Shown: positions 1 to 64,000 of the stretch, piece after piece
Layout of the letters: the number at the start of each line of letters is the position of its first letter
Position numbering within the stretch: the first letter of the stretch is position 1
Assembly (NCBI RefSeq): GCF_012163145.1
Contig: NZ_JAAVTX010000001.1
Location: 744,001 to 808,000, forward strand
Source of the DNA: Falsiroseomonas frigidaquae
Lineage (GTDB): Bacteria; Pseudomonadota; Alphaproteobacteria; Acetobacterales; Acetobacteraceae
Direction: 5' to 3'
DNA: 64,000 nt
Position numbers and translations under genes: made by a program
Notes under the pieces: generated by a model
Databases searched by the model: none
What the model was told of the DNA's origin: nothing
Seen by the model: the letters and a program-made list of their open reading frames with translations, nothing else

Positions 1-743
1 TCGCGGCGCGCGCGGTCAGCCGCGCGGCGCCGGATGGCTACACCATGATGCTCGCTGGCAACGCGATCTTCGCCATCCTGCCGCATATGGCCAATGTCGG
101 CTTCGATCCGGTGAAGGACTTCACCGCCATCGCCAATATCAGCGAATCGCAGCGGCTTCTCGCCGTGCGCAACACGCTGCCGGTCACCACGCTGGCGGAG
201 CTGGTGGAATACGGGAAGCGCAATCCGGGCAAGCTGAACTACGGCTCCGCCGGCATCGGATCGACGCTGCATGTGATGACGGAGATGTTCCGGCGCGAGG
301 CGGGCATCGAGGCGGTGCACATTCCCTTCCGCGGCTCCGCACCCGCCGTGCAGGCGATGCTGGGCGGGGATGTGGATTTCATGATCGACACTGGGGTGAT
401 CCAGCATGCGCAGCAGGGCCGGCTGCGCGCCCTGGCCGCCGTGGGCGACCGCCGCCTGCCGCAATTCCCGGATGTTCCCACCTTGGCCGAACAGGGCTAC
501 CCGAATGTCCGCACCTCCGGCTGGCAGGCGCTGATGGGCCCGGCGAACATGCCGCGGGAGGTCGTGACGCTGCTCGCCGGCCATGTCGAGGCGCTGCTGA
601 AGGAACCCGCCTTCCTCGACCGCCTGTCCCGCGTCGGCGTGGTGCCGAGCTTCCGCTCGCCAGAACAGCTTGCCGGCGACCTGGCGGAGGATACGCGGCA
701 ATTCGGCGCCATCATCCGCACGGCCGGGATCTCCGCCGAATGA
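1..743 (+). CDS. TctC/Bug-family solute-binding protein (5' truncated)
   Basis: This is the C-terminal three quarters of a periplasmic binding protein of the Bug (TctC) type, which captures organic acids outside the inner membrane. The reading frame is open from base 3, so the start lies upstream of the window. The first codons give the family hallmark A-P-D-G-Y-T, followed by Y-G-S-A-G-I-G-S and a late F-P-D-V-P-T segment typical of lobe 2. About 247 residues remain of the usual 320 to 330; the signal peptide is missing. The stop overlaps the start of the MmgE/PrpD gene by four bases, so the two are translationally coupled and probably serve one pathway. The ligand is unknown. Confidence 0.9.
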   Translation, partial: AARAVSRAAPDGYTMMLAGNAIFAILPHMANVGFDPVKDFTAIANISESQRLLAVRNTLPVTTLAELVEYGKRNPGKLNYGSAGIGSTLHVMTEMFRREAGIEAVHIPFRGSAPAVQAMLGGDVDFMIDTGVIQHAQQGRLRALAAVGDRRLPQFPDVPTLAEQGYPNVRTSGWQALMGPANMPREVVTLLAGHVEALLKEPAFLDRLSRVGVVPSFRSPEQLAGDLAEDTRQFGAIIRTAGISAE

Positions 744-2122
744 GCGAGGGACTGAACCGCCGCGCCGCCGGATGGGCGGCCGGCCTGACGCTCGACCAGG
801 TGCCGGCGGAGGTGGTGGAGAGCACGAAGCTGCGCGTGCTGGACCTGATCGGCGTGATGCTGGCCGCCAAGCCGCTGGAGCTGGTGGCCGCCGCGCGCCG
901 CGCCGCCCTGGCGCTGGAAGGCGGCGGCGGCGCGCGCATCCTGGGCGAGGCGGAGGCAGTGGCGCCGATGGCGGCCGCCTTCGTCAATGGCGTGATGACC
1001 GCGGTGCTGGAATTCGACGACACGCACATCGAAAGCTTCATCCACCCCACCGCGCCCTGCGTCGCCGTCGGCTTCCCCGAGGTGCAGCGCCGCCGCCTGT
1101 CCGGCCGGCAGCTCATCGAGGCTGTGCTGGTGGGCAGCGAGCTGACCTGCCGGCTCGGCCGCATCACGCCGGTGCGGCTGCACAATCTCGGCTTCCATCC
1201 GACCGCGGTGTTCGGCGTATTCGGCGGTGCCTATACGCTGGCGAAGCTGCGCGGCCTGGGGGCCGGCGTCATCGCCGATGCGATCGGCGCGGCGGGCAGC
1301 CTCTCGGCCGGGCTGAATGCCTCCTTCGAGGATGGCAGCTCGACCAAGATGATGCATGTCGGCTTCGCCGCCACCGGGGCGATGCGCGCCGTGGCATTGG
1401 CGCAGGCCGGCATCTCCGGCCCCGGCCCGGTCTATGATGGCCGCTTCGGCTGGTTTCGCAGCCATGTGCAGGGCCGCGAGGATCTGCGCTTCGACGCGCT
1501 GTGCGACGGGCTTGGCGAGGAATGGGAGGTGCTGAACATCGCTTCCAAGGTGCATCCCTGCGCCTTCACCATGATGCCGCATATCGAGGCCGCCATCGCG
1601 CTGCGCAACACGCATGATTTGCGGCCGGAGGATATCGCGCAGGTGGTGGCGCGCATCGGCAAGCGGTCCTTCCCCACCATGTGCGAGCCGGTGGCCGACA
1701 AGCGCCGCCCCGCCACGACCTGGCATGGCCGCATCAGCCTGCAGCATACGGTGGCGGAGGCGCTGGTGCATGGCCGCATGGACAAGGATGCCTATGCCGA
1801 GGCCAGCCTGCGCGACCCGGTGATCAATGCGCTGGCCGACAAGGTGCTGCATGAGGACGACCCGGAGACCGAGGCCACGAGGTCCGGCGGCACCGTCATC
1901 GTGCGGCTGCATGATGGGCGGGAGCTGACGCACCGCATCGATGACATGCGCGGCACCCGCAGCAATCCGATGTCGCGCTATGACGTGGTGGCGAAGTTCC
2001 GCGCCAATACGCGCGATGTGCTCAGCGCCGGCCAGGCCGATTCGGCGATCGACAGCCTGTTGCGGCTCGACGCGCTGGAGGATGTCGCGCCGCTGTTCGA
2101 GGGGCTCTGCGCGGCCGGCTGA
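740..2122 (+). CDS. MmgE/PrpD family protein
   Basis: A 460-residue protein of the MmgE/PrpD fold, whose best-known members are 2-methylcitrate dehydratase PrpD and cis-aconitate decarboxylase. The sequence has the family's N-terminal helical domain (E-F-D-D-T-H near residue 95, H-P-T-A-P-C just after it) and the small C-terminal domain with S-K-V-H-P-C near residue 268. The start ATG overlaps the stop of the preceding binding-protein gene (ATGA), so it forms an operon with it. I infer that it acts on the tricarboxylate- or dicarboxylate-like ligand of that protein. No prpB or prpC lies nearby, which argues against a classical propionate role. Paralogues with unknown substrates are common next to tctC genes. 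Confidence 0.88.
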   Translation: MSEGLNRRAAGWAAGLTLDQVPAEVVESTKLRVLDLIGVMLAAKPLELVAAARRAALALEGGGGARILGEAEAVAPMAAAFVNGVMTAVLEFDDTHIESFIHPTAPCVAVGFPEVQRRRLSGRQLIEAVLVGSELTCRLGRITPVRLHNLGFHPTAVFGVFGGAYTLAKLRGLGAGVIADAIGAAGSLSAGLNASFEDGSSTKMMHVGFAATGAMRAVALAQAGISGPGPVYDGRFGWFRSHVQGREDLRFDALCDGLGEEWEVLNIASKVHPCAFTMMPHIEAAIALRNTHDLRPEDIAQVVARIGKRSFPTMCEPVADKRRPATTWHGRISLQHTVAEALVHGRMDKDAYAEASLRDPVINALADKVLHEDDPETEATRSGGTVIVRLHDGRELTHRIDDMRGTRSNPMSRYDVVAKFRANTRDVLSAGQADSAIDSLLRLDALEDVAPLFEGLCAAG

Positions 2123-2168
2123 GGATGCCGGGCTGGGGGGGGCTTTGGCGGGTTCCCCCCTCACCCGA

Positions 2169-2194
2169 CCCTCTCCCCCGTCGGGGGGAGAGGG
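2169..2194. terminator. GC-rich hairpin between convergent genes
   Basis: Perfect 11-bp arms (2169-2179 and 2184-2194, C-C-C-T-C-T then five C) enclose a 4-base GTCG loop. It lies between the plus-strand MmgE/PrpD gene and the minus-strand DUF6282 gene and could stop transcription from both sides. There is only a short T run after it on the plus strand (CTTTCG), so it is not a textbook intrinsic terminator. The same CCCTCTCCCC...GGGGAGAGGG layout is often seen as a dispersed intergenic repeat in proteobacteria. Confidence 0.55.
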
Positions 2195-2207
2195 CTTTCG
2201 GCAATCG

Positions 2208-3116
2208 CTATGCGGCGGCCGTATTGGCGCCGATGCCGGCGAGCTGCGCGGCGTTGGTGGAGACCATCTTCCGCACATCCTCCGGCGAATAGCCGATGGA
2301 CAGGCACAGGCCGATGATCTGCCGGAAGCCTTCCACCGGCAGCGGCGCATTGGTCTGGCCGAGGTCGGAGCCGAAGAAGGTGCGGTCGACGCCGGCCGCC
2401 TCGATCAGCGCCTTCAGGAAGGCCTCGTCATAGACCTTCATCCGGTTCGGGATGAACATGCAGATGGAGTGCTCGATCCAGGCCCCCATGCTCACCAGCT
2501 CCTTCACGTCGGACAGGGAAGCACCGACGGTGTAGCTGGGGTGGTTCACCAGAAGCCGGTTGCAGCCGCGCTTCTTGGCTTCCTCGAACAGCGGCCAGAC
2601 CTCGCTGATGTGCAGATGGCCACAGGACAGCACCACATCATGCTCGGCGATGATGTCGAGCACCTGCTTCACCGGGTCGAGCAGGTCGCCGCGCGCATCC
2701 AGCACCGAAAGCGCAACCTGCTTCAGCATCTTGCCCTTGGTCGGCAGCAGGGATTTGCGGTGACCCTCGCGGATGTGGTTGGCGGCGGAGACGGTGGGCA
2801 TCCACACCACCTTGGCGCCGGTCTTCACGGCGGGCTCGACGGCGAAGGGGTTGATGCCGCCGACCGAATTGTTCAGCACGATGCTGCCGATCGGCTCCGC
2901 CTTCGTCGCCTTGCCGGCATCCTTCAGCACATCCACGAAGGGCCCGGTCGGGTAGTAGTGGTCCTTGAACAGCACGGCGCGCATGCCGGCCGCGGCGGCC
3001 TGTTCCAGCGCCTGCTCATGGTTCACCGCCCGTGCCATCACGGAGGGACCACTGTGGCAATGCAGGTCGATGGCGCCTTGCATCAGGCTTTCGATCAGCT
3101 GCGGGTCGGCATTCAT
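2208..3116 (-). CDS. DUF6282-type amidohydrolase-like protein
   Basis: A 302-residue cytoplasmic protein that looks like a TIM-barrel metal hydrolase of the amidohydrolase superfamily, close to what is catalogued as DUF6282. Near the N-terminus it has D-L-H-C-H-S-G-P, the H-x-H-type metal site after strand 1. A histidine pair follows in F-K-D-H-Y-Y and C-G-H-L-H, and S-D-L-G-Q occurs near the C-terminus where the strand-8 aspartate is expected. The start at 3116 is chosen because an AAAGGAG ribosome site sits just upstream; an open frame continues further but has shadow composition. It is followed upstream by the IclR gene on the same strand, 26 bases away. Substrate unknown. Confidence 0.78.
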   Translation of the reverse strand: MNADPQLIESLMQGAIDLHCHSGPSVMARAVNHEQALEQAAAAGMRAVLFKDHYYPTGPFVDVLKDAGKATKAEPIGSIVLNNSVGGINPFAVEPAVKTGAKVVWMPTVSAANHIREGHRKSLLPTKGKMLKQVALSVLDARGDLLDPVKQVLDIIAEHDVVLSCGHLHISEVWPLFEEAKKRGCNRLLVNHPSYTVGASLSDVKELVSMGAWIEHSICMFIPNRMKVYDEAFLKALIEAAGVDRTFFGSDLGQTNAPLPVEGFRQIIGLCLSIGYSPEDVRKMVSTNAAQLAGIGANTAAA

Positions 3117-3142
3117 CGGCAGGCTCCTTTGGAGCCCGGAGG

Positions 3143-3997
3143 CTAGGGGGGCGCGATGCGGGCGGGGAGCGCATTCTCGGCCTGTTCCGCATCGCGAAAC
3201 GCATCCGCCTGCGGCGCCGGCGCGGCCTGCCGCAACCGTTCCATGGAGGCCGTGATCTGCCGGCTTGCCTCCTGCAGCGCCGGCACGAGCTGCTCGGTCA
3301 GGACCGCATGGCTGACGACGGAACGGAAATAGCTGAGGCCGAGCGTGCCGGCCACCGAATCCCCCAGCCAGATCGGCACCGCCACGGTGTTGGAATTGCG
3401 CGGCTCCACCTTCGGGTCGCGCTGCGCATAGCCCTGCCGCCGCACCAGGGCGACCATGCCCTGCACCACACGCTCCAGGTTCGGCGGGTTGTCCTCGGGG
3501 TCGGCGGAAGCGGCAAGCAGGCGCAGCAGGATGCGCCGCTCCTCGTCCGGGCAGAATGCCAGGTAGGCACGGCCGATGGCGCGCGTCACCAGGCTGAAGC
3601 GCACGCCGACGGTGGCATGGAAGGGCGAAACGGCGCTGTCGGCCATGGTGCTCACGCTGATCACCACGCGGCCCTGGTCCGGCACCGCGATCGCCACCGG
3701 CCATTTCAGCCGCCGCGTCAGGTCCACCGCCCAGGCGCGCCCGGCCTCCGCCACCAGCGGACCGCCATGGAAGCCGGAACTGAGCGTGGCGACCTGGGAG
3801 GTGATGCGGTAGCCCAGCCCGCGTTCCCCCTTCGCCACCAGCCCGGCCGCGGCCAGCGTGCCGAGCAGGCGCATGATGGTGGGCTTGGGCAGGCCGCTGG
3901 CGCGGTGTAGCTGGTCCACCGTGGTGTGGCGCTGGCGGTTCAGTTCCTTCAGCAGGTCCAGCGCCCGCAGCACGGATTGGACAGGCGGCCCGCTCAT
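3143..3997 (-). CDS. IclR-family transcriptional regulator
   Basis: A 284-residue IclR regulator: an N-terminal winged helix-turn-helix (residues about 5 to 65, including V-Q-S-V-L-R-A-L-D-L-L and G-L-P-K-P-T-I-M-R-L-L) and a C-terminal effector domain containing A-I-G-R-A-Y-L-A-F. The C-terminal 35 residues are rich in Ala, Gln and Pro and extend beyond the usual domain. The ATG at 3997 gives the normal family length. The gene is divergent from the binding-protein operon starting at 4291 and lies upstream of the DUF6282 gene in its own operon. Two inverted copies of a TTCC-N7-GGAA motif in the intervening region are the likely binding sites, so it probably controls both directions and itself. 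Confidence 0.9.
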   Translation of the reverse strand: MSGPPVQSVLRALDLLKELNRQRHTTVDQLHRASGLPKPTIMRLLGTLAAAGLVAKGERGLGYRITSQVATLSSGFHGGPLVAEAGRAWAVDLTRRLKWPVAIAVPDQGRVVISVSTMADSAVSPFHATVGVRFSLVTRAIGRAYLAFCPDEERRILLRLLAASADPEDNPPNLERVVQGMVALVRRQGYAQRDPKVEPRNSNTVAVPIWLGDSVAGTLGLSYFRSVVSHAVLTEQLVPALQEASRQITASMERLRQAAPAPQADAFRDAEQAENALPARIAPP

Positions 3998-4110
3998 CCT
4001 GTGGGAAGCGGCCTGGCGGTGCCGCGCATGGTCATGACGAATGGCATCGTTTCCTGCCCATTTCCCCCGCGCGCCTGCCTGATTGCGGCAGCCGCGACCT
4101 TCTGCGCGCA

Positions 4111-4166
4111 TTCCGCATCCTGGAACGCGATCAAGTCAAGCCAGGCCAGCCTTCCACCATGCGGAA
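4111..4166. promoter_or_regulatory. paired IclR-type operator candidates
   Basis: Two 15-bp elements, TTCCGCATCCTGGAA at 4111-4125 and, on the other strand, TTCCGCATGGTGGAA at 4152-4166, match at 13 of 15 positions. Each is a TTCC-N7-GGAA dyad, and their centres are 41 bp apart, about four helical turns. They lie in the 293-bp gap between the divergent IclR gene and the first binding-protein gene, which otherwise holds no ORF with coding character. IclR-family proteins often bind such TTCC/GGAA dyads as dimers of dimers. A weak TTGTCA at 4183-4188 could be a -35 element, but I see no convincing -10. Confidence 0.55.
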
Positions 4167-4290
4167 CGCGGGCAGAGCGCGCTTGTCACGGTTGCAGGGG
4201 CCCGGACTAGGGTGCGGCCAGGCAGGGGGAAGGGCACGAAGAATGGGCCATGCCCCTGCGCGCCCATCACACGTCCCGGGAGGACCTGAC

Positions 4291-5283
4291 ATGAACCCGT
4301 CCCAAGCCCCGACAAGCGGCCGTCGCCGCCTGCTCGGCGGTGCGCTGCTGGGCGCCGGCCTGTTGCCCTGGACGCCCGCCCGCGCCGCGGAATTTCCCTC
4401 CGGCCCGATCCGCATCATCATCGGCTTCGGCCCAGGCGGGCTGGCGGACCTCACCGCGCGGCTGGTGGGGGAGCAGTTGTCGCAGCGCCTCGGGCAGCAG
4501 GTGGTGGTGGACAACCGCCCGGGTGCCGGCGGTGCCGTGGCGGCCCGCATCGGCGCCACGGCGGAACCCGATGGCCATACGCTGATGATCCTGAGCACCG
4601 GCAACGCCATCAACAAGTCGCTGTTCAAGTCGCTGCCCTATGATCCGGTGGCGGATTTCACCGCCATCTCCGCCATGGTTTCCTTCGACCTGCTGCTGTT
4701 GACCGGCGCCAATTCGCCGCTGCGTTCGGTGCAGGACGTGCTGGCAGCCGGCCGCAACGGCGGCCGCCTGGCGATCGCCACCATCAGCCCCGGCAGCACG
4801 CAGAACCTGGCGGCCGAATGGCTGCGCGTCGCCGCCGGGCTGGATGCCACCGTCGTCCCCTATCGCACGACGCCGGAGGTGCTGACGGCGGCACAGCGCG
4901 GCGATGTGCAGATCGCCTTCGAATCCTACGCGGCGGCGCGCGGTGCGCTGGACGGCGGCCAGCTTCGCGCCATCGCCAGCACCGGCGAACGACGTTCCCA
5001 GATGCTGCCGGATCTGCCGACGCTGCGGGAGGCCGGGCTGGCGGAATATGCCGTCACCGGCTGGAACGGGCTGTTCGCGCCGGCCCGCACGCCGCAGCCG
5101 GTGATCGCGCTGCTGAACCGGCATCTGCGCGAGATCCTGGCCATGCCGGCCATGCGCACCCGGCTGCTGGCGCTGGGCGTCGAACCGGCGCCCAACACGC
5201 CGGCCGAGATGGACTCGCTGCTGAAGCGCGACATCGGCATCTGGGCGCAGGTCATCGACCGCGCCGCCATCGAACGGCAATGA
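4291..5283 (+). CDS. TctC/Bug-family solute-binding protein
   Basis: A 330-residue exported binding protein. The N-terminus carries a twin-arginine-like signal (G-R-R-R-L-L-G-G, hydrophobic run, then A-R-A-A-E cleavage region). The mature part starts with F-P-S-G-P-I-R-I-I-I-G-F-G-P-G-G, the Bug signature strand and loop that grips a ligand carboxylate, and later has V-V-D-N-R-P-G-A-G-G. The start at 4291 has a GGGAGGA ribosome site. It is the first gene of an operon with a second, divergent TctC paralogue 14 bases downstream and a LigI-like hydrolase. Tandem tctC genes suggest two related ligands or a sensor/transporter pair. No tctA or tctB is present. Confidence 0.93.
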   Translation: MNPSQAPTSGRRRLLGGALLGAGLLPWTPARAAEFPSGPIRIIIGFGPGGLADLTARLVGEQLSQRLGQQVVVDNRPGAGGAVAARIGATAEPDGHTLMILSTGNAINKSLFKSLPYDPVADFTAISAMVSFDLLLLTGANSPLRSVQDVLAAGRNGGRLAIATISPGSTQNLAAEWLRVAAGLDATVVPYRTTPEVLTAAQRGDVQIAFESYAAARGALDGGQLRAIASTGERRSQMLPDLPTLREAGLAEYAVTGWNGLFAPARTPQPVIALLNRHLREILAMPAMRTRLLALGVEPAPNTPAEMDSLLKRDIGIWAQVIDRAAIERQ

Positions 5284-5297
5284 GAGGGAGAAGCCCC

Positions 5298-6284
5298 ATG
5301 CCCATCAACACCCCGACCCGCCGCCTGCTGCTCGCCGCCGGCGGCGGTCTCGCCGCGACGCTCGCCGCGCCCGCGGTCCGCGCCGCCGACTACCCGAGCC
5401 AGCCGATTCGCCTGATCGTCCCCTTCCCGCCCGGCGGCACCGTGGATGTCACCGCACGGCTGGTGATGGGCAAGGTGGCGGAGCTGCTCGGCGGCAACGT
5501 CATCATCGACAGCGCGCCCGGCGCCGGCGGCAATGTCGGCACGCAGCGTGTGTCGCGCGCCACGCCGGATGGCTACACGCTGCTGTTCACAGCGCCGAAC
5601 CACACCATCAACCCGAGCCTGACGCCGAACAGCGGCTTCGACCCGGAACGCGACTTCATCCCGGTCTCGCTGGTCGCGCAGATCGCGGAGTTGCTGATCG
5701 CGCCGCGCTCCGCGCCCTTCACCACCTTCGCCGAATTCGTGACCTATGCGCGTGCCAATCCAGGCAAGCTGACCTATTCCTCCGCCGGCATCGGATCCCA
5801 CCCGCATGTGACGATGGAGCTGATGCTGAAGCGGTTGGGGCTGGAGGTGCTGCACGTGCCCTATCGCGGCGCGGCGCCGGCCTTCACAGACCTGGTGGCG
5901 GGCCGCGTGCAGCTCAAGCTGGATAGCCTCGCCACCTCCGCAGCCAGCATGGCCGAAGGCTCAATCCGGGCCCTGGCGATCGCCAGCAAGGAACGGTCAC
6001 CGAAGCTGCCCGATGTGCCGACCATCGCCGAGCATGGCCTACCGGGCTTCGAGGGCATTCTCTGGATGGGCGTGGTGGCGCCCACCGGCACCCCGGCCGA
6101 GGCGATCGCCGCCCTGTCCCGCGCGCTGATGGCGGCGGCCCGCGACCCGGAGGTGATGGCGCGGCTGGACCGCTCCGGCGTCGAGCCGGTCGGCACCACG
6201 CCGGAGGAATTCCGCGCCATCATCGCGCGTGAGATCCCGCTGTGGCGCCAGGTGATCCGCGACGCCAATATCCGCGCCGAGTGA
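5298..6284 (+). CDS. TctC/Bug-family solute-binding protein
   Basis: A 328-residue exported Bug protein. The signal is T-R-R-L-L-L-A-A-G-G-G with an A-V-R-A-A-D cleavage region. The mature N-terminus has Y-P-S-Q-P-I-R-L-I-V-P-F-P-P-G-G and V-T-A-R-L-V, and A-T-P-D-G-Y-T-L-L-F marks the second family motif. A GAGAGGGAG ribosome site precedes the ATG. It lies between another tctC gene and the hydrolase at 6296, with gaps of 14 and 11 bases, so the three are co-transcribed. By neighbourhood the ligand may be a lactone or pyrone dicarboxylate, but nothing in the sequence fixes this. Confidence 0.93.
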   Translation: MPINTPTRRLLLAAGGGLAATLAAPAVRAADYPSQPIRLIVPFPPGGTVDVTARLVMGKVAELLGGNVIIDSAPGAGGNVGTQRVSRATPDGYTLLFTAPNHTINPSLTPNSGFDPERDFIPVSLVAQIAELLIAPRSAPFTTFAEFVTYARANPGKLTYSSAGIGSHPHVTMELMLKRLGLEVLHVPYRGAAPAFTDLVAGRVQLKLDSLATSAASMAEGSIRALAIASKERSPKLPDVPTIAEHGLPGFEGILWMGVVAPTGTPAEAIAALSRALMAAARDPEVMARLDRSGVEPVGTTPEEFRAIIAREIPLWRQVIRDANIRAE

Positions 6285-6295
6285 GAGAGTATCGC

Positions 6296-7162
6296 ATGCC
6301 CCCGATGACACCGCCGCCCGATCCGAACCCGAAGACGCCGCGCCTGGTCTGCCCGCCCGGATCGGTGGATTGCCAGGTGCATCTGTTCGGACCGGCGACG
6401 CAGTACCCCTTCGACCCCGGCAGCAAATACATCTCGGAGGATGCGCTGCCGGAGACCAGCATCGCGCTGCAGCGCAAGCTGGGCCTGGACCATGCCGTGA
6501 TCGTCAGCGGCGGCGGCTACGGCATGGACACCACGCATCTGGAACACACACTGGCGCGCTTTCCGCAGCATTTCCGCGGGGTGGCGTTGCTGAAGCCTGA
6601 GACGACGCAGGCGGAGATGGCAAGGCTGCATGGCCTCGGCGTGCGCGGCCTGCGTTTCGTCAGCCCGCATCACGGCGCGCATCTGCCGCATCTGTCGGAA
6701 CGCGCCGCGGCGATGGCGGCGGAGCTCGGCTGGGTGGTGCAGTTCTACCCCTCGCCGCGGGACCTGGAGGATTTCGCTGATCGGCTGATGGCGCTGCCCG
6801 GCCCGGTGGTGCTGGATCATTTCGGCGCGGTGCCGGCCGCTGGTGGCATTGACCAGCCGGCCTTCCGCACCATGCTGCGGATGCTGGACAGCGGGCGCGT
6901 CTGGGTGCGCCTGTCCGGGCCGATGCGCTGCACAAAGGAGGATTTTCCCTATGCCTCCGTCACGCCGATTGCCCAGGCTTTGGTCGCCCATGCGCCGGAC
7001 CGGCTGATCTGGGGCTCCGACTGGCCGCATGTGAACATGCAGGGCCGCGGCATGCCGAATGATGGCGACCTGCTCGACCTGCTGCTTGACTGGGCGCCGG
7101 AGGAAGCGGTGCGGAACCGCATCCTGTCCGACAATGCCCGCCGGCTGTACGATTTCGGCTGA
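6296..7162 (+). CDS. LigI-like amidohydrolase (2-pyrone-4,6-dicarboxylate lactonase family)
   Basis: A 288-residue amidohydrolase-2 family protein. V-D-C-Q-V-H-L-F near residue 25 is the strand-1 site in which the family's H-x-H is shortened to Q-x-H. L-D-H-F-G follows in the middle, and I-W-G-S-D-W-P-H near residue 243 holds the catalytic aspartate. This layout matches LigI-type lactonases, many of which need no metal, and related dicarboxylate lactone hydrolases. The start at 6296 follows directly on the preceding tctC stop. It is the last gene of the tctC-tctC operon, so it probably opens or cleaves the imported ring or lactone. The exact substrate is not readable. Confidence 0.82.
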   Translation: MPPMTPPPDPNPKTPRLVCPPGSVDCQVHLFGPATQYPFDPGSKYISEDALPETSIALQRKLGLDHAVIVSGGGYGMDTTHLEHTLARFPQHFRGVALLKPETTQAEMARLHGLGVRGLRFVSPHHGAHLPHLSERAAAMAAELGWVVQFYPSPRDLEDFADRLMALPGPVVLDHFGAVPAAGGIDQPAFRTMLRMLDSGRVWVRLSGPMRCTKEDFPYASVTPIAQALVAHAPDRLIWGSDWPHVNMQGRGMPNDGDLLDLLLDWAPEEAVRNRILSDNARRLYDFG

Positions 7163-7304
7163 CGCACCGCCTGCGCTCGCTGGGCCTCGCTGAAGCAGCG
7201 CGGGGTCCGGCAGCTGGCCGCCGGAATTTCCGCCTACCGGGCGGCGCCATCGCCCTTGTGAATCCAGCCTCTCCAACCGGGGCAAGTCTCGCCGCGGGGA
7301 GGTG

Positions 7305-7333
7305 TTGACCGGCTCGTGGAAACGTTTCACCAT
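7305..7333 (+). promoter_or_regulatory. sigma70-like promoter with LacI-type palindrome
   Basis: TTGACC at 7305-7310 and CACCAT at 7328-7333 are separated by 17 bp, a fair -35 box with a weak -10 box. A perfect 10-bp palindrome with a central CG, GAAACGTTTC at 7319-7328, lies in the spacer and touches the -10. CG-centred dyads of this kind are typical operators for LacI/GalR regulators. It is 47 bp upstream of hyuA, in a 217-bp gap without other features. The LacI regulator at 14227, at the far end of this gene group, is the obvious candidate to bind it. Confidence 0.5.
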
Positions 7334-7379
7334 TCCTGACGAAAGGCCCGCCAAAGGGTCGGGATGGGAGTGAAGCAGT

Positions 7380-9449
7380 TTGAAGCGCATCGGCATTGAT
7401 GTCGGTGGCACCTTCACCGATGTCGTCCTGGTGGACGAGGTCGGGCGTGTGCACACCGCCAAGGTTCCGACCACGCCGCAGGACAGGGTGATCGGCGCCC
7501 TCAACGGCTTCCGCCGCATCCTGGAGATCGCCGGCTGCGCCGCCGGCGATGTCGGCTTCATCGGCCACGGCTCCACCATGGCGACCAACATGGTGGTCGA
7601 ACGCACCGGCGCGCCGACGGCGCTGGTCGCCACCCAGGGCTTCCGGGACCTGCTGGAGCTGCGCCGCATCGCCCGGCACGACCGCGCCGACCTTTATGAC
7701 CTGCAATTCGACAACCCGGCCCCGCTGGTGCCCCGGCGCTGGCGCCATGAGGTGACGGAGCGGATGGATTGGCGCGGCCAGGTGGAAACCCCGCTGGACG
7801 AGGCCGCGCTGCACGCCATCGCGGACCGCATCGCGCAGAGCCCGGTGCAGGCCGTTGCCATCGCTTTCCTGCACGCCGCGGCCAACCCGGCGCATGAGAA
7901 GCGCGCGGCGGAGATCCTGGCGCAGCGCCTGCCCGGCCATTTCATCAGCGTCTCGCATGAGGTTAACCCGGAGGTCGGCGAATACGAACGCACCAGCACC
8001 ACGGTGATGAATGCCATGCTCGGCCCGCTCTGCGCCCGCTACATCGGCGCCTTGCAGGACGGGCTGCGGGACGCGGGCTTTCGTGGCGAGCTGCTGTTCA
8101 TGGGCTCCAACGGTGGCCTCGCCGACGCCGCGCTGGTCGCGGCGCGGCCGGTGCTGCTGCTGGAATCCGGCCCGGCCGGCGGCGTCAGCGCCGCGATACG
8201 CCTGGGTGAGCGGCATGGCTGGCAGGATGCCATCCTGGGCGACATGGGCGGCACCACCTTCGACGTCTCCCTGGTGCGGGCCGGCCGTGCGGAACTGCGC
8301 AGCCAGGTGCTGCTGCACAGCTACGCCGTTCGCGCGCCGAGCATCGACATCGAGAGCATCGGCGCCGGCGGCGGCTCCATCGCCTGGGTCGATGCCGGCG
8401 GCGGCGTCCGCATCGGGCCGCAGAGCGCCGGCGCCGATCCCGGCCCGGCCTGCTACGGCCGCGGCGGCACCCGCCCGACCGTCACCGACTGCAACCTGCT
8501 GCTGGGCTACATCGATCCGGACACCTTCCTCGATGGCGGCTTCAAGCTGGATCGCGCGGCGGCGCAGCGGGCGGTGGAGTTGCACCTGGCGCAACCGCTG
8601 GGTCTCGATACCCTGGCGGCGGCGCATGCCGTGCGCGCGGTGGCGAATGCGCTGATGGCGCAGGCGATCCGACTGATGACGGTGGAGCGGGGGCATGACC
8701 CGCGCGGCTTCGACTATCTGTGCTTCGGCGGCGCCGGGCCGGTGCATGCGCTGGACCTGGCGCGATCGCTGGAAATGGCGCGCGTGCTGGTGCCGCCGGT
8801 GCCGGGCCTGTTCAGCGCGCTCGGCATGGTGCTGGCCGATCGGCAGGCGGATTTGCAGGCGGCGGTGGACCGTCCGCTCTCGGCCTGTGACGGCGCGGAG
8901 CTCGGCGCCCGCTATGCCGGGATGGAGGAAGCCGCGCGCGGCCGCCTGCCCGCCGACGCCGCGCAATCCGTCCGCCGCCGCGCCGATTGCCGCTACGCGG
9001 GGCAGCCCGATTCCATCATGATCGATGTCGAGGACTGTGCGCCGGCGGCGATCCGCGAGGCCTTCGAGGCCGCGCATCTGCATCTGTGGAACTTCACCAA
9101 GCCGGACCAGCCCGTGCTGCTCAACAACATCCGCGTCGAGGCCCGCGCAGCGACGGGCTGGCGCGGCGCGCTGCGCTTCGCCGAGGCCGGCACCGAACCG
9201 AAGCCTCACCGCACGCGACATGTGCAGTTCGGACCCGGCCCGAATTCCGCACGCGATGTCCCGGTCTGGCGGCGCCGCGACCTGCCGGAGGGCTTCGCCG
9301 TCGAAGGCCCCGCGGTGATCGAGGAAGCCAGCAGCAGCCTCACTCTTGGGCCGGGCGATGTCGCCCGGATCGAGGCGGGCGGCGCGCTCGTCATCTCCCT
9401 GTCGGCGGAACAGCGGCCGGCTTCCGTATTCGAGGAGGCGCTGGCGTGA
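7380..9449 (+). CDS. HyuA-type hydantoinase/oxoprolinase subunit
   Basis: A 689-residue HyuA-family ATP-dependent enzyme subunit. G-I-D-V-G-G-T-F-T-D at residues 5 to 14 and G-D-M-G-G-T-T-F-D-V near 286 are the two phosphate-binding loops of the actin-like ATPase fold, and G-A-G-G-G-S near 328 is another family hallmark. The start is TTG at 7380, with GGGAG about 10 bases upstream; no ATG gives the conserved N-terminus. It overlaps hyuB (TGATG). Relatives hydrolyse hydantoins or 5-oxoproline, or carboxylate ketones (acetone, acetophenone carboxylases). The CoA-transferase and hydratase that follow fit an ATP-driven activation or carboxylation feeding a CoA pathway better than simple hydantoin hydrolysis. 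Confidence 0.9.
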   Translation: MKRIGIDVGGTFTDVVLVDEVGRVHTAKVPTTPQDRVIGALNGFRRILEIAGCAAGDVGFIGHGSTMATNMVVERTGAPTALVATQGFRDLLELRRIARHDRADLYDLQFDNPAPLVPRRWRHEVTERMDWRGQVETPLDEAALHAIADRIAQSPVQAVAIAFLHAAANPAHEKRAAEILAQRLPGHFISVSHEVNPEVGEYERTSTTVMNAMLGPLCARYIGALQDGLRDAGFRGELLFMGSNGGLADAALVAARPVLLLESGPAGGVSAAIRLGERHGWQDAILGDMGGTTFDVSLVRAGRAELRSQVLLHSYAVRAPSIDIESIGAGGGSIAWVDAGGGVRIGPQSAGADPGPACYGRGGTRPTVTDCNLLLGYIDPDTFLDGGFKLDRAAAQRAVELHLAQPLGLDTLAAAHAVRAVANALMAQAIRLMTVERGHDPRGFDYLCFGGAGPVHALDLARSLEMARVLVPPVPGLFSALGMVLADRQADLQAAVDRPLSACDGAELGARYAGMEEAARGRLPADAAQSVRRRADCRYAGQPDSIMIDVEDCAPAAIREAFEAAHLHLWNFTKPDQPVLLNNIRVEARAATGWRGALRFAEAGTEPKPHRTRHVQFGPGPNSARDVPVWRRRDLPEGFAVEGPAVIEEASSSLTLGPGDVARIEAGGALVISLSAEQRPASVFEEALA

Positions 9450-11188
9450 TGGATATCGTCACCTACGAGATCCTGCGGTCCAGCCTCTTCGCCACGGCGC
9501 GCGAGATGAAGCTGGCGATGATGCGTACCGCCGGCAGCCCCATCGTCCATTCCGGCGGCGATGCCTCCGCCGCCGTGTTCGATGCGGAGATGCAGCTGGT
9601 TGCACAGGGCAACGACATCCCGACCATGCTGGGATCCGCCGTCATCTCGACGCGCGCCTCGGTCGAGGCAATCGGGCGCGACCGGCTGCGGCCCGGCGAC
9701 GTGATCGTCAGCAACGACGTCTATCTCGGCGGCGGCAACCACCAGCCGGATGTGCAGTTCACCCGGCCGGTCTTCCTGGATGGCGAGATCATCGCCTTCG
9801 TGATGACCCGCGGCCACTGGAGCGACATCGGCGGCCAGTTGCCGGGCAGCTACACGACGCTGACCTGGGACGTCTTCGCCGAGGGCATCCGCATCCCACC
9901 CGTGCTGCTGTACCGCGACGACCGTCCGGTAGAGGACCTGGTCACGCTGATCCTACAGAACACCCGCGACCCGGCGGTGCGGCTGCTGGACATGCAGGCG
10001 CAATATGCCGGCTGCGTCGTCGGCGACCGCCGCATCACGGAGATCGCGCGGCGCTACGGCAAGGACGCGCTGGCGGCGGCGATGCGGCGCGCGCTGGACC
10101 ATTCCGAGCGGCTGATGCGCGCCGCGCTGCGCGCCATCCCGGATGGCGTCTACGAGGCCGAGGACGCAATCGAGCCGGTGACCGGCCCCGCCGGATGGTC
10201 GCGCGACCCGGTGCCGATCCGCGTGAAGATCACCAAGCAGGGCGACGGCATCCATTTCGACTATGCGGGCAGCGGCGCGCAGGCGCGCGGCGGCATCAAC
10301 TGCCCCTTCTCCGTCACCTGCAACAGCACCTGGTTCACGGTGAAGGCGATCACGGATGTCACCATCCCGATCAACCAGGGCTGCTACCGCCCGGTGACGA
10401 TCAGCGCGCCCGAAGGCAGCATCCTGAACTGCACCTTCCCGGCCCCCGTCGTCGCCGGCAATACCGAGACCTCGCCGCGCATCATCGACCTGCTGCTGAA
10501 GGCGCTGTCCGCGGCGGTGCCGGAACGCGTGGTGGGGCAGAGCAATTGCGGCGCCTTCTCCGGCGTGTTCGGCGGCATGGATCCGGATGCGGCGCGCGTC
10601 GCCGCCACCGGGCGGCGTTTCGTCGGCATGATCGACCCGCATGCCGGCGGCATGGGCGCCCGCGCCACCAAGGATGGCGTGAATGGCGTGCGCGTCTATG
10701 TCGGCAATGCCGGCAGCTCCGCCGTCGAGATCATCGAGCAGACATCGCCGGTGCGCGTCGAGGAATGGTCGCTGGTGCCGGATACCGGCGGCGCCGGCAC
10801 CTGGCGCGGTGGCCTCACCTCCCGCCGCGTCTATCGCGTGGCCTATGATGAGGCCACCTTCACCGTCTGCGGCGAACGCGGCATCCATCCGCCACTCGGC
10901 CAATTCGGCGGCGCCGCCGGCGCCACCTTCCGCTGCGAGGTGACGCGCGATGGCCAGGTGACGCAGGTGCCGGCTAAGGGCGGGCACGAGATTGTCCATG
11001 CCGGCGACCGCGTGGTGCTGCAGCCGGCCGGCAGCGGCGGCTATGGCAACCCGCGCGACCGCGACCGGACGCGGCTGCGGGATGACCTGCTGGATGGCTA
11101 TGTCAGCGCCGAAGCTCTGACGCGGGACTACGGGCTGACGGCGGAAGACGCAGCCGCGATGCTGGCCGAGGCCGCCGCGCATGGCTGA
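9449..11188 (+). CDS. HyuB-type hydantoinase/oxoprolinase subunit
   Basis: A 579-residue HyuB-family subunit, the partner of the preceding HyuA. The N-terminus (D-I-V-T-Y-E-I-L, then M-R-T-A-G-S-P-I-V-H-S) is the usual opening. G-G-N-H-Q-P-D-V, R-G-H-W-S-D-I-G-G and G-N-T-E-T-S are conserved metal- and substrate-site segments, and the C-terminus has G-S-G-G-Y-G-N-P. The ATG at 9449 shares a base with the hyuA stop; a GTG one codon earlier is also possible. It overlaps the CoA-transferase gene by 8 bases. HyuA and HyuB would form a heteromeric cytoplasmic complex. The amide, ketone or lactam substrate cannot be told from the sequence. Confidence 0.9.
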   Translation: MDIVTYEILRSSLFATAREMKLAMMRTAGSPIVHSGGDASAAVFDAEMQLVAQGNDIPTMLGSAVISTRASVEAIGRDRLRPGDVIVSNDVYLGGGNHQPDVQFTRPVFLDGEIIAFVMTRGHWSDIGGQLPGSYTTLTWDVFAEGIRIPPVLLYRDDRPVEDLVTLILQNTRDPAVRLLDMQAQYAGCVVGDRRITEIARRYGKDALAAAMRRALDHSERLMRAALRAIPDGVYEAEDAIEPVTGPAGWSRDPVPIRVKITKQGDGIHFDYAGSGAQARGGINCPFSVTCNSTWFTVKAITDVTIPINQGCYRPVTISAPEGSILNCTFPAPVVAGNTETSPRIIDLLLKALSAAVPERVVGQSNCGAFSGVFGGMDPDAARVAATGRRFVGMIDPHAGGMGARATKDGVNGVRVYVGNAGSSAVEIIEQTSPVRVEEWSLVPDTGGAGTWRGGLTSRRVYRVAYDEATFTVCGERGIHPPLGQFGGAAGATFRCEVTRDGQVTQVPAKGGHEIVHAGDRVVLQPAGSGGYGNPRDRDRTRLRDDLLDGYVSAEALTRDYGLTAEDAAAMLAEAAAHG

Positions 11189-12332
11189 GGCCCTGCCGCT
11201 GGCTGGCCGCTACGCGGTCGAGATCGGCCACAGCCTCGCCGGGCCCTATGCCGGCGCGATCCTGGCCGATCTGGGCGCCACGGTGCTGAAGGTGGAATCC
11301 CTGGGCAAGGGCGACCATGCGCGCGACTGGGGGCCGCCCTTCGTGGATGGTGACGCCGCGCTGTTCCACGCCGTCAATCGCGGAAAGCTGAGTGTCACGG
11401 CCGATCTTCGTGATCCTGCCACGGTGGCGGCGCTGCGCCGCATCATCCTGGAACGCGCCGACATCCTGCTGCAGAACCTCAAGGTCGGCGCGCTGGAGGC
11501 GGCGGGCTTGGGCGCGGAATCCCTGCTTGCCGAGAAACCTGGCCTCGTCATCTGCAACATCGGCGCCTTCGGCCGCACCGGCCCCAAGCGCAGCGCGCCG
11601 GGCTATGATCCGCTGATCCAGGCGGCCAGCGGGCTGATGTCCATCAACGGGCACCCCGGCGCAGCGCCGGCGCGGGTGCCGGTGGCGTTGAACGATCTTG
11701 GCACCGGCGTCTGGGCCGCGCTCGGCATCTGCGCGGCGCTGCTGCGACGGGAAGGCGATGGGCGCGGCGGCGTGGTGGATGTTTCCCTGTATGAGACGGC
11801 GCTGGCCTGGATGACGGTGCCGCTCTCGGACCACATGGCCGGCGGCCCGCTGCCGCGCCGCTACGGCTCCGGCGTCTCCAACATCGTGCCCTACCAGACC
11901 TTCGACGCCACCGATGGCACGCTGCTGATCGCCGCCGGCAACGACCTTCTCTTCGCGCGGCTCTGCGCGGTGCTGGGCGCGCCGGAGATCGCGGCCGATA
12001 CGCGCTTCACCACCAATGGCGCCCGCGCCACCAACCGCGAGGCGCTGATCCCACTGCTGCAGGCGCGCGTCGCCGATCGCCGCCTTGCGGAACTGACCGC
12101 GGCACTGGAAGCCGCAGGCATCCCCTGCGGCGAAGTGGCCGATGTGGCGCAGGCGCTGCAGGACCCGCAGCTCGCAGCCCTCGGCATCATCGGTGAATTG
12201 CCGGGGCGCGCCATGCGCACGGTTGGCCTGCCGCTGAGCTTCGACGGCGTGCGCCCCGCGTTGGCCGGCCCGGCCCCCCGCCTGGGCGAGCACCAGCACA
12301 TCCTTGATGAAAGCCGGAAGGACGCCCCATGA
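11181..12332 (+). CDS. CaiB/BaiF (class III) CoA-transferase
   Basis: A 383-residue class III CoA-transferase, which moves CoA between carboxylic acids through an aspartyl-CoA anhydride. The catalytic aspartate is probably D143 in P-G-Y-D-P-L-I-Q-A. The N-terminal G-P-Y-A-G-A-I-L-A-D-L-G-A-T-V-L-K-V-E is the usual Rossmann-like opening. It overlaps hyuB at its start and the enoyl-CoA hydratase at its end (ATGA), so all four genes form one transcript. I infer that it activates the acid made or released by HyuAB, giving the hydratase its substrate. Confidence 0.92.
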   Translation: MAEALPLAGRYAVEIGHSLAGPYAGAILADLGATVLKVESLGKGDHARDWGPPFVDGDAALFHAVNRGKLSVTADLRDPATVAALRRIILERADILLQNLKVGALEAAGLGAESLLAEKPGLVICNIGAFGRTGPKRSAPGYDPLIQAASGLMSINGHPGAAPARVPVALNDLGTGVWAALGICAALLRREGDGRGGVVDVSLYETALAWMTVPLSDHMAGGPLPRRYGSGVSNIVPYQTFDATDGTLLIAAGNDLLFARLCAVLGAPEIAADTRFTTNGARATNREALIPLLQARVADRRLAELTAALEAAGIPCGEVADVAQALQDPQLAALGIIGELPGRAMRTVGLPLSFDGVRPALAGPAPRLGEHQHILDESRKDAP

Positions 12333-13138
12333 CCGAAGCCCTGACCTCGACGCGGTGGGAGACGCTGCTGGTCGAGCAGCGGGAGCCCGGCGTGCTGCTC
12401 GTCACGCTGAACCGGCCGGAGCGTGCCAATGCCATGAGCACGCGGATGGGTGGGGAGATCATCGCGCTGTTCGGCATGCTGGAAGCCGACCTGGACCTGG
12501 CGCGCGCCGTGGTGCTGACCGGCGCGGGCGATCGCGCCTTCTGCGCCGGCGCCGACCTGAAGCAGCGCGACGGCATGGATGACGCGGCCTTCGCGCGCCA
12601 GCACTACATGTTCGAACGCATGATGCGCGCGCTGCTGGCCTGCCCGGTGCCGCTGATCGCGGCCATCAACGGCGCCGCCTATGCCGGCGGGCTGGAAATG
12701 GCGATGTGCTGCGACTTCGCCTATGCCGCGGAAGGCGCGCGCTTCGCGCTGACCGAGGTGACGCGCGGCATCATGCCCGGCGGTGGCGGCACACAGCTTC
12801 TGCCCCGCACCATCGGCAGCCGCCGCGCCAAGGAAGTGATCTTCACCGGCGAGCCCTTCACCGCCGAACAGGCACTCGCCTGGGGCGTGGTCAACCGGCT
12901 GTGTCCGCCGGGCACCGTGGTGGAACAGGCCCTGGCCACGGCGCGGCGCATCAACGCCAACGCGCCGATCTCGATCCGCCAGGCCAAGAAGTCGATCGAT
13001 TTCGGCGCCGGCACGGATCTCCGCACCGGCATGCAGGTGGAGATCGAGGCCTACTACCAGCTCATCCCGACCGAGGACCGGCGGGAGGGTATTGCCGCCT
13101 TCAACGAGAAACGGACGCCCGTCTTCAAGGGGCGCTGA
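12329..13138 (+). CDS. enoyl-CoA hydratase/isomerase family protein
   Basis: A 269-residue crotonase-fold protein. The oxyanion hole is formed by F-C-A-G-A-D-L and N-G-A-A-Y-A-G-G; the acid/base region reads L-T-E-V-T-R-G-I-M-P-G-G-G-G-T-Q, with the usual glutamate present. The C-terminus ends in R-T-P-V-F-K-G-R, which is common to this family. The ATG overlaps the CoA-transferase stop. It would hydrate or isomerise a CoA ester made by that transferase. A tctC gene follows 27 bases later, so uptake and breakdown are encoded together. Confidence 0.92.
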   Translation: MTEALTSTRWETLLVEQREPGVLLVTLNRPERANAMSTRMGGEIIALFGMLEADLDLARAVVLTGAGDRAFCAGADLKQRDGMDDAAFARQHYMFERMMRALLACPVPLIAAINGAAYAGGLEMAMCCDFAYAAEGARFALTEVTRGIMPGGGGTQLLPRTIGSRRAKEVIFTGEPFTAEQALAWGVVNRLCPPGTVVEQALATARRINANAPISIRQAKKSIDFGAGTDLRTGMQVEIEAYYQLIPTEDRREGIAAFNEKRTPVFKGR

Positions 13139-13165
13139 CCAACAGGCGAGAATGGGGAGGGAAGA

Positions 13166-14143
13166 ATGAAAATGAACAAGACCACCATCGGCCGACGCGG
13201 GCTGCTCGCGGCGAGCGCCTTGTTGCCGCTGCCGGTCATTGCCCAGCCGGCTTGGCGCGCCAGCCACGCCGTGCGGATCATCGTGCCCTTCCCGCCGGGT
13301 GGCGCGACGGACATGCTGGCGCGGCTGGTGGCAAGCGGCCTCGGCGAATCGCTCGGCCAGTCGCTGGTGGTGGAGAACCGCCCCGGCGCGAATGGCGTGG
13401 TCGCGACGCAGGCGCTGCTCGGCTCGCCGGCCGATGGCCATGCGCTGATCCTGGCGACGGCGGATACCCACACGGTGCTGCCGGCCGCCAATCCGCGCCT
13501 GCCCTACAAGGTGGCGGATTTCGTGCCGGTCAGCGGCATGGCGAGCGTGGTCTTCGCGCTGGCGGTGCGGCCCGGCCTGCCGGTGTCCAACGTCAACCAG
13601 TTCGTCGAGCTGGCCCGCAGCGCGCGCCAGCCGCTGACCTACGCCTCCTACGGCTATGCCAGCGTGTCCCACGCCGCCGGTGAGATGTTCCGCGCCGCGA
13701 TCGGGGCGGAGATGACGCATGTGCCCTATCTCGGCGCCGGGCCGGGCGTGCTGGCCGTCACCGCGGACCAGGTGGATATGATGATGGTGCCGGTCGCCGT
13801 CGCCAATCCGCAGCGCTCCCGCCTCAAGATGCTGGCGGTGGCGAATGCGGAGCGCTTCGGGTTGGTGCCGGATGTGCCGACCCTGCGGGAACAGGGCTTC
13901 GACCTGACCGCCGATGCCTGGATCGGCCTGCTCGGCGCCCCCGGCACGCCGCGCCACGTGGCGGAGGCGATCCACGCCGCGGTGTCGCGGGTGCAGCAGA
14001 CGGAATCCTTCCAGCAGACGCTGCGCACCAACGGCTTCAGCAGCCTCGGCCTGGGCCCGGCCGAATACGCCCGCTTCCTGTCCGCGGAATCGGCACGCTG
14101 GGGCGAGGTGGTGCGGCGCGGCAATATCCGCGTGGAGGGCTAG
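13166..14143 (+). CDS. TctC/Bug-family solute-binding protein
   Basis: A 325-residue exported Bug protein. G-R-R-G-L-L-A-A-S-A-L-L-P is the twin-arginine-like signal, cleaved near V-I-A-Q-P-A. The mature domain shows V-R-I-I-V-P-F-P-P-G-G-A-T-D and V-V-E-N-R-P-G-A-N-G. The usual P-D-G-Y motif is replaced by P-A-D-G-H-A, so the pocket may differ. A GGGGAGGG ribosome site precedes the start. It closes the hyuAB-CoA-transferase-hydratase operon and is the likely receptor for its substrate. Confidence 0.93.
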   Translation: MKMNKTTIGRRGLLAASALLPLPVIAQPAWRASHAVRIIVPFPPGGATDMLARLVASGLGESLGQSLVVENRPGANGVVATQALLGSPADGHALILATADTHTVLPAANPRLPYKVADFVPVSGMASVVFALAVRPGLPVSNVNQFVELARSARQPLTYASYGYASVSHAAGEMFRAAIGAEMTHVPYLGAGPGVLAVTADQVDMMMVPVAVANPQRSRLKMLAVANAERFGLVPDVPTLREQGFDLTADAWIGLLGAPGTPRHVAEAIHAAVSRVQQTESFQQTLRTNGFSSLGLGPAEYARFLSAESARWGEVVRRGNIRVEG

Positions 14144-14226
14144 GCGGCAGATGGCTTGCGTGGGTCAGGCGCCCGCCCCAGACTCCCGGGCCCCGGCCGC
14201 ACGCCGGGAAGGGACCGGAGGATTGC

Positions 14227-15258
14227 ATGGCTCGCGCACGCGCGCTGGACGGACGCGCGCCCACCATACGGGACGTGGCCGAGGCGGCGGGCGTTGGCCT
14301 CGGCACCGTCAGCCGCGTCATCAACGGCCATCCGAATGTGGGGGAGGCGCTGCGCGCGCGCGTGCAGGCGGCGGTGGCGCAGCTCGGCTTCGCGCCGGAT
14401 GCCGCGGCGCAGACCCTGCGCAGCGGCCAGTCGCGCACCTTCGCCTGCGTGGTGCGCGACCTGACCGTGCCGGTGCTCGCCAGCTTCGCGGAGGGCATGC
14501 AGCAGGAACTCGACCGACGCGGCTACGGGCTGCTGATCGCCTCCTCCTACCACGCGCTGGCGCGGGAGCGGGATCTGCTGGCCAGCTTCGCGCGGCGCCG
14601 CGTGGATGGCCTGGTCATCGCCACCTCCTCCGAACGGGACCGCGCGCTGCTGAAACTGCTGCGGGAGGCGACGATCCCGGTCGTGCTGCTCGACCGGGAC
14701 AGCCCGGCGACGCTGGACAATGTGCGGGTGGACCATGCCGGCGGCACGCGCACCGCCATCGCGCATCTGCTGGCGCTCGGCCATCGGCGCATCGCGGTGA
14801 TCTCCAGCGCCAATACCGTCAGCCCGGTGCGGGAAAGGCTGCGTGGCGTGGAACAGGCCTTCGCGGCGATCGGGCTGAAGCCGGACCCGGCGCTGCTGCG
14901 CCTCGGCGACTTCTCCAGCGCCTATGCGGCGCAGGCCGCGGCGGCGCTGCTGGACCAGGCGACGCCACCCACCGCCTTCTTCGTCGCCGGCACGGCGCTA
15001 CTGCCGGGGCTGTTACGCGCGCTGCAGGAACGCGGGCTTTCGGTGCCGCGCGATGTCTCCGTGATCGCGGGGGCGGAGAGCGAGCTGGCCGCCTTCCACT
15101 CGCCGCCGATCTCCGTCGTGCGCTGGGATCATGGCGCGCTGGGCACCGCCGCGGCGCGCTTCCTGCTGGCGCGGATCGAGCAGCAGGACCTGCCACCGCA
15201 GCGCGCCGTGGGCGCCACGGAATACGTGCCCCGGGGATCCTGCGCCCCACCACGATAA
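14227..15258 (+). CDS. LacI-family transcriptional regulator
   Basis: A 343-residue LacI/GalR regulator. The helix-turn-helix spans residues about 10 to 38 (T-I-R-D-V-A-E-A-A-G-V-G-L-G-T-V-S-R-V-I), followed by the hinge helix and a periplasmic-binding-like effector domain (H-L-L-A-L-G-H-R-R-I-A near 180). A GGAGGA ribosome site lies upstream. It stands between the hyuAB group and the alcohol dehydrogenase/leuCDB group, all in the same direction, with 83 bases before it and 19 after it. It may govern either group; the GAAACGTTTC palindrome before hyuA suits a LacI protein. A catabolic organic acid is the likely effector. Confidence 0.92.
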   Translation: MARARALDGRAPTIRDVAEAAGVGLGTVSRVINGHPNVGEALRARVQAAVAQLGFAPDAAAQTLRSGQSRTFACVVRDLTVPVLASFAEGMQQELDRRGYGLLIASSYHALARERDLLASFARRRVDGLVIATSSERDRALLKLLREATIPVVLLDRDSPATLDNVRVDHAGGTRTAIAHLLALGHRRIAVISSANTVSPVRERLRGVEQAFAAIGLKPDPALLRLGDFSSAYAAQAAAALLDQATPPTAFFVAGTALLPGLLRALQERGLSVPRDVSVIAGAESELAAFHSPPISVVRWDHGALGTAAARFLLARIEQQDLPPQRAVGATEYVPRGSCAPPR

Positions 15259-15277
15259 CGGGCGGGAGGACCATCGC

Positions 15278-16423
15278 ATGGCGCTGATGGTCTTCCTCAA
15301 CCGCATCCAACTCGCCGAGGATGCGCTGGCCGAACTGCCCGCGGAACTGGCATTGGCCGGCATCCGGCGGCCGCTGGTGGTGACCGACCCGGGCGTCGTC
15401 GCGGCGGGGCTGCTGGAGCGCCTGCGCGCCGTGCTGCCCGCCGAGATGCCCTGCGCGGTGTTCGACGCCACGCCGCCGAACCCGACGGAGGTCGCCGTCC
15501 GCGCCGGCTGCGTCGCCTTCCTCGCGCATGGTGCCGATGGCTTGATCGGCCTGGGCGGCGGTTCGCCGCTGGACCTTGCCAAGGCCATCGCGCTCGCCGC
15601 GACGCATCCGGCGGAACGGCTGGCGAGCTATGCGGTGGTGGAGGGCGGGCTGGCGCGCATCACCGCCGCGGCCGCGCCGCTGGTGGCGGTGCCGACCACC
15701 GCAGGCACCGGCAGCGAAGTCAGCCGCGGCGCGCTGATCGTGCTGGATGACGGGCGGAAGGTCTCGATCGGCAGCCCGTATCTGATCCCGCGCGCGGCGA
15801 TCTGCGACCCGCTGCTGACGCTCGGCCTGCCGCCGCGCCTGACCGCCGCCACCGGCATGGATGCGCTGGCGCATTGCATCGAGACGCTGTGTTCGCCGCG
15901 GGAGAACCCCATCGCGGATGCCATCGCGCTGGACGGGCTGCGGCGCGGCTGGCGGGCGCTGCCGATGGCGGTGGCGGAGGGCGGCAACCGCGCGGCGCGG
16001 GCGGCGATGATGCTGGCTTCCGTGCAGGGTGCGCTCGCCTTCCAGAAGGGGTTGGGCGCGGTGCACGCGCTGTCTCATGCGCTGGGCGCCCTGCCCGTCT
16101 CGCCGCATCACGGCACGCTCAACGCCGTGCTGCTGCCGCATGTGCTGCGCTTCAACGCGCCGGAGATCGCGGGCGTGCTGCCCGTACTGGCCGATGCGAT
16201 CGGCCTGCCGGACGGCGCCGCCGTGGCGGGTGCCATCACCGCGCGCAACGCCGCCATCGGCCTGCCTGCCGGCCTGGCCGAGATGGGCATCGCGGCCGAT
16301 GTGCTGCCCGCCATCGCCGCCGCCGCAATGCGCGACCACCACCACCTGACCAATCCGCGCCGCGCGACGGAGGCGGAGTATCTTCGCCTGCTGCGCGACG
16401 CCCATCCGGGAGGCGCCGCATGA
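15278..16423 (+). CDS. iron-containing (type III) alcohol dehydrogenase
   Basis: A 381-residue group III dehydrogenase. [11 protein letters not shown] near 93 to 103 binds NAD(P), T-T-A-G-T-G-S-E-V near 140 to 148 follows, and metal ligands lie in [10 protein letters not shown] (near 195), [10 protein letters not shown] (near 262) and H-H-G-T-L-N. The family includes lactaldehyde and 4-hydroxybutyrate dehydrogenases and maleylacetate reductase; this gene cannot be placed more exactly. The start at 15278 follows a GGGAGGA site. It overlaps leuC by four bases, so it belongs to the same operon and probably performs a redox step on the same carbon skeleton. Confidence 0.9.
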
Positions 16424-17838
16424 ACCCCGAACCGCGCACGATGTTCGAGAAGGTCTGGGACCGCCACCGCGTGCTGGAGCGGGAGGATGGCCAGACCCTG
16501 CTCTATGTGGACCGCCACCTGCTGCATGACGGCACGGCGCCGGCCTTCGAGATGCTGAAGGCGCGCGGCCAGAAGATGCGCGCGCCGGGACGCACCTTCG
16601 CCACGCCGGATCACTACATGCCCACGGATACCCGCATCGCGGCCGAGATCCCGGACCCGGCGCTGCGCGAGATGGTGCTGTCGCTGGAACGCAATGCGGC
16701 GGCGGAGGGCTTCGCGCTGTATGGGCTGGACGATCCGCGACAGGGCATCGTGCATGTGGTGGGGCCGGAGCTCGGCCTCAGCCAGCCCGGCATGATCATC
16801 GTCTGCGGCGACAGCCACACCTCGACGCATGGCGCGCTTGGTGCGCTCGCCTTCGGCATCGGCATGACAGAGGTGGCGCATGTGCTGGCGACGCAATGCC
16901 TGTGGCAGCGCAAGCCGAAGACCATGCGCATCGCCATCGAGGGCGCGCTCGGCGCCGGCGTGACTGCGAAGGATGTGATCCTGCATGTCATCGCCACCAT
17001 CGGCACCGCGGGCGCGACGGGCCACGTCATCGAATATGCCGGCTCCGCCGTGCGCGGGCTGTCGATGGAAGGCCGGCTGACGCTTTGCAACATGACCATC
17101 GAGGCGGGCGCGCGGGCCGGCATGGTGGCGCCGGATGAAACCACCTTCGCCTTCCTTGAAGGCCGCGAGAATGTTCCGACGGGCGCCGCCTGGGACGCCG
17201 CCGTGGCGCGCTGGCGGAGCCTTGCCAGCGATCCCGGCGCGGTCTTCGACCGCTTCGTGGAACTCGACGCGGCAACCATCGCGCCGACCGTCACCTGGGG
17301 CACTTCGCCGCAGGAGGCGGTAGCGGTGGATAGCCGCGTGCCCGACCCCGCCGCGGCCCCCAGCCCCGGCCGCCGCGCGGAGATGGAGGAGATGCTGGCC
17401 TATATGGGCCTGTCGCCCGGCCAGCTTCTGGCGGAGGTCGCGGTGGACCGCGTCTTCATCGGCTCCTGCACCAATGGCCGCATCGAGGATCTGCGCGCTG
17501 CCGCCGGCGTCGCGCGCGGCCGCCAGGTGGCGGAGGGTGTCACCGCCTGGGTGGTGCCGGGCTCGGCGCAGGTGAAGCGGCAGGCGGAGGCCGAGGGGCT
17601 GGACCGCATCTTCCGCGAGGCCGGCTTCGCCTGGCGAGAGGCAGGCTGTTCCATGTGCCTCGGCACCAATGGCGAGATCGGCCGGCCAGGCGAACGCATC
17701 GCCTCCACCTCCAACCGCAACTTCCGCGGCCGCCAGGGGCCCGGCGTGCGCACGCACCTGATGAACCCGGCGATGGCCGCGGCGGCCGCGGTCACCGGGC
17801 GCATCACCGATGTGCGACGCCTGATGGAGGCCGGATGA
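16420..17838 (+). CDS. leuC: 3-isopropylmalate dehydratase large subunit (LeuC-like)
   Basis: A 472-residue aconitase-superfamily large subunit. The three [4Fe-4S] ligands are present as C350 (G-S-C-T-N-G-R) and C410/C413 (G-C-S-M-C-L-G). [10 protein letters not shown] near 129 and [12 protein letters not shown] are standard active-site segments. It deviates from typical biosynthetic LeuC at H-D-G-T-A-P (usually H-E-V-T-S-P) and at C-L-G-T-N-G-E (usually C-L-A-M-N-P-D), both near the substrate pocket. The order alcohol dehydrogenase-leuC-leuD-leuB-tctC, with no leuA, suggests a catabolic hydro-lyase for a substituted malate rather than leucine synthesis. An alternative start is the ATG at 16441. 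Confidence 0.85.
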
Positions 17839-18437
17839 TGGAGCCCTTCCCCCGCCTGCGCTCCGTAGCCGTGCCCTTCGCCCGCGACAATATCGACACC
17901 GACCAGATCCTGCCCGCGCGCTTCCTGCATTTGGCGCGCGACGCCGACCACGGCGCCTGCCTGTTCCGCGACCTGCGCTATCACGCCGATGGCAGCGAGG
18001 TGGAGGATTTTCCGCTGAATCGCCCGGCCTGGCGCGCCGGCCGCATTGCGCTCGGCGGTGAGAACTTCGCCTGTGGGTCATCCCGGGAAAATGCGGTCTG
18101 GGCGATGCATGGGCATGGCTTCCGCGCCGTCATCGCGCCGTCCTTCGGCGATATCTTCGCGCAGAACGGGCTGAAGAACGGCCTGCTGCCGGTGCGCCTG
18201 CCGGCCGAGACCGTCGCCATGATGATCGCGCAGGCGGAGGCGATGCCGGAAGGCGAGGTCACGGTGGATCTGGAAGCCCAGACCGTGACGGCGGCCGACG
18301 GCACCATCCATCCCTTCGAGGTCGATCCCTTCGCGCGCAAATGCCTGCTCGAAGGCATCGACGAGATGAGCTTCACCCTTTCGCACCACGAGGATATCGC
18401 CGCCTTCGAGCGCCGCCTCGGGCGCGAGAATTTTTGA
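17835..18437 (+). CDS. leuD: 3-isopropylmalate dehydratase small subunit (LeuD-like)
   Basis: A 200-residue LeuD-type swivel subunit. [14 protein letters not shown] at residues 18 to 31 is the hallmark, and [11 protein letters not shown] near 75 to 85 carries the serine and arginine that reach the active site. The start ATG at 17835 overlaps the leuC stop; a second ATG directly follows. It forms the heterodimer with the preceding large subunit. Length is normal for the family. As with leuC, the neighbourhood points to a paralogue recruited into an organic acid pathway. Confidence 0.88.
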
Positions 18438-18448
18438 GGATCGGATCC

Positions 18449-19525
18449 ATGCATATTGCGGTGCTCGCCGGCGACGGCATCGGCCCGGAGGTCACCAGCC
18501 AGGCGGTGAAGGCGCTGCGCGCGCTGGCCGCCAACGGTCCGCAATTCACCTTCACCGAGGCGCCGATCGGCGATGCCGGCTACGACCAGACCGGCGACCC
18601 GCTGCCGGAGGCCACCGCCGAACTGGCGGAGCGCGCCGATGCCGTGCTGTTCGGCGCCGCCGGCACCTATGAGAGCGACCTGCGCCCGCCGGAGGCGCGC
18701 GGCGGCCATGCGCTGCTGCGGCTGCGCAAGCGCATGGACCTGTTCGCCAATTTCCGACCGGTCTTCGCCTTCCCCGAGCTGATCGGCGCATCGACCCTGC
18801 GGCGGGAGGTGATCGAGGGCGTCGACCTGGTGGTGCTGCGCGAACTGACCGGCGACATCTATTTCGGCCAGCCGCGCGGCATCGTGACGGAGGGCGGCGA
18901 GCGCGTCGGCTTCAACACCATGCGCTACACGGAAAGCGAGATCAGGCGCGTGGCCCATGCCGGCTTCAAGGCGGCGCAGCAGCGGCGGCGCAAGCTGTGC
19001 TCCGTGGACAAGGCGAATGTGCTGGAGACCAGCGCGCTGTGGCGCGAGGTGGTGATCGAGGTCGCGCGCGACTACCCGAATGTCGAGCTGACGCACCAGT
19101 ATGTCGATGCCGCCTGCATGCTGCTGATCCGCCGGCCGCGCGACTTCGACGTGATCGTCACCGGCAACATCTTCGGCGACATCCTGTCCGATGCGGCGGC
19201 GATGCTGACCGGATCGATCGGCATGCTGCCCTCGGCATCCCTGAACGCGACGGGACAGGGGCTGTTCGAGCCGGTGCATGGCTCGGCCCCGGATATCGCG
19301 GGCAAGGACCTGGCCAACCCGCTCGCCTCCATCCTGTCCGCCGCGATGATGCTGCGCCATTCACTGGGCCAGCCGGAGGCGGCGACACGGCTGGAGCGGG
19401 CGGTGCGCCGCGTGCTCGCCGAGGGGCTGCGCACGCCGGACATCATGGAGCCGGGCGCGACGCAGGTCGGCACCGAGGCGATGGGCGACGCCGTGGCAAG
19501 GGAGTTGGCGCGCCTGACCGACTGA
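18449..19525 (+). CDS. leuB: 3-isopropylmalate dehydrogenase (LeuB-like)
   Basis: A 358-residue beta-decarboxylating dehydrogenase. G-D-G-I-G-P-E-V lies at 8 to 15, [15 protein letters not shown] near 90 to 104 holds the substrate arginines, E-L-T-G-D-I-Y-F-G near 131 is LeuB-like, D-K-A-N-V-L near 187 has the catalytic lysine, and [10 protein letters not shown] near 238 has the metal aspartates. These favour an isopropylmalate-type enzyme over tartrate or isocitrate dehydrogenase. It follows leuD by 11 bases. With LeuCD it would isomerise and then oxidatively decarboxylate a 2- or 3-substituted malate, feeding on the acid bound by the next gene product. Confidence 0.87.
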
Positions 19526-19562
19526 CCACCACCAACGACAAGAACAACAGGAGGCAACGACA

Positions 19563-20543
19563 ATGACCAATATCCTCTCTCGCCGCACGCTGCTGGGCGC
19601 GGCGCTGGCGACACCCGCGCTCGCGCGCACGTCCCTGGCGCAGGGCGCCTGGCCGACGCGCCCGATCCGCTGGATCGTGCCCTTCGGCGCCGGCGGCGCC
19701 GCCGATACCGCGGCGCGATCCATCGCCGCGACCATGCAGGACCTGCTGGGCCAGAACATCGTCATCGAGAACCGCACCGGCGGCAACGCGGTGATCGCCG
19801 CCAATGCGCTGCTGCAGGCGCCGCGTGATGGCTACACCTTCCTGGTGGATGCGGCGAACCAGCTTACAAATCCCGCGCTGATGCGCGACCTGCCCTTCGA
19901 CTATGCCACAGCCTTCATCCCTGTGACGCAGATCTCCGCCTTCCCGCAGGTCATCGCGGTAAAGAGCGACTTCCCGGCGCAGGACATCGCGGCCTTCGTC
20001 GCGCAGGCCAAGGCGCGGCCCAACACCATCACCATAGGCACGCCGCCGGCCGCCGGCATGGCGCATCTGGCGCTGGCGGCGTTCGAGAAGCGCGCCGGCA
20101 TCAAGCTGGTGCATGCGGCCTATCGCGGCGGTGCCGATGCGGCGCGGGACATCATGGGCGGCAGCGTTGATTCCGTGCTGATCACCACCTCCTCCATCCG
20201 TCCGCCGGTCGTCTCCGGCAAGGCGCGCGTGCTGGCCGTCACCAGCCTGGAACGGCCACCCTCGCTGCCGGATGTGCCGACCCTCGCGCAATCCGGCTTC
20301 CCCGGCTTCGACCTGAATGACTGGAACGGGCTGTTCGCCGCCGAGGGAACGCCACGCATCGCGATCGACCGCATCGCCGCCGCCGCCGCCGAGGCCGCGA
20401 AGGCGCCGGCGGTGCGCGCGCGCATGGATCCGGCCGGCGCGATCATGATCGGCAACAGCCCCGCCGCGTTTGGCGAATGGCTGGCCTCGCAGCGCAGCCA
20501 GGTGCTGGAACTGATCCGCGAGGCGAACATCACGCTGGGCTGA
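19563..20543 (+). CDS. TctC/Bug-family solute-binding protein
   Basis: A 326-residue exported Bug protein. The signal is S-R-R-T-L-L-G-A-A-L-A with cleavage near S-L-A-Q-G-A-W. The mature N-terminus has P-T-R-P-I-R-W-I-V-P-F-G-A-G-G-A-A-D and I-V-I-E-N-R-T-G-G-N. In place of the usual Y-G-S-x-G it has I-G-T-P-P-A-A-G, so the second ligand loop differs from most copies in this window. It is the last gene of the leuCDB group, 37 bases behind leuB, and is the probable receptor for the acid that group degrades. Confidence 0.92.
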   Translation: MTNILSRRTLLGAALATPALARTSLAQGAWPTRPIRWIVPFGAGGAADTAARSIAATMQDLLGQNIVIENRTGGNAVIAANALLQAPRDGYTFLVDAANQLTNPALMRDLPFDYATAFIPVTQISAFPQVIAVKSDFPAQDIAAFVAQAKARPNTITIGTPPAAGMAHLALAAFEKRAGIKLVHAAYRGGADAARDIMGGSVDSVLITTSSIRPPVVSGKARVLAVTSLERPPSLPDVPTLAQSGFPGFDLNDWNGLFAAEGTPRIAIDRIAAAAAEAAKAPAVRARMDPAGAIMIGNSPAAFGEWLASQRSQVLELIREANITLG

Positions 20544-20562
20544 CCGGCCTTTCCCCCTGGCC

Positions 20563-20588
20563 CGGCGGCGGCGCGTGGTCCGCCGCCG
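20563..20588. terminator. hairpin between convergent genes
   Basis: Arms CGGCGGCG (20563-20570) and CGCCGCCG (20581-20588) enclose a 10-base loop in the 48-bp gap between the tctC gene and the convergent LysR gene. There is no T run, so it is a weak terminator candidate supported mainly by position. Confidence 0.35.
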
Positions 20589-20591
20589 TGG

Positions 20592-21494
20592 TCAATCCAC
20601 TGCCTCGGCGTCGCTGCAGCGGGCAATTTCCGGCCGCAGCCAGGCCAGGAAGGGCGCCACCCGGTCATGCATCGCGGCGGTCGCGGGCAGGACGATGCTG
20701 TAGGCGGCGCCGGGCACGACGACATCGGGCCACGGCGCCACCAGGCGCCCGCCGGCGACATCGGCGGCGGCGAGCAGGGTCGGCGCCACGATCATCCCCT
20801 CGCCGGCCAGCGCCGCCTCATAGGCAATATAGAAATGCGCGAAGCGCCGGCGCGGCTGCCCGACCCGCGCCACGCCGGCCGCCACCAGCCAGCGGTCCAG
20901 GTCGCCGGACCGCGTCTGGCTTTCGAACAGCGCCAGTGCCTCGGGCGTGCCGGCCCCGGCGGCGAGTGACGGCGCAGCATAGGCGGTCAGGCGTTCCCGC
21001 AGCAGCGGCTGCGCCTCATACCCCGCGGGTACGAAGCCATCGCGGCGGATGGCGACATGGTGCGGCAGCATCAGCCAATCGTCATCCGTATTGGTCTGCC
21101 GCAGCGTCACCTGCAATTGTGGCGCCACGCGCTCCAGCCGATGCAGGCGGGGGATCAGCCACTTCATCGCGAAGGTGGCGGGCGCCAGCACACTGAGCTG
21201 GCTGCGGCCGGCATCCGCTGGCCGCAACGCCTCCAGCCCATCGCCGATCTGCGCCAGCCCTGCGGTCACCGCCTGCGCCAGGCTGCGGCCGGCACCGTTC
21301 AGGGTGGTATCGCGGCCCTCCTCGGCGAACAGCTTCTGGCCGACCCAGCGTTCCAGCGCCCGGATCTGCTTGCTGATGGCGCCCGGGGTCACGTTCAGCT
21401 CCGCGGCCGCGGCGCTGCGCGAGCCCAGCCGTGCCAGCGCCTCGAAGCTCTCGATCATGCGCAGGGACGGGCGTGACCTTGCAGGGGCGACCAT
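20592..21494 (-). CDS. LysR-family transcriptional regulator
   Basis: A 300-residue LysR regulator of the GcvA-like branch. The N-terminal helix-turn-helix includes F-E-A-L-A-R-L-G-S-R-S-A-A-A-A-E-L and T-P-G-A-I-S-K-Q-I-R-A-L-E, followed by the two-lobe effector domain. The ATG at 21494 is preferred over an in-frame TTG three codons upstream. It is divergent from the phosphonoacetate-hydrolase-like gene at 21629, with 134 bases between. In Pseudomonas fluorescens 23F the phosphonoacetate hydrolase gene is likewise controlled by a LysR protein (PhnR), so I infer that this gene activates the phosphonate-type operon. A 14-bp palindrome lies between them. Confidence 0.9.
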   Translation of the reverse strand: MVAPARSRPSLRMIESFEALARLGSRSAAAAELNVTPGAISKQIRALERWVGQKLFAEEGRDTTLNGAGRSLAQAVTAGLAQIGDGLEALRPADAGRSQLSVLAPATFAMKWLIPRLHRLERVAPQLQVTLRQTNTDDDWLMLPHHVAIRRDGFVPAGYEAQPLLRERLTAYAAPSLAAGAGTPEALALFESQTRSGDLDRWLVAAGVARVGQPRRRFAHFYIAYEAALAGEGMIVAPTLLAAADVAGGRLVAPWPDVVVPGAAYSIVLPATAAMHDRVAPFLAWLRPEIARCSDAEAVD

Positions 21495-21558
21495 GGTGAT
21501 CAATCCCAGTCAAATTTATGACAAATTGAAGTCACAGCGAAAGTAACGCACGACGGCG

Positions 21559-21572
21559 ACGAATATTCGTCA
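21559..21572. promoter_or_regulatory. 14-bp perfect palindrome, candidate LysR operator
   Basis: GACGAATATTCGTC is a perfect 14-bp inverted repeat in the 134-bp gap between the LysR gene and the phosphonoacetate-hydrolase-like gene. An AT-rich stretch (21510-21531) that could hold the divergent promoters lies beside it. LysR proteins commonly bind short dyads in this position. The site is 57 bp upstream of the plus-strand start codon. Function is inferred from symmetry and place only. Confidence 0.45.
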
Positions 21573-21628
21573 TTCGACCGCAGCCATCTCCTCCGACATA
21601 TAGCGCCCGGCACAGGAGATCCGGAAGA

Positions 21629-22915
21629 GTGAGCATCGCGTTGCATCCCTCGTCGACCGTTGCAGACCGCGAGATCCTGGTCAGCGGGCGCCGCTATCGC
21701 TGCCCGGCCGATCCCGTCGCGGTGATCTGCCTGGATGGCTGGGACCCCGCCTATCTCGACCTGTCCCTGGCCGCCGGGGAATTGCCCGCGATCGCCCGCT
21801 GCGCCGCCATGGGCTTCCTCGGCGAGGCGGATTCGGCCATGCCGAGCTTCACCAACCCGAACAACTTCTCCCTCGTCACCGGCGTGCCGCCAGCCCGGCA
21901 CGGGGTCTCCGGCAACACCTATCTCGACCGCGCGACGGGCGAGGTGGTGATGGTGACCGGCGATGCCGAGCTGCGCGCGCCCACCATCCTCGCCGCGCTG
22001 GCCGAGGCCGGCATTCCGGTCGCCGTCGTCACCGCCAAGGACAAGCTGCGCCGCGCCCTCGCGAAGGGGCTGCCGATCGGCGCCAGGGGCATCGCCGTCT
22101 CCGCCGAACGCGCAGGGGAGGCGCGGCTCGCCACCCATGGCATCGAGGATCTGCCGCAACTGGCCGGCGCCGCGGTGCCGGGGCAGTACTCCGCGGAACT
22201 GTCGCTGTTCGTGCTGGATGCGGGCCTCGCTTTGCTGCGCGCCGGCCGCGCCCAGTTCCTGTACCTGTCGCTGTCCGACTATATCCAGCACCGCCACGCG
22301 CCGGAGGCGCCGGAGGCGCGCGCCTTCCTGCGCGCCGTGGATCAGCGGATCGGCGCCCTGATGGCGGCCGGCGCGCTGGTCGCCGCCACCGCCGACCATG
22401 GCATGACGGATATGGCACTGCCCGATGGCCGCCCCAACATCGTCTTCGTCGGCGACCTGCTGGATGCGCGCTTCGGCCCCGGCGCCGCGCGCGTCATCTG
22501 CCCGATCGCCGACCCCTTCGTGCGCCACCACGGCGCCCTGGGCGGCTTCGTACGGGTCCACCTCGCCCCGGGCGGCCCCACACCGGCCGAGATCATCGCC
22601 GCCTTGCAGGAGGTGCCCGGCGTGCATCTCGCGCTGACCGGCGCCGAGGCCTGCGCCCGCTACGACCTGGTGCCGGAGATGGAGGGCGATGTCGCCGTCC
22701 TCGGGGCGCGCGGCGTGGCGCTGGGGGCGCGGGCCGCCGAGCACGATCTCAGCCAGTTGTCGGGCGAAAGGCTGCGCTCGCATGGCGGGCTGTTCGAGCG
22801 CCGGGTGCCCTTCCTGCTCTCCGCGCCGCTCGATCCGGCCTGGCAGGCGGCGCACCCCGCGCCGCGGAACTACGACATCTTCGACGCCGCCCTGAACGGG
22901 ACATCCAGGCCATGA
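21629..22915 (+). CDS. phnA: phosphonoacetate hydrolase-like (PhnA, alkaline phosphatase superfamily)
   Basis: A 428-residue cytoplasmic metallohydrolase. P-S-F-T-N-P-N-N at 72 to 79 holds the nucleophile T75 and is characteristic of phosphonoacetate hydrolase. Zinc ligands are D36 (C-L-D-G-W), D217 and H221 (L-S-D-Y-I-Q-H), D256 and H257 (T-A-D-H-G), plus a late histidine in R-S-H-G-G. The reaction of the family is cleavage of the C-P bond of phosphonoacetate to acetate and phosphate. The start is GTG at 21629 behind CAGGAGATCC. It overlaps the next hydrolase gene by four bases. Although the match is good, relatives that cleave phosphate or phosphonate esters cannot be excluded. Confidence 0.82.
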   Translation: MSIALHPSSTVADREILVSGRRYRCPADPVAVICLDGWDPAYLDLSLAAGELPAIARCAAMGFLGEADSAMPSFTNPNNFSLVTGVPPARHGVSGNTYLDRATGEVVMVTGDAELRAPTILAALAEAGIPVAVVTAKDKLRRALAKGLPIGARGIAVSAERAGEARLATHGIEDLPQLAGAAVPGQYSAELSLFVLDAGLALLRAGRAQFLYLSLSDYIQHRHAPEAPEARAFLRAVDQRIGALMAAGALVAATADHGMTDMALPDGRPNIVFVGDLLDARFGPGAARVICPIADPFVRHHGALGGFVRVHLAPGGPTPAEIIAALQEVPGVHLALTGAEACARYDLVPEMEGDVAVLGARGVALGARAAEHDLSQLSGERLRSHGGLFERRVPFLLSAPLDPAWQAAHPAPRNYDIFDAALNGTSRP

Positions 22916-24198
22916 CGCGCCGCGCGGTGGTTGTCGTGCTCGATGGGCTGCGCCGCGACATGGTTCGGCCGGACACCACGCCGGCCTTGGCCGAATTTGC
23001 TGGCGCCGCAACCTGGTTCGCCCGGCACCGCTCGGTATTCCCCTCCGCCACGCGGGTGGTCTCGGCCTGCTTCGCCACCGGCTGCCTGCCGGCCCGGCAT
23101 GGGCTGCAGGGCAATAGCGTGGCGCTGATGGAGGCCGGCGTGCTGGTCGCGCATGACGTCGGCCGGCCGGATTTCATGGACCATCTGCGCAGCCTGCGCG
23201 GCCACAGCCTGGCCGTGCCGACCCTGGCCGAGCGGCTGGCGGCGGCGGGGCGAGAGGTGATGGTCTTCTCCAATGTCTCGCCCGGCGCGGCCCGCGCGCA
23301 TGACCCGGATGGCCATGGCTGGGTGCTGCACCGGGCCTGGGCGCATGGCCCGGGGCTGCGCCCGCTGCAGGGCGAGGAAGCGGTCGCCGCCGTCACCCTG
23401 GATGCCGCCGGCGATGCGATGCTGACCGAGGCCTTCCTGGCCCGGGCGCTGGCGGGGCGGGAGGCGGCGCTGGCGGTGCTGTGGCTCGGCGAGCCGGATG
23501 CGACGCAGCACGCCGTGCCGCTCGGTGCGCCAGCGGCGATGCAGGCGATTGCCGCCGCCGATGCGCGCTTCGCCCAGATCCGCGCCGCCGTGCAGGCCCG
23601 CCGGGATGCCGGCGAGGATATCCTTCTGATCGCCTGCTCCGACCACGGGCACCAGACCGTGCGTGCCGTGGTCGATGTCGAGGCGGAGTTCATCGCCGCC
23701 GGCCTGAAGCGCGATGCCGCCGATGCCGGCCTGCTCTCGGTCTCCAACGGCACCGGGCTGCTGGTCTATCTGCATCCGGACCGCGCCGCGCAGGCCGGGG
23801 CGGTGCTGGACTTCCTCGCGGCCCAGCCCTGGGCCGGCGCGGTCTTCAGCGGCGCCGGCCTGGCGGAGATCGGCCATGCCGCGCGGGACCACCTTCTGTG
23901 TGCCGTCGCCATGGCCACCGAGCCGGAGCCGAACGAATACGGCATCCCTGGCCTCGCCTATGCGGCGAAGCCTGCCGGCAGCAAGCCGGACCGGCTGGGC
24001 TGCGGCCAGCATGGCGGCCTCGGCGCCGCCGAGCAGATGCCCTTCCTGATGATCGAGGGCGCCGGCTTCACCGCCGGTGCGCGGCATGACGGGCCGAGCA
24101 GCCCGATCGACCTGGCGCCCTCCATCCTGCGCCACCTGCGCCTTGCGGCCGATGGCTGCGACGGCGTTGCGCTCCAGACGCCCAACCCGGGAGAATGA
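22912..24198 (+). CDS. alkaline phosphatase superfamily phosphodiesterase/pyrophosphatase
   Basis: A 428-residue protein of the nucleotide pyrophosphatase/phosphodiesterase type. D11 (V-L-D-G-L), a nucleophile threonine T47 in F-P-S-A-T-R, L-G-E-P-D-A-T-Q-H, S-D-H-G-H-Q and G-Q-H-G-G together form the two-zinc site. No signal peptide is seen. It overlaps phnA at the start and the ABC binding-protein gene at the end (ATGA). Since it is as long as the first hydrolase but differs in the nucleophile context, the pair may act in sequence, for example an ester being cleaved before the C-P bond. This division of labour is inference. Confidence 0.8.
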   Translation: MTRRAVVVVLDGLRRDMVRPDTTPALAEFAGAATWFARHRSVFPSATRVVSACFATGCLPARHGLQGNSVALMEAGVLVAHDVGRPDFMDHLRSLRGHSLAVPTLAERLAAAGREVMVFSNVSPGAARAHDPDGHGWVLHRAWAHGPGLRPLQGEEAVAAVTLDAAGDAMLTEAFLARALAGREAALAVLWLGEPDATQHAVPLGAPAAMQAIAAADARFAQIRAAVQARRDAGEDILLIACSDHGHQTVRAVVDVEAEFIAAGLKRDAADAGLLSVSNGTGLLVYLHPDRAAQAGAVLDFLAAQPWAGAVFSGAGLAEIGHAARDHLLCAVAMATEPEPNEYGIPGLAYAAKPAGSKPDRLGCGQHGGLGAAEQMPFLMIEGAGFTAGARHDGPSSPIDLAPSILRHLRLAADGCDGVALQTPNPGE

Positions 24199-25739
24199 CG
24201 ATGACCGACGTTCCGCTGAACCTGCTGCGCCGCCACCTGCTGCTGGGTGGCGCCGCCCTGGCCTTGCCGACCGCGGCGATCGCCCAATCCGCCCCACGCG
24301 CCGGCACGCTGAAGGTCGCCTTCCTCGGCCTGGATACGGCGGACCCGCATCGCCATACCGGCTCCATCGCCGTGCAGCAGGTCTTCGTCGAGACGCTGAC
24401 CTCGATCGCCGATGACGGCACGGTGAAGCCGTTCCTGGCGAGCAGCTGGGAGATCAGCCCGGATGGCAAGCGCTACACCTTCACGATCCGCGAGGGCGTC
24501 CGCTTCCACAATGGCCGCCTGCTGACCGCCGAGGATGTGCGCGCCAATGCGGTGCGGGTGCGCGACCAGGTGCGCGGCGGCTGGCTCTCGACGCCGATGA
24601 AGCTGGTCGAGGCGCTGGAGGCGCCGGATGCGCGGACCTTCGTGATGACCATGAAGGAGCCCTACGGCCCGCTGCTGAACCTGCTGTCGGAGCTGTGGAT
24701 CGTGGCGCCGGAAAGCGAGGGCTGGGCGCAGACCATCCGCCAGCCGATTGGCACCGGCCCGTTCCGCTTCGGCCGCTGGCAGCCGAATGTCAGCTTCCAC
24801 GCGCCGGCCTTCGCGCAGTACTGGCAGCCGGGCCTGCCGCGCGCCGAGGCGGTGGAATTCTCGCTGCGTGACGACAGCGACCTGTCGCTGGCGCTGCGCG
24901 CCGGCGACCTGCACATCGCGCGCGTCGGCTACGACAAGCTGGCCTCGGTGCGCGCCGACCCGGCGCTCGAGGTACAGTTCATGAAGGACACCACCTGGTG
25001 GTTCTGGTCCTTCAACAACCGCAACCCGCGCGCGCCCTTCAACGACATCCGCGTGCGCCAGGCGGTGGCCTATATGCTCGACAAGCCCGCCTTCATGCGC
25101 TTCGTCGCCGGGGATGCCGGCGTCGTCACCAACCAGATGGCCGCCCCCGGCCAGTTCTTCTGGGACAAGGCGATGCATGACGCCGACGCGCATGCGACGC
25201 CGAACGAAGACCGCGCCCGCGCCCTGCTGCGCGAGGCCGGGGTGAATCCGGCCAGCACGCCCTGCCGCATCGTCTCCTGGCAGTCGCCCTATACCGAGAT
25301 CGCCGGGCAGGCGATGCGCAAGCTCGGCTTCCAGGTGGAGCATCTGGCGCTGGACGATATCGGCGCGCAGCGCCGGCTCGGCCAGTATGACTGGGACCTG
25401 GCGCCCTTCGCCTCCGGCCCGCGCGCCGACATCTTCCTGCGCTTCGTGCGGATGATGTCGGACGGGCCGAACCCGGGGCTCTGGGGCGGCACGCGGGATG
25501 CGGAATTCGACCGCCTGGTGGATGGCGCCGTCGCGGCGGTGGATCTGGACGAACGCCGGCGCCTGTATCTCGCCGCCTGGCAGCGGGCGATGGACAAGTA
25601 CTACACCGTGGTCATCGGCCATGCGCCGGAGCCGATCGTCAACCGCCGCGAGGTCTCCGGCTATTCGCCCGGCTTCACCTGGGGCCAGCACCGCGTCGAT
25701 GGCGGCCTGGCCTTCGCGGCGCTCGGCGCGCGGGGCTGA
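24195..25739 (+). CDS. peptide/nickel-type ABC transporter substrate-binding protein
   Basis: A 514-residue family 5 extracellular solute-binding protein (DppA/OppA fold). L-R-R-H-L-L-L-G-G-A-A-L-A is a twin-arginine-like signal, cleaved near A-I-A-Q-S-A. T-I-R-E-G-V-R-F-H-N-G-R-L-L-T-A-E-D-V is the usual family motif near residue 100. It overlaps the preceding hydrolase gene and lies two bases before the first permease gene. In this operon it presumably delivers a phosphonate- or phosphate-containing compound rather than a peptide. A second ATG at 24201 is a possible start. Confidence 0.92.
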   Translation: MTMTDVPLNLLRRHLLLGGAALALPTAAIAQSAPRAGTLKVAFLGLDTADPHRHTGSIAVQQVFVETLTSIADDGTVKPFLASSWEISPDGKRYTFTIREGVRFHNGRLLTAEDVRANAVRVRDQVRGGWLSTPMKLVEALEAPDARTFVMTMKEPYGPLLNLLSELWIVAPESEGWAQTIRQPIGTGPFRFGRWQPNVSFHAPAFAQYWQPGLPRAEAVEFSLRDDSDLSLALRAGDLHIARVGYDKLASVRADPALEVQFMKDTTWWFWSFNNRNPRAPFNDIRVRQAVAYMLDKPAFMRFVAGDAGVVTNQMAAPGQFFWDKAMHDADAHATPNEDRARALLREAGVNPASTPCRIVSWQSPYTEIAGQAMRKLGFQVEHLALDDIGAQRRLGQYDWDLAPFASGPRADIFLRFVRMMSDGPNPGLWGGTRDAEFDRLVDGAVAAVDLDERRRLYLAAWQRAMDKYYTVVIGHAPEPIVNRREVSGYSPGFTWGQHRVDGGLAFAALGARG

Positions 25740-25741
25740 GC

Positions 25742-26590
25742 ATGTCCGCCAGCGCGACAGCAGGCCCGCGCCGCGCCGGCGGGATCAGCGGCACCGCGGT
25801 GGGGCTGACGATCCTCGCCGCCGCGCTGCTGGTCGCCATCCTTGGGCCCATGCTGGTGCCGCATGACCCGCTGGTGCAGGAACTGGCGGCGCGCAACGCG
25901 CCGCCGGATGCCCTGCACTGGCTGGGCCGGGATCATCTGGGGCGGGACATCCTTGCCCGCCTCGCGGCCGGCACGCGCATCTCCCTCGCGGTCGCGCTGG
26001 GCGCGACGCTGCTGGCGGTGCTGGTCGGAGCCGGTCTGGGGCTGGCGGCGGAGGCGCTGGGGCGCTGGCCGTCCTTCCTCGTCTTCGGCGCCTTCGACAT
26101 GGTGCGCGCCCTGCCATCGATCCTGCTGGCGCTGACCCTGATGGTGGCGCTGGGCGTCGGCATGGCGCCGCTGATCCTGGCGCTCGGCATCGCCTTCGCG
26201 CCGCATATGGCGCTGGTCGCGCGCGCCGCCTGGCGGCGCGAAAGCGCGGCGGGCTATGTCGCCGCGGCGCGGGTTATGGGCGCCGCGCCGCTGGCGACGC
26301 TGCGGCGGCATGTGCTGCCCAATATCGCCGGCGCGCTGGTGACGCAGGCCTCCATCATCATGCCGCGCGCCATCACCACCGAAAGCGTGCTGTCCTTCTT
26401 CGGCCTGGGCGTCGCACCGGAAACGCCGAGCTGGGGCCGCATGATCTCCGGCGCCACCCGCTTCGCCGAGGCCGCGCCGCATGCCGTGCTGGCGCCGGTA
26501 CTGGCGCTGTGCCTGGTGACGCTGGGCTTCGCCCTGGCCGGGGACCGGCTGCGCCTGGCGCTGGACCCGCTGCGGGAGCGCGGCCAATGA
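25742..26590 (+). CDS. ABC transporter permease, DppC type
   Basis: A 282-residue inner-membrane permease with the order typical of DppC: a single N-terminal helix, H-W-L-G-R-D-H-L-G-R-D-I-L near 60, and five further helices. The EAA loop that docks with the ATPase reads Y-V-A-A-A-R-V-M-G-A near 175. It follows the binding-protein gene directly and overlaps the next permease gene (ATGA). The operon has the order binding protein, DppC, DppB, ATPase, with the two permeases reversed compared with classical dpp. Confidence 0.92.
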   Translation: MSASATAGPRRAGGISGTAVGLTILAAALLVAILGPMLVPHDPLVQELAARNAPPDALHWLGRDHLGRDILARLAAGTRISLAVALGATLLAVLVGAGLGLAAEALGRWPSFLVFGAFDMVRALPSILLALTLMVALGVGMAPLILALGIAFAPHMALVARAAWRRESAAGYVAAARVMGAAPLATLRRHVLPNIAGALVTQASIIMPRAITTESVLSFFGLGVAPETPSWGRMISGATRFAEAAPHAVLAPVLALCLVTLGFALAGDRLRLALDPLRERGQ

Positions 26591-27498
26591 GCCTCGCCAT
26601 GCGGGCCGGGCTGGGCCTGGCGCGACAAGCCATGCTGCTGGCAGGCATCGCCATCGCGGTGTTCCTGCTGATCCGCATCGTCCCCGGCGACGTGGTGGAT
26701 TCCATGGCGCTGGAAGGCAGCCTGGACGAGGAGGCGATCGCGCAGCTGCGCGCCGATCTCGGCCTCGATGCCGGGACGTTGACCCAGTTCGGCATCTGGG
26801 CCGGGCGGGTGCTGCAAGGCGATTTCGGCAATTCGCTGCGCTTCGACATGCCGGTGGCGGATCTGATCCTGGCCGCGGTGCCGACCACGATCGGCCTCGC
26901 CACGCTGGCGCTGGCATTCGGCATGGCGCTGGGCATCGGTCTGGCGACCGCGGCGGTGCTCTGGCCGCGCTCGGTCCTGCCGGCGCTGGTCGAGGCGCTG
27001 AACCTGTGGTCGATCGCCCTGCCGACCTTCTGCCTGGGCCTGGGTTCCATCCTGCTGTTCTCGGTCGGGCTGGGCTGGCTGCCGGTGATCGAGCAATGGC
27101 TGTCGCCGGTCGCCATCCTTGGCCTCGACATCGCGGGCCAGGTGGCCAAGCCGTTGCATGAGGATCTGAAGGAAGCCGCGACCGCCGCCCATATCCGCAC
27201 CGCCCGCGCCAAGGGGCTGTCGCCCGCGCGCATCGTGCTGCGGCACCTGCTGCCGAACGCGCTGACCACGGTGGTGGCGCTGGGCGGCCTGATCCTCGCC
27301 GGCATGATCGGCGGCGCGCTGACCATGGAGGTGCTGTTCGGCCTGCCGGGCCTCGGCACGCTGGCCTTCCAGGCGGTGTCCGGCCGTGACTACCCGGTGA
27401 TCCAGGCGGTGGTGCTGGTCTTCGCTGCCGGCGTCGTGCTGGTGAACTGGCTGGCCGACCTGGCCCAGCGTGCCCTGGACCCGAGGCTGCGCCGATGA
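26587..27498 (+). CDS. ABC transporter permease, DppB type
   Basis: A 303-residue inner-membrane permease of the DppB type. The first helix is followed by I-V-P-G-D-V-V-D, matching the usual R-L-x-P-G-D. The coupling loop reads H-I-R-T-A-R-A-K-G-L-S near 203, and H-L-L-P-N-A follows. The start at 26587 overlaps the DppC-type gene by four bases; the longer open frame upstream lies inside that gene. It overlaps the ATPase gene in the same way. Confidence 0.92.
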   Translation: MSLAMRAGLGLARQAMLLAGIAIAVFLLIRIVPGDVVDSMALEGSLDEEAIAQLRADLGLDAGTLTQFGIWAGRVLQGDFGNSLRFDMPVADLILAAVPTTIGLATLALAFGMALGIGLATAAVLWPRSVLPALVEALNLWSIALPTFCLGLGSILLFSVGLGWLPVIEQWLSPVAILGLDIAGQVAKPLHEDLKEAATAAHIRTARAKGLSPARIVLRHLLPNALTTVVALGGLILAGMIGGALTMEVLFGLPGLGTLAFQAVSGRDYPVIQAVVLVFAAGVVLVNWLADLAQRALDPRLRR

Positions 27499-29150
27499 CC
27501 GAAACCACACTGGTTGAACTGCGCGACTTCCGGGTGCGCTTCGGCGCGGCGGTCGCGGTGCAGGACGTGTCCCTGACCCTGCGACGCGGCGAGACCCTGG
27601 CGCTGGTCGGCGAAAGCGGCTCCGGCAAGTCGCTGACCGCGCTCGGCATCGCCGGGCTGTCGCCGCCGGCGGCGCTGCTGTCCGGGAGCCTGCGGATCGA
27701 GGGGCGGGAGATGCTGGGCGCGCCGGAGCGCGATTGGCGCCGGCTGCGCGGGGCCCGCATCGGCATGGTGTTCCAGGATGCGATGGGCAGCCTCAACCCC
27801 GCCATGCGGATCGGCACGCAGATCGCGGAAGTGATGGAAGCGCATCTGCGCCTGCCGCGCACCGAGGTCGCGCGCCGCGTGCTGGAAGCGCTGGAGGAGG
27901 TCGGGCTGCCCAATCCGCGGGACAAGGCCGCCGCCTTCCCGCACCAGCTTTCCGGCGGCCAGCAGCAGCGCGTGATGATCGCCATGGCGCTGGCCGCGGA
28001 CCCGGCCCTGCTGATCGCCGATGAGCCCACCACCGCGCTGGATGCCACGGTGCAGGCGCAGATCCTGGCCCTGCTGGTGGCGCTGCAGGCACGCCGCGGG
28101 CTGGCGATGCTGTTCGTCTCGCATGACCTGGCGGTGGTCGAGGGCATCGCCCAGCGCGTGGCGGTGATGCAGCACGGCCGCATCGTGGAGGAAGGGCCGA
28201 CGGCAAGGGTGTTTGCCGCGCCGACGCATGCCTATACCGCGGCGCTGCTGGCCAGCCGGCCAGGACCGGTGGCGCCGGCCGTGGCCGGTGATGCGGCGGC
28301 GGTTCCGGCGCTGGAGGTCCGCGACCTCGCCGTGGTGTTCCGCGCGCATCGGCTGGGCGGCGTGCCGCTGCGCGCGGTGGACGGCGTCTCGCTGCGGATC
28401 GCGCCCGGCGAGGCGCTCGGCCTGGTCGGCGAGAGCGGCTCGGGCAAGAGCACGCTGGCGCGCACCGCCGTCGGGCTGGCCGTGCCGGCGGCGGGGAGCA
28501 TCCGCGTCTTCGGCCGCGATCCGATGACCGGGGAGCGCCGCGCCATGGCGCGGACCGTGCAGATGGTGTTCCAGGACGCCGCCGGCAGCCTGAACCCGCG
28601 CCTGACCATCGCCGCCATCCTGGCGGAGCCGCTGGCGGTGCATGCGCTGTGCCCAATGGACCAGCGCCGCCACCACGCGGCGCGGCTGCTGGAGGAGGTG
28701 GGCCTGCCGGCCGCGCATCTGGACCGCTATCCGCACCAGCTTTCCGGCGGCCAGCGCCAGCGCGTCGCCATCGCCCGCGCGCTGGCGGTCAATCCGCGCC
28801 TGCTGGTCTGCGACGAGCCGGTCTCGGCGCTGGACATGACGGTGCAGGCGCAGGTGCTGGACCTGCTCGCCCGCATCCGTCGTGAACGTGGCCTGGCGCT
28901 GCTGTTCATCGGCCATGACCTGGAGGCGGTGGGCGCCGTCTCCGACCGGATCGCGGTGATGAAGGATGGCCGCGTGGTCGAGATCGGCACCGCCGAGGCG
29001 GTGCTGCGCAGGCCCGTCACCGCCTATGCCCAGGCGCTGGTCGCCGCCATGCCGCGACGGCTGGCGCGTGGCGGCGATGCCGCCGCAACCAGGCCGGCAC
29101 CCGCATCGGAAGGCGCCCATGCCCGGGCTCCGGCCGCCGCGGGGATGTGA
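27495..29150 (+). CDS. two-domain ABC ATPase (DppD-DppF fusion)
   Basis: A 551-residue protein with two complete ATPase domains, each equal to one of DppD and DppF. Domain 1 has Walker A G-E-S-G-S-G-K-S at 39 to 46, signature L-S-G-G-Q-Q-Q-R at 152 to 159 and Walker B L-L-I-A-D-E-P. Domain 2 repeats G-E-S-G-S-G-K-S, L-S-G-G-Q-R-Q-R and L-L-V-C-D-E-P. The last 30 residues are Ala/Pro-rich. It overlaps the permease gene (ATGA) and ends the operon. Both sites look competent, so one polypeptide would energise the importer. Confidence 0.93.
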   Translation: MTETTLVELRDFRVRFGAAVAVQDVSLTLRRGETLALVGESGSGKSLTALGIAGLSPPAALLSGSLRIEGREMLGAPERDWRRLRGARIGMVFQDAMGSLNPAMRIGTQIAEVMEAHLRLPRTEVARRVLEALEEVGLPNPRDKAAAFPHQLSGGQQQRVMIAMALAADPALLIADEPTTALDATVQAQILALLVALQARRGLAMLFVSHDLAVVEGIAQRVAVMQHGRIVEEGPTARVFAAPTHAYTAALLASRPGPVAPAVAGDAAAVPALEVRDLAVVFRAHRLGGVPLRAVDGVSLRIAPGEALGLVGESGSGKSTLARTAVGLAVPAAGSIRVFGRDPMTGERRAMARTVQMVFQDAAGSLNPRLTIAAILAEPLAVHALCPMDQRRHHAARLLEEVGLPAAHLDRYPHQLSGGQRQRVAIARALAVNPRLLVCDEPVSALDMTVQAQVLDLLARIRRERGLALLFIGHDLEAVGAVSDRIAVMKDGRVVEIGTAEAVLRRPVTAYAQALVAAMPRRLARGGDAAATRPAPASEGAHARAPAAAGM

Positions 29151-29193
29151 GGCCGCCTCGGCCGGCCATCGGTTAAATGCGCGGAAGCGGGCG

Positions 29194-30378
29194 CTACGCT
29201 TCCATGGCGGCCAGCAGCGCCTCCGAGGGCTCCACCCCCAGGCCGGGTCCGTCCGGCAGCGTGTAGAAGCCGGCCTCGCATTGCATGTGGCTGCTGCCGG
29301 TAGGGCGGGTCAGGCGCAGGTTCGGGTCGAAGATGCTGTGCTGGTATTCATGCCAGGGCAGCTTCTGCTGGGCGCTGGCGGCCTGCAGGCTGGCCGCCAT
29401 GAACAGGCCGATACCGATGGCCGCATGCGGCATGATCGCAACGTGGTGCGCGTGGCACAGCGCGCCGATTCGGGAAAATTCGGTGATGCCGGTATGGCCC
29501 ATCTCCGGCTGGCCGATCGCCATGCATCGCTGCTGCAGGCGCGGCAGCCATTCGAAGACGGTGCGCAGTTCCTCGCCGAGTGCGATCGGCACGCCGACGC
29601 CGCGCGCGACTTCCGCGACGCCCGCGATATCCTCCGGCGCGCAGGGCGCCTCGGCGAAGGCGAGGCCGTGCGGTTCCAGGCGGCGGATCAGGCGGATCGC
29701 CTCCGCCGCGCTGTTCTTCCAATGCAGGTCGGCCATGATGGCGGCCTTCGGGCCGAGCCCCTCGCGCAGCGCCGCGATCTCCGCCTCCGCACCATCATCG
29801 GCGACGACGGCGGCGAATTTGAAACCGGCGAAGCCGCGCCCCTGCCAGTCCCGCGCGAAGTCCACGCGCTCCGCCAGCGTGGCGCGCGGCAGGCCGGAGA
29901 CATAGGCGGGGATGCGCGCATGGCGCCGCCCGCCCAGCAGGGTGGAGACCGGCACGCCAAGCCGCCGCCCCAGCAGGTCCCACAGCGCGATGTCCACGGC
30001 GGCCAGCGCATCCAGGTAGAAGCCGCCGAAGAAGCCGCGCACGCGCATCAGATCATACAGATCCTCATGGATCATCGCCGGCGCGGAGGGATCCCGGCCT
30101 TCCAGAACCGGCGCCAGCACATCATCCACGATGGCGCGCACGGCTTCCGGCGCGACGATGCCGTAGGTCTCGCCCCAGCCGGTCAGGCCCTGTTCCGTGT
30201 CGATGCGCAGCACGATGCTGCGGTCCTGCGTCGGGTACAGCGTGCGGTTGCCGAGACGGACGATATAGCCGGCGCGGTTGATGAACTCGCCCTCGCGCAG
30301 CGGGCCGAGATAGGGCACCTCGCGCGGGATGGCGATGACATGCGCCGTGACGCGCGTGATCCTGTCAGCGCGCGTCAT
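29194..30378 (-). CDS. enolase-superfamily sugar acid dehydratase-like protein
   Basis: A 394-residue mandelate racemase/muconate lactonising family protein. Metal ligands D217 (M-A-D-L-H), E243 (F-A-E-A-P) and E269 (L-G-E-E-L), the base K187 (G-F-K-F) and H318 (M-P-H-A-A) are all in place. This combination is that of acid-sugar dehydratases, which yield 2-keto-3-deoxy acids. The ATG at 30378 overlaps the aldolase gene stop, so the two are coupled. Together with the lactonase-bearing regulator upstream this makes a lactone, aldonate, keto-deoxy acid, aldol cleavage sequence plausible. The sugar is unknown. Confidence 0.85.
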   Translation of the reverse strand: MTRADRITRVTAHVIAIPREVPYLGPLREGEFINRAGYIVRLGNRTLYPTQDRSIVLRIDTEQGLTGWGETYGIVAPEAVRAIVDDVLAPVLEGRDPSAPAMIHEDLYDLMRVRGFFGGFYLDALAAVDIALWDLLGRRLGVPVSTLLGGRRHARIPAYVSGLPRATLAERVDFARDWQGRGFAGFKFAAVVADDGAEAEIAALREGLGPKAAIMADLHWKNSAAEAIRLIRRLEPHGLAFAEAPCAPEDIAGVAEVARGVGVPIALGEELRTVFEWLPRLQQRCMAIGQPEMGHTGITEFSRIGALCHAHHVAIMPHAAIGIGLFMAASLQAASAQQKLPWHEYQHSIFDPNLRLTRPTGSSHMQCEAGFYTLPDGPGLGVEPSEALLAAMEA

Positions 30379-31286
30379 CGCGGCCGGTGCATCGTCATGC
30401 AGCTGGCCGCGGTGGCGATGAGTTCCCCGATCTGCGCCAGATCGCCCGCATCGAATTTCGGCCCGGCCGCCCGCGCACCGATGTGCTCCAGAAGGCCGCG
30501 CCGCCGCAGCACGTCCTTGGTGGCGCGCACGCGGAAATTCATCTGGAACAGCAGCAGCGGCAGCGTCTCGGTGTAGATGCGCCGCGCCTTCGCCTTGTCG
30601 CCGGCGCGCCACGCCTTCCACAGCGCCGCATGGACATCGGCGATTTCCAGCGCCGGCATGGTGCCGTTGGCGCCCCGCGCCAGCTCATCCAGCACGAAGC
30701 GCGCGCCGGCGCCGCCCATCACGCCATCCAGCCCACCCTGCGCTGCGGCCAGGATGCGGGTGACGTGCTGGCCGCAGGGCAAAGTCTCCTCCTTCACGTA
30801 GCGGATCGCGGGCACCGCCGCCGCCACCGCCGCCACCGCTTCCGGCGACAGCGCCGCGCCATTCGGGGCCGGCGCGTTCTGCAGCATGATCACCAGGCCC
30901 GGCGCCGCATCCGCCACCGCCGTGAAGAAGGCGACCTGCTTCGCGACATCCTGGCCGGCCTGCGGCGGCGCCATGATCATGGCGCAGACGGCGCCGACCG
31001 CCATGCCCTCCCGCGCCCGCGCGGCGCTCTCGGCCGGATCGGCATGGGACGCACCGACGATGAAGGGCAGCCGCCCCGCGAGATGCGCGCCGAGCACGGC
31101 GACCATCTGCCCGCGCTCGGCCGCGCTCAGCGTCTCCACCTCGCTCGCCATGCCGGGGAACACCACGCCATCGACGCCCGCTTCCACGGCGAAGTCGATC
31201 AGCCGCCGGAACGCCGCCTCATCCACCGCATCCTCCGCGGTGAAGGGTGTCGGCAGAACCGGGAAGACACCCGAGAGCCTGTGCAT
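30375..31286 (-). CDS. dihydrodipicolinate synthase family aldolase
   Basis: A 303-residue TIM-barrel class I aldolase/lyase. The Schiff-base lysine is K165 in R-Y-V-K-E-E. The catalytic tyrosine of the usual Y-N-x-P motif is replaced: the segment reads L-Q-N-A-P with Gln at 136. The family's G-x-x-G-E near 45 is also altered (P-G-M-A-S-E). So it is not a lysine-biosynthetic DapA; 2-keto-3-deoxy acid aldolases or dehydratases of sugar acids are closer guesses. It lies 12 bases after the IclR-SMP30 gene and overlaps the dehydratase gene, and GAGGA precedes its start. Confidence 0.85.
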   Translation of the reverse strand: MHRLSGVFPVLPTPFTAEDAVDEAAFRRLIDFAVEAGVDGVVFPGMASEVETLSAAERGQMVAVLGAHLAGRLPFIVGASHADPAESAARAREGMAVGAVCAMIMAPPQAGQDVAKQVAFFTAVADAAPGLVIMLQNAPAPNGAALSPEAVAAVAAAVPAIRYVKEETLPCGQHVTRILAAAQGGLDGVMGGAGARFVLDELARGANGTMPALEIADVHAALWKAWRAGDKAKARRIYTETLPLLLFQMNFRVRATKDVLRRRGLLEHIGARAAGPKFDAGDLAQIGELIATAASCMTMHRPR

Positions 31287-31298
31287 GGAAGAAGATCC

Positions 31299-33008
31299 TC
31301 AGCCGTTGAAGGACGGTTCGGGCAGGCCGCGCGGGCCGCCAATTTCGATGGCGAAGACGGAACCGGAAAGCGGCGCCTCCGCGAGTTCCGCGGCGGACAG
31401 CCGCACGCGGGCACTGGTGACGAACAGCGTGGCAAGGTCGGGGCCACCGAAGGCGCAGCTGGTGGGGCGCGGCACGGGCAGGTTCACGGCGCGGTCCAGC
31501 GTGCCATCCGGCCGGTAGCGCGCGACGCGCCAGCCATCCCACAGCGCCACCCAGACGCAGCCCTCCGCATCCACCGTCAGCCCATCCGGCACGCCCTCCC
31601 CCTCCGCGAAGGCGACGAAGGGGCGGCGGTTGGCGACGGTGCCGGCGGCGAGGTCGAAATCGAACACGTCGATGCGCCGCCGGCCGCTATCGGCCAGGTA
31701 CAGCCGCGCATCATCCGGGCTGAAGCCGATGCCGTTCGCCACATGCAGCCCCGCCTGCATCACCCGCACCTGGCCCGCCGCATCGATGCGATGCAGCGCG
31801 CCGGCATCCGGCGTGGAATCCAGCGCCAGGGAACCCACCCAGAAGCGCCCGGCGCGATCGCATTTCCCATCGTTCAGCCGCAGCGAGGCGCCCTCCGCGA
31901 TCGGCGCCGCCACCACCCGGCCGAGCCCCGCCGCATCCAGCAGCCGCAGGCCGGACCGCGCGGCGGCGACCAGCCCGCCGCCCTGCCGCGGCGCCAGCGC
32001 CGCGACCAGCTCCTCCACCGGAATCACGGCATCCTCGCCGGTCGCGGGATCGCTGACATGCACGGCGGGCGCCAGGATATCGACCCAGTGCAGCCGGCCT
32101 TCATGCCAGAGCGGCCCCTCGCCCAGCAGCGCCTCGGCCCGCACCGCAAGTCGCACGCCCTCGGACACGCTGGCGGGGCGCGGCGCCACCGTCAGCGTCA
32201 TGGCGGATTGGGCGGCGTTGCCGGAGATGCGGCGCGCCGCCTCCATCACCTCCCGCCCCAGCGCATGCAGCCGCGCCTCGCCCAGCCGGAAGGCGGGGCC
32301 GACGAGGCAGATGGTGCCGAGCGGCCGCGCGCGGCGGTCCAGCACCGCGGCGGCCACCGCATTCACCCCGGCGGCGGCTTCCTCCAGCGACAGCGCGTAG
32401 CCGCGTGCCGCGACCAGCGCCAATTCGCGCTCCAGCGCCGGCTGGTCCGTGATGCTGCGCGGGCCGGGGGCGGCAAGCGGCATCAGCCGCTCCATCAGCA
32501 CGCGGCGCTCGGCGGCCGGAAGCTGCGCCAGCATCGCCTTGCCGCAGGCGCTCGCATGCGGCAGGGCGCGGGCGCCGACGCGGTTCACCAGGCGCACCGC
32601 CTCCTGCTCCGTATCGCGCTGGTCGACATAGAGCACGCCATCGCCATCCAGCACGGCCAGCCGCGCGGTCTCGCCGGCAAGGCGCGCCAGGCGCTCCAGC
32701 TCCGGCGCCGCGGTGGCGCGCAGGTCAAAACCGTCCCAGACCCGATGCGCCATCTCCAGGAAACGGGCGCCGAGTGCGTAGGTCTGCGTCGCCGGCTCAT
32801 GCCGCAGCAGCCGCGCCTCCACCAGCGCGGCCAGGATGCGGTGCGCGGTGGGGCGGGCGAGGCCGGCGCGGTCGGCGATCTCGGCGAAGCGCAGCGGCGC
32901 GGGCGCGTCGGCCACCAGGCCGAGCAGCGCGATGCCGCGGGTCAGCGCCTGGGTGCCGGGCACCGAGGCTGCTTCCTCCTCCACCTCCGCCGGTCTGCTG
33001 CGCGCCAT
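31299..33008 (-). CDS. IclR regulator fused to SMP-30/gluconolactonase domain
   Basis: A 569-residue fusion. Residues about 20 to 80 form an IclR winged helix (F-A-E-I-A-D-R-A-G-L-A-R-P-T-A-H-R-I-L) and about 85 to 262 the IclR effector domain. From about 290 to the end is a complete SMP-30 beta-propeller with all four metal-site residues: E297, N379, N425 and D475. Both halves look functional. The ATG at 33008 is chosen because GGGGAG lies 5 bases upstream. It is the first gene of the aldolase-dehydratase operon and divergent from two tctC genes, with a perfect IclR-like palindrome between. I infer a regulator that hydrolyses, or senses, the lactone of the pathway it controls. Confidence 0.9.
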   Translation of the reverse strand: MARSRPAEVEEEAASVPGTQALTRGIALLGLVADAPAPLRFAEIADRAGLARPTAHRILAALVEARLLRHEPATQTYALGARFLEMAHRVWDGFDLRATAAPELERLARLAGETARLAVLDGDGVLYVDQRDTEQEAVRLVNRVGARALPHASACGKAMLAQLPAAERRVLMERLMPLAAPGPRSITDQPALERELALVAARGYALSLEEAAAGVNAVAAAVLDRRARPLGTICLVGPAFRLGEARLHALGREVMEAARRISGNAAQSAMTLTVAPRPASVSEGVRLAVRAEALLGEGPLWHEGRLHWVDILAPAVHVSDPATGEDAVIPVEELVAALAPRQGGGLVAAARSGLRLLDAAGLGRVVAAPIAEGASLRLNDGKCDRAGRFWVGSLALDSTPDAGALHRIDAAGQVRVMQAGLHVANGIGFSPDDARLYLADSGRRRIDVFDFDLAAGTVANRRPFVAFAEGEGVPDGLTVDAEGCVWVALWDGWRVARYRPDGTLDRAVNLPVPRPTSCAFGGPDLATLFVTSARVRLSAAELAEAPLSGSVFAIEIGGPRGLPEPSFNG

Positions 33009-33020
33009 GAATCTCCCCGA

Positions 33021-33063
33021 TTGACCGCCTTCGGTCGTGTCCATATCGTGGAACCAAGTTCCA
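33021..33063 (+). promoter_or_regulatory. sigma70-like promoter overlapped by IclR-type operator
   Basis: TTGACC (33021-33026) and TATCGT (33044-33049) are 17 bp apart and read towards the tctC gene at 33102. A 15-bp dyad, TGGAACCAAGTTCCA, with perfect 6-bp arms lies at 33049-33063, just after the -10 and over the expected start of transcription. It matches the outer part (TGGAA...TTCCA) of the known E. coli IclR consensus. A repressor bound there would block the tctC promoter and, since the gap is only 93 bp, the divergent regulator gene as well. Confidence 0.6.
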
Positions 33064-33101
33064 AGTCACGCAAGACACCAAGGAACAGGAGGAATTCCCC
33101 C

Positions 33102-34082
33102 ATGCGCCGCCGCCAGCTCGCAGCCCTCGGCCTCGCCGCCCTCGCAGCGCCCCGCCTCGCCCAGGCGCAGGCCGCTTGGCCGAGCCGGCCGGTGCGCTTC
33201 ATCATTCCCTTCCCGCCCGGCGGCGCGGCGGATCTGGTGGGCCGCATGCTGGCGGCGCATTTCCAGCAGGCCTTCGGCCAGGGCTTCGTGGTGGAGAACC
33301 GCGGCGGCGCCGGCAGCGCCATCGGCGTCGATGCGCTGGCTAAGGCGCCGGCGGATGGCACGGCGGTGGGGATGATCAACATCGCCGCCAACGCCATTCT
33401 GCCCGCCGTGCGCAAGGCGCCGCTGCCCTACCGCCCGATCGAGGACTTTTCCGCAATTTCGAACCTCGCGGTGACGCCTGCCTTGCTGCTGGTGAACCCG
33501 CGCAAGCTGCCAGACGTGAAGACGGTGGCGGACCTGGTCGCTACGGCGAAGGCACGGCCGGAGGCGATCAACTTCGGCTCCTCCGGCGTCGGCTCCTCGC
33601 TGCATCTCGGCATGGAGCTGTTCATGGCCAAGGCCGGCATCCGCATGACGCATGTGCCCTTCGCCGGCGGCGGGCCGCTGCTGCAGGCGCTGCTGGCCGG
33701 CACCATCGATGTCTCGCTGGATGTCGCGGCGACGACCACGCAGCTGATCCGCGATGGCCAGATCCGCGCCCTGGCCACCACCGCCCCCGCGCGCATGCCG
33801 GCCTATCCGGACCTGCCGGCGCTGAACGAGACCTATCCGGGTGCGGAACTCGCCTCCTGGCACGGCCTCGCCGCCCCGGCCGGTACGCCCGCGCCGATCC
33901 TGGCGCGGCTGTCGGCGGAAACGCAGGCCTTCCTGCGCAATCCGGAGACGGTGCAGCGCTACACGCAGCTTTCCCTGGAGATGCCGCAGCATACCACGCC
34001 GGCCGATTTCAGCGCCTTCATGGCACGGGAACTCGCGACCTTCCGCGACCTCGCCCGCGCCCAGAACATCGTGGTGGAGTGA
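33102..34082 (+). CDS. TctC/Bug-family solute-binding protein
   Basis: A 326-residue exported Bug protein. M-R-R-R-Q-L-A-A-L-G-L starts a twin-arginine-like signal ending near L-A-Q-A-Q. The mature part has P-S-R-P-V-R-F-I-I-P-F-P-P-G-G-A-A-D and V-V-E-N-R-G-G-A-G. The P-D-G-Y motif is changed to P-A-D-G-T-A. The ATG has an AGGAGG site. It is the first gene after the promoter/operator shared with the IclR-SMP30 fusion and is followed directly by a second tctC gene. It is likely the receptor for the sugar acid or lactone of that system. Confidence 0.93.
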   Translation: MRRRQLAALGLAALAAPRLAQAQAAWPSRPVRFIIPFPPGGAADLVGRMLAAHFQQAFGQGFVVENRGGAGSAIGVDALAKAPADGTAVGMINIAANAILPAVRKAPLPYRPIEDFSAISNLAVTPALLLVNPRKLPDVKTVADLVATAKARPEAINFGSSGVGSSLHLGMELFMAKAGIRMTHVPFAGGGPLLQALLAGTIDVSLDVAATTTQLIRDGQIRALATTAPARMPAYPDLPALNETYPGAELASWHGLAAPAGTPAPILARLSAETQAFLRNPETVQRYTQLSLEMPQHTTPADFSAFMARELATFRDLARAQNIVVE

Positions 34083-34087
34083 CGCGC

Positions 34088-35053
34088 ATGAATCGCCGAA
34101 CCCTGCTGGCCGCCGGGCTTGCCCTGCCCTTCGCCGCACCCTTCCCCGCGCGGGCGCAAGGCTGGCCAGAGCGTCCGGTGACCCTGGTCGTCGGCTACGG
34201 CGCCGGTGGCGCGACGGACATCATCGCGCGGACCCTGGCGGAGCGGATGCAGCCGCTGCTCGGCCAGCCGATGGTGGTGCAGAACCAGCCCGGGGCCGGC
34301 GGCACCATCGCCTCCGACCGCGTCGCCAAGGCGGCGCCGGATGGCACCACCATCATGCTGATCGCCAATGCGCATGCGGTGGCGCCGGGCCTTTATGCAC
34401 GGCTGCCCTATGATACGGCCGGCGATTTCGCCGCCGTGTTCTTCGCCGGCAATTCGGCGAATGTGCTGGTGGTGCCCGCCGCCGCGCCGGACCGCGACCT
34501 GGCGGCGCTGGTCGCGCGTGGCAAGGCTTCCGCCACGCCCCTGCAGACCGGCAGCGCCGCGCTGGCCGGCTGGCAGCCCGCGCACCAGATCATGAAGGAA
34601 GCCTACGGCCTGGCGCTGGAACATGTGCCCTATCGCAGCGGCCCGCAGGGGCAGACGGACCTGATCGCCGGGCGGCTCGACTTCATGGTGAGCAACGTGC
34701 TGGAGGTGGCGGAGCATGTCCGCGCCGGGCGGCTGCGCGCGCTCGCCGTCACCAGTCCGACGCGCAGCCCCCTGCTGCCGGAGGTTCCGACCTTCGCCGA
34801 GCTGGGCGTCGCCGCCCTGCAATCCGATAGCTGGTTCGGCATCCTCGCCCCCCGCGCGGCGCCAGCGGCGGCGCTGGAGCGGCTGCACGGCGCCTTCACC
34901 CAGGTGGCGGCAATGCCGGAGGTGCAGGCGCGCCTCGGCACGCTGGGCCTGATCCCGAAGCCTATGGGGCGGGAGGAGTGGGGCCGCTTCTATCTGGCGG
35001 AGGTGGAACGCTGGTCCGCCGTGCCACGCCGGGCGGGCATCCGCATCGACTAG
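34088..35053 (+). CDS. TctC/Bug-family solute-binding protein
   Basis: A 321-residue exported Bug protein. N-R-R-T-L-L-A-A-G-L-A-L-P is the signal, with cleavage near A-R-A-Q-G-W. P-E-R-P-V-T-L-V-V-G-Y-G-A-G-G-A-T-D and V-V-Q-N-Q-P-G-A-G-G are the family segments. The ATG at 34088 is favoured over a GTG at 34079 that would overlap the preceding stop. It is the second of a tandem tctC pair. The two differ clearly in sequence, so they are not a recent duplication. Confidence 0.92.
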   Translation: MNRRTLLAAGLALPFAAPFPARAQGWPERPVTLVVGYGAGGATDIIARTLAERMQPLLGQPMVVQNQPGAGGTIASDRVAKAAPDGTTIMLIANAHAVAPGLYARLPYDTAGDFAAVFFAGNSANVLVVPAAAPDRDLAALVARGKASATPLQTGSAALAGWQPAHQIMKEAYGLALEHVPYRSGPQGQTDLIAGRLDFMVSNVLEVAEHVRAGRLRALAVTSPTRSPLLPEVPTFAELGVAALQSDSWFGILAPRAAPAAALERLHGAFTQVAAMPEVQARLGTLGLIPKPMGREEWGRFYLAEVERWSAVPRRAGIRID

Positions 35054-35163
35054 CCGCCCGGCCGCGCCCCCGGCCGCGTGGCCGCGTCGCGCATTGCGGC
35101 TTGATATCCCGGGCCAGGGCGCTACCAATCCGTGCAGGGAGCGAAAAGAAGTCCGGCCCGGCC

Positions 35164-36072
35164 ATGGAAACCTTGCGTACGATGAGCCTGTTCGCCGCGG
35201 TGGCGCACCATGGCAGCCTGTCCGCGGCCGGGCGCAAGCTGGGGCTTTCGCCGGCTTCCGTCTCCCGCCAGATCACGGCGCTGGAGGAACAGCTCGGCGC
35301 CCGGCTGCTGAACCGCACCAGCCGCAGCATGACGCTGACCAGCACCGGCGAGATCTACCTGCGCCACGCCGAGAACATCCTGCACCAGATCGAGGAGATG
35401 CAGGTCGAGGTCAGCCAGCGCGAACAGCAACCGTCAGGCCTGCTGCGCGTGCATTCGCGCCTGCTGGTCGGCACGCTGGTGCTGATGCCGAGCCTGCCGC
35501 GCTTCCTGCAGGCCTATCCGCAGATTTCCGTGGAACTCGCCATGTCGAACCACGCGATCGACCTGGCGGAGCGCAACGTCGATGTCGATGTGCGGATCGG
35601 CAAGCTGACGGAAAGCGCGCTGATCGCCCGCCGCCTGGCGACCAGCGAGCGCGTGGTCTGCGCCGCGCCCTCCTATCTGGCCGAGCGCCCGCCCATCCTG
35701 GCGCCGGCGGATCTGGCGGCGCAGAACTGCCTGACCTACCGGCTCAGCATGGGCCGCGCCGTCTGGCGCTTCGCCGCGGCGGATGGGCAGACCACGGAGG
35801 TGCCGGTGACCGGGTCCTTCACCACGGATAACGGCCCGGCGCTGCATGCCGCGGCGCTGGCGGGCCTCGGCATCGTGCTGATGCCCGACTGGTCGGTGCG
35901 GGAGGATATCCGCGCCGGCCGGCTGGTGCGGCTGCTGCCCGGGCATCGCGCGAGCCATCTGGAATTCGAGAACGGCGTCTTCGCCGTCTACCAGCGCAGC
36001 CGCCACCTCTCGGCGCGGGTGCGCGTCTTCATCGACTTCCTGGTCGAGACCTTCCGCGCCGCGGAGCGCTGA
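35164..36072 (+). CDS. LysR-family transcriptional regulator
   Basis: A 302-residue LysR regulator. The helix-turn-helix is in the first 60 residues (F-A-A-V-A-H-H-G-S-L-S-A-A-G-R-K-L and S-P-A-S-V-S-R-Q-I), with T-S-R-S-M-T-L-T after it, as in the LysR subgroup that governs many transport and redox genes. The start is placed by homology of length; sequence upstream is not conserved in character. It lies 110 bases after the tctC pair and converges with the exported metallo-beta-lactamase-fold gene (10-base gap). Its target is not evident; the gene is not divergent from anything. Confidence 0.9.
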   Translation: METLRTMSLFAAVAHHGSLSAAGRKLGLSPASVSRQITALEEQLGARLLNRTSRSMTLTSTGEIYLRHAENILHQIEEMQVEVSQREQQPSGLLRVHSRLLVGTLVLMPSLPRFLQAYPQISVELAMSNHAIDLAERNVDVDVRIGKLTESALIARRLATSERVVCAAPSYLAERPPILAPADLAAQNCLTYRLSMGRAVWRFAAADGQTTEVPVTGSFTTDNGPALHAAALAGLGIVLMPDWSVREDIRAGRLVRLLPGHRASHLEFENGVFAVYQRSRHLSARVRVFIDFLVETFRAAER

Positions 36073-36082
36073 GCGGAAGACG

Positions 36083-37063
36083 CTACAGCGGCGAACGCCA
36101 CATCGCCGGCACGAAGCCATAGCCCTCACTCCGCCGTGCGACATGGCCGATCGCCGGGAAGGCGAGGTGCGAGCCGGCGATGACGATGCGGTCCGTCGCC
36201 GCCATGTCGAAGATGCGGCTGCGGGTGCGGGCCGCGAGGTCCGGATCGGAGTCGAAGGAGATCGACCAGTCCGGGCGCGCGAATTGCAGCGACTGCGCAT
36301 GCACCACATCGCCCCAGATCAGGAACTGCGCATTGCCGGAGGCGACATGCACGCCGAGATGGCCGGGGGTATGGCCGGGGATCGCCATGGTGCGGATGCC
36401 CGGCGCCACCTCCGTCTCCACGCCGATCCGCCGGACCCGGTTGCCATAGGCCGCGAGCACGGCGCGGGCGGGCGCGAAGAAGGGGCGGAGCGGCGCCGGG
36501 GCGCGGGTCTCCTCGCCGGGATCGGACCAGTAGGCGGCCTCGGCTTCCGCCACCAGAAGCTCCGCGCGGGGGAACAGCGCGGCGCCATCGGCGGTCAGCA
36601 GGCCGGCGGCGTGGTCGCGGTGCAGATGGGTCAGCACGATGGCGTCGATATCCGCCAGTTCCACCCCAGCGGCGCGCAGATTTCCCGGGATCTGCCCGAG
36701 GGTCGGGCCCAGCGCCGCGGCCGCGCCGGCATCCACCAGGATCAGCCGCGTGCCGGTATTGACCAGGAAGGCATTGACCGCGAGCGGCACGCCGCCCGGC
36801 GCGTCGAAGGCTTCGGTCCGCAGGCGGCTGCCAATGGCGGGGTCATAGCCGCGGAACAGGTTGGGCAGCGCGGCGTCCGGGAAGGCCAGGTTGCCGTCGA
36901 GCAGCGCAGTCACCTCGATCTCGCCGACGCGGTGGCGGTAGAAGCCCGGCGCCTGGCCCGTGGCGCGCGGCACGGCGGCGGGGGCCGGGTCGCTCGCCAG
37001 GGCAGCGGCGCCCGCGAGCGTGCCGAGCAGCATGAAGCGGCGCGGCAGGTTGGTCCTGTGCAT
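36083..37063 (-). CDS. exported metallo-beta-lactamase-fold hydrolase
   Basis: A 326-residue MBL-fold protein with an N-terminal signal (L-P-R-R-F-M-L-L-G-T-L-A-G-A-A-A). The metal site is complete: T-H-L-H-R-D-H at 145 to 151, H231 in P-G-H-T-P-G-H, D252 and H299. The spacing resembles N-acyl homoserine lactonase-like and other lactonase members, so a periplasmic lactone or ester hydrolase is likely. It is co-directional with the tctC gene at 37080, whose product would bind the acid released; the gap to it is 16 bases. A related gene lies at 56476. Confidence 0.85.
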   Translation of the reverse strand: MHRTNLPRRFMLLGTLAGAAALASDPAPAAVPRATGQAPGFYRHRVGEIEVTALLDGNLAFPDAALPNLFRGYDPAIGSRLRTEAFDAPGGVPLAVNAFLVNTGTRLILVDAGAAAALGPTLGQIPGNLRAAGVELADIDAIVLTHLHRDHAAGLLTADGAALFPRAELLVAEAEAAYWSDPGEETRAPAPLRPFFAPARAVLAAYGNRVRRIGVETEVAPGIRTMAIPGHTPGHLGVHVASGNAQFLIWGDVVHAQSLQFARPDWSISFDSDPDLAARTRSRIFDMAATDRIVIAGSHLAFPAIGHVARRSEGYGFVPAMWRSPL

Positions 37064-37079
37064 GATCTGCTCCCCGACC

Positions 37080-38075
37080 CTATTCCGCGCGGATATTCGC
37101 GCGCTGGATGACGTCCCGCCACGCGGCGATGTCGCGGCGCAAGGTCGCGCCGAACTCCTCCGGCCCCAGCCCGCGCGGGACCATGCCCAGCGCCAGCAGC
37201 CGGTCGCGCAGACCGGGTTCGGCCAGCGCCCCGCGCACCGCCTCCGCCATGCGCGCCTGGATCGGGGCAGGCAGCCGGGCGGGCGCCATCAGGCCGAGCC
37301 AGAACTCATTGGCGAAGTCCGGCAGCCCGCTTTCGCCGATGGTCGGCACCTGCGGCAGCAGCGGCGCGCGTTCCGCGCTGGTCACCGCCAGGGCGCGCAG
37401 CTTGCCATCCTCCACCAGGCCGCGGGAGCCGGGGATGGTGTCGAAGATGAACTGGATGTCGTTCTGCATCAGCGCGGTCACGGAAGGCCCGCCGCCGCGA
37501 TAGGGCACATGCACCATCTGGGTGCGCGCCTGCAGGGCGAACAGCTCCCCGATCAGATGGCCGGAAGACCCGGTGCCGGCGGAGCCGAAATTCACCTTGC
37601 CCGGATTGGCTCGCGCATAGGCGATCAGCTCCCCCACATCGCGCGCCGGCAGCGTGGGATTGACCACCAGCAGATAGGGTCCGGTGACCAGCAGGGAGAC
37701 CGGCACCAGGTCGGTCAGCACATTGTAGGGCAGGTTCTGCTTGAAGCTCGGCTCCGTCGCCAGGACCGAGGTGTGGAACAGGAAGGTGCTGCCATCCGGC
37801 GCGGCGCGCGTCACCGATTCGGTGCCGATCGACCCGGCCGCACCGGCGCGGTTCTCCACCACCACGGGCTGGCCGAGGCGGGTCTGCAGCTCGGCCGCCA
37901 GCAGCCGCGCCACCGGGTCCGTGGACCCGCCGGGGGGATAGGGCACGACGATGCGGATGGGCCGGTCCGGCCAGGCGGCTTGCGCCCCGGCGCTGCGCAC
38001 CAGGGCGGGGGCTCCCAGCATGGCGGTGGCCATGCCCACCAGACGAACAGCCTGCCTGCGGCCCAGCTTGTGCAT
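37080..38075 (-). CDS. TctC/Bug-family solute-binding protein
   Basis: A 331-residue exported Bug protein. The signal contains G-R-R-Q-A-V-R-L-V-G-M and is cleaved near A-G-A-Q-A-A-W. P-D-R-P-I-R-I-V-V-P-Y-P-P-G-G-S-T-D and V-V-V-E-N-R-A-G-A-A-G are the family motifs. AAGGGGGAA precedes the start. It is followed 16 bases later by the exported MBL-fold gene, forming a two-gene operon, and is divergent from the tctC gene at 38311. Two dyads sharing the same half-sites lie in that gap. Confidence 0.93.
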   Translation of the reverse strand: MHKLGRRQAVRLVGMATAMLGAPALVRSAGAQAAWPDRPIRIVVPYPPGGSTDPVARLLAAELQTRLGQPVVVENRAGAAGSIGTESVTRAAPDGSTFLFHTSVLATEPSFKQNLPYNVLTDLVPVSLLVTGPYLLVVNPTLPARDVGELIAYARANPGKVNFGSAGTGSSGHLIGELFALQARTQMVHVPYRGGGPSVTALMQNDIQFIFDTIPGSRGLVEDGKLRALAVTSAERAPLLPQVPTIGESGLPDFANEFWLGLMAPARLPAPIQARMAEAVRGALAEPGLRDRLLALGMVPRGLGPEEFGATLRRDIAAWRDVIQRANIRAE

Positions 38076-38167
38076 CGACGCTTCCCCCTTCGTCCCGTGC
38101 CGCCACGCGGCCGGGTTGCCGTGACGTTAGGCATGGCGCGGCGGCGGGAGAATGTCGTTCCGCAGCA

Positions 38168-38231
38168 CGGCATCCTTGCGCCGGATGAAAGGATGCGGGC
38201 GCCGGCCCGGCGTTGCATCCAGAGCAAGGAT
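38168..38231. promoter_or_regulatory. two dyads with shared GCATCC half-sites
   Basis: Between two divergent tctC genes are an inverted repeat GCATCCTT (38168-38175) with AAGGATGC (38187-38194), and a second one GCATCC (38213-38218) with GGATGC (38226-38231). The dyad centres are 41 bp apart, near four helical turns. Repeated half-sites in a divergent promoter region suggest operators for a regulator encoded elsewhere, since none is adjacent. The rest of the 235-bp gap holds nothing else I can name. Confidence 0.4.
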
Positions 38232-38310
38232 GCTGCTCATCCGCTGCACGTTGTCCGCCCCTGCCCCGCGCCGCAAGACTGACGGCAAGACCAGCCGGGA
38301 GGAGAGATCG

Positions 38311-39282
38311 ATGCAGGCGACCCGCCGCGGAGTGCTGGGAATGGGGGCAGGCCTCGTGCTGTCCGCGCCCGCAATCGCGCAAGCCCCCTTCCCCAACCGC
38401 CCCATCCGCTTCGTGGTGCCCTTCGCCCCCGCCGGCGGCAGCGACATCGTCGCCCGCCTGCTGGTGGAGGAGCTGACGCCGCGCCTCGGCCAGCCGCTGA
38501 TCGTGGAGAACCGGCCGGGCCAGGCGGCCTCGGTGGGTGCCGCGCATGTCGCGCAGCAGCCGCCGGATGGCTACACCATCCTCATCTGCACCCCCGGCGT
38601 GCAGATGACCAACCCCTTCCTCTACAGCAACCTGCCCTATGATGCGGAGCGCGGCTTCACGCCGATCGTCCACATCGCCTACCTGCCCAATATCCTGGTG
38701 GTGCATCCCAGCCTGCCGGTGCGGAATGTGGCGGAGTTCATCGCCCATACACGGGCCAACCCGGACAAGCTGAGCTTCTCCTCCACCGGCCCCGGCAGTT
38801 CCAGCCACCTGGCGATGGAGCTGTTCATGAGCATGAGCGGCACGCGGATGACGCATGTGCCCTATCGCAGCTCTGGCCAGGCGCTGATCGACCTGATGGC
38901 GGGCCGCGTGCAGGTCAGCCTGGACAGCTTCGCGGCGATGATCCCGGCGGTGCGCGCTGGCCATCTGCGCGTGCTCGGCATCTCCACCGCGCGGCCGCTG
39001 GAGGATCATCCGGAGATCCCGGCCATCGCCGAGACACTGGAAGGCTATGAGGGCACCACCCTGCTCTACATGCTTGGCCCGGCAGGCATGCCGCCCGCCG
39101 TGGTGCAGCGGCTGAACGTGGCCTTCAACGAGGTGCTGGCCCTGCCACGCATCCGCGGACGGTTCCGGGAGATGGGCATGGCGGCCTCCGGCGGCTCGCC
39201 GGAGGAGCTGGCGCAGGTGATCACGGAAGGCCGCACGAAATGGCGGGCGGTGATCGAGCGTGCCGCGGTGAAGCTGGATTGA
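38311..39282 (+). CDS. TctC/Bug-family solute-binding protein
   Basis: A 323-residue exported Bug protein. T-R-R-G-V-L-G-M-G-A-G-L-V-L-S starts the signal, cleaved near A-I-A-Q-A-P. P-N-R-P-I-R-F-V-V-P-F-A-P-A-G-G-S-D, V-E-N-R-P-G-Q and P-P-D-G-Y-T-I-L are the family segments. GGGAGGAGAG is a strong ribosome site. It opens an operon with an enoyl-CoA hydratase, two hot-dog subunits and a CoA-transferase, all in tight succession, so it is likely the receptor for the acid they degrade. Confidence 0.93.
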   Translation: MQATRRGVLGMGAGLVLSAPAIAQAPFPNRPIRFVVPFAPAGGSDIVARLLVEELTPRLGQPLIVENRPGQAASVGAAHVAQQPPDGYTILICTPGVQMTNPFLYSNLPYDAERGFTPIVHIAYLPNILVVHPSLPVRNVAEFIAHTRANPDKLSFSSTGPGSSSHLAMELFMSMSGTRMTHVPYRSSGQALIDLMAGRVQVSLDSFAAMIPAVRAGHLRVLGISTARPLEDHPEIPAIAETLEGYEGTTLLYMLGPAGMPPAVVQRLNVAFNEVLALPRIRGRFREMGMAASGGSPEELAQVITEGRTKWRAVIERAAVKLD

Positions 39283-39287
39283 GCCCG

Positions 39288-40061
39288 ATGGAATTGCAGA
39301 CCTGCCGCCTGGTGGTGGCCGATGGCATCGCCAGCATCACCCTGGATCGCCCGCCGGTGAATGCGCAGAACCGGCGGCTGCGGGAGGAGCTGACCTGGAT
39401 CCTGGACAGCTGCAGCGACCGGCGCGACGTGCGCTGCGTGGTGCTGACCGGGGCGGGCGGCACCTTCTCCGCCGGTGCCGACATCAAGGAACGCGTCGGC
39501 CTGGTGCAGGAGCCGGGCGACTACATCGCGCACAACCGGCTGACGCGGGAATTCTTCTATGCGCCGATGGATTGCCTGAAGCCGGTGATCTGCGCCGCCA
39601 ACGGGCCCGCCATCGGCGCCGGCTTCGCGCTGATGCTGTCCTGCGACGTGATGCTGGCCTCCGAGACCTGCTGGGTGCAGATGCCGGAGATCGATGTCGG
39701 CCTGGCCGGCGGCACCAAGCTGCTGTCCGAGCATTTCGGCCGGTCCCGCGCCCGCGCCATGTATTTCACCGGCCGCAAGGTCCCGGCCGCCGAGCTGTAC
39801 CGCCTGGGCCTGCTCGAAGCGGTCTTGCCGCCCGAGGCGCTGCTGCCGGCGGCGATGGAGATGGCGCGGGAGATCGCGGCGAAAAGCCCGCTCGCGGTGC
39901 GCGAGATCAAGCGGTCCTTCAACGTGGTCGAGAGCATGCCCTATCGCGAGGCCTACCGCTTCGAGCAGACGGTGACGGAGGGGCTCTCCCACACCGCCGA
40001 TGCGCAGGAGGCGCAGCGCGCCTTCGTCGAGAAACGCAAGCCCGTCTTCAAGGGGGAATAG
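39288..40061 (+). CDS. enoyl-CoA hydratase/isomerase family protein
   Basis: A 257-residue crotonase-fold protein. The oxyanion loops are F-S-A-G-A-D-I-K-E near 62 and N-G-P-A-I-G-A-G-F near 105; M-P-E-I-D-V-G-L provides the expected acid/base glutamate. The C-terminus R-K-P-V-F-K-G-E resembles that of the paralogue at 12329. It lies five bases after the tctC stop and one base before the first hot-dog gene. Its role would be hydration, isomerisation or retro-aldol cleavage of a CoA ester made by the class III transferase at the operon end. Confidence 0.92.
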   Translation: MELQTCRLVVADGIASITLDRPPVNAQNRRLREELTWILDSCSDRRDVRCVVLTGAGGTFSAGADIKERVGLVQEPGDYIAHNRLTREFFYAPMDCLKPVICAANGPAIGAGFALMLSCDVMLASETCWVQMPEIDVGLAGGTKLLSEHFGRSRARAMYFTGRKVPAAELYRLGLLEAVLPPEALLPAAMEMAREIAAKSPLAVREIKRSFNVVESMPYREAYRFEQTVTEGLSHTADAQEAQRAFVEKRKPVFKGE

Positions 40062-40062
40062 A

Positions 40063-40506
40063 ATGGCAACCGGCCGCTACACGAGCGACCTGGAGGAAGG
40101 CGACCGGCTCGGGCCGGTGGATGTCGTGATCAGCCCCTTCCAGGTGCGCGAATACTGCCACGCGAACGAGATGCACCAGCCCTGCTTCCAGAACGTCCCG
40201 AACCCGATCGTGCCGCCGACCATGGCGCATCTGGAGAAACTGCGCTTCTACACGATCTACTGCCCGGATGGCTGCGGGCCGAATGCGCGGGTGCACTATA
40301 CCTTCGATGTGCGCTGGCATGGCGCGCTGCGGGCGGGAACGCCGCTGGTGGTGGAGGGCGTGGTGCGCAGCCGCTACATGAAGCGCGGCCGCGAATACAT
40401 GGATGTGGACATCACCATGCGTGACAAGGCCGCCGACCGCCTGCTGGTGGAATACCGCGACACGGTCTGCCTTTCCTACCGCGAAGCCGCGAAGGATGCC
40501 GCGTGA
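40063..40506 (+). CDS. MaoC-like hot-dog dehydratase subunit
   Basis: A 147-residue single hot-dog domain. The N-terminus (Y-T-S-D-L-E-E-G-D-R-L-G-P-V) and Q-V-R-E-Y-C-H-A-N-E-M-H are like the N-terminal half of two-domain MaoC/hydroxyacyl-CoA dehydratases; P-P-T-M-A-H follows. It is next to a second single hot-dog gene of exactly equal length, which overlaps its stop. Such pairs usually form a heterodimer equal to one double hot-dog enzyme, with one half binding substrate and the other catalysing. The substrate is probably a hydroxyacyl-CoA. Confidence 0.8.
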   Translation: MATGRYTSDLEEGDRLGPVDVVISPFQVREYCHANEMHQPCFQNVPNPIVPPTMAHLEKLRFYTIYCPDGCGPNARVHYTFDVRWHGALRAGTPLVVEGVVRSRYMKRGREYMDVDITMRDKAADRLLVEYRDTVCLSYREAAKDAA

Positions 40507-40949
40507 TGGAACTGTCCCCGGGCGACGAAATCCGCTCCGCGCCGCGCATCATGACGCGGGAACGCATGCGTTGGTATGTCGATGCGCTGCCGACGGTGGA
40601 AGCGAATGACGGGCGCGTGCATTTCAGCGTGCCGACCATTCATGACGACGACGAATATGCGCGCGGCCAGGGCCTGCCGGGTATCATCTCGGATGGCATG
40701 ATCACCACCAACTGGATCCTGGACCTGCTGCTGCGCAGCTTCGGCACCCAGGTGCTGGAGGATCCGGGCGCGCTGCTGACCAAGTTCGTGGCGCCGGTGT
40801 ACGAGGATGTGCCGATCACCTGCGTGCTGCGCGTGGAAGGCGTGCAGGCCCTGCCGCAGGGCGGCCAGCGCCTTTCGCTGAAGGTGTGGGCGGAGGATGG
40901 CGCCGGCAAGCTGGTCACCGTCGGCACCGCCGCCGTCAAGATCCACTGA
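40506..40949 (+). CDS. MaoC-like hot-dog dehydratase subunit
   Basis: A 147-residue single hot-dog domain, partner of the preceding gene. It contains H-D-D-D-E-Y-A-R-G-Q-G-L-P-G-I-I-S-D-G-M in the region where the hydratase-2 motif with its catalytic Asp and His is normally found, and F-V-A-P-V-Y-E-D-V-P in the second half. The ATG at 40506 shares a base with the previous stop; a GTG one codon earlier is possible. It ends two bases before the CoA-transferase gene. Catalytic residues deviate from the classic D-x-x-x-H spacing, so activity should not be taken for granted. Confidence 0.78.
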   Translation: MELSPGDEIRSAPRIMTRERMRWYVDALPTVEANDGRVHFSVPTIHDDDEYARGQGLPGIISDGMITTNWILDLLLRSFGTQVLEDPGALLTKFVAPVYEDVPITCVLRVEGVQALPQGGQRLSLKVWAEDGAGKLVTVGTAAVKIH

Positions 40950-40951
40950 CC

Positions 40952-42169
40952 ATGGCAGGCGTGCTGGATGGCGTGCGCGTGCTGGACCTCAGCCGCGTCT
41001 TCGCCGGCCCCGCGGCGACCCAGGTGCTGGGCGACCTCGGTGCCGAGGTGATCAAGGTGGAGGAACCCGGAAGGGGCGACGAGGCGCGCGGCTTCGGCGT
41101 GACGGCGGAGGTGCTGGAGAGGCTGGGTGCCAGCCCGTCCTTCCTCGCGCTGAACCGCAACAAGCGCAGCATCGCGCTGAACCTGAAATCCCCCGCGGGG
41201 CTGGCGCTGGCGAAGCGGCTGGCGGGCTCCGCCGATGTGCTGGTGCATAATTTCCGGCCCGGTGCGATGGAGAAATGGGGCCTCGGCTGGGAGGATCTGC
41301 GCGCCATCAATCCGCGCCTGATCCATTGCGGCTTCTCCGCCTATGGCGAGGCCGGGCCGCTGCGCGACTTCGGCGCCAATGACGTGGCGCTGCAGGCGCA
41401 TAGCGGGCTGATGCACCTGACCGGGGAGCCGGACCGGCCGCCGGTCCGCGTCGGCACGGCGGGCATCGACCTGCATGGCAGCCTCGGCATGGTCTGCGCC
41501 ATCCTCGCCGCGCTGCTGCATCGCGGGAAGACCGGCGAGGGGCAGAAGGTGACCTCCTCCCTGCTGCAATCCTCGGCGCATCTGATGAGCTACTTCTACA
41601 CCGATTGGTGGCTGGCGCAGACCGAGCACCAGCGGATGGGCACGGCCAACCACCTCAGCGTGCCGAACCAGGTCTTCCCGGCCGCCGATGGCGATGTGGT
41701 GATCATCGCGCCGAGCGACGACATGTGGCGGCGCCTGGCGCAGGCCATGGACCCGGCCACGCTGGACCGCCCCGAATACCGCACCGCCATGGGCCGCCGC
41801 ACGCATCGCCTGGCGCTGGTGGAGGCCCTGACCGCGCTGACCCGCGCCCTGCCCTGCGACGAGATCCTGCGGCGGCTGGGCGACGCCAAGGTGAATGTCG
41901 CGCGGGTCCACAATGTCGGCCAGGCCGCCGACCATCCGCAGCTCGAGGCGGCCGGCGCGGTGCTGCATTGGGACCGGGAAGGCCATGCGGAACGGGGCGT
42001 CGCGCCGCCCTTCACCCTGACGGCGGCACCCGCCGAGGTGCACCGCCCGCCCCCTGCGGTCGGCGAGCATACGGCCCAGATCCTGCAGGAGCTGGGCCTG
42101 GATGAAAGCGAGATCGCCCAGGCCGGCCGGGAGGGCGCCTTCGGCGAGCCGGGCGCAGTCGCCGCCTGA
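40952..42169 (+). CDS. CaiB/BaiF (class III) CoA-transferase
   Basis: A 405-residue class III CoA-transferase. The catalytic aspartate is probably D144 in G-A-N-D-V-A-L-Q-A, and the N-terminus has G-P-A-A-T-Q-V-L-G-D-L-G-A-E-V-I-K-V-E. It closes the operon tctC-hydratase-hot-dog pair-transferase. It would make the CoA ester at the start of that pathway, using succinyl-CoA or another donor. It shares its fold but not close sequence with the transferase at 11181. Confidence 0.92.
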   Translation: MAGVLDGVRVLDLSRVFAGPAATQVLGDLGAEVIKVEEPGRGDEARGFGVTAEVLERLGASPSFLALNRNKRSIALNLKSPAGLALAKRLAGSADVLVHNFRPGAMEKWGLGWEDLRAINPRLIHCGFSAYGEAGPLRDFGANDVALQAHSGLMHLTGEPDRPPVRVGTAGIDLHGSLGMVCAILAALLHRGKTGEGQKVTSSLLQSSAHLMSYFYTDWWLAQTEHQRMGTANHLSVPNQVFPAADGDVVIIAPSDDMWRRLAQAMDPATLDRPEYRTAMGRRTHRLALVEALTALTRALPCDEILRRLGDAKVNVARVHNVGQAADHPQLEAAGAVLHWDREGHAERGVAPPFTLTAAPAEVHRPPPAVGEHTAQILQELGLDESEIAQAGREGAFGEPGAVAA

Positions 42170-42269
42170 TCGGCGGCTGGATCACGAGCTACGTGTGGTT
42201 CACCCGGCGGCAGACACATGGCGGCCCGGACGGTGCTAGAGTAGCGCGCCCGTGTGAAAGTACCCGTCT

Positions 42270-43340
42270 TTGATCGAACAGTATGGCTGGACCGATGCGC
42301 TGCAGCTGGCATTCGAGCCGCATGCGCGCGCCGGCCACCTTGCCGGGCGAATCATCGTCCAGCGGCGCGAAGCGAACCTGGTGGTCACGGATGTCGGCAA
42401 TCTGAGCGCCCGGCTTTCCGGACGCCTGCGTCACGAGGCCCGTGAGGCAGGCCATCCGGCCGCCGGCGACTGGGTGGCCCTGTCCGCGAATGCCGGCGAA
42501 GGCACCGCCGTCATCCATGCCGTCCTGCCTCGCCGCACCTCCCTGGTGCGTCGGGCGGCCGACAGCGTGCAGACACTCCAGGTCATCGCCGCCAACATCG
42601 ACGTGGTTTTCGTCGTCACATCCATGAACGCCGACCTCAATCCGCGCCGGCTGGAACGATTCCTCGCCGCGGCCTGGCAGAGCGGTGCGCGACCGGTGGT
42701 GCTGCTGACCAAGGCAGATCTGTGCGAGCAGCCCGAGGCCCAGGCCGCCGAGATCGCCGCCCTGGCGGGCTGCCCGGTGCTCGTCGTCTCGGCGCGGCAG
42801 GGCCTTGGCCTGGGCGCGCTGATGGACCACATCTCACCGGGTGAGACCTGCGTGCTGATCGGCTCATCGGGCGTCGGGAAATCCACGCTGGTCAATGCCC
42901 TGCTGGGCGAGGAACGGATGGCCACCCAGGACATCCGCGCCGGGGATGCGCGTGGGCGCCACACCACCAGCTACCGCCACCTCGTCCTGCTGCCCGGCGG
43001 CGGGCTGATCCTCGACACACCCGGCATACGCGAGGTGGGCCTGATCGACGCGGATGCGGGGCTCAGCATGGTCTTCGAAGACATCGAGCGCCTGGCCCCG
43101 GATTGCCGGTTCCGCGATTGCAGGCATGGCAATGAACCTGGCTGTGCGGTTCGCGGCGCGCTGGAGGCGGGCCTTCTCGACGCCGAGCGCTGGGCGCATT
43201 TCCAGAAGCTGAGCCAGGAGCTGGCGGCCTCGGCGCAGACCAAGGACCGGGCGGCGCAGGAAGCCGAGCGCACTCGTCTGGCGAGGCTGCAGCGCGCCTA
43301 CCGGTCGAACAAGAAGAACCTGCGGGACCCGTCTGCCTAG
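42270..43340 (+). CDS. rsgA: ribosome small subunit-dependent GTPase RsgA
   Basis: A 356-residue RsgA, the GTPase that checks and matures the 30S subunit. It has an N-terminal OB-fold, a circularly permuted GTPase domain (T-K-A-D at 147 to 150 precedes G-S-S-G-V-G-K-S at 198 to 205, then D-T-P-G at 249 to 252) and a zinc knuckle with C279, C284, H286 and C292. The start is TTG at 42270: an in-frame stop lies 15 bases upstream and no ATG would keep the conserved I-E-Q-Y-G-W opening. It is isolated by 100 bases on its left and converges with a tctC gene on its right. It is the only core gene here. Confidence 0.95.
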   Translation: MIEQYGWTDALQLAFEPHARAGHLAGRIIVQRREANLVVTDVGNLSARLSGRLRHEAREAGHPAAGDWVALSANAGEGTAVIHAVLPRRTSLVRRAADSVQTLQVIAANIDVVFVVTSMNADLNPRRLERFLAAAWQSGARPVVLLTKADLCEQPEAQAAEIAALAGCPVLVVSARQGLGLGALMDHISPGETCVLIGSSGVGKSTLVNALLGEERMATQDIRAGDARGRHTTSYRHLVLLPGGGLILDTPGIREVGLIDADAGLSMVFEDIERLAPDCRFRDCRHGNEPGCAVRGALEAGLLDAERWAHFQKLSQELAASAQTKDRAAQEAERTRLARLQRAYRSNKKNLRDPSA

Positions 43341-43381
43341 ACGAACCGTATAGCGGCCGCCCGGCGGCGGGTCCCTGCCCT

Positions 43382-44347
43382 TCAGTTCTGAATGCCGGCT
43401 TCGGTGATCACCTTGCGCCAGTTGACGGTATCCGCCGCCAGCAGCGCCTGAACCTCGGAGGGGCCGCCAGTCTCGGCCGTCAGGCCGATACGCGCCATCC
43501 GCGACCGGTAGTCCTCGCTTCCGGTGACGGTGCCGAGCGCGGCCGCGAGCTTCTCGATCACCGGCGCCGGCGTTCCCGCAGGCGCGAACAAGGCCATCCA
43601 CAATACCGCCTCGAAGCCCGGCAAGGTCTCCGCCACGGTCGGAACATCCGGCAGGTTGGCCAGGCGTTCGCGGGAGGAGATGGCGAGCGCCCGCGTCTTG
43701 CCTTCCTGCAGCGATGGCATGGCTTCAACCGGCGACTGGAAGTTGCAGTGGATCCGGCCCGCCTGCAGGTCGAGCAGCCCCTCCACGCCGCCACGGTTGG
43801 GCACCGCCGTCATCTCGATCCCGGCGCGCTGGCACAGCATCTGCATCGCGAGATGCACCACCGTGCCGACGACGCCGCCATAGTTGAGCTGGCCAGGATT
43901 GGCCTTCGCATAGGCGATGAACTCCGGCAGCGTCGTCGCGGGTACGCCAGGGAAGATGTGGAACACGAAGGCGCCGCGATACACCATGCCGACCGGTGCC
44001 AGCTCCGCCTGGGGGTCCCGTGGCGTCAGCCGCGGCTGCAGCGTCGGGTTGATCGCGAGGGAGCTGGTGCCCGCCAGAAGCGTATGGCCGTCAGGCCGGG
44101 CCTGCGCGACGAGGGTGGAGGCGATGGAGGTCGCGCCACCGACCCGGTTCTCCACCACCACGCGCTGGCCGATGGCGGTGCCGAGCCGATCGGCCGTCAA
44201 TCGCGTCGCGATGTCGGTCTGCCCGCCGGCCGCATAGGCGTTGACGATGGTGATCGGGCGCGACGGGAAGGCCTCCTGCGCCCGCGCCGGCAGCGCCGCG
44301 AAGGGCAGGCTACCGAGAAGGGCGCGACGGCCGAGAAAAATGGACAT
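43382..44347 (-). CDS. TctC/Bug-family solute-binding protein
   Basis: A 321-residue exported Bug protein. G-R-R-A-L-L-G-S-L-P-F-A-A-L is the signal, cleaved near A-R-A-Q-E-A. P-S-R-P-I-T-I-V-N-A-Y-A-A-G-G-Q-T-D differs from the usual V-P-(F/Y)-P-P-G-G, so the first ligand loop is unusual. V-V-E-N-R-V-G-G and P-D-G-H-T-L-L-A follow. It is the last gene of a five-gene minus-strand operon with another tctC gene 49 bases upstream, a beta-keto acid cleavage enzyme, an SMP-30 lactonase and an HpaI aldolase. Confidence 0.92.
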   Translation of the reverse strand: MSIFLGRRALLGSLPFAALPARAQEAFPSRPITIVNAYAAGGQTDIATRLTADRLGTAIGQRVVVENRVGGATSIASTLVAQARPDGHTLLAGTSSLAINPTLQPRLTPRDPQAELAPVGMVYRGAFVFHIFPGVPATTLPEFIAYAKANPGQLNYGGVVGTVVHLAMQMLCQRAGIEMTAVPNRGGVEGLLDLQAGRIHCNFQSPVEAMPSLQEGKTRALAISSRERLANLPDVPTVAETLPGFEAVLWMALFAPAGTPAPVIEKLAAALGTVTGSEDYRSRMARIGLTAETGGPSEVQALLAADTVNWRKVITEAGIQN

Positions 44348-44396
44348 GTCCGTCTCCTCAATTTCTGTGTGCGGGCTCGCGCCCCTGCGCAGCCTG

Positions 44397-45377
44397 CTAG
44401 CCGACGGCGCCGCCCGCCCGCGCGATGATCGGCTTGTAGCGTTCGATCTCCGACGCGGTGAAAGAGGCCAGTTCCTGCGGCCCGCCATATTCGATGCGCG
44501 TCGCGCTGTCCGACATGGCGCTCTGCAGCTCGGGATCCGCCAGCGCGCGCCGCGTCGCCTCGGCCAGGGCGCTGGTGCTTTCGGCGGGCAGGCCGGCCGG
44601 ACCATACAGGCCGAACCAGGAGGTGAAGACGATATCGGGATAGCCGAGCTCGACCATCGTCGGCAGCTGCGGCAGCCACGGCGAACGCGTCTTGCCGGTC
44701 GTCGCCAGGGCGATCAGGGCGCCTGACTCGATGTGCGGCTTCAGCGTGAGGTAGGGGTAGAAGCTCAACGACACCACGCCGGACAGCAGGTCCGCGAAGA
44801 GCTGGCTGTTGTTGTAGGGCACATGAGTCATGCTGAAGCCCGCCGCCGCCTTGAACGTCTCCCCGGCCAGGTGCGCGCTGGCACCGGCGCCGGGCGAGCC
44901 GAAGTTCAGCCGGTCCGGATTGGCGCGACCGTACTGCACCAGCTCCTCCACCGACCGCGCCGGCACGCGCGGATTGACGACCAGCACGGAATCCTGGCTG
45001 GCCAGCCGCGCGATCGGCGTGAAGTCCCGGCGCGGGTCATAGCGGATTTCGCGGTAGAAGCTGATGTTCACCGCCATGGTCTGGTTGTTGCCGAACAGCA
45101 TCGTGTAGCCATCCGGCCTGCTGCGCGCGACCAGCTCCGTGCCGATCATCCCGCTCGCACCGGGGCGATTGTCCACGATGATGCGCTGGCCGAGGATGCT
45201 GCTGACCCGTTCGCCGATCTGCCGTGCCAGAAGGTCCGTGCCGGTGCCCGGGCCATAGGCCACGATCCAGGTGATCGGCCGCGAGGGATAGGCCTGGGCG
45301 GAGGCGCGCCCCGCGGCCAGCGTGGCGAGGGGCAGGCCCGCGCCGATCTGGCCGAGCCGGCGACGTGTGATGGTCAT
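44397..45377 (-). CDS. TctC/Bug-family solute-binding protein
   Basis: A 326-residue exported Bug protein. T-R-R-R-L-G-Q-I-G-A-G-L is the signal, cleaved near A-S-A-Q-A-Y. P-S-R-P-I-T-W-I-V-A-Y-G-P-G-T-G-T-D and I-V-D-N-R-P-G-A-S-G are the family motifs. The ATG at 45377, with GGGAAGGA upstream, is preferred to an ATG 11 codons earlier. It is the fourth gene in the operon described for the gene at 43382 and follows the cleavage-enzyme gene by 48 bases. Confidence 0.92.
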   Translation of the reverse strand: MTITRRRLGQIGAGLPLATLAAGRASAQAYPSRPITWIVAYGPGTGTDLLARQIGERVSSILGQRIIVDNRPGASGMIGTELVARSRPDGYTMLFGNNQTMAVNISFYREIRYDPRRDFTPIARLASQDSVLVVNPRVPARSVEELVQYGRANPDRLNFGSPGAGASAHLAGETFKAAAGFSMTHVPYNNSQLFADLLSGVVSLSFYPYLTLKPHIESGALIALATTGKTRSPWLPQLPTMVELGYPDIVFTSWFGLYGPAGLPAESTSALAEATRRALADPELQSAMSDSATRIEYGGPQELASFTASEIERYKPIIARAGGAVG

Positions 45378-45425
45378 GGCGTTGTTCCTTCCCGGTTGTC
45401 GCGGCTTCATTGGCCGCTTGTTCAG

Positions 45426-46298
45426 CTATCTTCTTGTGAGGCCGAGTATCTCCCGCGCCTGCTGCACGCTGGCGACCTCACCGCCCAGCGCATCGAGCAG
45501 GCTCGCGGCCTTCTCCACCAGCGCCGCATTGCTCGGTGCCAATACGCCCTTGCGGATATAGACATTGTCCTCCAGGCCGACGCGGACATGGCCGCCCAGC
45601 AGCCAGGCCTGTGCGAGCATCGGGTATTCCCAGCGGCCGACGCCGAAGGCGCTCCAGCGCGCGCCAGCCGGGAGCTGGGAGGCGAGGTAGGACATGGTCG
45701 CGGCATTGGCCGCGGCGCCGTATTTGATGCCGAGGCAGAGCTGCACGAAGGGGTCGGGCGGCAGGGTGCCGTCGGCCAGCAGATCCTTGGCAAGCTGGAT
45801 GTCGCCGCTGTCGAAGCATTCCAGCTCCGGCTTCGTGCCGGCCTCGCGGATCAGCTGCGCCATGATGCGCAGGTTCTGCGGCGTGTTGATCACCACCGAG
45901 GTGCCCGAATACATGGTGTTGAAGTCGAGACTGCAGATATCGGGCTTCAGCGCGACCACATGCTCCACGCGGCGTTCGGGATGCATCAGCGTGGTGCCCG
46001 GCGCCGCCACCTTCGGGTCCTCCGCGCTCGGCACGAAGCGCTGGCCGGGGCCAGTGGTCAGGTTGATCAGCACATCGGTGCCGCTGTCGCGGATGCGGTC
46101 CACCACCTCGCGGTAATGGCCGAGCTCCATCGAGGGGCGGCCATCCGGATAGCGCACATGGATATGCACGATCGCTGCGCCGGCGCGCGCCGCATCGATG
46201 CAGGCGGTGGCGATTTCCTGCGGCGTGCAGGGCAGTTCCGGATGGTTCGCCCGGGTGGTGATATTGCCGGTGACGGCACAGGAAATGATGGTCGGCAT
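45426..46298 (-). CDS. beta-keto acid cleavage enzyme (BKACE, DUF849)
   Basis: A 290-residue zinc-dependent TIM-barrel protein of the BKACE family, founded on 3-keto-5-aminohexanoate cleavage enzyme. These condense a beta-keto acid with acetyl-CoA and give acetoacetate plus a new CoA ester. H45 and H47 in V-H-I-H-V-R are the zinc ligands, and V-G-L-E-D-N near residue 240 holds the catalytic glutamate region. The segment R-Y-P-D-G-R-P-S is conserved. It lies between a lactonase gene and two tctC genes, so its beta-keto acid probably comes from the imported compound. Confidence 0.9.
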   Translation of the reverse strand: MPTIISCAVTGNITTRANHPELPCTPQEIATACIDAARAGAAIVHIHVRYPDGRPSMELGHYREVVDRIRDSGTDVLINLTTGPGQRFVPSAEDPKVAAPGTTLMHPERRVEHVVALKPDICSLDFNTMYSGTSVVINTPQNLRIMAQLIREAGTKPELECFDSGDIQLAKDLLADGTLPPDPFVQLCLGIKYGAAANAATMSYLASQLPAGARWSAFGVGRWEYPMLAQAWLLGGHVRVGLEDNVYIRKGVLAPSNAALVEKAASLLDALGGEVASVQQAREILGLTRR

Positions 46299-46326
46299 GG
46301 TCAGCTGGCTTCCACTTCGATGCGCG

Positions 46327-47253
46327 TCAGGCGTGGGAGAACATGGCGCGGCCCGGCACCGGCATGCGCACCCGCATCACGGAGGCCGTGGAGGCTTCCA
46401 GGATGAACAGGTCGCGCCGGTCTGGCCCGCCATAGGCGATGTTGGTCACGGATTTGCCGGTGCAGGATCGGATGCGCAGCAGGGGCTCGCCATCCGGGGA
46501 GAACAGCCAGACCGTGCCGTTGCGGGCATGCGCCACGGCAATGTTGCCCGCCTCGTCCAGCGCCAGGCCATCCGGCCCCAGGCCGCCGCTGAGCTGGATG
46601 AAGAGGTCGATCTGCCGCGAAGCCGCATCGCCCGCGGCGGGAAAACGCCACACCGCATTGCCGCGCGTCACGCCGACCAGCAGGTTGTGGCCGTCGTGAT
46701 CCAGCACCAGGCCGTTCGGCGTTGGCGCATTGTTGATCAGCAGTTCCGCGGAGCCACCCGCCGGTGGAATGCGGAAGACCCGGCCGGTCGGATCGCCCAG
46801 ATGGCTGCGCCCGGGATCGGTGAGGTAGAGCGTCCCGTCGGGGCCGAAGAACAGGTCGTTCGGCCCACGGAATCGCTCGGCATTCGGGCGGGTCACGTAG
46901 GGCCGGACGATCTTCTCCTCCGGATGCATCACCATGATCCCGTGTGCCCTGTCGGCCAGGAAGATGCGGCCGTCGCGGTGGATCTTCAGCCCGTTGGGCT
47001 CACCCTCATACTGCGTGACGAGCACCCAGCGGCCGCCCGGGTCGATGCGAAAGATCCGTCCATGCGGGATGTCGGTGCACCAGAGGTGGCCGTCGCGGTC
47101 GAAGGACGGTCCCTCCAGGAAGGAGTGCACAGGCCCTGCCGCATGCGCGCGGCTCTGCGCCCAGAAACTTGAGGGACCGCGCCAGCGCAGATCCTCCGGC
47201 AGGGCGGTGAAGAGTTCCGCCTGCAGCTCCTCAGGGCGCGACATGTCACGCAT
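46327..47253 (-). CDS. SMP-30/gluconolactonase family protein
   Basis: A 308-residue six-bladed propeller lactonase. Metal and active-site residues E47 (L-E-G-P-S), N132 (G-P-N-D-L), N180 (T-P-N-G-L) and D228 (G-P-D-G-L) are all present. No signal peptide, so it acts in the cytoplasm. The ATG at 47253 overlaps the aldolase stop by eight bases; a second ATG at 47244 would leave no overlap. It would hydrolyse a sugar or hydroxy acid lactone. It is the free-standing counterpart of the domain fused to the IclR regulator at 31299. Confidence 0.88.
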   Translation of the reverse strand: MRDMSRPEELQAELFTALPEDLRWRGPSSFWAQSRAHAAGPVHSFLEGPSFDRDGHLWCTDIPHGRIFRIDPGGRWVLVTQYEGEPNGLKIHRDGRIFLADRAHGIMVMHPEEKIVRPYVTRPNAERFRGPNDLFFGPDGTLYLTDPGRSHLGDPTGRVFRIPPAGGSAELLINNAPTPNGLVLDHDGHNLLVGVTRGNAVWRFPAAGDAASRQIDLFIQLSGGLGPDGLALDEAGNIAVAHARNGTVWLFSPDGEPLLRIRSCTGKSVTNIAYGGPDRRDLFILEASTASVMRVRMPVPGRAMFSHA

Positions 47254-48016
47254 GCAGGTCCGTCCGCAGCGTGCGCAGCGCATTGACCAGGATGTTGGTG
47301 GTGTTGAAGCAGATCATGCGCGCCCCCTGCGAGGCCAGCTCGCGCGCCTGCGGTGCGGCACGCGCGATGGTGGCGAAGGCCGGGCCATCCGGCATGGCGG
47401 CGAGTTCCTCGCGGATCCGCGTGACGGCGCCTGTGACCTCCGGATGCGCGAGATTGCCCAGATGGCCCATCGAGGAAGCCAGGTCGTTCGGGCCGACGAA
47501 CAGGGCGTCCACGCCCGGCACGCGCGCGATCGCGCCCACCTGGCCCAGCGCCTCCGCATCCTCGATCATCGCGATCACCGTGGTGCGGCCCGCCTGTTCC
47601 CGCAGCATGGTGGCGCCATCGCCGGTGCCGTGCCGCGCCGCGCGGGACAGGGTGCTGATGCCGCGGCGGCCGAGCGGCGGGTAGTAGGAATGCTGCACGA
47701 TCCGCGCCGCGACTTCCGCGCTGGTCACATGCGGAACCATGATCCCATCGGCGCCGAGATCCAGCACATGCAGGATGTCATCCGCCCCGCCGCGCGGCAC
47801 GCGCACCAGCGCGGCGATGCCGGAGGCTGCCGCCGCGCGCAGCATGTGCTCCAGCGTCTCCAGCCCCGCCCCGCCATGCTCCGTGTCGATGATGACGAAG
47901 TCGAAGCCGGACCAGCCCGCGACCTCCACGGTGGCCGGGGAGGGAATGCCGACGAAGAAGCCGTACAGCGTCTTGTCACCGCGCAGCCGCGCCTTGAACG
48001 ATGGTCTGTCTGTCAT
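47246..48016 (-). CDS. HpcH/HpaI family aldolase
   Basis: A 256-residue class II aldolase of the HpaI type, which splits 4-hydroxy-2-keto acids into pyruvate and an aldehyde. The base H47 (D-T-E-H-G), R72 (V-R-V-P), and metal ligands E152 (M-I-E-D) and D178 (G-P-N-D-L) are present. It is the first gene of the five-gene minus-strand operon. Directly upstream (48017-48164) are two palindromic repeats rather than a clear promoter, so the group may also be read from the uronate-dehydrogenase-like gene. Confidence 0.9.
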   Translation of the reverse strand: MTDRPSFKARLRGDKTLYGFFVGIPSPATVEVAGWSGFDFVIIDTEHGGAGLETLEHMLRAAAASGIAALVRVPRGGADDILHVLDLGADGIMVPHVTSAEVAARIVQHSYYPPLGRRGISTLSRAARHGTGDGATMLREQAGRTTVIAMIEDAEALGQVGAIARVPGVDALFVGPNDLASSMGHLGNLAHPEVTGAVTRIREELAAMPDGPAFATIARAAPQARELASQGARMICFNTTNILVNALRTLRTDLHA

Positions 48017-48066
48017 CTCGCCTTTTTTCCTCCCATCCGCTGACCCGCCGGCACGCCGCGGCTAGA

Positions 48067-48110
48067 GCATTTTCAAGCCTTGCGGCTTCGCAAGGCGACT
48101 CGGAAAATGC
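48067..48110. repeat. palindromic intergenic repeat, copy 1
   Basis: A nested hairpin. Outer arms are GCATTTTC (48067-48074) and GAAAATGC (48103-48110); inner arms are GCCTTGCG (48077-48084) and CGCAAGGC (48089-48096) with a GCTT loop. It begins with CTAGAGCATTTTC, the opening of a palindromic repeat that is widespread between genes of alphaproteobacteria. With copy 2 it fills the 148-bp gap upstream of the HpaI aldolase gene. Confidence 0.75.
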
Positions 48111-48124
48111 GTTGGAACAATAAG

Positions 48125-48168
48125 CTAGAGCCGTTTCACCGTCTTCGCTTTCGGTGAAACGGCTCTAG
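48125..48168. repeat. palindromic intergenic repeat, copy 2
   Basis: A perfect inverted repeat with 17-bp arms (48125-48141 and 48152-48168) and a 10-base loop. It starts and ends with CTAGAGCCGTTTCACC and its complement. It could act as a terminator or mRNA-stabilising hairpin at the 3' end of the uronate-dehydrogenase-like gene. The stop codon of that gene (TAG, 48167-48165) lies inside the right arm, so the repeat contributes its end. Confidence 0.8.
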
Positions 48169-48977
48169 GGCGGCGGACGTGTCCTGGTGTAGTCGCGGGC
48201 ACAGAGATGGCCGCCCTGGTAGCGCTCGGTGATCGGGTCGTCGCTGACGATGCCGGCGAAGGCTGCGGCATAGTCGTCCGCGCTGTCCCGCGGTGCCCAG
48301 CCGATCCGCTTCCGCGCATCGTCCCGCCACCAGCTCCGGCTATTGGCGGAGGCGCCCCAGATGATGTCGCAGCCGACCTCCTCGGCCCGCAGCGCCGCGG
48401 CGACCAGCCGTGCGAGATCGGCGTAGGACAGCCAGCTCGACAGCGTCCGCAGGTCCTTGGGTTCCGGGAAGCCGGAGCCGATGCGGATGGAGAGGTTCTC
48501 GACGCCGTGCTTGTACCAGTAGAGCCGGCCCATCAGCTCCCCATAGGCCTTGGACAGGCCGTAATAGGTATCGGGCCGCAGCTCGCAATCGGCGTCGAGC
48601 GGCGAGCTCCGTTCGTGGAAGCCTATGGCGTGGTTCGAGGAGGCGAAGATCACCCGCGCACCAGCCAGCCGCGCCGCCTCGTAGATGTTGAACAGACCGC
48701 CGATGTTCGGGCCCAGCACCTCATCGAACGGCCGCTCGGTGGAGACGCCGCCGAAATGCACGATGGCGCCACAGCCTTCGCCAAGGGCCAGGATCGCCGG
48801 GCGATCGCAGAGATCGGCCCGCTCGAAGCGCGCCCTGAGCGGCAGCGGGCCGGGAAACGGCTTGATATCCGTCAGCACCAGGTCGAAGCCCACCTCGGAA
48901 AGATGGGCCGCCAGCATGCTGCCCAGCGCGCCGGAGGCGCCGGTGAGCAGAACGGGCCTTGCGGGCACCGCGATCAA
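48165..48977 (-). CDS. NAD-dependent epimerase/uronate dehydrogenase-like protein
   Basis: A 270-residue short-chain/extended Rossmann protein. G-A-S-G-A-L-G at 13 to 19 binds NAD; the catalytic Y139-x3-K143 pair (Y-G-L-S-K) and S113/S114 are in place. F-H-E-R-S and the compact length resemble uronate dehydrogenase, which oxidises galacturonate or glucuronate to aldarolactones. The start is uncertain: TTG at 48977 overlaps the dioxygenase stop (TTGA), and GTG at 48968 is the alternative. Neither has a clear ribosome site. A lactone product would suit the SMP-30 lactonase of the next operon. Confidence 0.82.
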   Translation of the reverse strand: MIAVPARPVLLTGASGALGSMLAAHLSEVGFDLVLTDIKPFPGPLPLRARFERADLCDRPAILALGEGCGAIVHFGGVSTERPFDEVLGPNIGGLFNIYEAARLAGARVIFASSNHAIGFHERSSPLDADCELRPDTYYGLSKAYGELMGRLYWYKHGVENLSIRIGSGFPEPKDLRTLSSWLSYADLARLVAAALRAEEVGCDIIWGASANSRSWWRDDARKRIGWAPRDSADDYAAAFAGIVSDDPITERYQGGHLCARDYTRTRPPP

Positions 48978-49897
48978 ACCGGCACCGGGCCGAGCGTCTC
49001 CACGCGATGCATGCGGCGCGGCAGGTCGCCATAGTCGAAGATCGCAAGATGCTGCGTCGCGCGGTTGTCCCAGATCAGCAGGTCGCCGACCTTCCAGCTG
49101 TGACGGTAGATGAATTCGGGGCGGCGGATATGCGCCCAGAGTTCCTCGAGCAGCGCATCGCTTTCCTCGGGCGACAGGCCGACGATTCGCGCCGTGTGGC
49201 CCTCGGTCACGAACAGCGCCTTGCGGCCGGTCACCGGATGCACGGCGACGATCGGATGCTCGACATCCGGATATTCCGCCTTCTGGGCATCGGTCAGCGG
49301 TGGCCGGCGCAGGTCGCCCTGGCGGCGCTTCTTCTCCAGGTGATGCGTGAAGCTGTGCACGGCCTTGCGGCCGGCGATGCGGCTGCGCAGCGCATCGGGC
49401 AGCGCGTCGAAGGCTTCCGCCACGCTGGTGAACAGCGTGTCGCCCAGCGCCTTGCCGTCGCGATAGGGCACCTCGAGCGCATAGAGCGCCGTGTACATGT
49501 CGGGATGCGCCATATGCGTGCCGTCGGCATGCCACATGGCGCCAGCATCCATCAGGCCGATGTTGCGCCCGTTCTCCACGATGTTGGAGATCACCATCAT
49601 GTCCGGCTGGCCCGGCACGCTGAAGGCATTGGCGCGGCTATAGGCGGATTTCTTGACCGGGCCGAGCTTCTCCATGAAGGCAAGCTGCTCGGCCGGCGTC
49701 AGGTGCTGGTCGCGGACCACGATTACGCCGTAGCGGTGCAGGGCATCCAGCACGAGCGTGATGGCGGCCGGCGTCACGCTCGTACCGAGCTCGAGCCCGG
49801 TGATCTCGGCGCCGAGGGCCGGCGCCATCGCGCGCAGGCGCGGGCCATCCGCGGAGGTGGAGGGCCTGGTGAGCATGGAAGAGTACAGCTCGGACAT
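48974..49897 (-). CDS. TauD/TfdA-family Fe(II)/2-oxoglutarate dioxygenase
   Basis: A 307-residue dioxygenase. The iron triad is H123-x-D125 (W-H-A-D-G-T) and H283 (A-T-Q-H-L-A); arginines near 294 would bind 2-oxoglutarate. The family hydroxylates sulfonates, phenoxyacids and other acids next to a leaving group. AAGGGAG lies 9 bases before the ATG at 49897. It is the first gene of a two-gene operon with the dehydrogenase, divergent from a LacI regulator. A promoter and two operator-like dyads precede it. Confidence 0.9.
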   Translation of the reverse strand: MSELYSSMLTRPSTSADGPRLRAMAPALGAEITGLELGTSVTPAAITLVLDALHRYGVIVVRDQHLTPAEQLAFMEKLGPVKKSAYSRANAFSVPGQPDMMVISNIVENGRNIGLMDAGAMWHADGTHMAHPDMYTALYALEVPYRDGKALGDTLFTSVAEAFDALPDALRSRIAGRKAVHSFTHHLEKKRRQGDLRRPPLTDAQKAEYPDVEHPIVAVHPVTGRKALFVTEGHTARIVGLSPEESDALLEELWAHIRRPEFIYRHSWKVGDLLIWDNRATQHLAIFDYGDLPRRMHRVETLGPVPV

Positions 49898-49938
49898 TCG
49901 GGCATTCTCCCTTGGGGCCACCTTGCTGGCGGCCCTTT

Positions 49939-49954
49939 ATGACATCGCTACCAT
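49939..49954. promoter_or_regulatory. LacI-type operator candidate, proximal copy
   Basis: ATGACATCGCTACCAT, a 16-bp imperfect dyad centred on CG, with 5 of 8 positions symmetrical. It shares the ATG...CGNTACCAT frame with the copy at 50005-50020, 66 bp away. It lies 42 bp upstream of the dioxygenase start. Two copies would allow a LacI-family tetramer or two dimers to loop or block the minus-strand transcript. Confidence 0.5.
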
Positions 49955-50004
49955 GCTTCGGCCGCCTGTGGCGGACAGCTTGGCGCGATCCCTATGCAGC
50001 GATC

Positions 50005-50038
50005 ATGTTAACGATACCATTCTTGGCACCCGCGTCAA
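50005..50038 (-). promoter_or_regulatory. sigma70-like promoter with LacI-type operator
   Basis: On the minus strand, TTGACG (50038-50033) and TATCGT (50016-50011) are 16 bp apart. The -10 lies inside ATGTTAACGATACCAT (50005-50020), a CG-centred 16-bp dyad with 6 of 8 positions symmetrical, resembling known LacI-family operators. Transcription would begin near 50004 and read into the dioxygenase gene, with a leader of about 107 bases that contains the second copy at 49939. The LacI gene at 50118 is the likely binder. Confidence 0.6.
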
Positions 50039-50117
50039 CAGATCATCGGCTGGCGGCACGTCGTGCCGCGTGGTTAGGTGGGACGTCCCCGGTCAACATG
50101 GATTTTCCTCGCGGCGC

Positions 50118-51155
50118 ATGCCTTCGAACGACCACTCCGATGCCGGTCGATCCGGCAAGCCGCCGGGCCGCGCGCCGGTTCGGATCACCGACGTGGCGGC
50201 TGCCGCCGGCGTTTCCGCGATCACGGTGTCGCGCGCGCTGAACACGCCGGATCTGCTGTCGAAGGCCACCTTGCGACGCGTGCTGACGGCGGTGAAGCAA
50301 CTGGGCTACGTGCCGAACCTGACGGCCGGCGCCTTGTCCTCACGCCGCTCCCGCATGGTGGTGGCCATCGTGCCGACGATCGCCAGCCCGATGTATGCGG
50401 AGACGCTGCAGTCCTTCACCAGCACCCTGTCCGCGGCGGGCTACAACGTCGTCCTTGGGCTCGGCGGCTTCGATGACCGCAACGAGGAGCAGCTCGTGAC
50501 CACGCTGCTGGGCCGGCAGCCGGACGGCATGCTGCTGGTCGGCGCGGTGCACTCCGCAGCGGCCAGGCGGCGCCTCGCCCAGGCCGGCATCCCGATCGCC
50601 GAGATCTGGGGCGACGGATCGCCGGATGGCGACCTGCAGGTCGGCTTCAGCCATGTCGGTGCCGGCGAGGCCGTGGCCACGCACCTGATGGGCCGTGGCT
50701 ACGAACGCTTCGGCATCATCTCCTCCGATGATTCGCGTGCGCTGGAGCGGCTGGAGGGCTTTCGTGCGGCATTGGGGCGGCGCGGCCACGACATCGCCTT
50801 CCAGCGGCTGGTGGCACCGCCCAGCACGATCATGGAAGGCCGCCGCTCGCTCGATGGGTTACTGCGCGAGCTTCCTCGCGGCGGTGCCGTGTTCTGCAGT
50901 TCCGACCTGCTGGCGGCCGGTCTGGTCATCGAGGCGCGGGTGCGCGGCCTGGAGGTTCCGCGCGACCTGGCTGTATGCGGCTTCGGCGACCTAGAGATCG
51001 GCCGGGCGCTGGAACCGGCGCTGACGACGGTCAGCGTGGATGGGGCGGAGATGGGCCAGATGGCGGCACGCTGCCTGATCGCCCGACTGTCCGGCGACCC
51101 GGCGCCGCAGCACATCACCGTACCCGTGGAGATCATTCAGCGGGCGACGAGCTGA
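50118..51155 (+). CDS. LacI-family transcriptional regulator
   Basis: A 345-residue LacI/GalR regulator with a 20-residue hydrophilic N-terminal extension. The helix-turn-helix is at 21 to 45 (V-R-I-T-D-V-A-A-A-A-G-V-S-A-I-T-V-S-R-A-L), followed by the effector domain, which is close to the gluconate-repressor (GntR) branch. The start at 50118 is chosen by family layout; the frame is open upstream but antisense to the dioxygenase gene. It is divergent from the dioxygenase/uronate-dehydrogenase operon, and two matching operator-like dyads lie between. A sugar acid is a likely effector. Confidence 0.91.
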   Translation: MPSNDHSDAGRSGKPPGRAPVRITDVAAAAGVSAITVSRALNTPDLLSKATLRRVLTAVKQLGYVPNLTAGALSSRRSRMVVAIVPTIASPMYAETLQSFTSTLSAAGYNVVLGLGGFDDRNEEQLVTTLLGRQPDGMLLVGAVHSAAARRRLAQAGIPIAEIWGDGSPDGDLQVGFSHVGAGEAVATHLMGRGYERFGIISSDDSRALERLEGFRAALGRRGHDIAFQRLVAPPSTIMEGRRSLDGLLRELPRGGAVFCSSDLLAAGLVIEARVRGLEVPRDLAVCGFGDLEIGRALEPALTTVSVDGAEMGQMAARCLIARLSGDPAPQHITVPVEIIQRATS

Positions 51156-51723
51156 GACCGCGTAGATCTGGCGGAGCGCAGTGTCTGGATCGCGTCCTGG
51201 GCCTGGATCCGGCTGGCTCCGAGCGGTGCTGGCCCCTTGCGCGGTCGCGACCGAGGTCGCGGCGCAGCTTGCCAGCACCTTCGGTGGCGAACCCTGGCGC
51301 GGCGCATTCCCGCCAGCTCGGCCGGGAAGTCCAGCGCCATCAACTGTCGTATAGCGCAAGAAGAGCCGATCACGGCGGAGGAAACCTCGGCGAGAGGTGG
51401 GGCGGAAATCAGCGCAAGGGCGAAAACCAGCAGCGCAACGCACGATGCCAAACCTTGCTGATCCAATCGTTGACATCGACCCGAATCGGCCCTCTGCTGA
51501 GGTCGAGAGGCGGTTGCGCGGCATCGACAAAGTGATCGCGCCCGCGACGTTATCAGTAGGAGGCAAATCTGCCCTCAGTCCCGTCGGGACGGGGAATTGA
51601 CACGGTTTTGAAACGCGCGCCGCGGTCGCCGATGCCGGGCCACCGCCTGATCCACTACCCCTTGGACCTGCCGCATCCACCCAAACCCCGACCAAGAACG
51701 GGGAGCCTCAAGGGAGAAAGTTC
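51156..51723. other. 568-bp intergenic region without a convincing gene
   Basis: No ORF here has real coding character. A minus-strand frame from a TTG at 51466 to 51137 begins with a signal-like stretch (L-L-V-F-A-L-A-L-I-S-A) but turns Arg/Pro-rich and has no family I recognise; it may be a remnant. TTGACA at 51597-51602 is a perfect -35 box before the branched-chain ABC operon, but no -10 stands 16 to 18 bp after it. A small GTCCC/GGGAC hairpin precedes it at about 51578-51590. GGGAGAAAG before 51724 is the ribosome site of the next gene. Confidence 0.5.
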
Positions 51724-53049
51724 ATGCCGTTACCGTTCCAGCTCACTCGCCGCACGGCGCTCGCCGCAGGCTTCGGCTCGGTGCTGCTTCCCGCTTCCCT
51801 CTCGGCCCAGGCGCCGGTGCAGCGCCCCTCCGAGCTGAAGATCGGCGTCACCACCTTTCTCTCGGGCCCAGCCTCCGTCTTCGGGGTGCCAGGACGCAAC
51901 GCGGCCGAGATGCTGGCCGAGGAGATCAACCGCGAAGGCGGCATCGGCGGCGTGCCGGTGCGCCTGTTCTTCGTGGACGAAGCACCCGGCATCGACCATC
52001 TGGTTGGAGAGTTCCGGCGCCTGGTGCAAAACGAGCGGGTGGACGTCATGTTCGCCTCGATCTCCTCGGGCTCCTGCCTGGCCTGCACCCCGCTCGGCGA
52101 GGAGCTGCGGAAGGTGACGGTGCTGTGGGACTGCGGCACGCAGCGCATCTTCGAGGAGCGACGCTACCAGTACGCCTTCCGCACCCAGGCCAATGCGACG
52201 CCCGAGATCCTGGCGCCGCTGCTCTACCTGATGAAGACGAAGCCCGACTTTCGCACCGTCGCCGTGCTGAACCAGGATTACGCATGGGGCCGCGATTCCT
52301 GGGAGATCTGGAAGACCGCGATGGACGCGCTGAAGCCCGGTACCCGCGTCGTCGCCGAGCTCTTCCCCCGCTTCGGCGCGACCGACTTCTCGGCAGAGGT
52401 GACACGCCTGCTGGCGCTGCGACCGGATGTGATCCTCAGCACAAGCTGGGGCGGCGAACTGGACACCTTCATCCGCCAGGCCGCCGAGCGCAGGCTGTTC
52501 GAGCGCTCGACCTTCGTGCTGCCGCTGGCCGAATCCTCGCTCGAGCGCGTCGGGCGCAGCCTGCCTGCCGGGCACATCGTCGGCAGCCGCGGCGACCACT
52601 GGCACCAGCACCCGCGCCCGGCGAATCCGCAGGCACTGCAGCGCTTCGTGGAGAATTACCGGCGCCGCGCCGACGCCTACCCGATCTACCCGACCTACCA
52701 CATGGCGCAGGCCTTCAGCGCGCTGCGCGCCGCCCATGCGAAGGCGATGCAGGCGAATGGCGGCAACTGGCCGTCCGATGCGCAGCTCGCGGCCGCCTTC
52801 CCGGGCCTCGAATTCGACAGCCCGACCTCGCGCATGCGCATCCGCGAGGACGGCCAGGGCCTGGAGCCGCAGCTCATCGGCACCACCGTGCATACGGACC
52901 GTTTCCCCTTCGCGGTGATGGACAAGATGGTGATCTTCCCGCCCGACCTGGTCACCACGCCGGCCGGCCAGAACAGCGTCGCCTGGCTGCGCACGCTGAC
53001 GCCGGACATGGTGAACCGGGTTCCCGATCCGATCTCGGCGGCCGGCTGA
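51724..53049 (+). CDS. branched-chain amino acid-type ABC substrate-binding protein
   Basis: A 441-residue family 6 periplasmic binding protein (LivK/amide-binding type). The signal is T-R-R-T-A-L-A-A-G-F-G with cleavage near S-L-S-A-Q. L-K-I-G-V-T-T-F-L-S-G-P-A-S-V-F-G begins the mature domain, and R-N-A-A-E-M-L-A-E-E-I-N-R-E-G-G-I-G-G-V-P-V is the standard second segment. It heads a complete five-gene ABC operon. Members of this length more often bind amides, urea, aromatic acids or other carboxylates than leucine. Confidence 0.92.
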   Translation: MPLPFQLTRRTALAAGFGSVLLPASLSAQAPVQRPSELKIGVTTFLSGPASVFGVPGRNAAEMLAEEINREGGIGGVPVRLFFVDEAPGIDHLVGEFRRLVQNERVDVMFASISSGSCLACTPLGEELRKVTVLWDCGTQRIFEERRYQYAFRTQANATPEILAPLLYLMKTKPDFRTVAVLNQDYAWGRDSWEIWKTAMDALKPGTRVVAELFPRFGATDFSAEVTRLLALRPDVILSTSWGGELDTFIRQAAERRLFERSTFVLPLAESSLERVGRSLPAGHIVGSRGDHWHQHPRPANPQALQRFVENYRRRADAYPIYPTYHMAQAFSALRAAHAKAMQANGGNWPSDAQLAAAFPGLEFDSPTSRMRIREDGQGLEPQLIGTTVHTDRFPFAVMDKMVIFPPDLVTTPAGQNSVAWLRTLTPDMVNRVPDPISAAG

Positions 53050-53070
53050 CCGCGGAAGGCTGACCTCCCG

Positions 53071-54006
53071 GTGGGTAACTGGTTCACGGAGAACGGGCCG
53101 CTACTCGGCCTCGCGCTGCTGGACGGCATCGCGAGCGCCGCGCTGATCTTCATGGTGGCGGTCGGGCTCAACCTGGTGTTCGGCGTGCTCCGCGTGCTGA
53201 ACGTGGCACATGGCAGCCTGTTCGCGATCGGCGCCTATGCGGCGGCCTCGGTCGGCTTCTTCGCGGCCTCGGCGGGCTTGCCGGCCTGGGCCTCCCTCCC
53301 CGCCCTCCTGTTCGCCGCGATGCTGGTGGGCCTCGTGCTCGGTCCGCTGATCGAGCGGCTGCTGCTACGGCGCATCTATGATGAGGAGCCGGTGCTGCAG
53401 CTTCTCGTCACCTTCGCGCTCTTCATGATCCTGGAGGATGCGCAGAAGCTGGTCTGGGGCGTGCAGCCGGTCTCCTTCAGCACGCCCGTCTCGCTGATGG
53501 GCACGGTGGACGTGCCCTTCGGCACCGACGTCATCCCCTACAACACCTACCAGGTCATCCTCCTGCCGGCGGTGGCGGTCGTGACCCTTGTCGGCCTCGC
53601 GATCTTCCTGCGGCGCACGCTGACCGGACGCGTCATCCTGGCCGTCACCATGGACCGCGAGGCGGCGACCGCCATGGGGATCGACGCGCGGAAGGTGTTC
53701 CTGCTGACCTTCACCTTCGGCGCCATGCTGGCGGCCCTGGGTGGCGCGCTCTCCACGCCGACATCGTCCCTGGTGCCGGGCATCGGCGCCTCCACCATCG
53801 TGCTGTCCTTCGCGGTGGTGGCGACGGCCGGCCTCGGCCAGATCGAGGGCGCGGCGCTGACCGCGCTGATGATCGGCATCGGCCGCTCCATCGCGGTGAC
53901 GTTCTATCCCGAACTCGAGGTGGTGGTGCCCTACATCATCATGGTCGCGGTGCTGCTGGTGCGGCCGCAGGGCCTGTTCGGCGTGGTGGAGACCCGGCGC
54001 GTATGA
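53071..54006 (+). CDS. livH: branched-chain ABC transporter permease LivH type
   Basis: A 311-residue inner-membrane permease with about eight helices. N-L-V-F-G-V-L-R-V-L-N-V-A-H-G near 36 is the LivH hallmark, and G-A-M-L-A-A-L-G-G-A-L near 222 is in the coupling region. The start is GTG at 53071; no ATG lies in a suitable place. It follows the binding-protein gene by 21 bases and overlaps livM (ATGA). The substrate follows that of the binding protein. Confidence 0.9.
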   Translation: MGNWFTENGPLLGLALLDGIASAALIFMVAVGLNLVFGVLRVLNVAHGSLFAIGAYAAASVGFFAASAGLPAWASLPALLFAAMLVGLVLGPLIERLLLRRIYDEEPVLQLLVTFALFMILEDAQKLVWGVQPVSFSTPVSLMGTVDVPFGTDVIPYNTYQVILLPAVAVVTLVGLAIFLRRTLTGRVILAVTMDREAATAMGIDARKVFLLTFTFGAMLAALGGALSTPTSSLVPGIGASTIVLSFAVVATAGLGQIEGAALTALMIGIGRSIAVTFYPELEVVVPYIIMVAVLLVRPQGLFGVVETRRV

Positions 54007-54947
54007 CCCTCCGCCGGATCGAACTGCTGCTTGCCCTCCTCGGCGCCGGCGCGCTGGTCCTGGCGGCCATGACCACGCCCTGGCTGAAATTCGTGCTGAC
54101 GATCGCGCTTGCGAAGGGGATCGCGGTGCTCGGCATCATGCTGCTGCTGCGTGCGGGCCAGGTGAGTTTCGGCCACGCCCTCTACGTCGCGCTCGGCGCC
54201 TATGCGGTCGCCTTCCTGGCGCCCGTGCTGCCGGATGCCGCGCTGCTGCTGCCGGCGGCCGCGCTGACGACGGCCGTTGTCGGCACCCTCATCGGCCTGT
54301 TCGTGTCGCGCTACCGCGAGATCTTCTTCGGCATGCTCAACCTGGCCCTGAGCATGGTGTTCTATTCGATGCTGGAGAAGTTCTACCACTACACCAAGGG
54401 CACCGACGGGATCCGCGTGCCGCCGCTTACGGTGGCCGGGCTGGAGCTCGACCGTGTGACGCATGAATGGACGATCTTCGGCATCGCGCTGGCGCTGGCC
54501 CTCGGATTCGGCGCCTTCGCCCGTGTCTATCTCGCCTCCCCGATGGGCCAGGCTCTGACCGCGATCAAGACACGCGAGACCCGGCTGGACTTCATGGGCG
54601 TCTCGGCGCGCAGCGTGCTGCTGGCGGCCTATGTCCTCTCCGCCACGATGGCCGGTTGCGCAGGCGCACTGATCGCGATGGCGACGCGCCACGTCACGCC
54701 TTTGCTGTCCTACTGGACGGCTTCCGGCGAGCTGGTCTTCATCGCCATCCTCGGTGGTGCGGGCGGCGTGCTCGGGCCCTTCCTGGGCGCGGTCACCTAT
54801 GAGCTGGTGCGGGTCTATGCGGCGGCGACGGTCGCCGACATGTGGCAGATGATCCTCGGCGCCGTGCTGCTGCTGGTCATCCTGTTCGCGCGCGGCGGCA
54901 TCTGGGGCCTGCTGGCGCTCCGCCTGCAGCGAAGGGGTGCCGCATGA
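54003..54947 (+). CDS. livM: branched-chain ABC transporter permease LivM type
   Basis: A 314-residue inner-membrane permease. G-Q-V-S-F-G-H-A-L-Y-V-A-L-G-A-Y-A near 55 is the LivM hallmark, and the coupling segment A-T-M-A-G-C-A-G-A-L lies near 218. It overlaps livH at the start and livG at the end by four bases each. It pairs with LivH to form the channel. Confidence 0.9.
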   Translation: MTLRRIELLLALLGAGALVLAAMTTPWLKFVLTIALAKGIAVLGIMLLLRAGQVSFGHALYVALGAYAVAFLAPVLPDAALLLPAAALTTAVVGTLIGLFVSRYREIFFGMLNLALSMVFYSMLEKFYHYTKGTDGIRVPPLTVAGLELDRVTHEWTIFGIALALALGFGAFARVYLASPMGQALTAIKTRETRLDFMGVSARSVLLAAYVLSATMAGCAGALIAMATRHVTPLLSYWTASGELVFIAILGGAGGVLGPFLGAVTYELVRVYAAATVADMWQMILGAVLLLVILFARGGIWGLLALRLQRRGAA

Positions 54948-55696
54948 CCGCGCTGCTCGAGGCGCGCGGACTCCGCCTCGCCTTCGGTGGCGTGAAGGCG
55001 GCGGATGGCATCGACCTCGCGGTCATGCGTGCCGAGTTCCTCGCCATCATCGGCCCGAACGGGGCGGGCAAGACCACCTTCATCAACATGGTCACCGGCT
55101 ACCTGCGCCCGCAAGGCGGCACCATCACCTATGAGGGTGCGGAGATCACCGGCCGCCGCCCGCGGGAGATCGTGCGGCGCGGCATCGCGCGGTCGTTCCA
55201 GTTGCCGCAGCTGTTCTCGGAGCACACGGTGGAGGAGAACGCCGCCCTCGCGATTGCGGCGCGCCAGGGGATCTGGTCGCCCTTCGTGCCCCTGCTCCGC
55301 CCGGCCTGGCGCGACGAGGCGCGGGAGTTGCTGGACCGCTTCGGCCTGCTTCCCCTCGCCACCCGGCGCGCCGACGCGCTGAACGAGGGCACGCGCAAGC
55401 TGGCCGATATCGCGATGGCGGTCGCGCTGAAGCCGCGCCTGCTGCTGATGGACGAGCCGACCAGCGGCGTCTCGGCGTCCGAGAAGATGGCGGTGGTGGA
55501 AACGCTCGCGCGCGTGCTGCGCGAGGCGGGCGTGACGGCCGTTTTCGTCGAGCACGACATGGACGTCGTCGCGCGCTTCGCCGACCGCGTGGCCGTCTGG
55601 TCCCAGGGCCGGATCGTGGCGCTCGGCCCGCCGGCGCAGATCCTGGCCGACCCGGTGGTGCAGCGCGAGGTGATCGGGATCGAGCGCCATGCTTGA
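54944..55696 (+). CDS. livG: branched-chain ABC transporter ATPase LivG type
   Basis: A 250-residue ABC ATPase. Walker A is G-P-N-G-A-G-K-T-T near 37, Walker B L-L-L-M-D-E-P near 164, and V-E-H-D-M near 202 carries the switch histidine. The signature reads L-N-E-G-T-R-K-L instead of L-S-G-G-Q, as in a subgroup of Liv-type ATPases. The start at 54944 overlaps livM; it overlaps livF by eight bases. It works with LivF as a heterodimer at the cytoplasmic face. Confidence 0.9.
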   Translation: MTALLEARGLRLAFGGVKAADGIDLAVMRAEFLAIIGPNGAGKTTFINMVTGYLRPQGGTITYEGAEITGRRPREIVRRGIARSFQLPQLFSEHTVEENAALAIAARQGIWSPFVPLLRPAWRDEARELLDRFGLLPLATRRADALNEGTRKLADIAMAVALKPRLLLMDEPTSGVSASEKMAVVETLARVLREAGVTAVFVEHDMDVVARFADRVAVWSQGRIVALGPPAQILADPVVQREVIGIERHA

Positions 55697-56366
55697 GCTG
55701 CAGTCGGTGGTGGTGGACATCGCGGGTGCGCCGGTGCTGCGCGACGTCTCGCTCACCCTGCCACGCGGCGGTTGCGTGGCGCTGATTGGACGCAACGGCG
55801 CCGGCAAGACGACGGCGCTGCGCGCCATGATGGGCCTGCTGCCGCTTCGCGGCGGCCGGGTGCTGATAGAAGGCAAGGATGCGACCGCGGTGCCGGCGCA
55901 TCACCGCGCGCGCCTCGGCGTTGGCTACGCGCCGGAGGAGCGGCGGCTGTTCGGCGTCTTCACCGTGCGCCAGAACCTGCTGCTGCCGGCCGAGGTGCTG
56001 GGCCTGGCGAAAAGCGAGATCGGCCGGCGGCTGGATGCCATCTTCACCTTGCTGCCAGAACTCGCGACACTGGCGGACCGTCGCGCGGCCGGGCTCTCCG
56101 GCGGGCAGGGCAAGATGGTGGCCCTGGGCCGCGCGCTGATGGTCGGCACGCGCGCCGTGCTGCTGGACGAGCCCTTCCAGGGCCTTGCCCCTGTGCTTGC
56201 GCAGCGCTACGCGGCGGCGCTGCGAGAGCTGCAGGCATCCTTCCCCGATGTCGCGCTGCTGGTGACCGAGAGCAACCCGCAGCTGCTGACGTCGCTGGTG
56301 GACACCACCTATGTCATCGAGCGGGGCGAGATCACGCAGGACGGTGCATTCGCGGCGCAAGGCTGA
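55689..56366 (+). CDS. livF: branched-chain ABC transporter ATPase LivF type
   Basis: A 225-residue ABC ATPase. Walker A G-R-N-G-A-G-K-T-T near 35, signature L-S-G-G-Q-G-K-M near 135 and Walker B V-L-L-D-E-P-F-Q-G-L-A-P near 155 identify it as LivF-like. The family's S-H switch histidine region reads L-V-T-E-S-N-P, so the usual histidine is replaced by a serine/asparagine context and this site may be weak. It ends the operon and converges with an MBL-fold gene across a strong hairpin. Confidence 0.88.
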   Translation: MLELQSVVVDIAGAPVLRDVSLTLPRGGCVALIGRNGAGKTTALRAMMGLLPLRGGRVLIEGKDATAVPAHHRARLGVGYAPEERRLFGVFTVRQNLLLPAEVLGLAKSEIGRRLDAIFTLLPELATLADRRAAGLSGGQGKMVALGRALMVGTRAVLLDEPFQGLAPVLAQRYAAALRELQASFPDVALLVTESNPQLLTSLVDTTYVIERGEITQDGAFAAQG

Positions 56367-56434
56367 AGGCACGCGTCGCGGCCGGGCGCCCCACGCCCCA
56401 CTGATGCGACGCCCGCAAAGAATCGTCGGTGATC

Positions 56435-56470
56435 TTGCCGGGGCGGAGAGATCGATCTCCGCCCCGGCAA
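56435..56470. terminator. strong hairpin between convergent genes
   Basis: Perfect 15-bp arms (56435-56449 and 56456-56470, TTGCCGGGGCGGAGA and its complement) with a 6-base loop. It lies in the 109-bp gap between livF and the convergent MBL-fold gene and would stop or protect both transcripts. No U-tract follows on either strand, so termination efficiency is uncertain. Confidence 0.65.
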
Positions 56471-56475
56471 AAGGT

Positions 56476-57477
56476 TCAGCCGAGGCTGGTGACGTTCATC
56501 GGTGTCGCCACCCAGCCATAGCCATCGCCTTCCTTGCGGACATGGCCAAGCCCCGGCCAGGGAAAGTGGTAGGACAGCACCGCATGCCGGTCCGTCGCCA
56601 ACCGGTCGAGCATGCGGGCGCGGGTCTGCGCCGACAGCTTCGGGTCGGTGTCGAAGGAGAACTCCATCAGCGGCCGCCGCAGCAAAAGCACCTGGTGATG
56701 CGCCAGGTCGCCGCTGTTCAGCATCGTGCGGCCCGCCGAGGTGATGGCGTAGCAGGTATGGCCCACCGTATGGCCGGGCGCGAAGATGGCGGTGACGCCC
56801 GGCACCACCTCCTGCTCGTTGCGCACCATGACGAAGCGGTCGCGGTACGCGTTCAGGTTCTTCTTCGCGCCCTCGATGAAGACGTTCATGAAGGCCGGGC
56901 CGCGCTTGTTCGAATCGTCGGTCCAGAACCGGACATCGGCCTCGTTGATCGCCACCTGCGCGTTCGGGAACACGCGCTGGCCGCTGGCATCCACCAATCC
57001 CCAGACATGGTCGCAATGGGCGTGGGTGGCGACGACCATGTCGATCTGTTCGGGCTGGATGCCGGCGGCGCGCAGATTGGCCAGCAGGCGGCCCGTGGTT
57101 GGGCCGAACATCTTGGAGTCGGCCCCCATGCTCTCGCCCATGCCGGTGTCGAACAGCAGCAATTGCCGCCCGGTGTTCAGAACCAGCACGTTCTGCTCGA
57201 GGGTGGCCGCGTTGGGGTCCAGGAATTCGTCGGTCAGCATGCCGGTGATCCGATCGGCGCCAGGACCGACGAAGCTGTCCTGCGGCTTGCCAAGCGGCAG
57301 GCTGCCGTCGGAGACCACAGTCGCCTCGAAGTCACCCCACTTGAAGCGGTGCCAGGCTGGCGGCAGGTCGTTGCGCATGGGCGCGGCTGCCTCGGCTTCT
57401 GCGCGTGGCAAAATCATTGCCGCCGCTGCGGCGGCTCCTGCGGCGAACAGGTCGCGGCGGGCGAAACCAGCGTTCAT
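56476..57477 (-). CDS. exported metallo-beta-lactamase-fold hydrolase
   Basis: A 333-residue MBL-fold protein with a twin-arginine-like signal (F-A-R-R-D-L-F-A-A-G-A-A-A-A-A). T-H-A-H-C-D-H is the main metal motif, P-G-H-T-V-G-H supplies the next histidine, and N-S-G-D-L-A-H-H the bridging aspartate. It is related to the protein at 36083 and, like it, suggests a periplasmic lactonase or esterase. It stands alone, convergent with the liv operon. The 283 bp upstream (57478-57760) hold no gene I can support; its own promoter should lie there. Confidence 0.85.
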   Translation of the reverse strand: MNAGFARRDLFAAGAAAAAAMILPRAEAEAAAPMRNDLPPAWHRFKWGDFEATVVSDGSLPLGKPQDSFVGPGADRITGMLTDEFLDPNAATLEQNVLVLNTGRQLLLFDTGMGESMGADSKMFGPTTGRLLANLRAAGIQPEQIDMVVATHAHCDHVWGLVDASGQRVFPNAQVAINEADVRFWTDDSNKRGPAFMNVFIEGAKKNLNAYRDRFVMVRNEQEVVPGVTAIFAPGHTVGHTCYAITSAGRTMLNSGDLAHHQVLLLRRPLMEFSFDTDPKLSAQTRARMLDRLATDRHAVLSYHFPWPGLGHVRKEGDGYGWVATPMNVTSLG

Positions 57478-57760
57478 CGGGCATCTCCTCGTGCGGTTGT
57501 TCTTTGGCCAATGCCAAGGCTTGGGCCGGTCTCATCATGCCACAGCCCATCCCGACCCGATGTTCAAATTCCGATCCTGATGCGGCACGACGATCTCAGC
57601 CGGACAGGACCGGGTTGCCGCGCGGCGCGCGGGGCCGGATCTGGCCGGCGGCCATCAGGTGCTCACCATCCGGTCCAGGCCATGCGCTTCGATGGGGCGC
57701 CACCGCCCACATCGCCCTATGCGCCATCCAGGATCGCGTCGCTGATCATTTCTGCGGCCA

Positions 57761-59244
57761 TCAGTCCGCCGGCCCTGCCATATGTGGCGGCGAGAGCCGT
57801 CTCAGGTAAGCCTCCGCCTCGTCCCAGGCACCCGCCGCTTCCGACAGGCCGACATACCCGTCCGGCCGCACGATCAGCAGCCTGCCGGCGAAGGGCGGCG
57901 TCCGGGGTCGCGGTTCCAGGATCGCCGGGAAGCGTGCCGCGAGTTCCGCGCCGCGCGCCGCGTCGGGGGCGTAGAGCACGAGCGCGGCACTGCACCGGAC
58001 CCCGGCGGTGGTCCGTCATAGTTGTCCGGGGCGAGCCGCGTCCCCGCGTGCCGGCCGCTCGAGAGCGGGCTGTCGGGGTAAGCGATCTCGATCTCGCTCA
58101 GCGTGAGCGCCAACCGTTCCTGCGCGGCGTGGAAGCCGAGCACGAAGTGGGGCACGGCGTTCCGCGCCGCAACCGCCGCGGGATTTGAGAGTGTCGCCAT
58201 GTCCGTCATGCGCGACGCGTTCCGAAGCACCATCTCGCCCACCGCGCTCCGCTCGGGGGAGTAGCTGTCGAGCAAAGCGGGCGTCGCCCCTCCCTTCGCG
58301 ACCATCGCCAGCTTCCAGGCGAGATTGATCGCGTCCTGTATCCCCGTGTTCATGCCCTGCCCGCCCGCTGGGGAGTGGATGTGCGCCGCATCGCCTGCGA
58401 GGAAGACTCGCCCGACCCGGTAGTCGCGCGACTTGCGCCCGTTGATGCGGAAGGCGGCGAGCCAGACGGGGTCGAGGGCCCGAACCTCCCCGCCGGCCCG
58501 GTGATCCAGGAGCGCCTGGACATCGGCGAGGCTTGGTTCGGTCCTTGGTTGGTCCGGTCCGGCCTCCCCGACCGCCGCGATCAGGCGCGCCCGGCCTCCC
58601 CGCATCGGGAAGACGACGAGCGGACCGTCCTGGTGCAGGTAGGTCGTGATCTCGTCTGCCGGCGGGCTCCCGGCCCCCTCCAGCCGAACGTCGGCGAGCA
58701 CCCAGTCGTCGCGCTGCGTAGCGCCGCGGAACTCGGCACCGAGCCCGTGGCGTACCGCGCTGTGCGCGCCGTCACAGCCGACCAGCCAGGGCGTCTCCGC
58801 CTCCTCCTCACGCCCGTCCGCGTGGACCAGCCGTGCGGTGACCCGATCGTCGGACGCCGTGAAGGACGCCAGCTCCACCTCGCGCTCCACGATGATGCCG
58901 TAGTTCCGCAGATGGGCGGTCAGCAGGCGCTCGGTGTCGCTTTGGGGCACGATGAGCGCGAAGTCGTAGGCGCTGGCGATGTCGCCGAAGCTGGTGCACC
59001 CCAGCACCCTTCCGCCGCTGCGGATTGCGGCCCCACGGACGCGGTGCCCGGCCTCCAGGAAGGAGGCGGCGCAGCCCATCCGATCCATCAACTCGAGCGT
59101 GCGGCTCCAGACGACGATGGCGCGGGAGGTCTCGGCCGGGCGTGGACTGCGGTCCAAGATCCGGACCGGCAGGCCGTAGCGCGCCAGTTCGGCGGCGGCG
59201 GTCAAGCTGACCGGGCCGGCACCGACGATGAGGATGGGTGGCAT
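57761..59244 (-). pseudogene. FAD-dependent aromatic monooxygenase, frameshifted near its C-terminus
   Basis: A PheA/TfdB-type flavin monooxygenase. The intact frame runs from 59244 to 57874 (456 residues) with G-A-G-P-V-S-L near 8, G-C-D-G-A-H-S near 160 and A-G-D-A-A-H-I-H-S-P-A-G-G near 285. Around 57980 the sense continues in another frame (57979-57761), which reads L-Y-A-P-D-A...L-I-V-R-P-D-G-Y-V-G, the expected thioredoxin-like C-terminal domain. One missing base would explain it, so this is a frameshift or a sequencing error. The third glycine of the G-x-G-x-x-G loop is a serine. GAGGAG precedes the start. It follows the hydrolase gene by 16 bases. Confidence 0.75.
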
Positions 59245-59260
59245 GGGGTTGCTCCTCGCG

Positions 59261-60379
59261 TCAGGTCGCCGCGCGGGAGATGTCGGAGCACGGGCTGGCG
59301 CCGGTCTCATCTCGCTGCTCCGGCAAGTGGCTTTGCGGCGGGATGCGACCCGACCGAGGATGATCTGAGGCCCGCTTTCGACGGATCAGGTCGTGACGCG
59401 CCATCCAGTCGTGCACGAGCCCGGCGATCTCGTCGCTGTTGTCGTCGGCCATAAGCGCGTGGCTGTTGCCCCGGATCCCGCGCGCCGGCAGGTCCACCCA
59501 CTCGGCTTCCACCCCGGCCGCGACAAGAGCGGCGTGCCAGCGTCGGACGTTCGGGAGCGAGTTCACCCAGAAGGGGTGCCGATCCAGGTAGTCGCCCCAT
59601 ACGAAGAGGTGCGGCACCCCGCGCAGCCGGGCGGGGTCCGCGGCCTGCGGGTCAGGGGCGCCGGACGGTTCGAGCGAGATGACGGCCCGCACGCGATCCG
59701 GCGCCGCGAGCGCGGCGCGCAGGCCGAAGTTGCCGCCCTGGCTGTGGGTGAGGATCATTGCCCCGCCCAGTTGCGCGACGAGAGCGTCGTAGGCGGCCTG
59801 GGTGAATGCGTCGTTCGTGCTCCAGCGCGGCACGAACTGGCTCATGAATGCCTCCATGTGCTCCGCCCGGAAGCGCAGGCCCGGGTGTGTCGCGCGCTGG
59901 GCAGGGTCGGGGCGCCAGGAGCCGGGAGGGCCGAAGCGGAAGGTCTCCTCCCAGGCCTCGCGCGCCGTCCGGAAGAAGGGCGCCTCGGGGTAGACCTCCG
60001 GGTAGGGCGCCCAGGAGGCGCGGCCCCGTTCCACTGCGTCGGAGACGAAGACGTCGAGCCCTGCGCGAAGAAAGAACATCTGCCAGCCGGGGCGGCCGTC
60101 CGGTGTCGTTTCCCAGGTCACACCGGTCATCCCGCCGCCGTGCCAGAGAAGAAGCGGAGCCGCGCCCCGAGGCTCGGCCAACCGCACGTACTGGACATAG
60201 AGCTGCCCGACCATGATCTCACCGTTCGGGTCGGTCGGGTGCACGGGCCCGCCCGGCGTGCTGACGCGCCCGCGCGGCGGTAAGCCGGCAAGCGTCGTCA
60301 TGTGCCCGCCGAGGAGGAAGCTGCCGATGTCGCGAATGAGTATCGGCGCCTCGGGACGGGATGTGTTGAGGTTGTCCAT
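59261..60379 (-). CDS. alpha/beta hydrolase (esterase-like)
   Basis: A 372-residue alpha/beta hydrolase. The nucleophile is S213 in T-H-S-Q-G-G, the oxyanion loop is W-H-G-G-G at 79 to 83, H307 (G-N-S-H-A-L) is the catalytic histidine and E237 (L-E-P-S-G) a likely acid. The C-terminal 40 residues are polar. The ATG at 60379 is a conservative start. The frame stays open to a GTG at 60538 that overlaps the transporter stop (GTGA) and would add 53 residues with plausible composition. It belongs with the transporter and monooxygenase genes and probably hydrolyses an ester in the same pathway. Confidence 0.82.
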   Translation of the reverse strand: MDNLNTSRPEAPILIRDIGSFLLGGHMTTLAGLPPRGRVSTPGGPVHPTDPNGEIMVGQLYVQYVRLAEPRGAAPLLLWHGGGMTGVTWETTPDGRPGWQMFFLRAGLDVFVSDAVERGRASWAPYPEVYPEAPFFRTAREAWEETFRFGPPGSWRPDPAQRATHPGLRFRAEHMEAFMSQFVPRWSTNDAFTQAAYDALVAQLGGAMILTHSQGGNFGLRAALAAPDRVRAVISLEPSGAPDPQAADPARLRGVPHLFVWGDYLDRHPFWVNSLPNVRRWHAALVAAGVEAEWVDLPARGIRGNSHALMADDNSDEIAGLVHDWMARHDLIRRKRASDHPRSGRIPPQSHLPEQRDETGASPCSDISRAAT

Positions 60380-60534
60380 CGTGGTCGCTCTCCGGATCAG
60401 GCAGGGATCAATTTCGCTTCGCCGCGTAGCCGGGGGCGGTGCCTCGGGGCCGCAGATGACGGTGCCGTCGTCGCAGGCGAGATCCTCCACGAAAATGATC
60501 TCGGCGAAGGAGTCGACCAGATCGATCGGATAGG

Positions 60535-61881
60535 TCACCGCCTGATCCCGAGTCCGGCTGCGATCCATGCCATGCCGGCCACTGCCCCGGTTGCGATCAG
60601 GGCCTGCAGCGCGAAGTAGGATGCGTTCCCGACTGTCCCATAAAGTTGGGTAAAGGCAGCCCCAGCGCTGTCCCCGAAGAAGCTTGTCAGCAGGAACCAG
60701 GCCATGACCTGTGATTTCATCGAAGCAGGCGCGGCCAGATAGCACAGTTGCAGGCCGATCGCGGAAATGCAGAGTTCGGCCAGGGTGATCAGCAGCGTTG
60801 CCAGTACCAGGAACCACACCGAAGCCTTGCCGCTTTCTGCCACATGGCCGGCCAGGGCCATGACCGCCATAGCCAGGACGGTCAGGACAAAACCCACGGT
60901 CATTTTGTCCGCCGGCCCAAGTTGCCTGCCGCGCAGAGCTTCCATGCGGCGCCAGATCGGGCGGAGAAGCGGCGTGAACAGCAGGATCATGAGCGGGTTG
61001 AGTGCCTGGGTTTGCGCAGCGGTTAGCGCCAGGCCGGTGGGCCAAAGGGTCAGGTCCATGTGGTCGTTGGCAAGGAAGACCCAGGTGGAGCTCGATTGGT
61101 CGGCCAGGAACCAGTAGATCGCGACCAGCGTCAGGATGCCAGCCAACCGGAGCAGCACGGCACGCTCCTCTTGCCATTGCGGACGTGAGGCAGAGAACGG
61201 CCGGACAACAATATTCTCGGTTGGAAAGTACCGGCGACCGCGCCAGAAGATCAGCATGGACAGCGCGATGAGGCCCGTCGGAATCATCAGCGCCGGCCCG
61301 TACCCATGGGACGACTGAACGATGGGAACGGCGAGCGAGGTGATCGTGGCGCCCAGGTTGATGGCGGCATAGTAGTAGACGAACGCCTCGTCGAGCAGGT
61401 GTCGACGGCCAAGCCGCTCGTACATGAGTCCCATCAGTGTCGATGTGTTTGGCTTGATGGCGCCCGACCCTAGCGCGATCAGCAGCAATCCCAGGAACAA
61501 CGCGACTTCGCCCCGGAAGAAGCCGAAGCACAGGTGGCCGACAAGATACGGCACGCAGAACCAGATGATGGTGCGGTACCGGCCAAGGTAGTGGTCGGCA
61601 ATGAAGCCGCCAAGAATGGGCGTGAGGTAACATGCGGCATTGAAGAGCTGAGCCACGGAGCCCGCATTCGCTTCTGAGAAGCCGAGCATTTCGACAAGGT
61701 ACAGCGATAGCAGCACCCGCATGCCCCAGAAGCTCGCGCGTTCCGCAAGCTCCGCCCAGAAGACGTACCAGAAGCCGGTAGGATGGCCGGCGAGCAGCCA
61801 GCGCGCTGGCTGCTCTTCAGCAGGGCACCAGCTGCGATGTTCAACATCGGTGTTCTGTCCAGGCATCTCACATCGCTCCAT
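60535..61881 (-). CDS. POT/PTR2-family proton-coupled peptide transporter
   Basis: A 448-residue major-facilitator protein of the proton-dependent oligopeptide transporter family, with about 12 to 14 helices. E-L-A-E-R-A-S-F-W-G near the first helix is the proton-coupling E-x-x-E-R motif, and G-G-F-I-A-D-H-Y-L-G-R-Y-R-T near helix 3 is the family signature. Two starts are possible: ATG at 61881 (AAGGG 10 bases upstream) or at 61866 (GGAG). It is the gene before the alpha/beta hydrolase, whose possible GTG start overlaps it. Its base composition is a little less GC-rich than its neighbours. Confidence 0.88.
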   Translation of the reverse strand: MERCEMPGQNTDVEHRSWCPAEEQPARWLLAGHPTGFWYVFWAELAERASFWGMRVLLSLYLVEMLGFSEANAGSVAQLFNAACYLTPILGGFIADHYLGRYRTIIWFCVPYLVGHLCFGFFRGEVALFLGLLLIALGSGAIKPNTSTLMGLMYERLGRRHLLDEAFVYYYAAINLGATITSLAVPIVQSSHGYGPALMIPTGLIALSMLIFWRGRRYFPTENIVVRPFSASRPQWQEERAVLLRLAGILTLVAIYWFLADQSSSTWVFLANDHMDLTLWPTGLALTAAQTQALNPLMILLFTPLLRPIWRRMEALRGRQLGPADKMTVGFVLTVLAMAVMALAGHVAESGKASVWFLVLATLLITLAELCISAIGLQLCYLAAPASMKSQVMAWFLLTSFFGDSAGAAFTQLYGTVGNASYFALQALIATGAVAGMAWIAAGLGIRR

Positions 61882-62017
61882 CACCAGCCGACCCTTGCGG
61901 GCCGGATCCGCGGCGGATTTCTGCGAGGTCACAACGATGCAGGCATCACCAGTTCTGACTACGCTCCACATCCACGGTGCGACGGCGATATGCAGGCCAT
62001 GAACCGTCACGCGATTC

Positions 62018-62149
62018 CTATTCTTCGAACAGCCAGAGCTGCCCATTGGCTGCGCTGATCCGGCATGGTCGCTCGTGCCGAGGCGGCGCGGCGAAACGCT
62101 GCGCGCGGCGGTTGGCGGCGTCGCGCACGATGTCACGCAAGAAGGGCAT
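62018..62149 (-). CDS. small ORF of 43 residues, unknown function
   Basis: The ATG at 62149 shares a base with the stop of the hyuA-like gene (TGATG), as in translationally coupled genes elsewhere in this window, and it ends at TAG 62020-62018. The product begins M-P-F-L-R-D-I-V-R-D and ends G-Q-L-W-L-F-E-E. It has no family I recognise. It could be a small accessory protein or the remnant of a longer gene. The rest of the 267-bp gap before the transporter gene shows nothing else. Confidence 0.25.
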   Translation of the reverse strand: MPFLRDIVRDAANRRAQRFAAPPRHERPCRISAANGQLWLFEE

Positions 62150-63738
62150 CACCGTGGTCCAGGTGAGCACGGTCGACCTGAACTGCTCTGGGTGGTGAGC
62201 CGCCTGATCTCCCCGATGACGCGTACACGGATACGGCGTGCGTTGCCGGGAAGATAAGCGATCGGGATGTCTTCCACGTCCAGCGTCTGCACGCTGCTCG
62301 CCTCGGCGCCGGCCTCGATCGCCCGCCGCGTTGCTTCGCGGCTTGCCCGATCCAGCGCGGTCTCACGCTCGACGCCCGAGAAGATCCGGTCCACTTCGCC
62401 ACTGACCTGCGCGATGGCCGCGCCGACGGCATTGGCCACCGCATGGTGTTCGATGCGCACCACCTCGGAAATCCCTTCCATGTGGTCGGGTACGAGAAAG
62501 CTGCCGCCGCCCACCGCGATCAGGGGCATTGGCGCGGCGTCGGTCTTCATGCGATCCACCACCTCGGCAACCATGCGCTCCATGCGGGCCAGGCTGTCGC
62601 GAACCAGCGCCGCGGGTAGCGCGCGCACGCGTCGAGGATCCCCCAGCGCGAGGCGCCCTGCCGCCACTGCGATATCCGTGGCAGTCAGCGTATCCCCGCC
62701 GAAGCACAGCGCTTTCTCCGGCAGTCGGAAGCCAACGCTGCCCGGCCCGATCCGGCGACCTCCCTCGCCGACTTCCGTGCCGCCGCCGAGGCCGATGGAG
62801 ATCAGGTCCGGCATTCGGAACAGTGTGCGCACACCGCCGATCTCGACGGTCGCATTGGCCTGGCGCGGAAAGCCGCCCTTGAGGCAACCGACATCGCTTG
62901 TCGTCCCGCCCACATCGACCACCAGCGCATCGCTCAGGCCCGAAAGAAAGGCCGCGCCACGCATGCTGTTGGTGGGGCCCGAGGCGAAGCAGTAAACCGG
63001 GTGGCGCTCCGCCACCGCGCCCTGCACGATGGTGCCGTCATTCTGGGTCAGATACAGCGGCGCGGCGATGCCGCTGTCGCGCAGCGCGCGCCGGAAGGCC
63101 GCCGTTGTGCGCTGCGCGAGACCCTGCAGACCCGCATTCAGCAACGCTGCATTCTCACGCTCGAGCATCCCGATGCGACCGATCTCGTGAGACAGCGTGA
63201 TGCGGACATCGGGCATGACCTCCCGCACGACCTCCGCGGCCTCGCGCTCACATTCATCGGTGAGCGGGGAAAAGACGCTGGTGATGGCCATGGCGGTGAT
63301 GCCGCTGTCTGCGATGCGGTGCGCCTCACTGCGCACGGCCGCGCGGTCGAGCGGCACCAGGATCCGCCCGTCATACTCGTGCCCACCGCGCAGCATGTGG
63401 GTGCTGCCGCGCATCACGCCCGCCAGATCCTTCGGCCAGCCGATGAAAGGCGGGAGCCCGGCATTGGCAGGCAGGCCGACTCGCAGTGCGGCGACGCGGT
63501 CGAGATGCCGGCGTTCGATCACGGCATTGGTGAAGTGGGTGGTGCCGATCATCACCGCCTCGATGCGCTCAGCCGCCGGCAGGCCGGCAGCCGCGGCGAG
63601 CAGATCGGCCAAGGCCTGACGGACGCCGTCGGCGACATCGGCGGTGGTCGGGCTCTTCACCGCGGCGAGCACCTTGCCGTCCTCCAGCAGCACGGCATCG
63701 GTGTTCGTGCCGCCGACATCGATTCCGATGCGGCTCAT
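62149..63738 (-). CDS. HyuA-type hydantoinase/oxoprolinase-like protein
   Basis: A 529-residue member of the HyuA family's shorter branch. G-I-D-V-G-G-T-N-T-D at 5 to 14 and V-D-V-G-G-T-T-S-D near 272 are the ATPase phosphate loops; G-L-G-G-G-T and G-G-G-S-F follow. It is only 529 residues against 689 for the copy at 7380 and lacks that protein's C-terminal domain. It is not followed by hyuB. Instead, its ATG overlaps the end of a DUF917 gene, the usual partner of this branch. The last 20 residues (S-S-S-G-R-P-C) look like an extension. Substrate unknown. Confidence 0.87.
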   Translation of the reverse strand: MSRIGIDVGGTNTDAVLLEDGKVLAAVKSPTTADVADGVRQALADLLAAAAGLPAAERIEAVMIGTTHFTNAVIERRHLDRVAALRVGLPANAGLPPFIGWPKDLAGVMRGSTHMLRGGHEYDGRILVPLDRAAVRSEAHRIADSGITAMAITSVFSPLTDECEREAAEVVREVMPDVRITLSHEIGRIGMLERENAALLNAGLQGLAQRTTAAFRRALRDSGIAAPLYLTQNDGTIVQGAVAERHPVYCFASGPTNSMRGAAFLSGLSDALVVDVGGTTSDVGCLKGGFPRQANATVEIGGVRTLFRMPDLISIGLGGGTEVGEGGRRIGPGSVGFRLPEKALCFGGDTLTATDIAVAAGRLALGDPRRVRALPAALVRDSLARMERMVAEVVDRMKTDAAPMPLIAVGGGSFLVPDHMEGISEVVRIEHHAVANAVGAAIAQVSGEVDRIFSGVERETALDRASREATRRAIEAGAEASSVQTLDVEDIPIAYLPGNARRIRVRVIGEIRRLTTQSSSGRPCSPGPR

Positions 63739-64000
63739 GCCGGATGCTCCTCGAAGACGCTGCGGAAATCGATGTCATGGCCGAAGGCGCGCGGACCGAC
63801 ATGGCGCAGCCCTTCCTCCGTCCGATGGATCGGCTGCGATGGCAGGGCGATCACCGTCACGCGCTGGCCGTAGCGCAGGCTCTCCGTGCCGATCGCCTCG
63901 CCTGAGATGCTGTCGAGCACGCAGATCAGGTCGGGCGTGGTGACAATCACTGCGCCATCGCGGTGGCCGATGGTGAACTCATTCTGGAACTTGATCTCGA
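63735..64000 (-). CDS. DUF917-family protein, C-terminal part
   Basis: The last 87 residues of a DUF917 protein; the gene continues beyond the window. F-Q-N-E-F, T-T-P-D-L-I-C-V-L-D, L-R-Y-G-Q-R-V-T-V-I-A-L-P and G-P-R-A-F-G-H-D are the segments typical of the family's C-terminal domain. Its stop overlaps the hyuA-like start (ATGA). DUF917 proteins usually stand next to short HyuA-type proteins, and the two may form one enzyme. Confidence 0.82.
   Translation of the reverse strand, partial: EIKFQNEFTIGHRDGAVIVTTPDLICVLDSISGEAIGTESLRYGQRVTVIALPSQPIHRTEEGLRHVGPRAFGHDIDFRSVFEEHPA

Follow-up and report, generated by a model that had tools for sequence, protein, structure and literature searches.

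The window analysed here is a 64,000-nucleotide stretch of the Falsiroseomonas frigidaquae genome, and the genes of interest are a minus-strand gene for an IclR-family regulator joined to an SMP-30 propeller, the two genes downstream of it, and a divergently transcribed pair of genes for periplasmic binding proteins:

29194..30378, minus strand: enolase-superfamily MR_MLE protein, probable sugar-acid dehydratase (PF13378/PF02746)
30375..31286, minus strand: DHDPS-family lyase, 2-keto-3-deoxy-acid aldolase or dehydratase type (PF00701)
31299..33008, minus strand: fusion gene, IclR regulator plus SMP-30/gluconolactonase propeller, 569 aa (open frame, Pfam, model)
32793..32948, minus strand: HTH_IclR DNA-binding domain of the fusion, residues 21-72 (Pfam PF09339)
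32223..32741, minus strand: IclR_C effector domain of the fusion, residues 90-262 (Pfam PF01614)
31407..32126, minus strand: SGL propeller of the fusion, residues 295-534, with metal residues E297, N379, N425 and D475
33102..34082, plus strand: divergent TctC periplasmic binding protein 1 (PF03401)
34079..35053, plus strand: divergent TctC periplasmic binding protein 2 (PF03401)

The fusion is encoded in a single open frame, and both Pfam and a structure model place an IclR helix-turn-helix, an IclR effector domain and an SMP-30 propeller in that order from the N- to the C-terminus. The HTH_IclR and IclR_C domains both score above their curated cut-offs for membership of the IclR family, and the full-length SGL domain with its propeller fold belongs to the SMP-30/gluconolactonase/LRE family, with the xylonolactonase 7plb as its best structural match. 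All four residues of the lactonase metal site are present, and the original prediction of an IclR regulator fused to a full SMP-30 domain with E297, N379, N425 and D475 intact is thus confirmed. The best NCBIfam match of the whole protein is the BhcR model NF045644, but at 164.7 bits against an equivalog cut-off of 350 it is not a member; no lactonase-specific model was reported in the same search.

By their layout the fusion, DHDPS-family and MR_MLE genes form a single predicted transcription unit with the fusion first: the DHDPS-family gene begins 12 nt past the fusion stop codon, and it overlaps the MR_MLE gene by 4 nt. The best PDB relatives of the DHDPS-family lyase are entries for L-2-keto-3-deoxyarabonate dehydratase (7c0c/3fkk). 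The MR_MLE gene has the galactonate dehydratase model NF010624 as its best NCBIfam match (175.5 bits versus a cut-off of 311), which makes it a relative rather than a member, and the PDB entries nearest to its product are unnamed isomerases/enolases (2ppg, 4h1z, 2nql, 4dn1). Elsewhere in the window there is a stand-alone SMP-30/gluconolactonase domain at 46396-47115, ~14 kb from the fusion, and two more ORFs look like TctC/Bug-type proteins by translation (37080-38075 on the minus strand, and within 38152-39282 on the plus strand). The genome has seven SGL places in all; no regulator was recognised by eye among the ORFs at the long-frame places L002 and L003, and no match to the IclR half at E <= 1e-8 lies at another SGL place.

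The same fusion is found in other genomes. The frame is unbroken over both halves in 115 of 118 homologous loci (95 of 96 distinct proteins) in Alpha- and Gammaproteobacteria, including complete plasmid and chromosome records, and the joint is kept in homologues that are 31–95% identical to the window protein. The exceptions are of two types. First, L071 and L116, which are one MAG contig (Falsiroseomonas sp. C8_maxbin.050), have a single in-frame stop, which is either real decay or an assembly error. Second, the frame of the MAG locus L186 breaks off near the C-terminus. Breaks such as these are what would be expected if the fusion were an artefact, with separate regulator and lactonase genes combined by a missed stop, a frameshift or an assembly join; however, the 115 unbroken loci rule this out, purifying selection acts on both halves (see below), and we regard an artefact as extremely improbable.

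The genome scan took the best 80 of 395 relatives, and among these are fusions in Falsiroseomonas, Pseudoroseomonas, Rhizobium, Microvirga, Devosia, Bosea, Sphingomonas, Martelella and Rhodobacteraceae, together with the gammaproteobacterial Stenotrophomonas, Tahibacter, Paraglaciecola and a SAR92 bacterium; the homologues were drawn by their similarity to the window protein and are not a random survey. Within the genus there is an orthologue in 13 of 16 genomes, with three further copies at 56–59% identity. Outside it the fusion is uncommon and its distribution is patchy: of 384 other genomes sampled from the class, 5 have a full-length match at E <= 1e-60, and of 397 sampled from the phylum, 2 do. 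Among 922 plasmid records with a match, 141 contain one place that covers at least 80% of the query. One example is pSymA of S. meliloti 1021, where the frame is intact; a literature search by presumed locus tags found no relevant paper on this gene.

The E/N/N/D metal site is complete in 88 of 97 distinct fusions, and R377, D380, D440 and R534 are also invariant in these 88. The original prediction named two outcomes that would count against it, a missed stop or frameshift between the domains and loss of the metal residues in most homologues, and in view of the unbroken loci and the retained sites neither has occurred. Nine fusions are altered. In three from sister Pseudoroseomonas with the same operon layout (L107, L126 and L127) the only change among the four residues is D475N, L091 has a change of D to A, and L097 has changes of E to D and D to S. 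A stand-alone lactonase that might compensate for D475N is present near L107, but none was found in the fetched flanks of L126 and L127, and compensation of this kind was rejected as a general explanation. The remaining four form a small Roseomonadaceae clade in which all four metal residues are gone:

8235-9899 of L093, 8196-9851 of L094, 7937-9592 of L095 and 8380-10044 of L096: fully altered fusions

The median dN/dS within this clade (6 pairs) is 0.129 for the IclR half and 0.264 for the propeller. The propeller is thus under purifying selection without a catalytic site, so that something besides lactonase chemistry maintains it, and no other observation speaks as strongly against a purely catalytic role of the domain. 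It favours an alternative in which the propeller serves as an additional ligand-sensing domain or mediates oligomerisation, with catalysis incidental or lost and the protein purely a regulator. However, the whole site is kept in the great majority of the fusions, and the fully altered clade is rare, with representatives in 4 of 348 genomes of the family (E <= 1e-90).

The two halves have evolved together. In a tree with 48 stand-alone SMP-30 domains the fused propellers occupy one side of a branch (SH-aLRT 99), which argues for a single fusion event in the sample, and for the propeller half a single origin appears clear. The tree of the IclR half has two label changes, with L093-L096 placed outside the rest by a weakly supported branch, and this clade may have a separate origin. 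Distances between the two halves are correlated (0.85 for 37 cluster representatives), and a chance juxtaposition was rejected on the basis of this correlation and the grouping of the propellers. Over 66 pairs from the window genus, the IclR half has a median dN/dS of 0.145 and the propeller one of 0.248; the propeller evolves faster, with both halves under purifying selection. A further alternative is a fusion of convenience, in which two independent activities were joined only for co-expression and the halves do not communicate. Structure comparison shows both domains to be complete and to resemble a free-standing IclR regulator and XylC, and the linker between them (approximately residues 266–283) is variable in the alignment and has lower pLDDT in the model. 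The persistence of the joint across such a wide range of identity speaks against it, although weakly, as long conservation need not imply communication, and we consider a fusion of this type possible but somewhat doubtful.

The genes surrounding the homologues suggest a pathway. In the fetched flanks of 87 intact fusions there are MR genes at 78 loci, DHDPS at 59, SDR at 58 and a separate SGL at 3, and the corresponding numbers for the nine altered fusions are 6, 4, 1 and 1; these are classes assigned by BLAST against 21 reference proteins, such that unrelated or distant neighbours do not appear and some flanks are short. At 56 of the 58 SDR-bearing intact loci the SDR gene is on the same strand shortly downstream of the fusion. 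A frequent layout has an MR gene transcribed away from a rightward series of the fusion, an ABC-ATPase, the SDR, a binding protein, permeases, DHDPS and a second MR gene, and in a second frequent layout DHDPS, MR, transporter, dehydrogenase, fusion and SDR genes follow one another in the same direction. The SDRs of L152 (285.5 bits) and L170 (263.8 bits) match best to the D-xylose 1-dehydrogenase model, below its cut-off of 400, and the solved structure with a named function that is nearest to the L152 protein is sulfoquinovose 1-dehydrogenase (9gwu). All of the SDR, dehydratase and DHDPS-family proteins tested score under their best NCBIfam cut-offs. At 55 of the 58 SDR-bearing intact loci no separate SMP-30 gene was found in the fetched flanks (SMP-30 family only). 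Because a sugar-dehydrogenase-like SDR is frequent and a separate SMP-30 gene is mostly missing, the fusion probably supplies the lactonase step, and among SMP-30 genes the fused domain is the leading lactonase candidate at these loci. The predicted pathway would convert an aldose to a lactone (SDR), the lactone to an acid (fused propeller) and the acid to a 2-keto-3-deoxy acid (MR enzyme), which the DHDPS enzyme would then cleave or dehydrate.

The window operon departs from this arrangement. A Pfam scan of it revealed no sugar dehydrogenase, and in the clusters of the genus TctC proteins are present and neither an SDR nor a sugar ABC transporter was found. Carboxylates are the usual ligands of TctC proteins, and with no sugar dehydrogenase in the operon it is not evident why this lineage would need a lactonase: either the lactone enters by import or is produced elsewhere, or the propeller has changed its role. 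The lack of a sugar dehydrogenase is a further point for the propeller as a sensor or oligomerisation module, in addition to the altered sites. Set against it is the association of an SDR with 58 of 87 intact fusions compared with 1 of 9 altered ones, as expected if the site is kept where lactone is made, although the altered fusions are a small and related set, and the proteins of the window genus keep an intact site with no SDR close by. On balance we consider a purely regulatory propeller rather unlikely.

The region between the fusion gene and the divergent TctC genes contains a candidate operator, the perfect 6-3-6 palindrome TGGAACCAAGTTCCA, with a possible additional half-site nearby:

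33049..33063, no strand: operator candidate, perfect palindrome TGGAAC-CAA-GTTCCA, found from the sequence; the only exact copy in the genome, conserved in the genus
33038..33043, no strand: possible third half-site TGTCCA, 5 nt from the palindrome and weaker (composite score 10/12, shuffle p 0.025)

This is the sole exact match to TGGAAC-N3-GTTCCA in the 6.08 Mb genome (97.9% complete), and there are one-mismatch matches at five further places. Of 14 genomes of the same genus that were searched, 11 have an orthologue, and in 10 of these the exact palindrome precedes the fusion (the eleventh, G262 with L183, has one mismatch); it is absent from all three without an orthologue. This presence/absence test is partly circular, as the box is part of the promoter of the operon itself. 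The exact box is also retained in the MAG whose fusion frame is broken (L071), and two same-genus genomes each have one extra exact copy elsewhere. More broadly, a box with at most two mismatches lies within 200 nt upstream of the fusion start at 57 of 96 loci, and at 32 of them it is exact. When the loci are grouped at 75% identity, 24 of 37 clusters have a box and 13 lack one, compared with 48 hits in 1440 stretches of 175 nt placed at random in the same loci; this count is of TGGAAC-type boxes with 3- or 5-nt spacers and allows the upstream DHDPS promoter, which gave any cluster with two promoters a second chance. In Devosia (L180-L182 and L184), where the fusion is internal to the operon, GTTCCA-N5-TGGAAC is instead directly before the first gene. 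Such a distribution would be expected of a box that belongs to the operon's regulator, although another regulator may read the same TGGAAC-type box. The three D475N fusions of Pseudoroseomonas have only weak forms (3–4 mismatches), and the third half-site beats shuffled sequences in some lineages only.

The recognition helix offers suggestive evidence of covariation with the half-site at residue 56: the box is present in 21 of the 28 clusters with His at this residue and in 3 of the 9 with another amino acid (Fisher p 0.042, with no correction for relatedness and with some promoters of first genes truncated). We also note that L189, L193 and L195, which have Ser or Ala at this position, have an exact GTATCA-N5-TGATAC palindrome before the first operon gene in place of the GTTCCA/TGGAAC type, a possible specificity switch associated with Ala/Ser56. 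A palindrome at the regulator's own or divergent promoter is a trait of the IclR family that the fusion shares at the level of a sequence site. The original prediction had assigned control of the operon to the fusion by gene position; local control now appears likely from the conserved operator-like palindrome in the divergent promoter, with binding itself predicted.

A simple explanation of these features, and one that we consider reasonably probable, is that the fusion is an autoregulated IclR regulator that also supplies the predicted lactonase of its own pathway. DNA binding, catalysis, substrate, effector and any coupling of the halves are all predicted in this account, in which a single protein would serve one sugar-acid pathway in two ways. 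Its IclR half would bind the palindrome between the divergent promoters, and a small-molecule effector would decide its control of its own operon (fusion, DHDPS-family lyase and dehydratase) and of the two TctC genes. The C-terminal propeller would act as a metal-dependent lactonase, opening a sugar lactone to an aldonic acid that the dehydratase and the DHDPS enzyme would then degrade. As the regulator is the first gene of the operon, lactonase supply would rise and fall with operon expression.

The original prediction suggested that the regulator could read out flux or destroy its own inducer. A version of this kind is a self-clearing switch, in which lactone acts as the inducer and is destroyed by the propeller, so that the regulator would end its own induction. 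The covalent joining of a lactonase-like domain to the regulator in a fixed 1:1 ratio and the one conserved palindrome in the shared promoter are consistent with this, and lactone would have to reach the IclR domain. Glyoxylate, pyruvate and other keto acids are often the effectors of IclR relatives, and here these would be downstream products; we think such a switch unlikely. Doubtful, too, is a wider evolutionary version, in which a broad but patchy family has propeller catalysis set the level of the molecule sensed by the regulator, as a self-clearing or flux-reading switch, and the fold later became a non-catalytic sensor in more than one lineage. The explanations overlap, and both self-clearing and a lack of crosstalk between the halves are compatible with our preferred account of an autoregulated regulator that supplies a lactonase.

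The pairing of a probable sugar-pathway switch with a likely enzyme of the same pathway, kept in diverse bacteria, provides a natural test case for the merging of enzymes and regulators, and if both halves work it would be a compact link between pathway enzyme supply and gene control. The TGGAAC-N3-GTTCCA site is a ready operator candidate for testing or sensor design. With intact, D475N and fully altered members in one family, natural proteins offer a direct test of a debated point in the evolution of regulators, namely whether loss of activity is required before an enzyme domain can serve as a sensor; were the wider evolutionary version true, these would be a living series from enzyme-regulator to pure regulator. 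Current annotation tends to hide the family: the fusion is named 'SMP-30/gluconolactonase/LRE family protein' in six annotated records (L107-L112) and 'helix-turn-helix domain-containing protein' in two other plasmid records, and since either name covers one domain the other half is invisible. The IclR-SMP-30 architecture is likely listed in domain-architecture databases.

Several known systems are informative for comparison. The IclR-family regulators to which we liken the fusion include T. maritima IclR (1mkm), A. tumefaciens BlcR (3mq0) and BhcR, none of which is known to have an enzyme domain. XylC of Caulobacter crescentus is a free-standing protein. Its structures (7plb/7plc) belong to the same SMP-30/gluconolactonase family as the fused propeller, which by contrast follows a complete IclR regulator. 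Trigger enzymes, as reportedly set out by Commichau and Stulke in 2008, combine in one protein a role in metabolism and control of the genes of the pathway; both activities have been measured for the established examples, whereas both activities of the fusion are predicted from sequence.

A full-text search of PMC found no description of an IclR-SMP-30 fusion, and the available portions of PMC papers naming both IclR and gluconolactonase describe none. According to the available text on Roseobacter litoralis (PMC3141670), galactose cluster 1 of this organism has a putative gluconolactonase, a short-chain dehydrogenase, an ABC transporter and an IclR-family regulator, with the regulator and the gluconolactonase annotated as separate genes, and it represents an unfused counterpart. 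Unions of regulators with enzymes are already known. BzdR likewise joins DNA binding to an enzyme fold in a natural protein; in the available text of its description (PMC3602430) it has an HTH and a shikimate-kinase-like domain with no detectable kinase activity, and the authors hold that loss of activity was essential for the enzyme domain to turn regulatory. As far as that text goes, there are two differences: here the enzyme comes on top of a regulator complete with an effector domain of its own, and the catalytic residues are retained in most of the sampled fusions, alongside family members that look inactive. A BzdR-like loss of these residues is seen in the related clade L093-L096 and not in the window protein.
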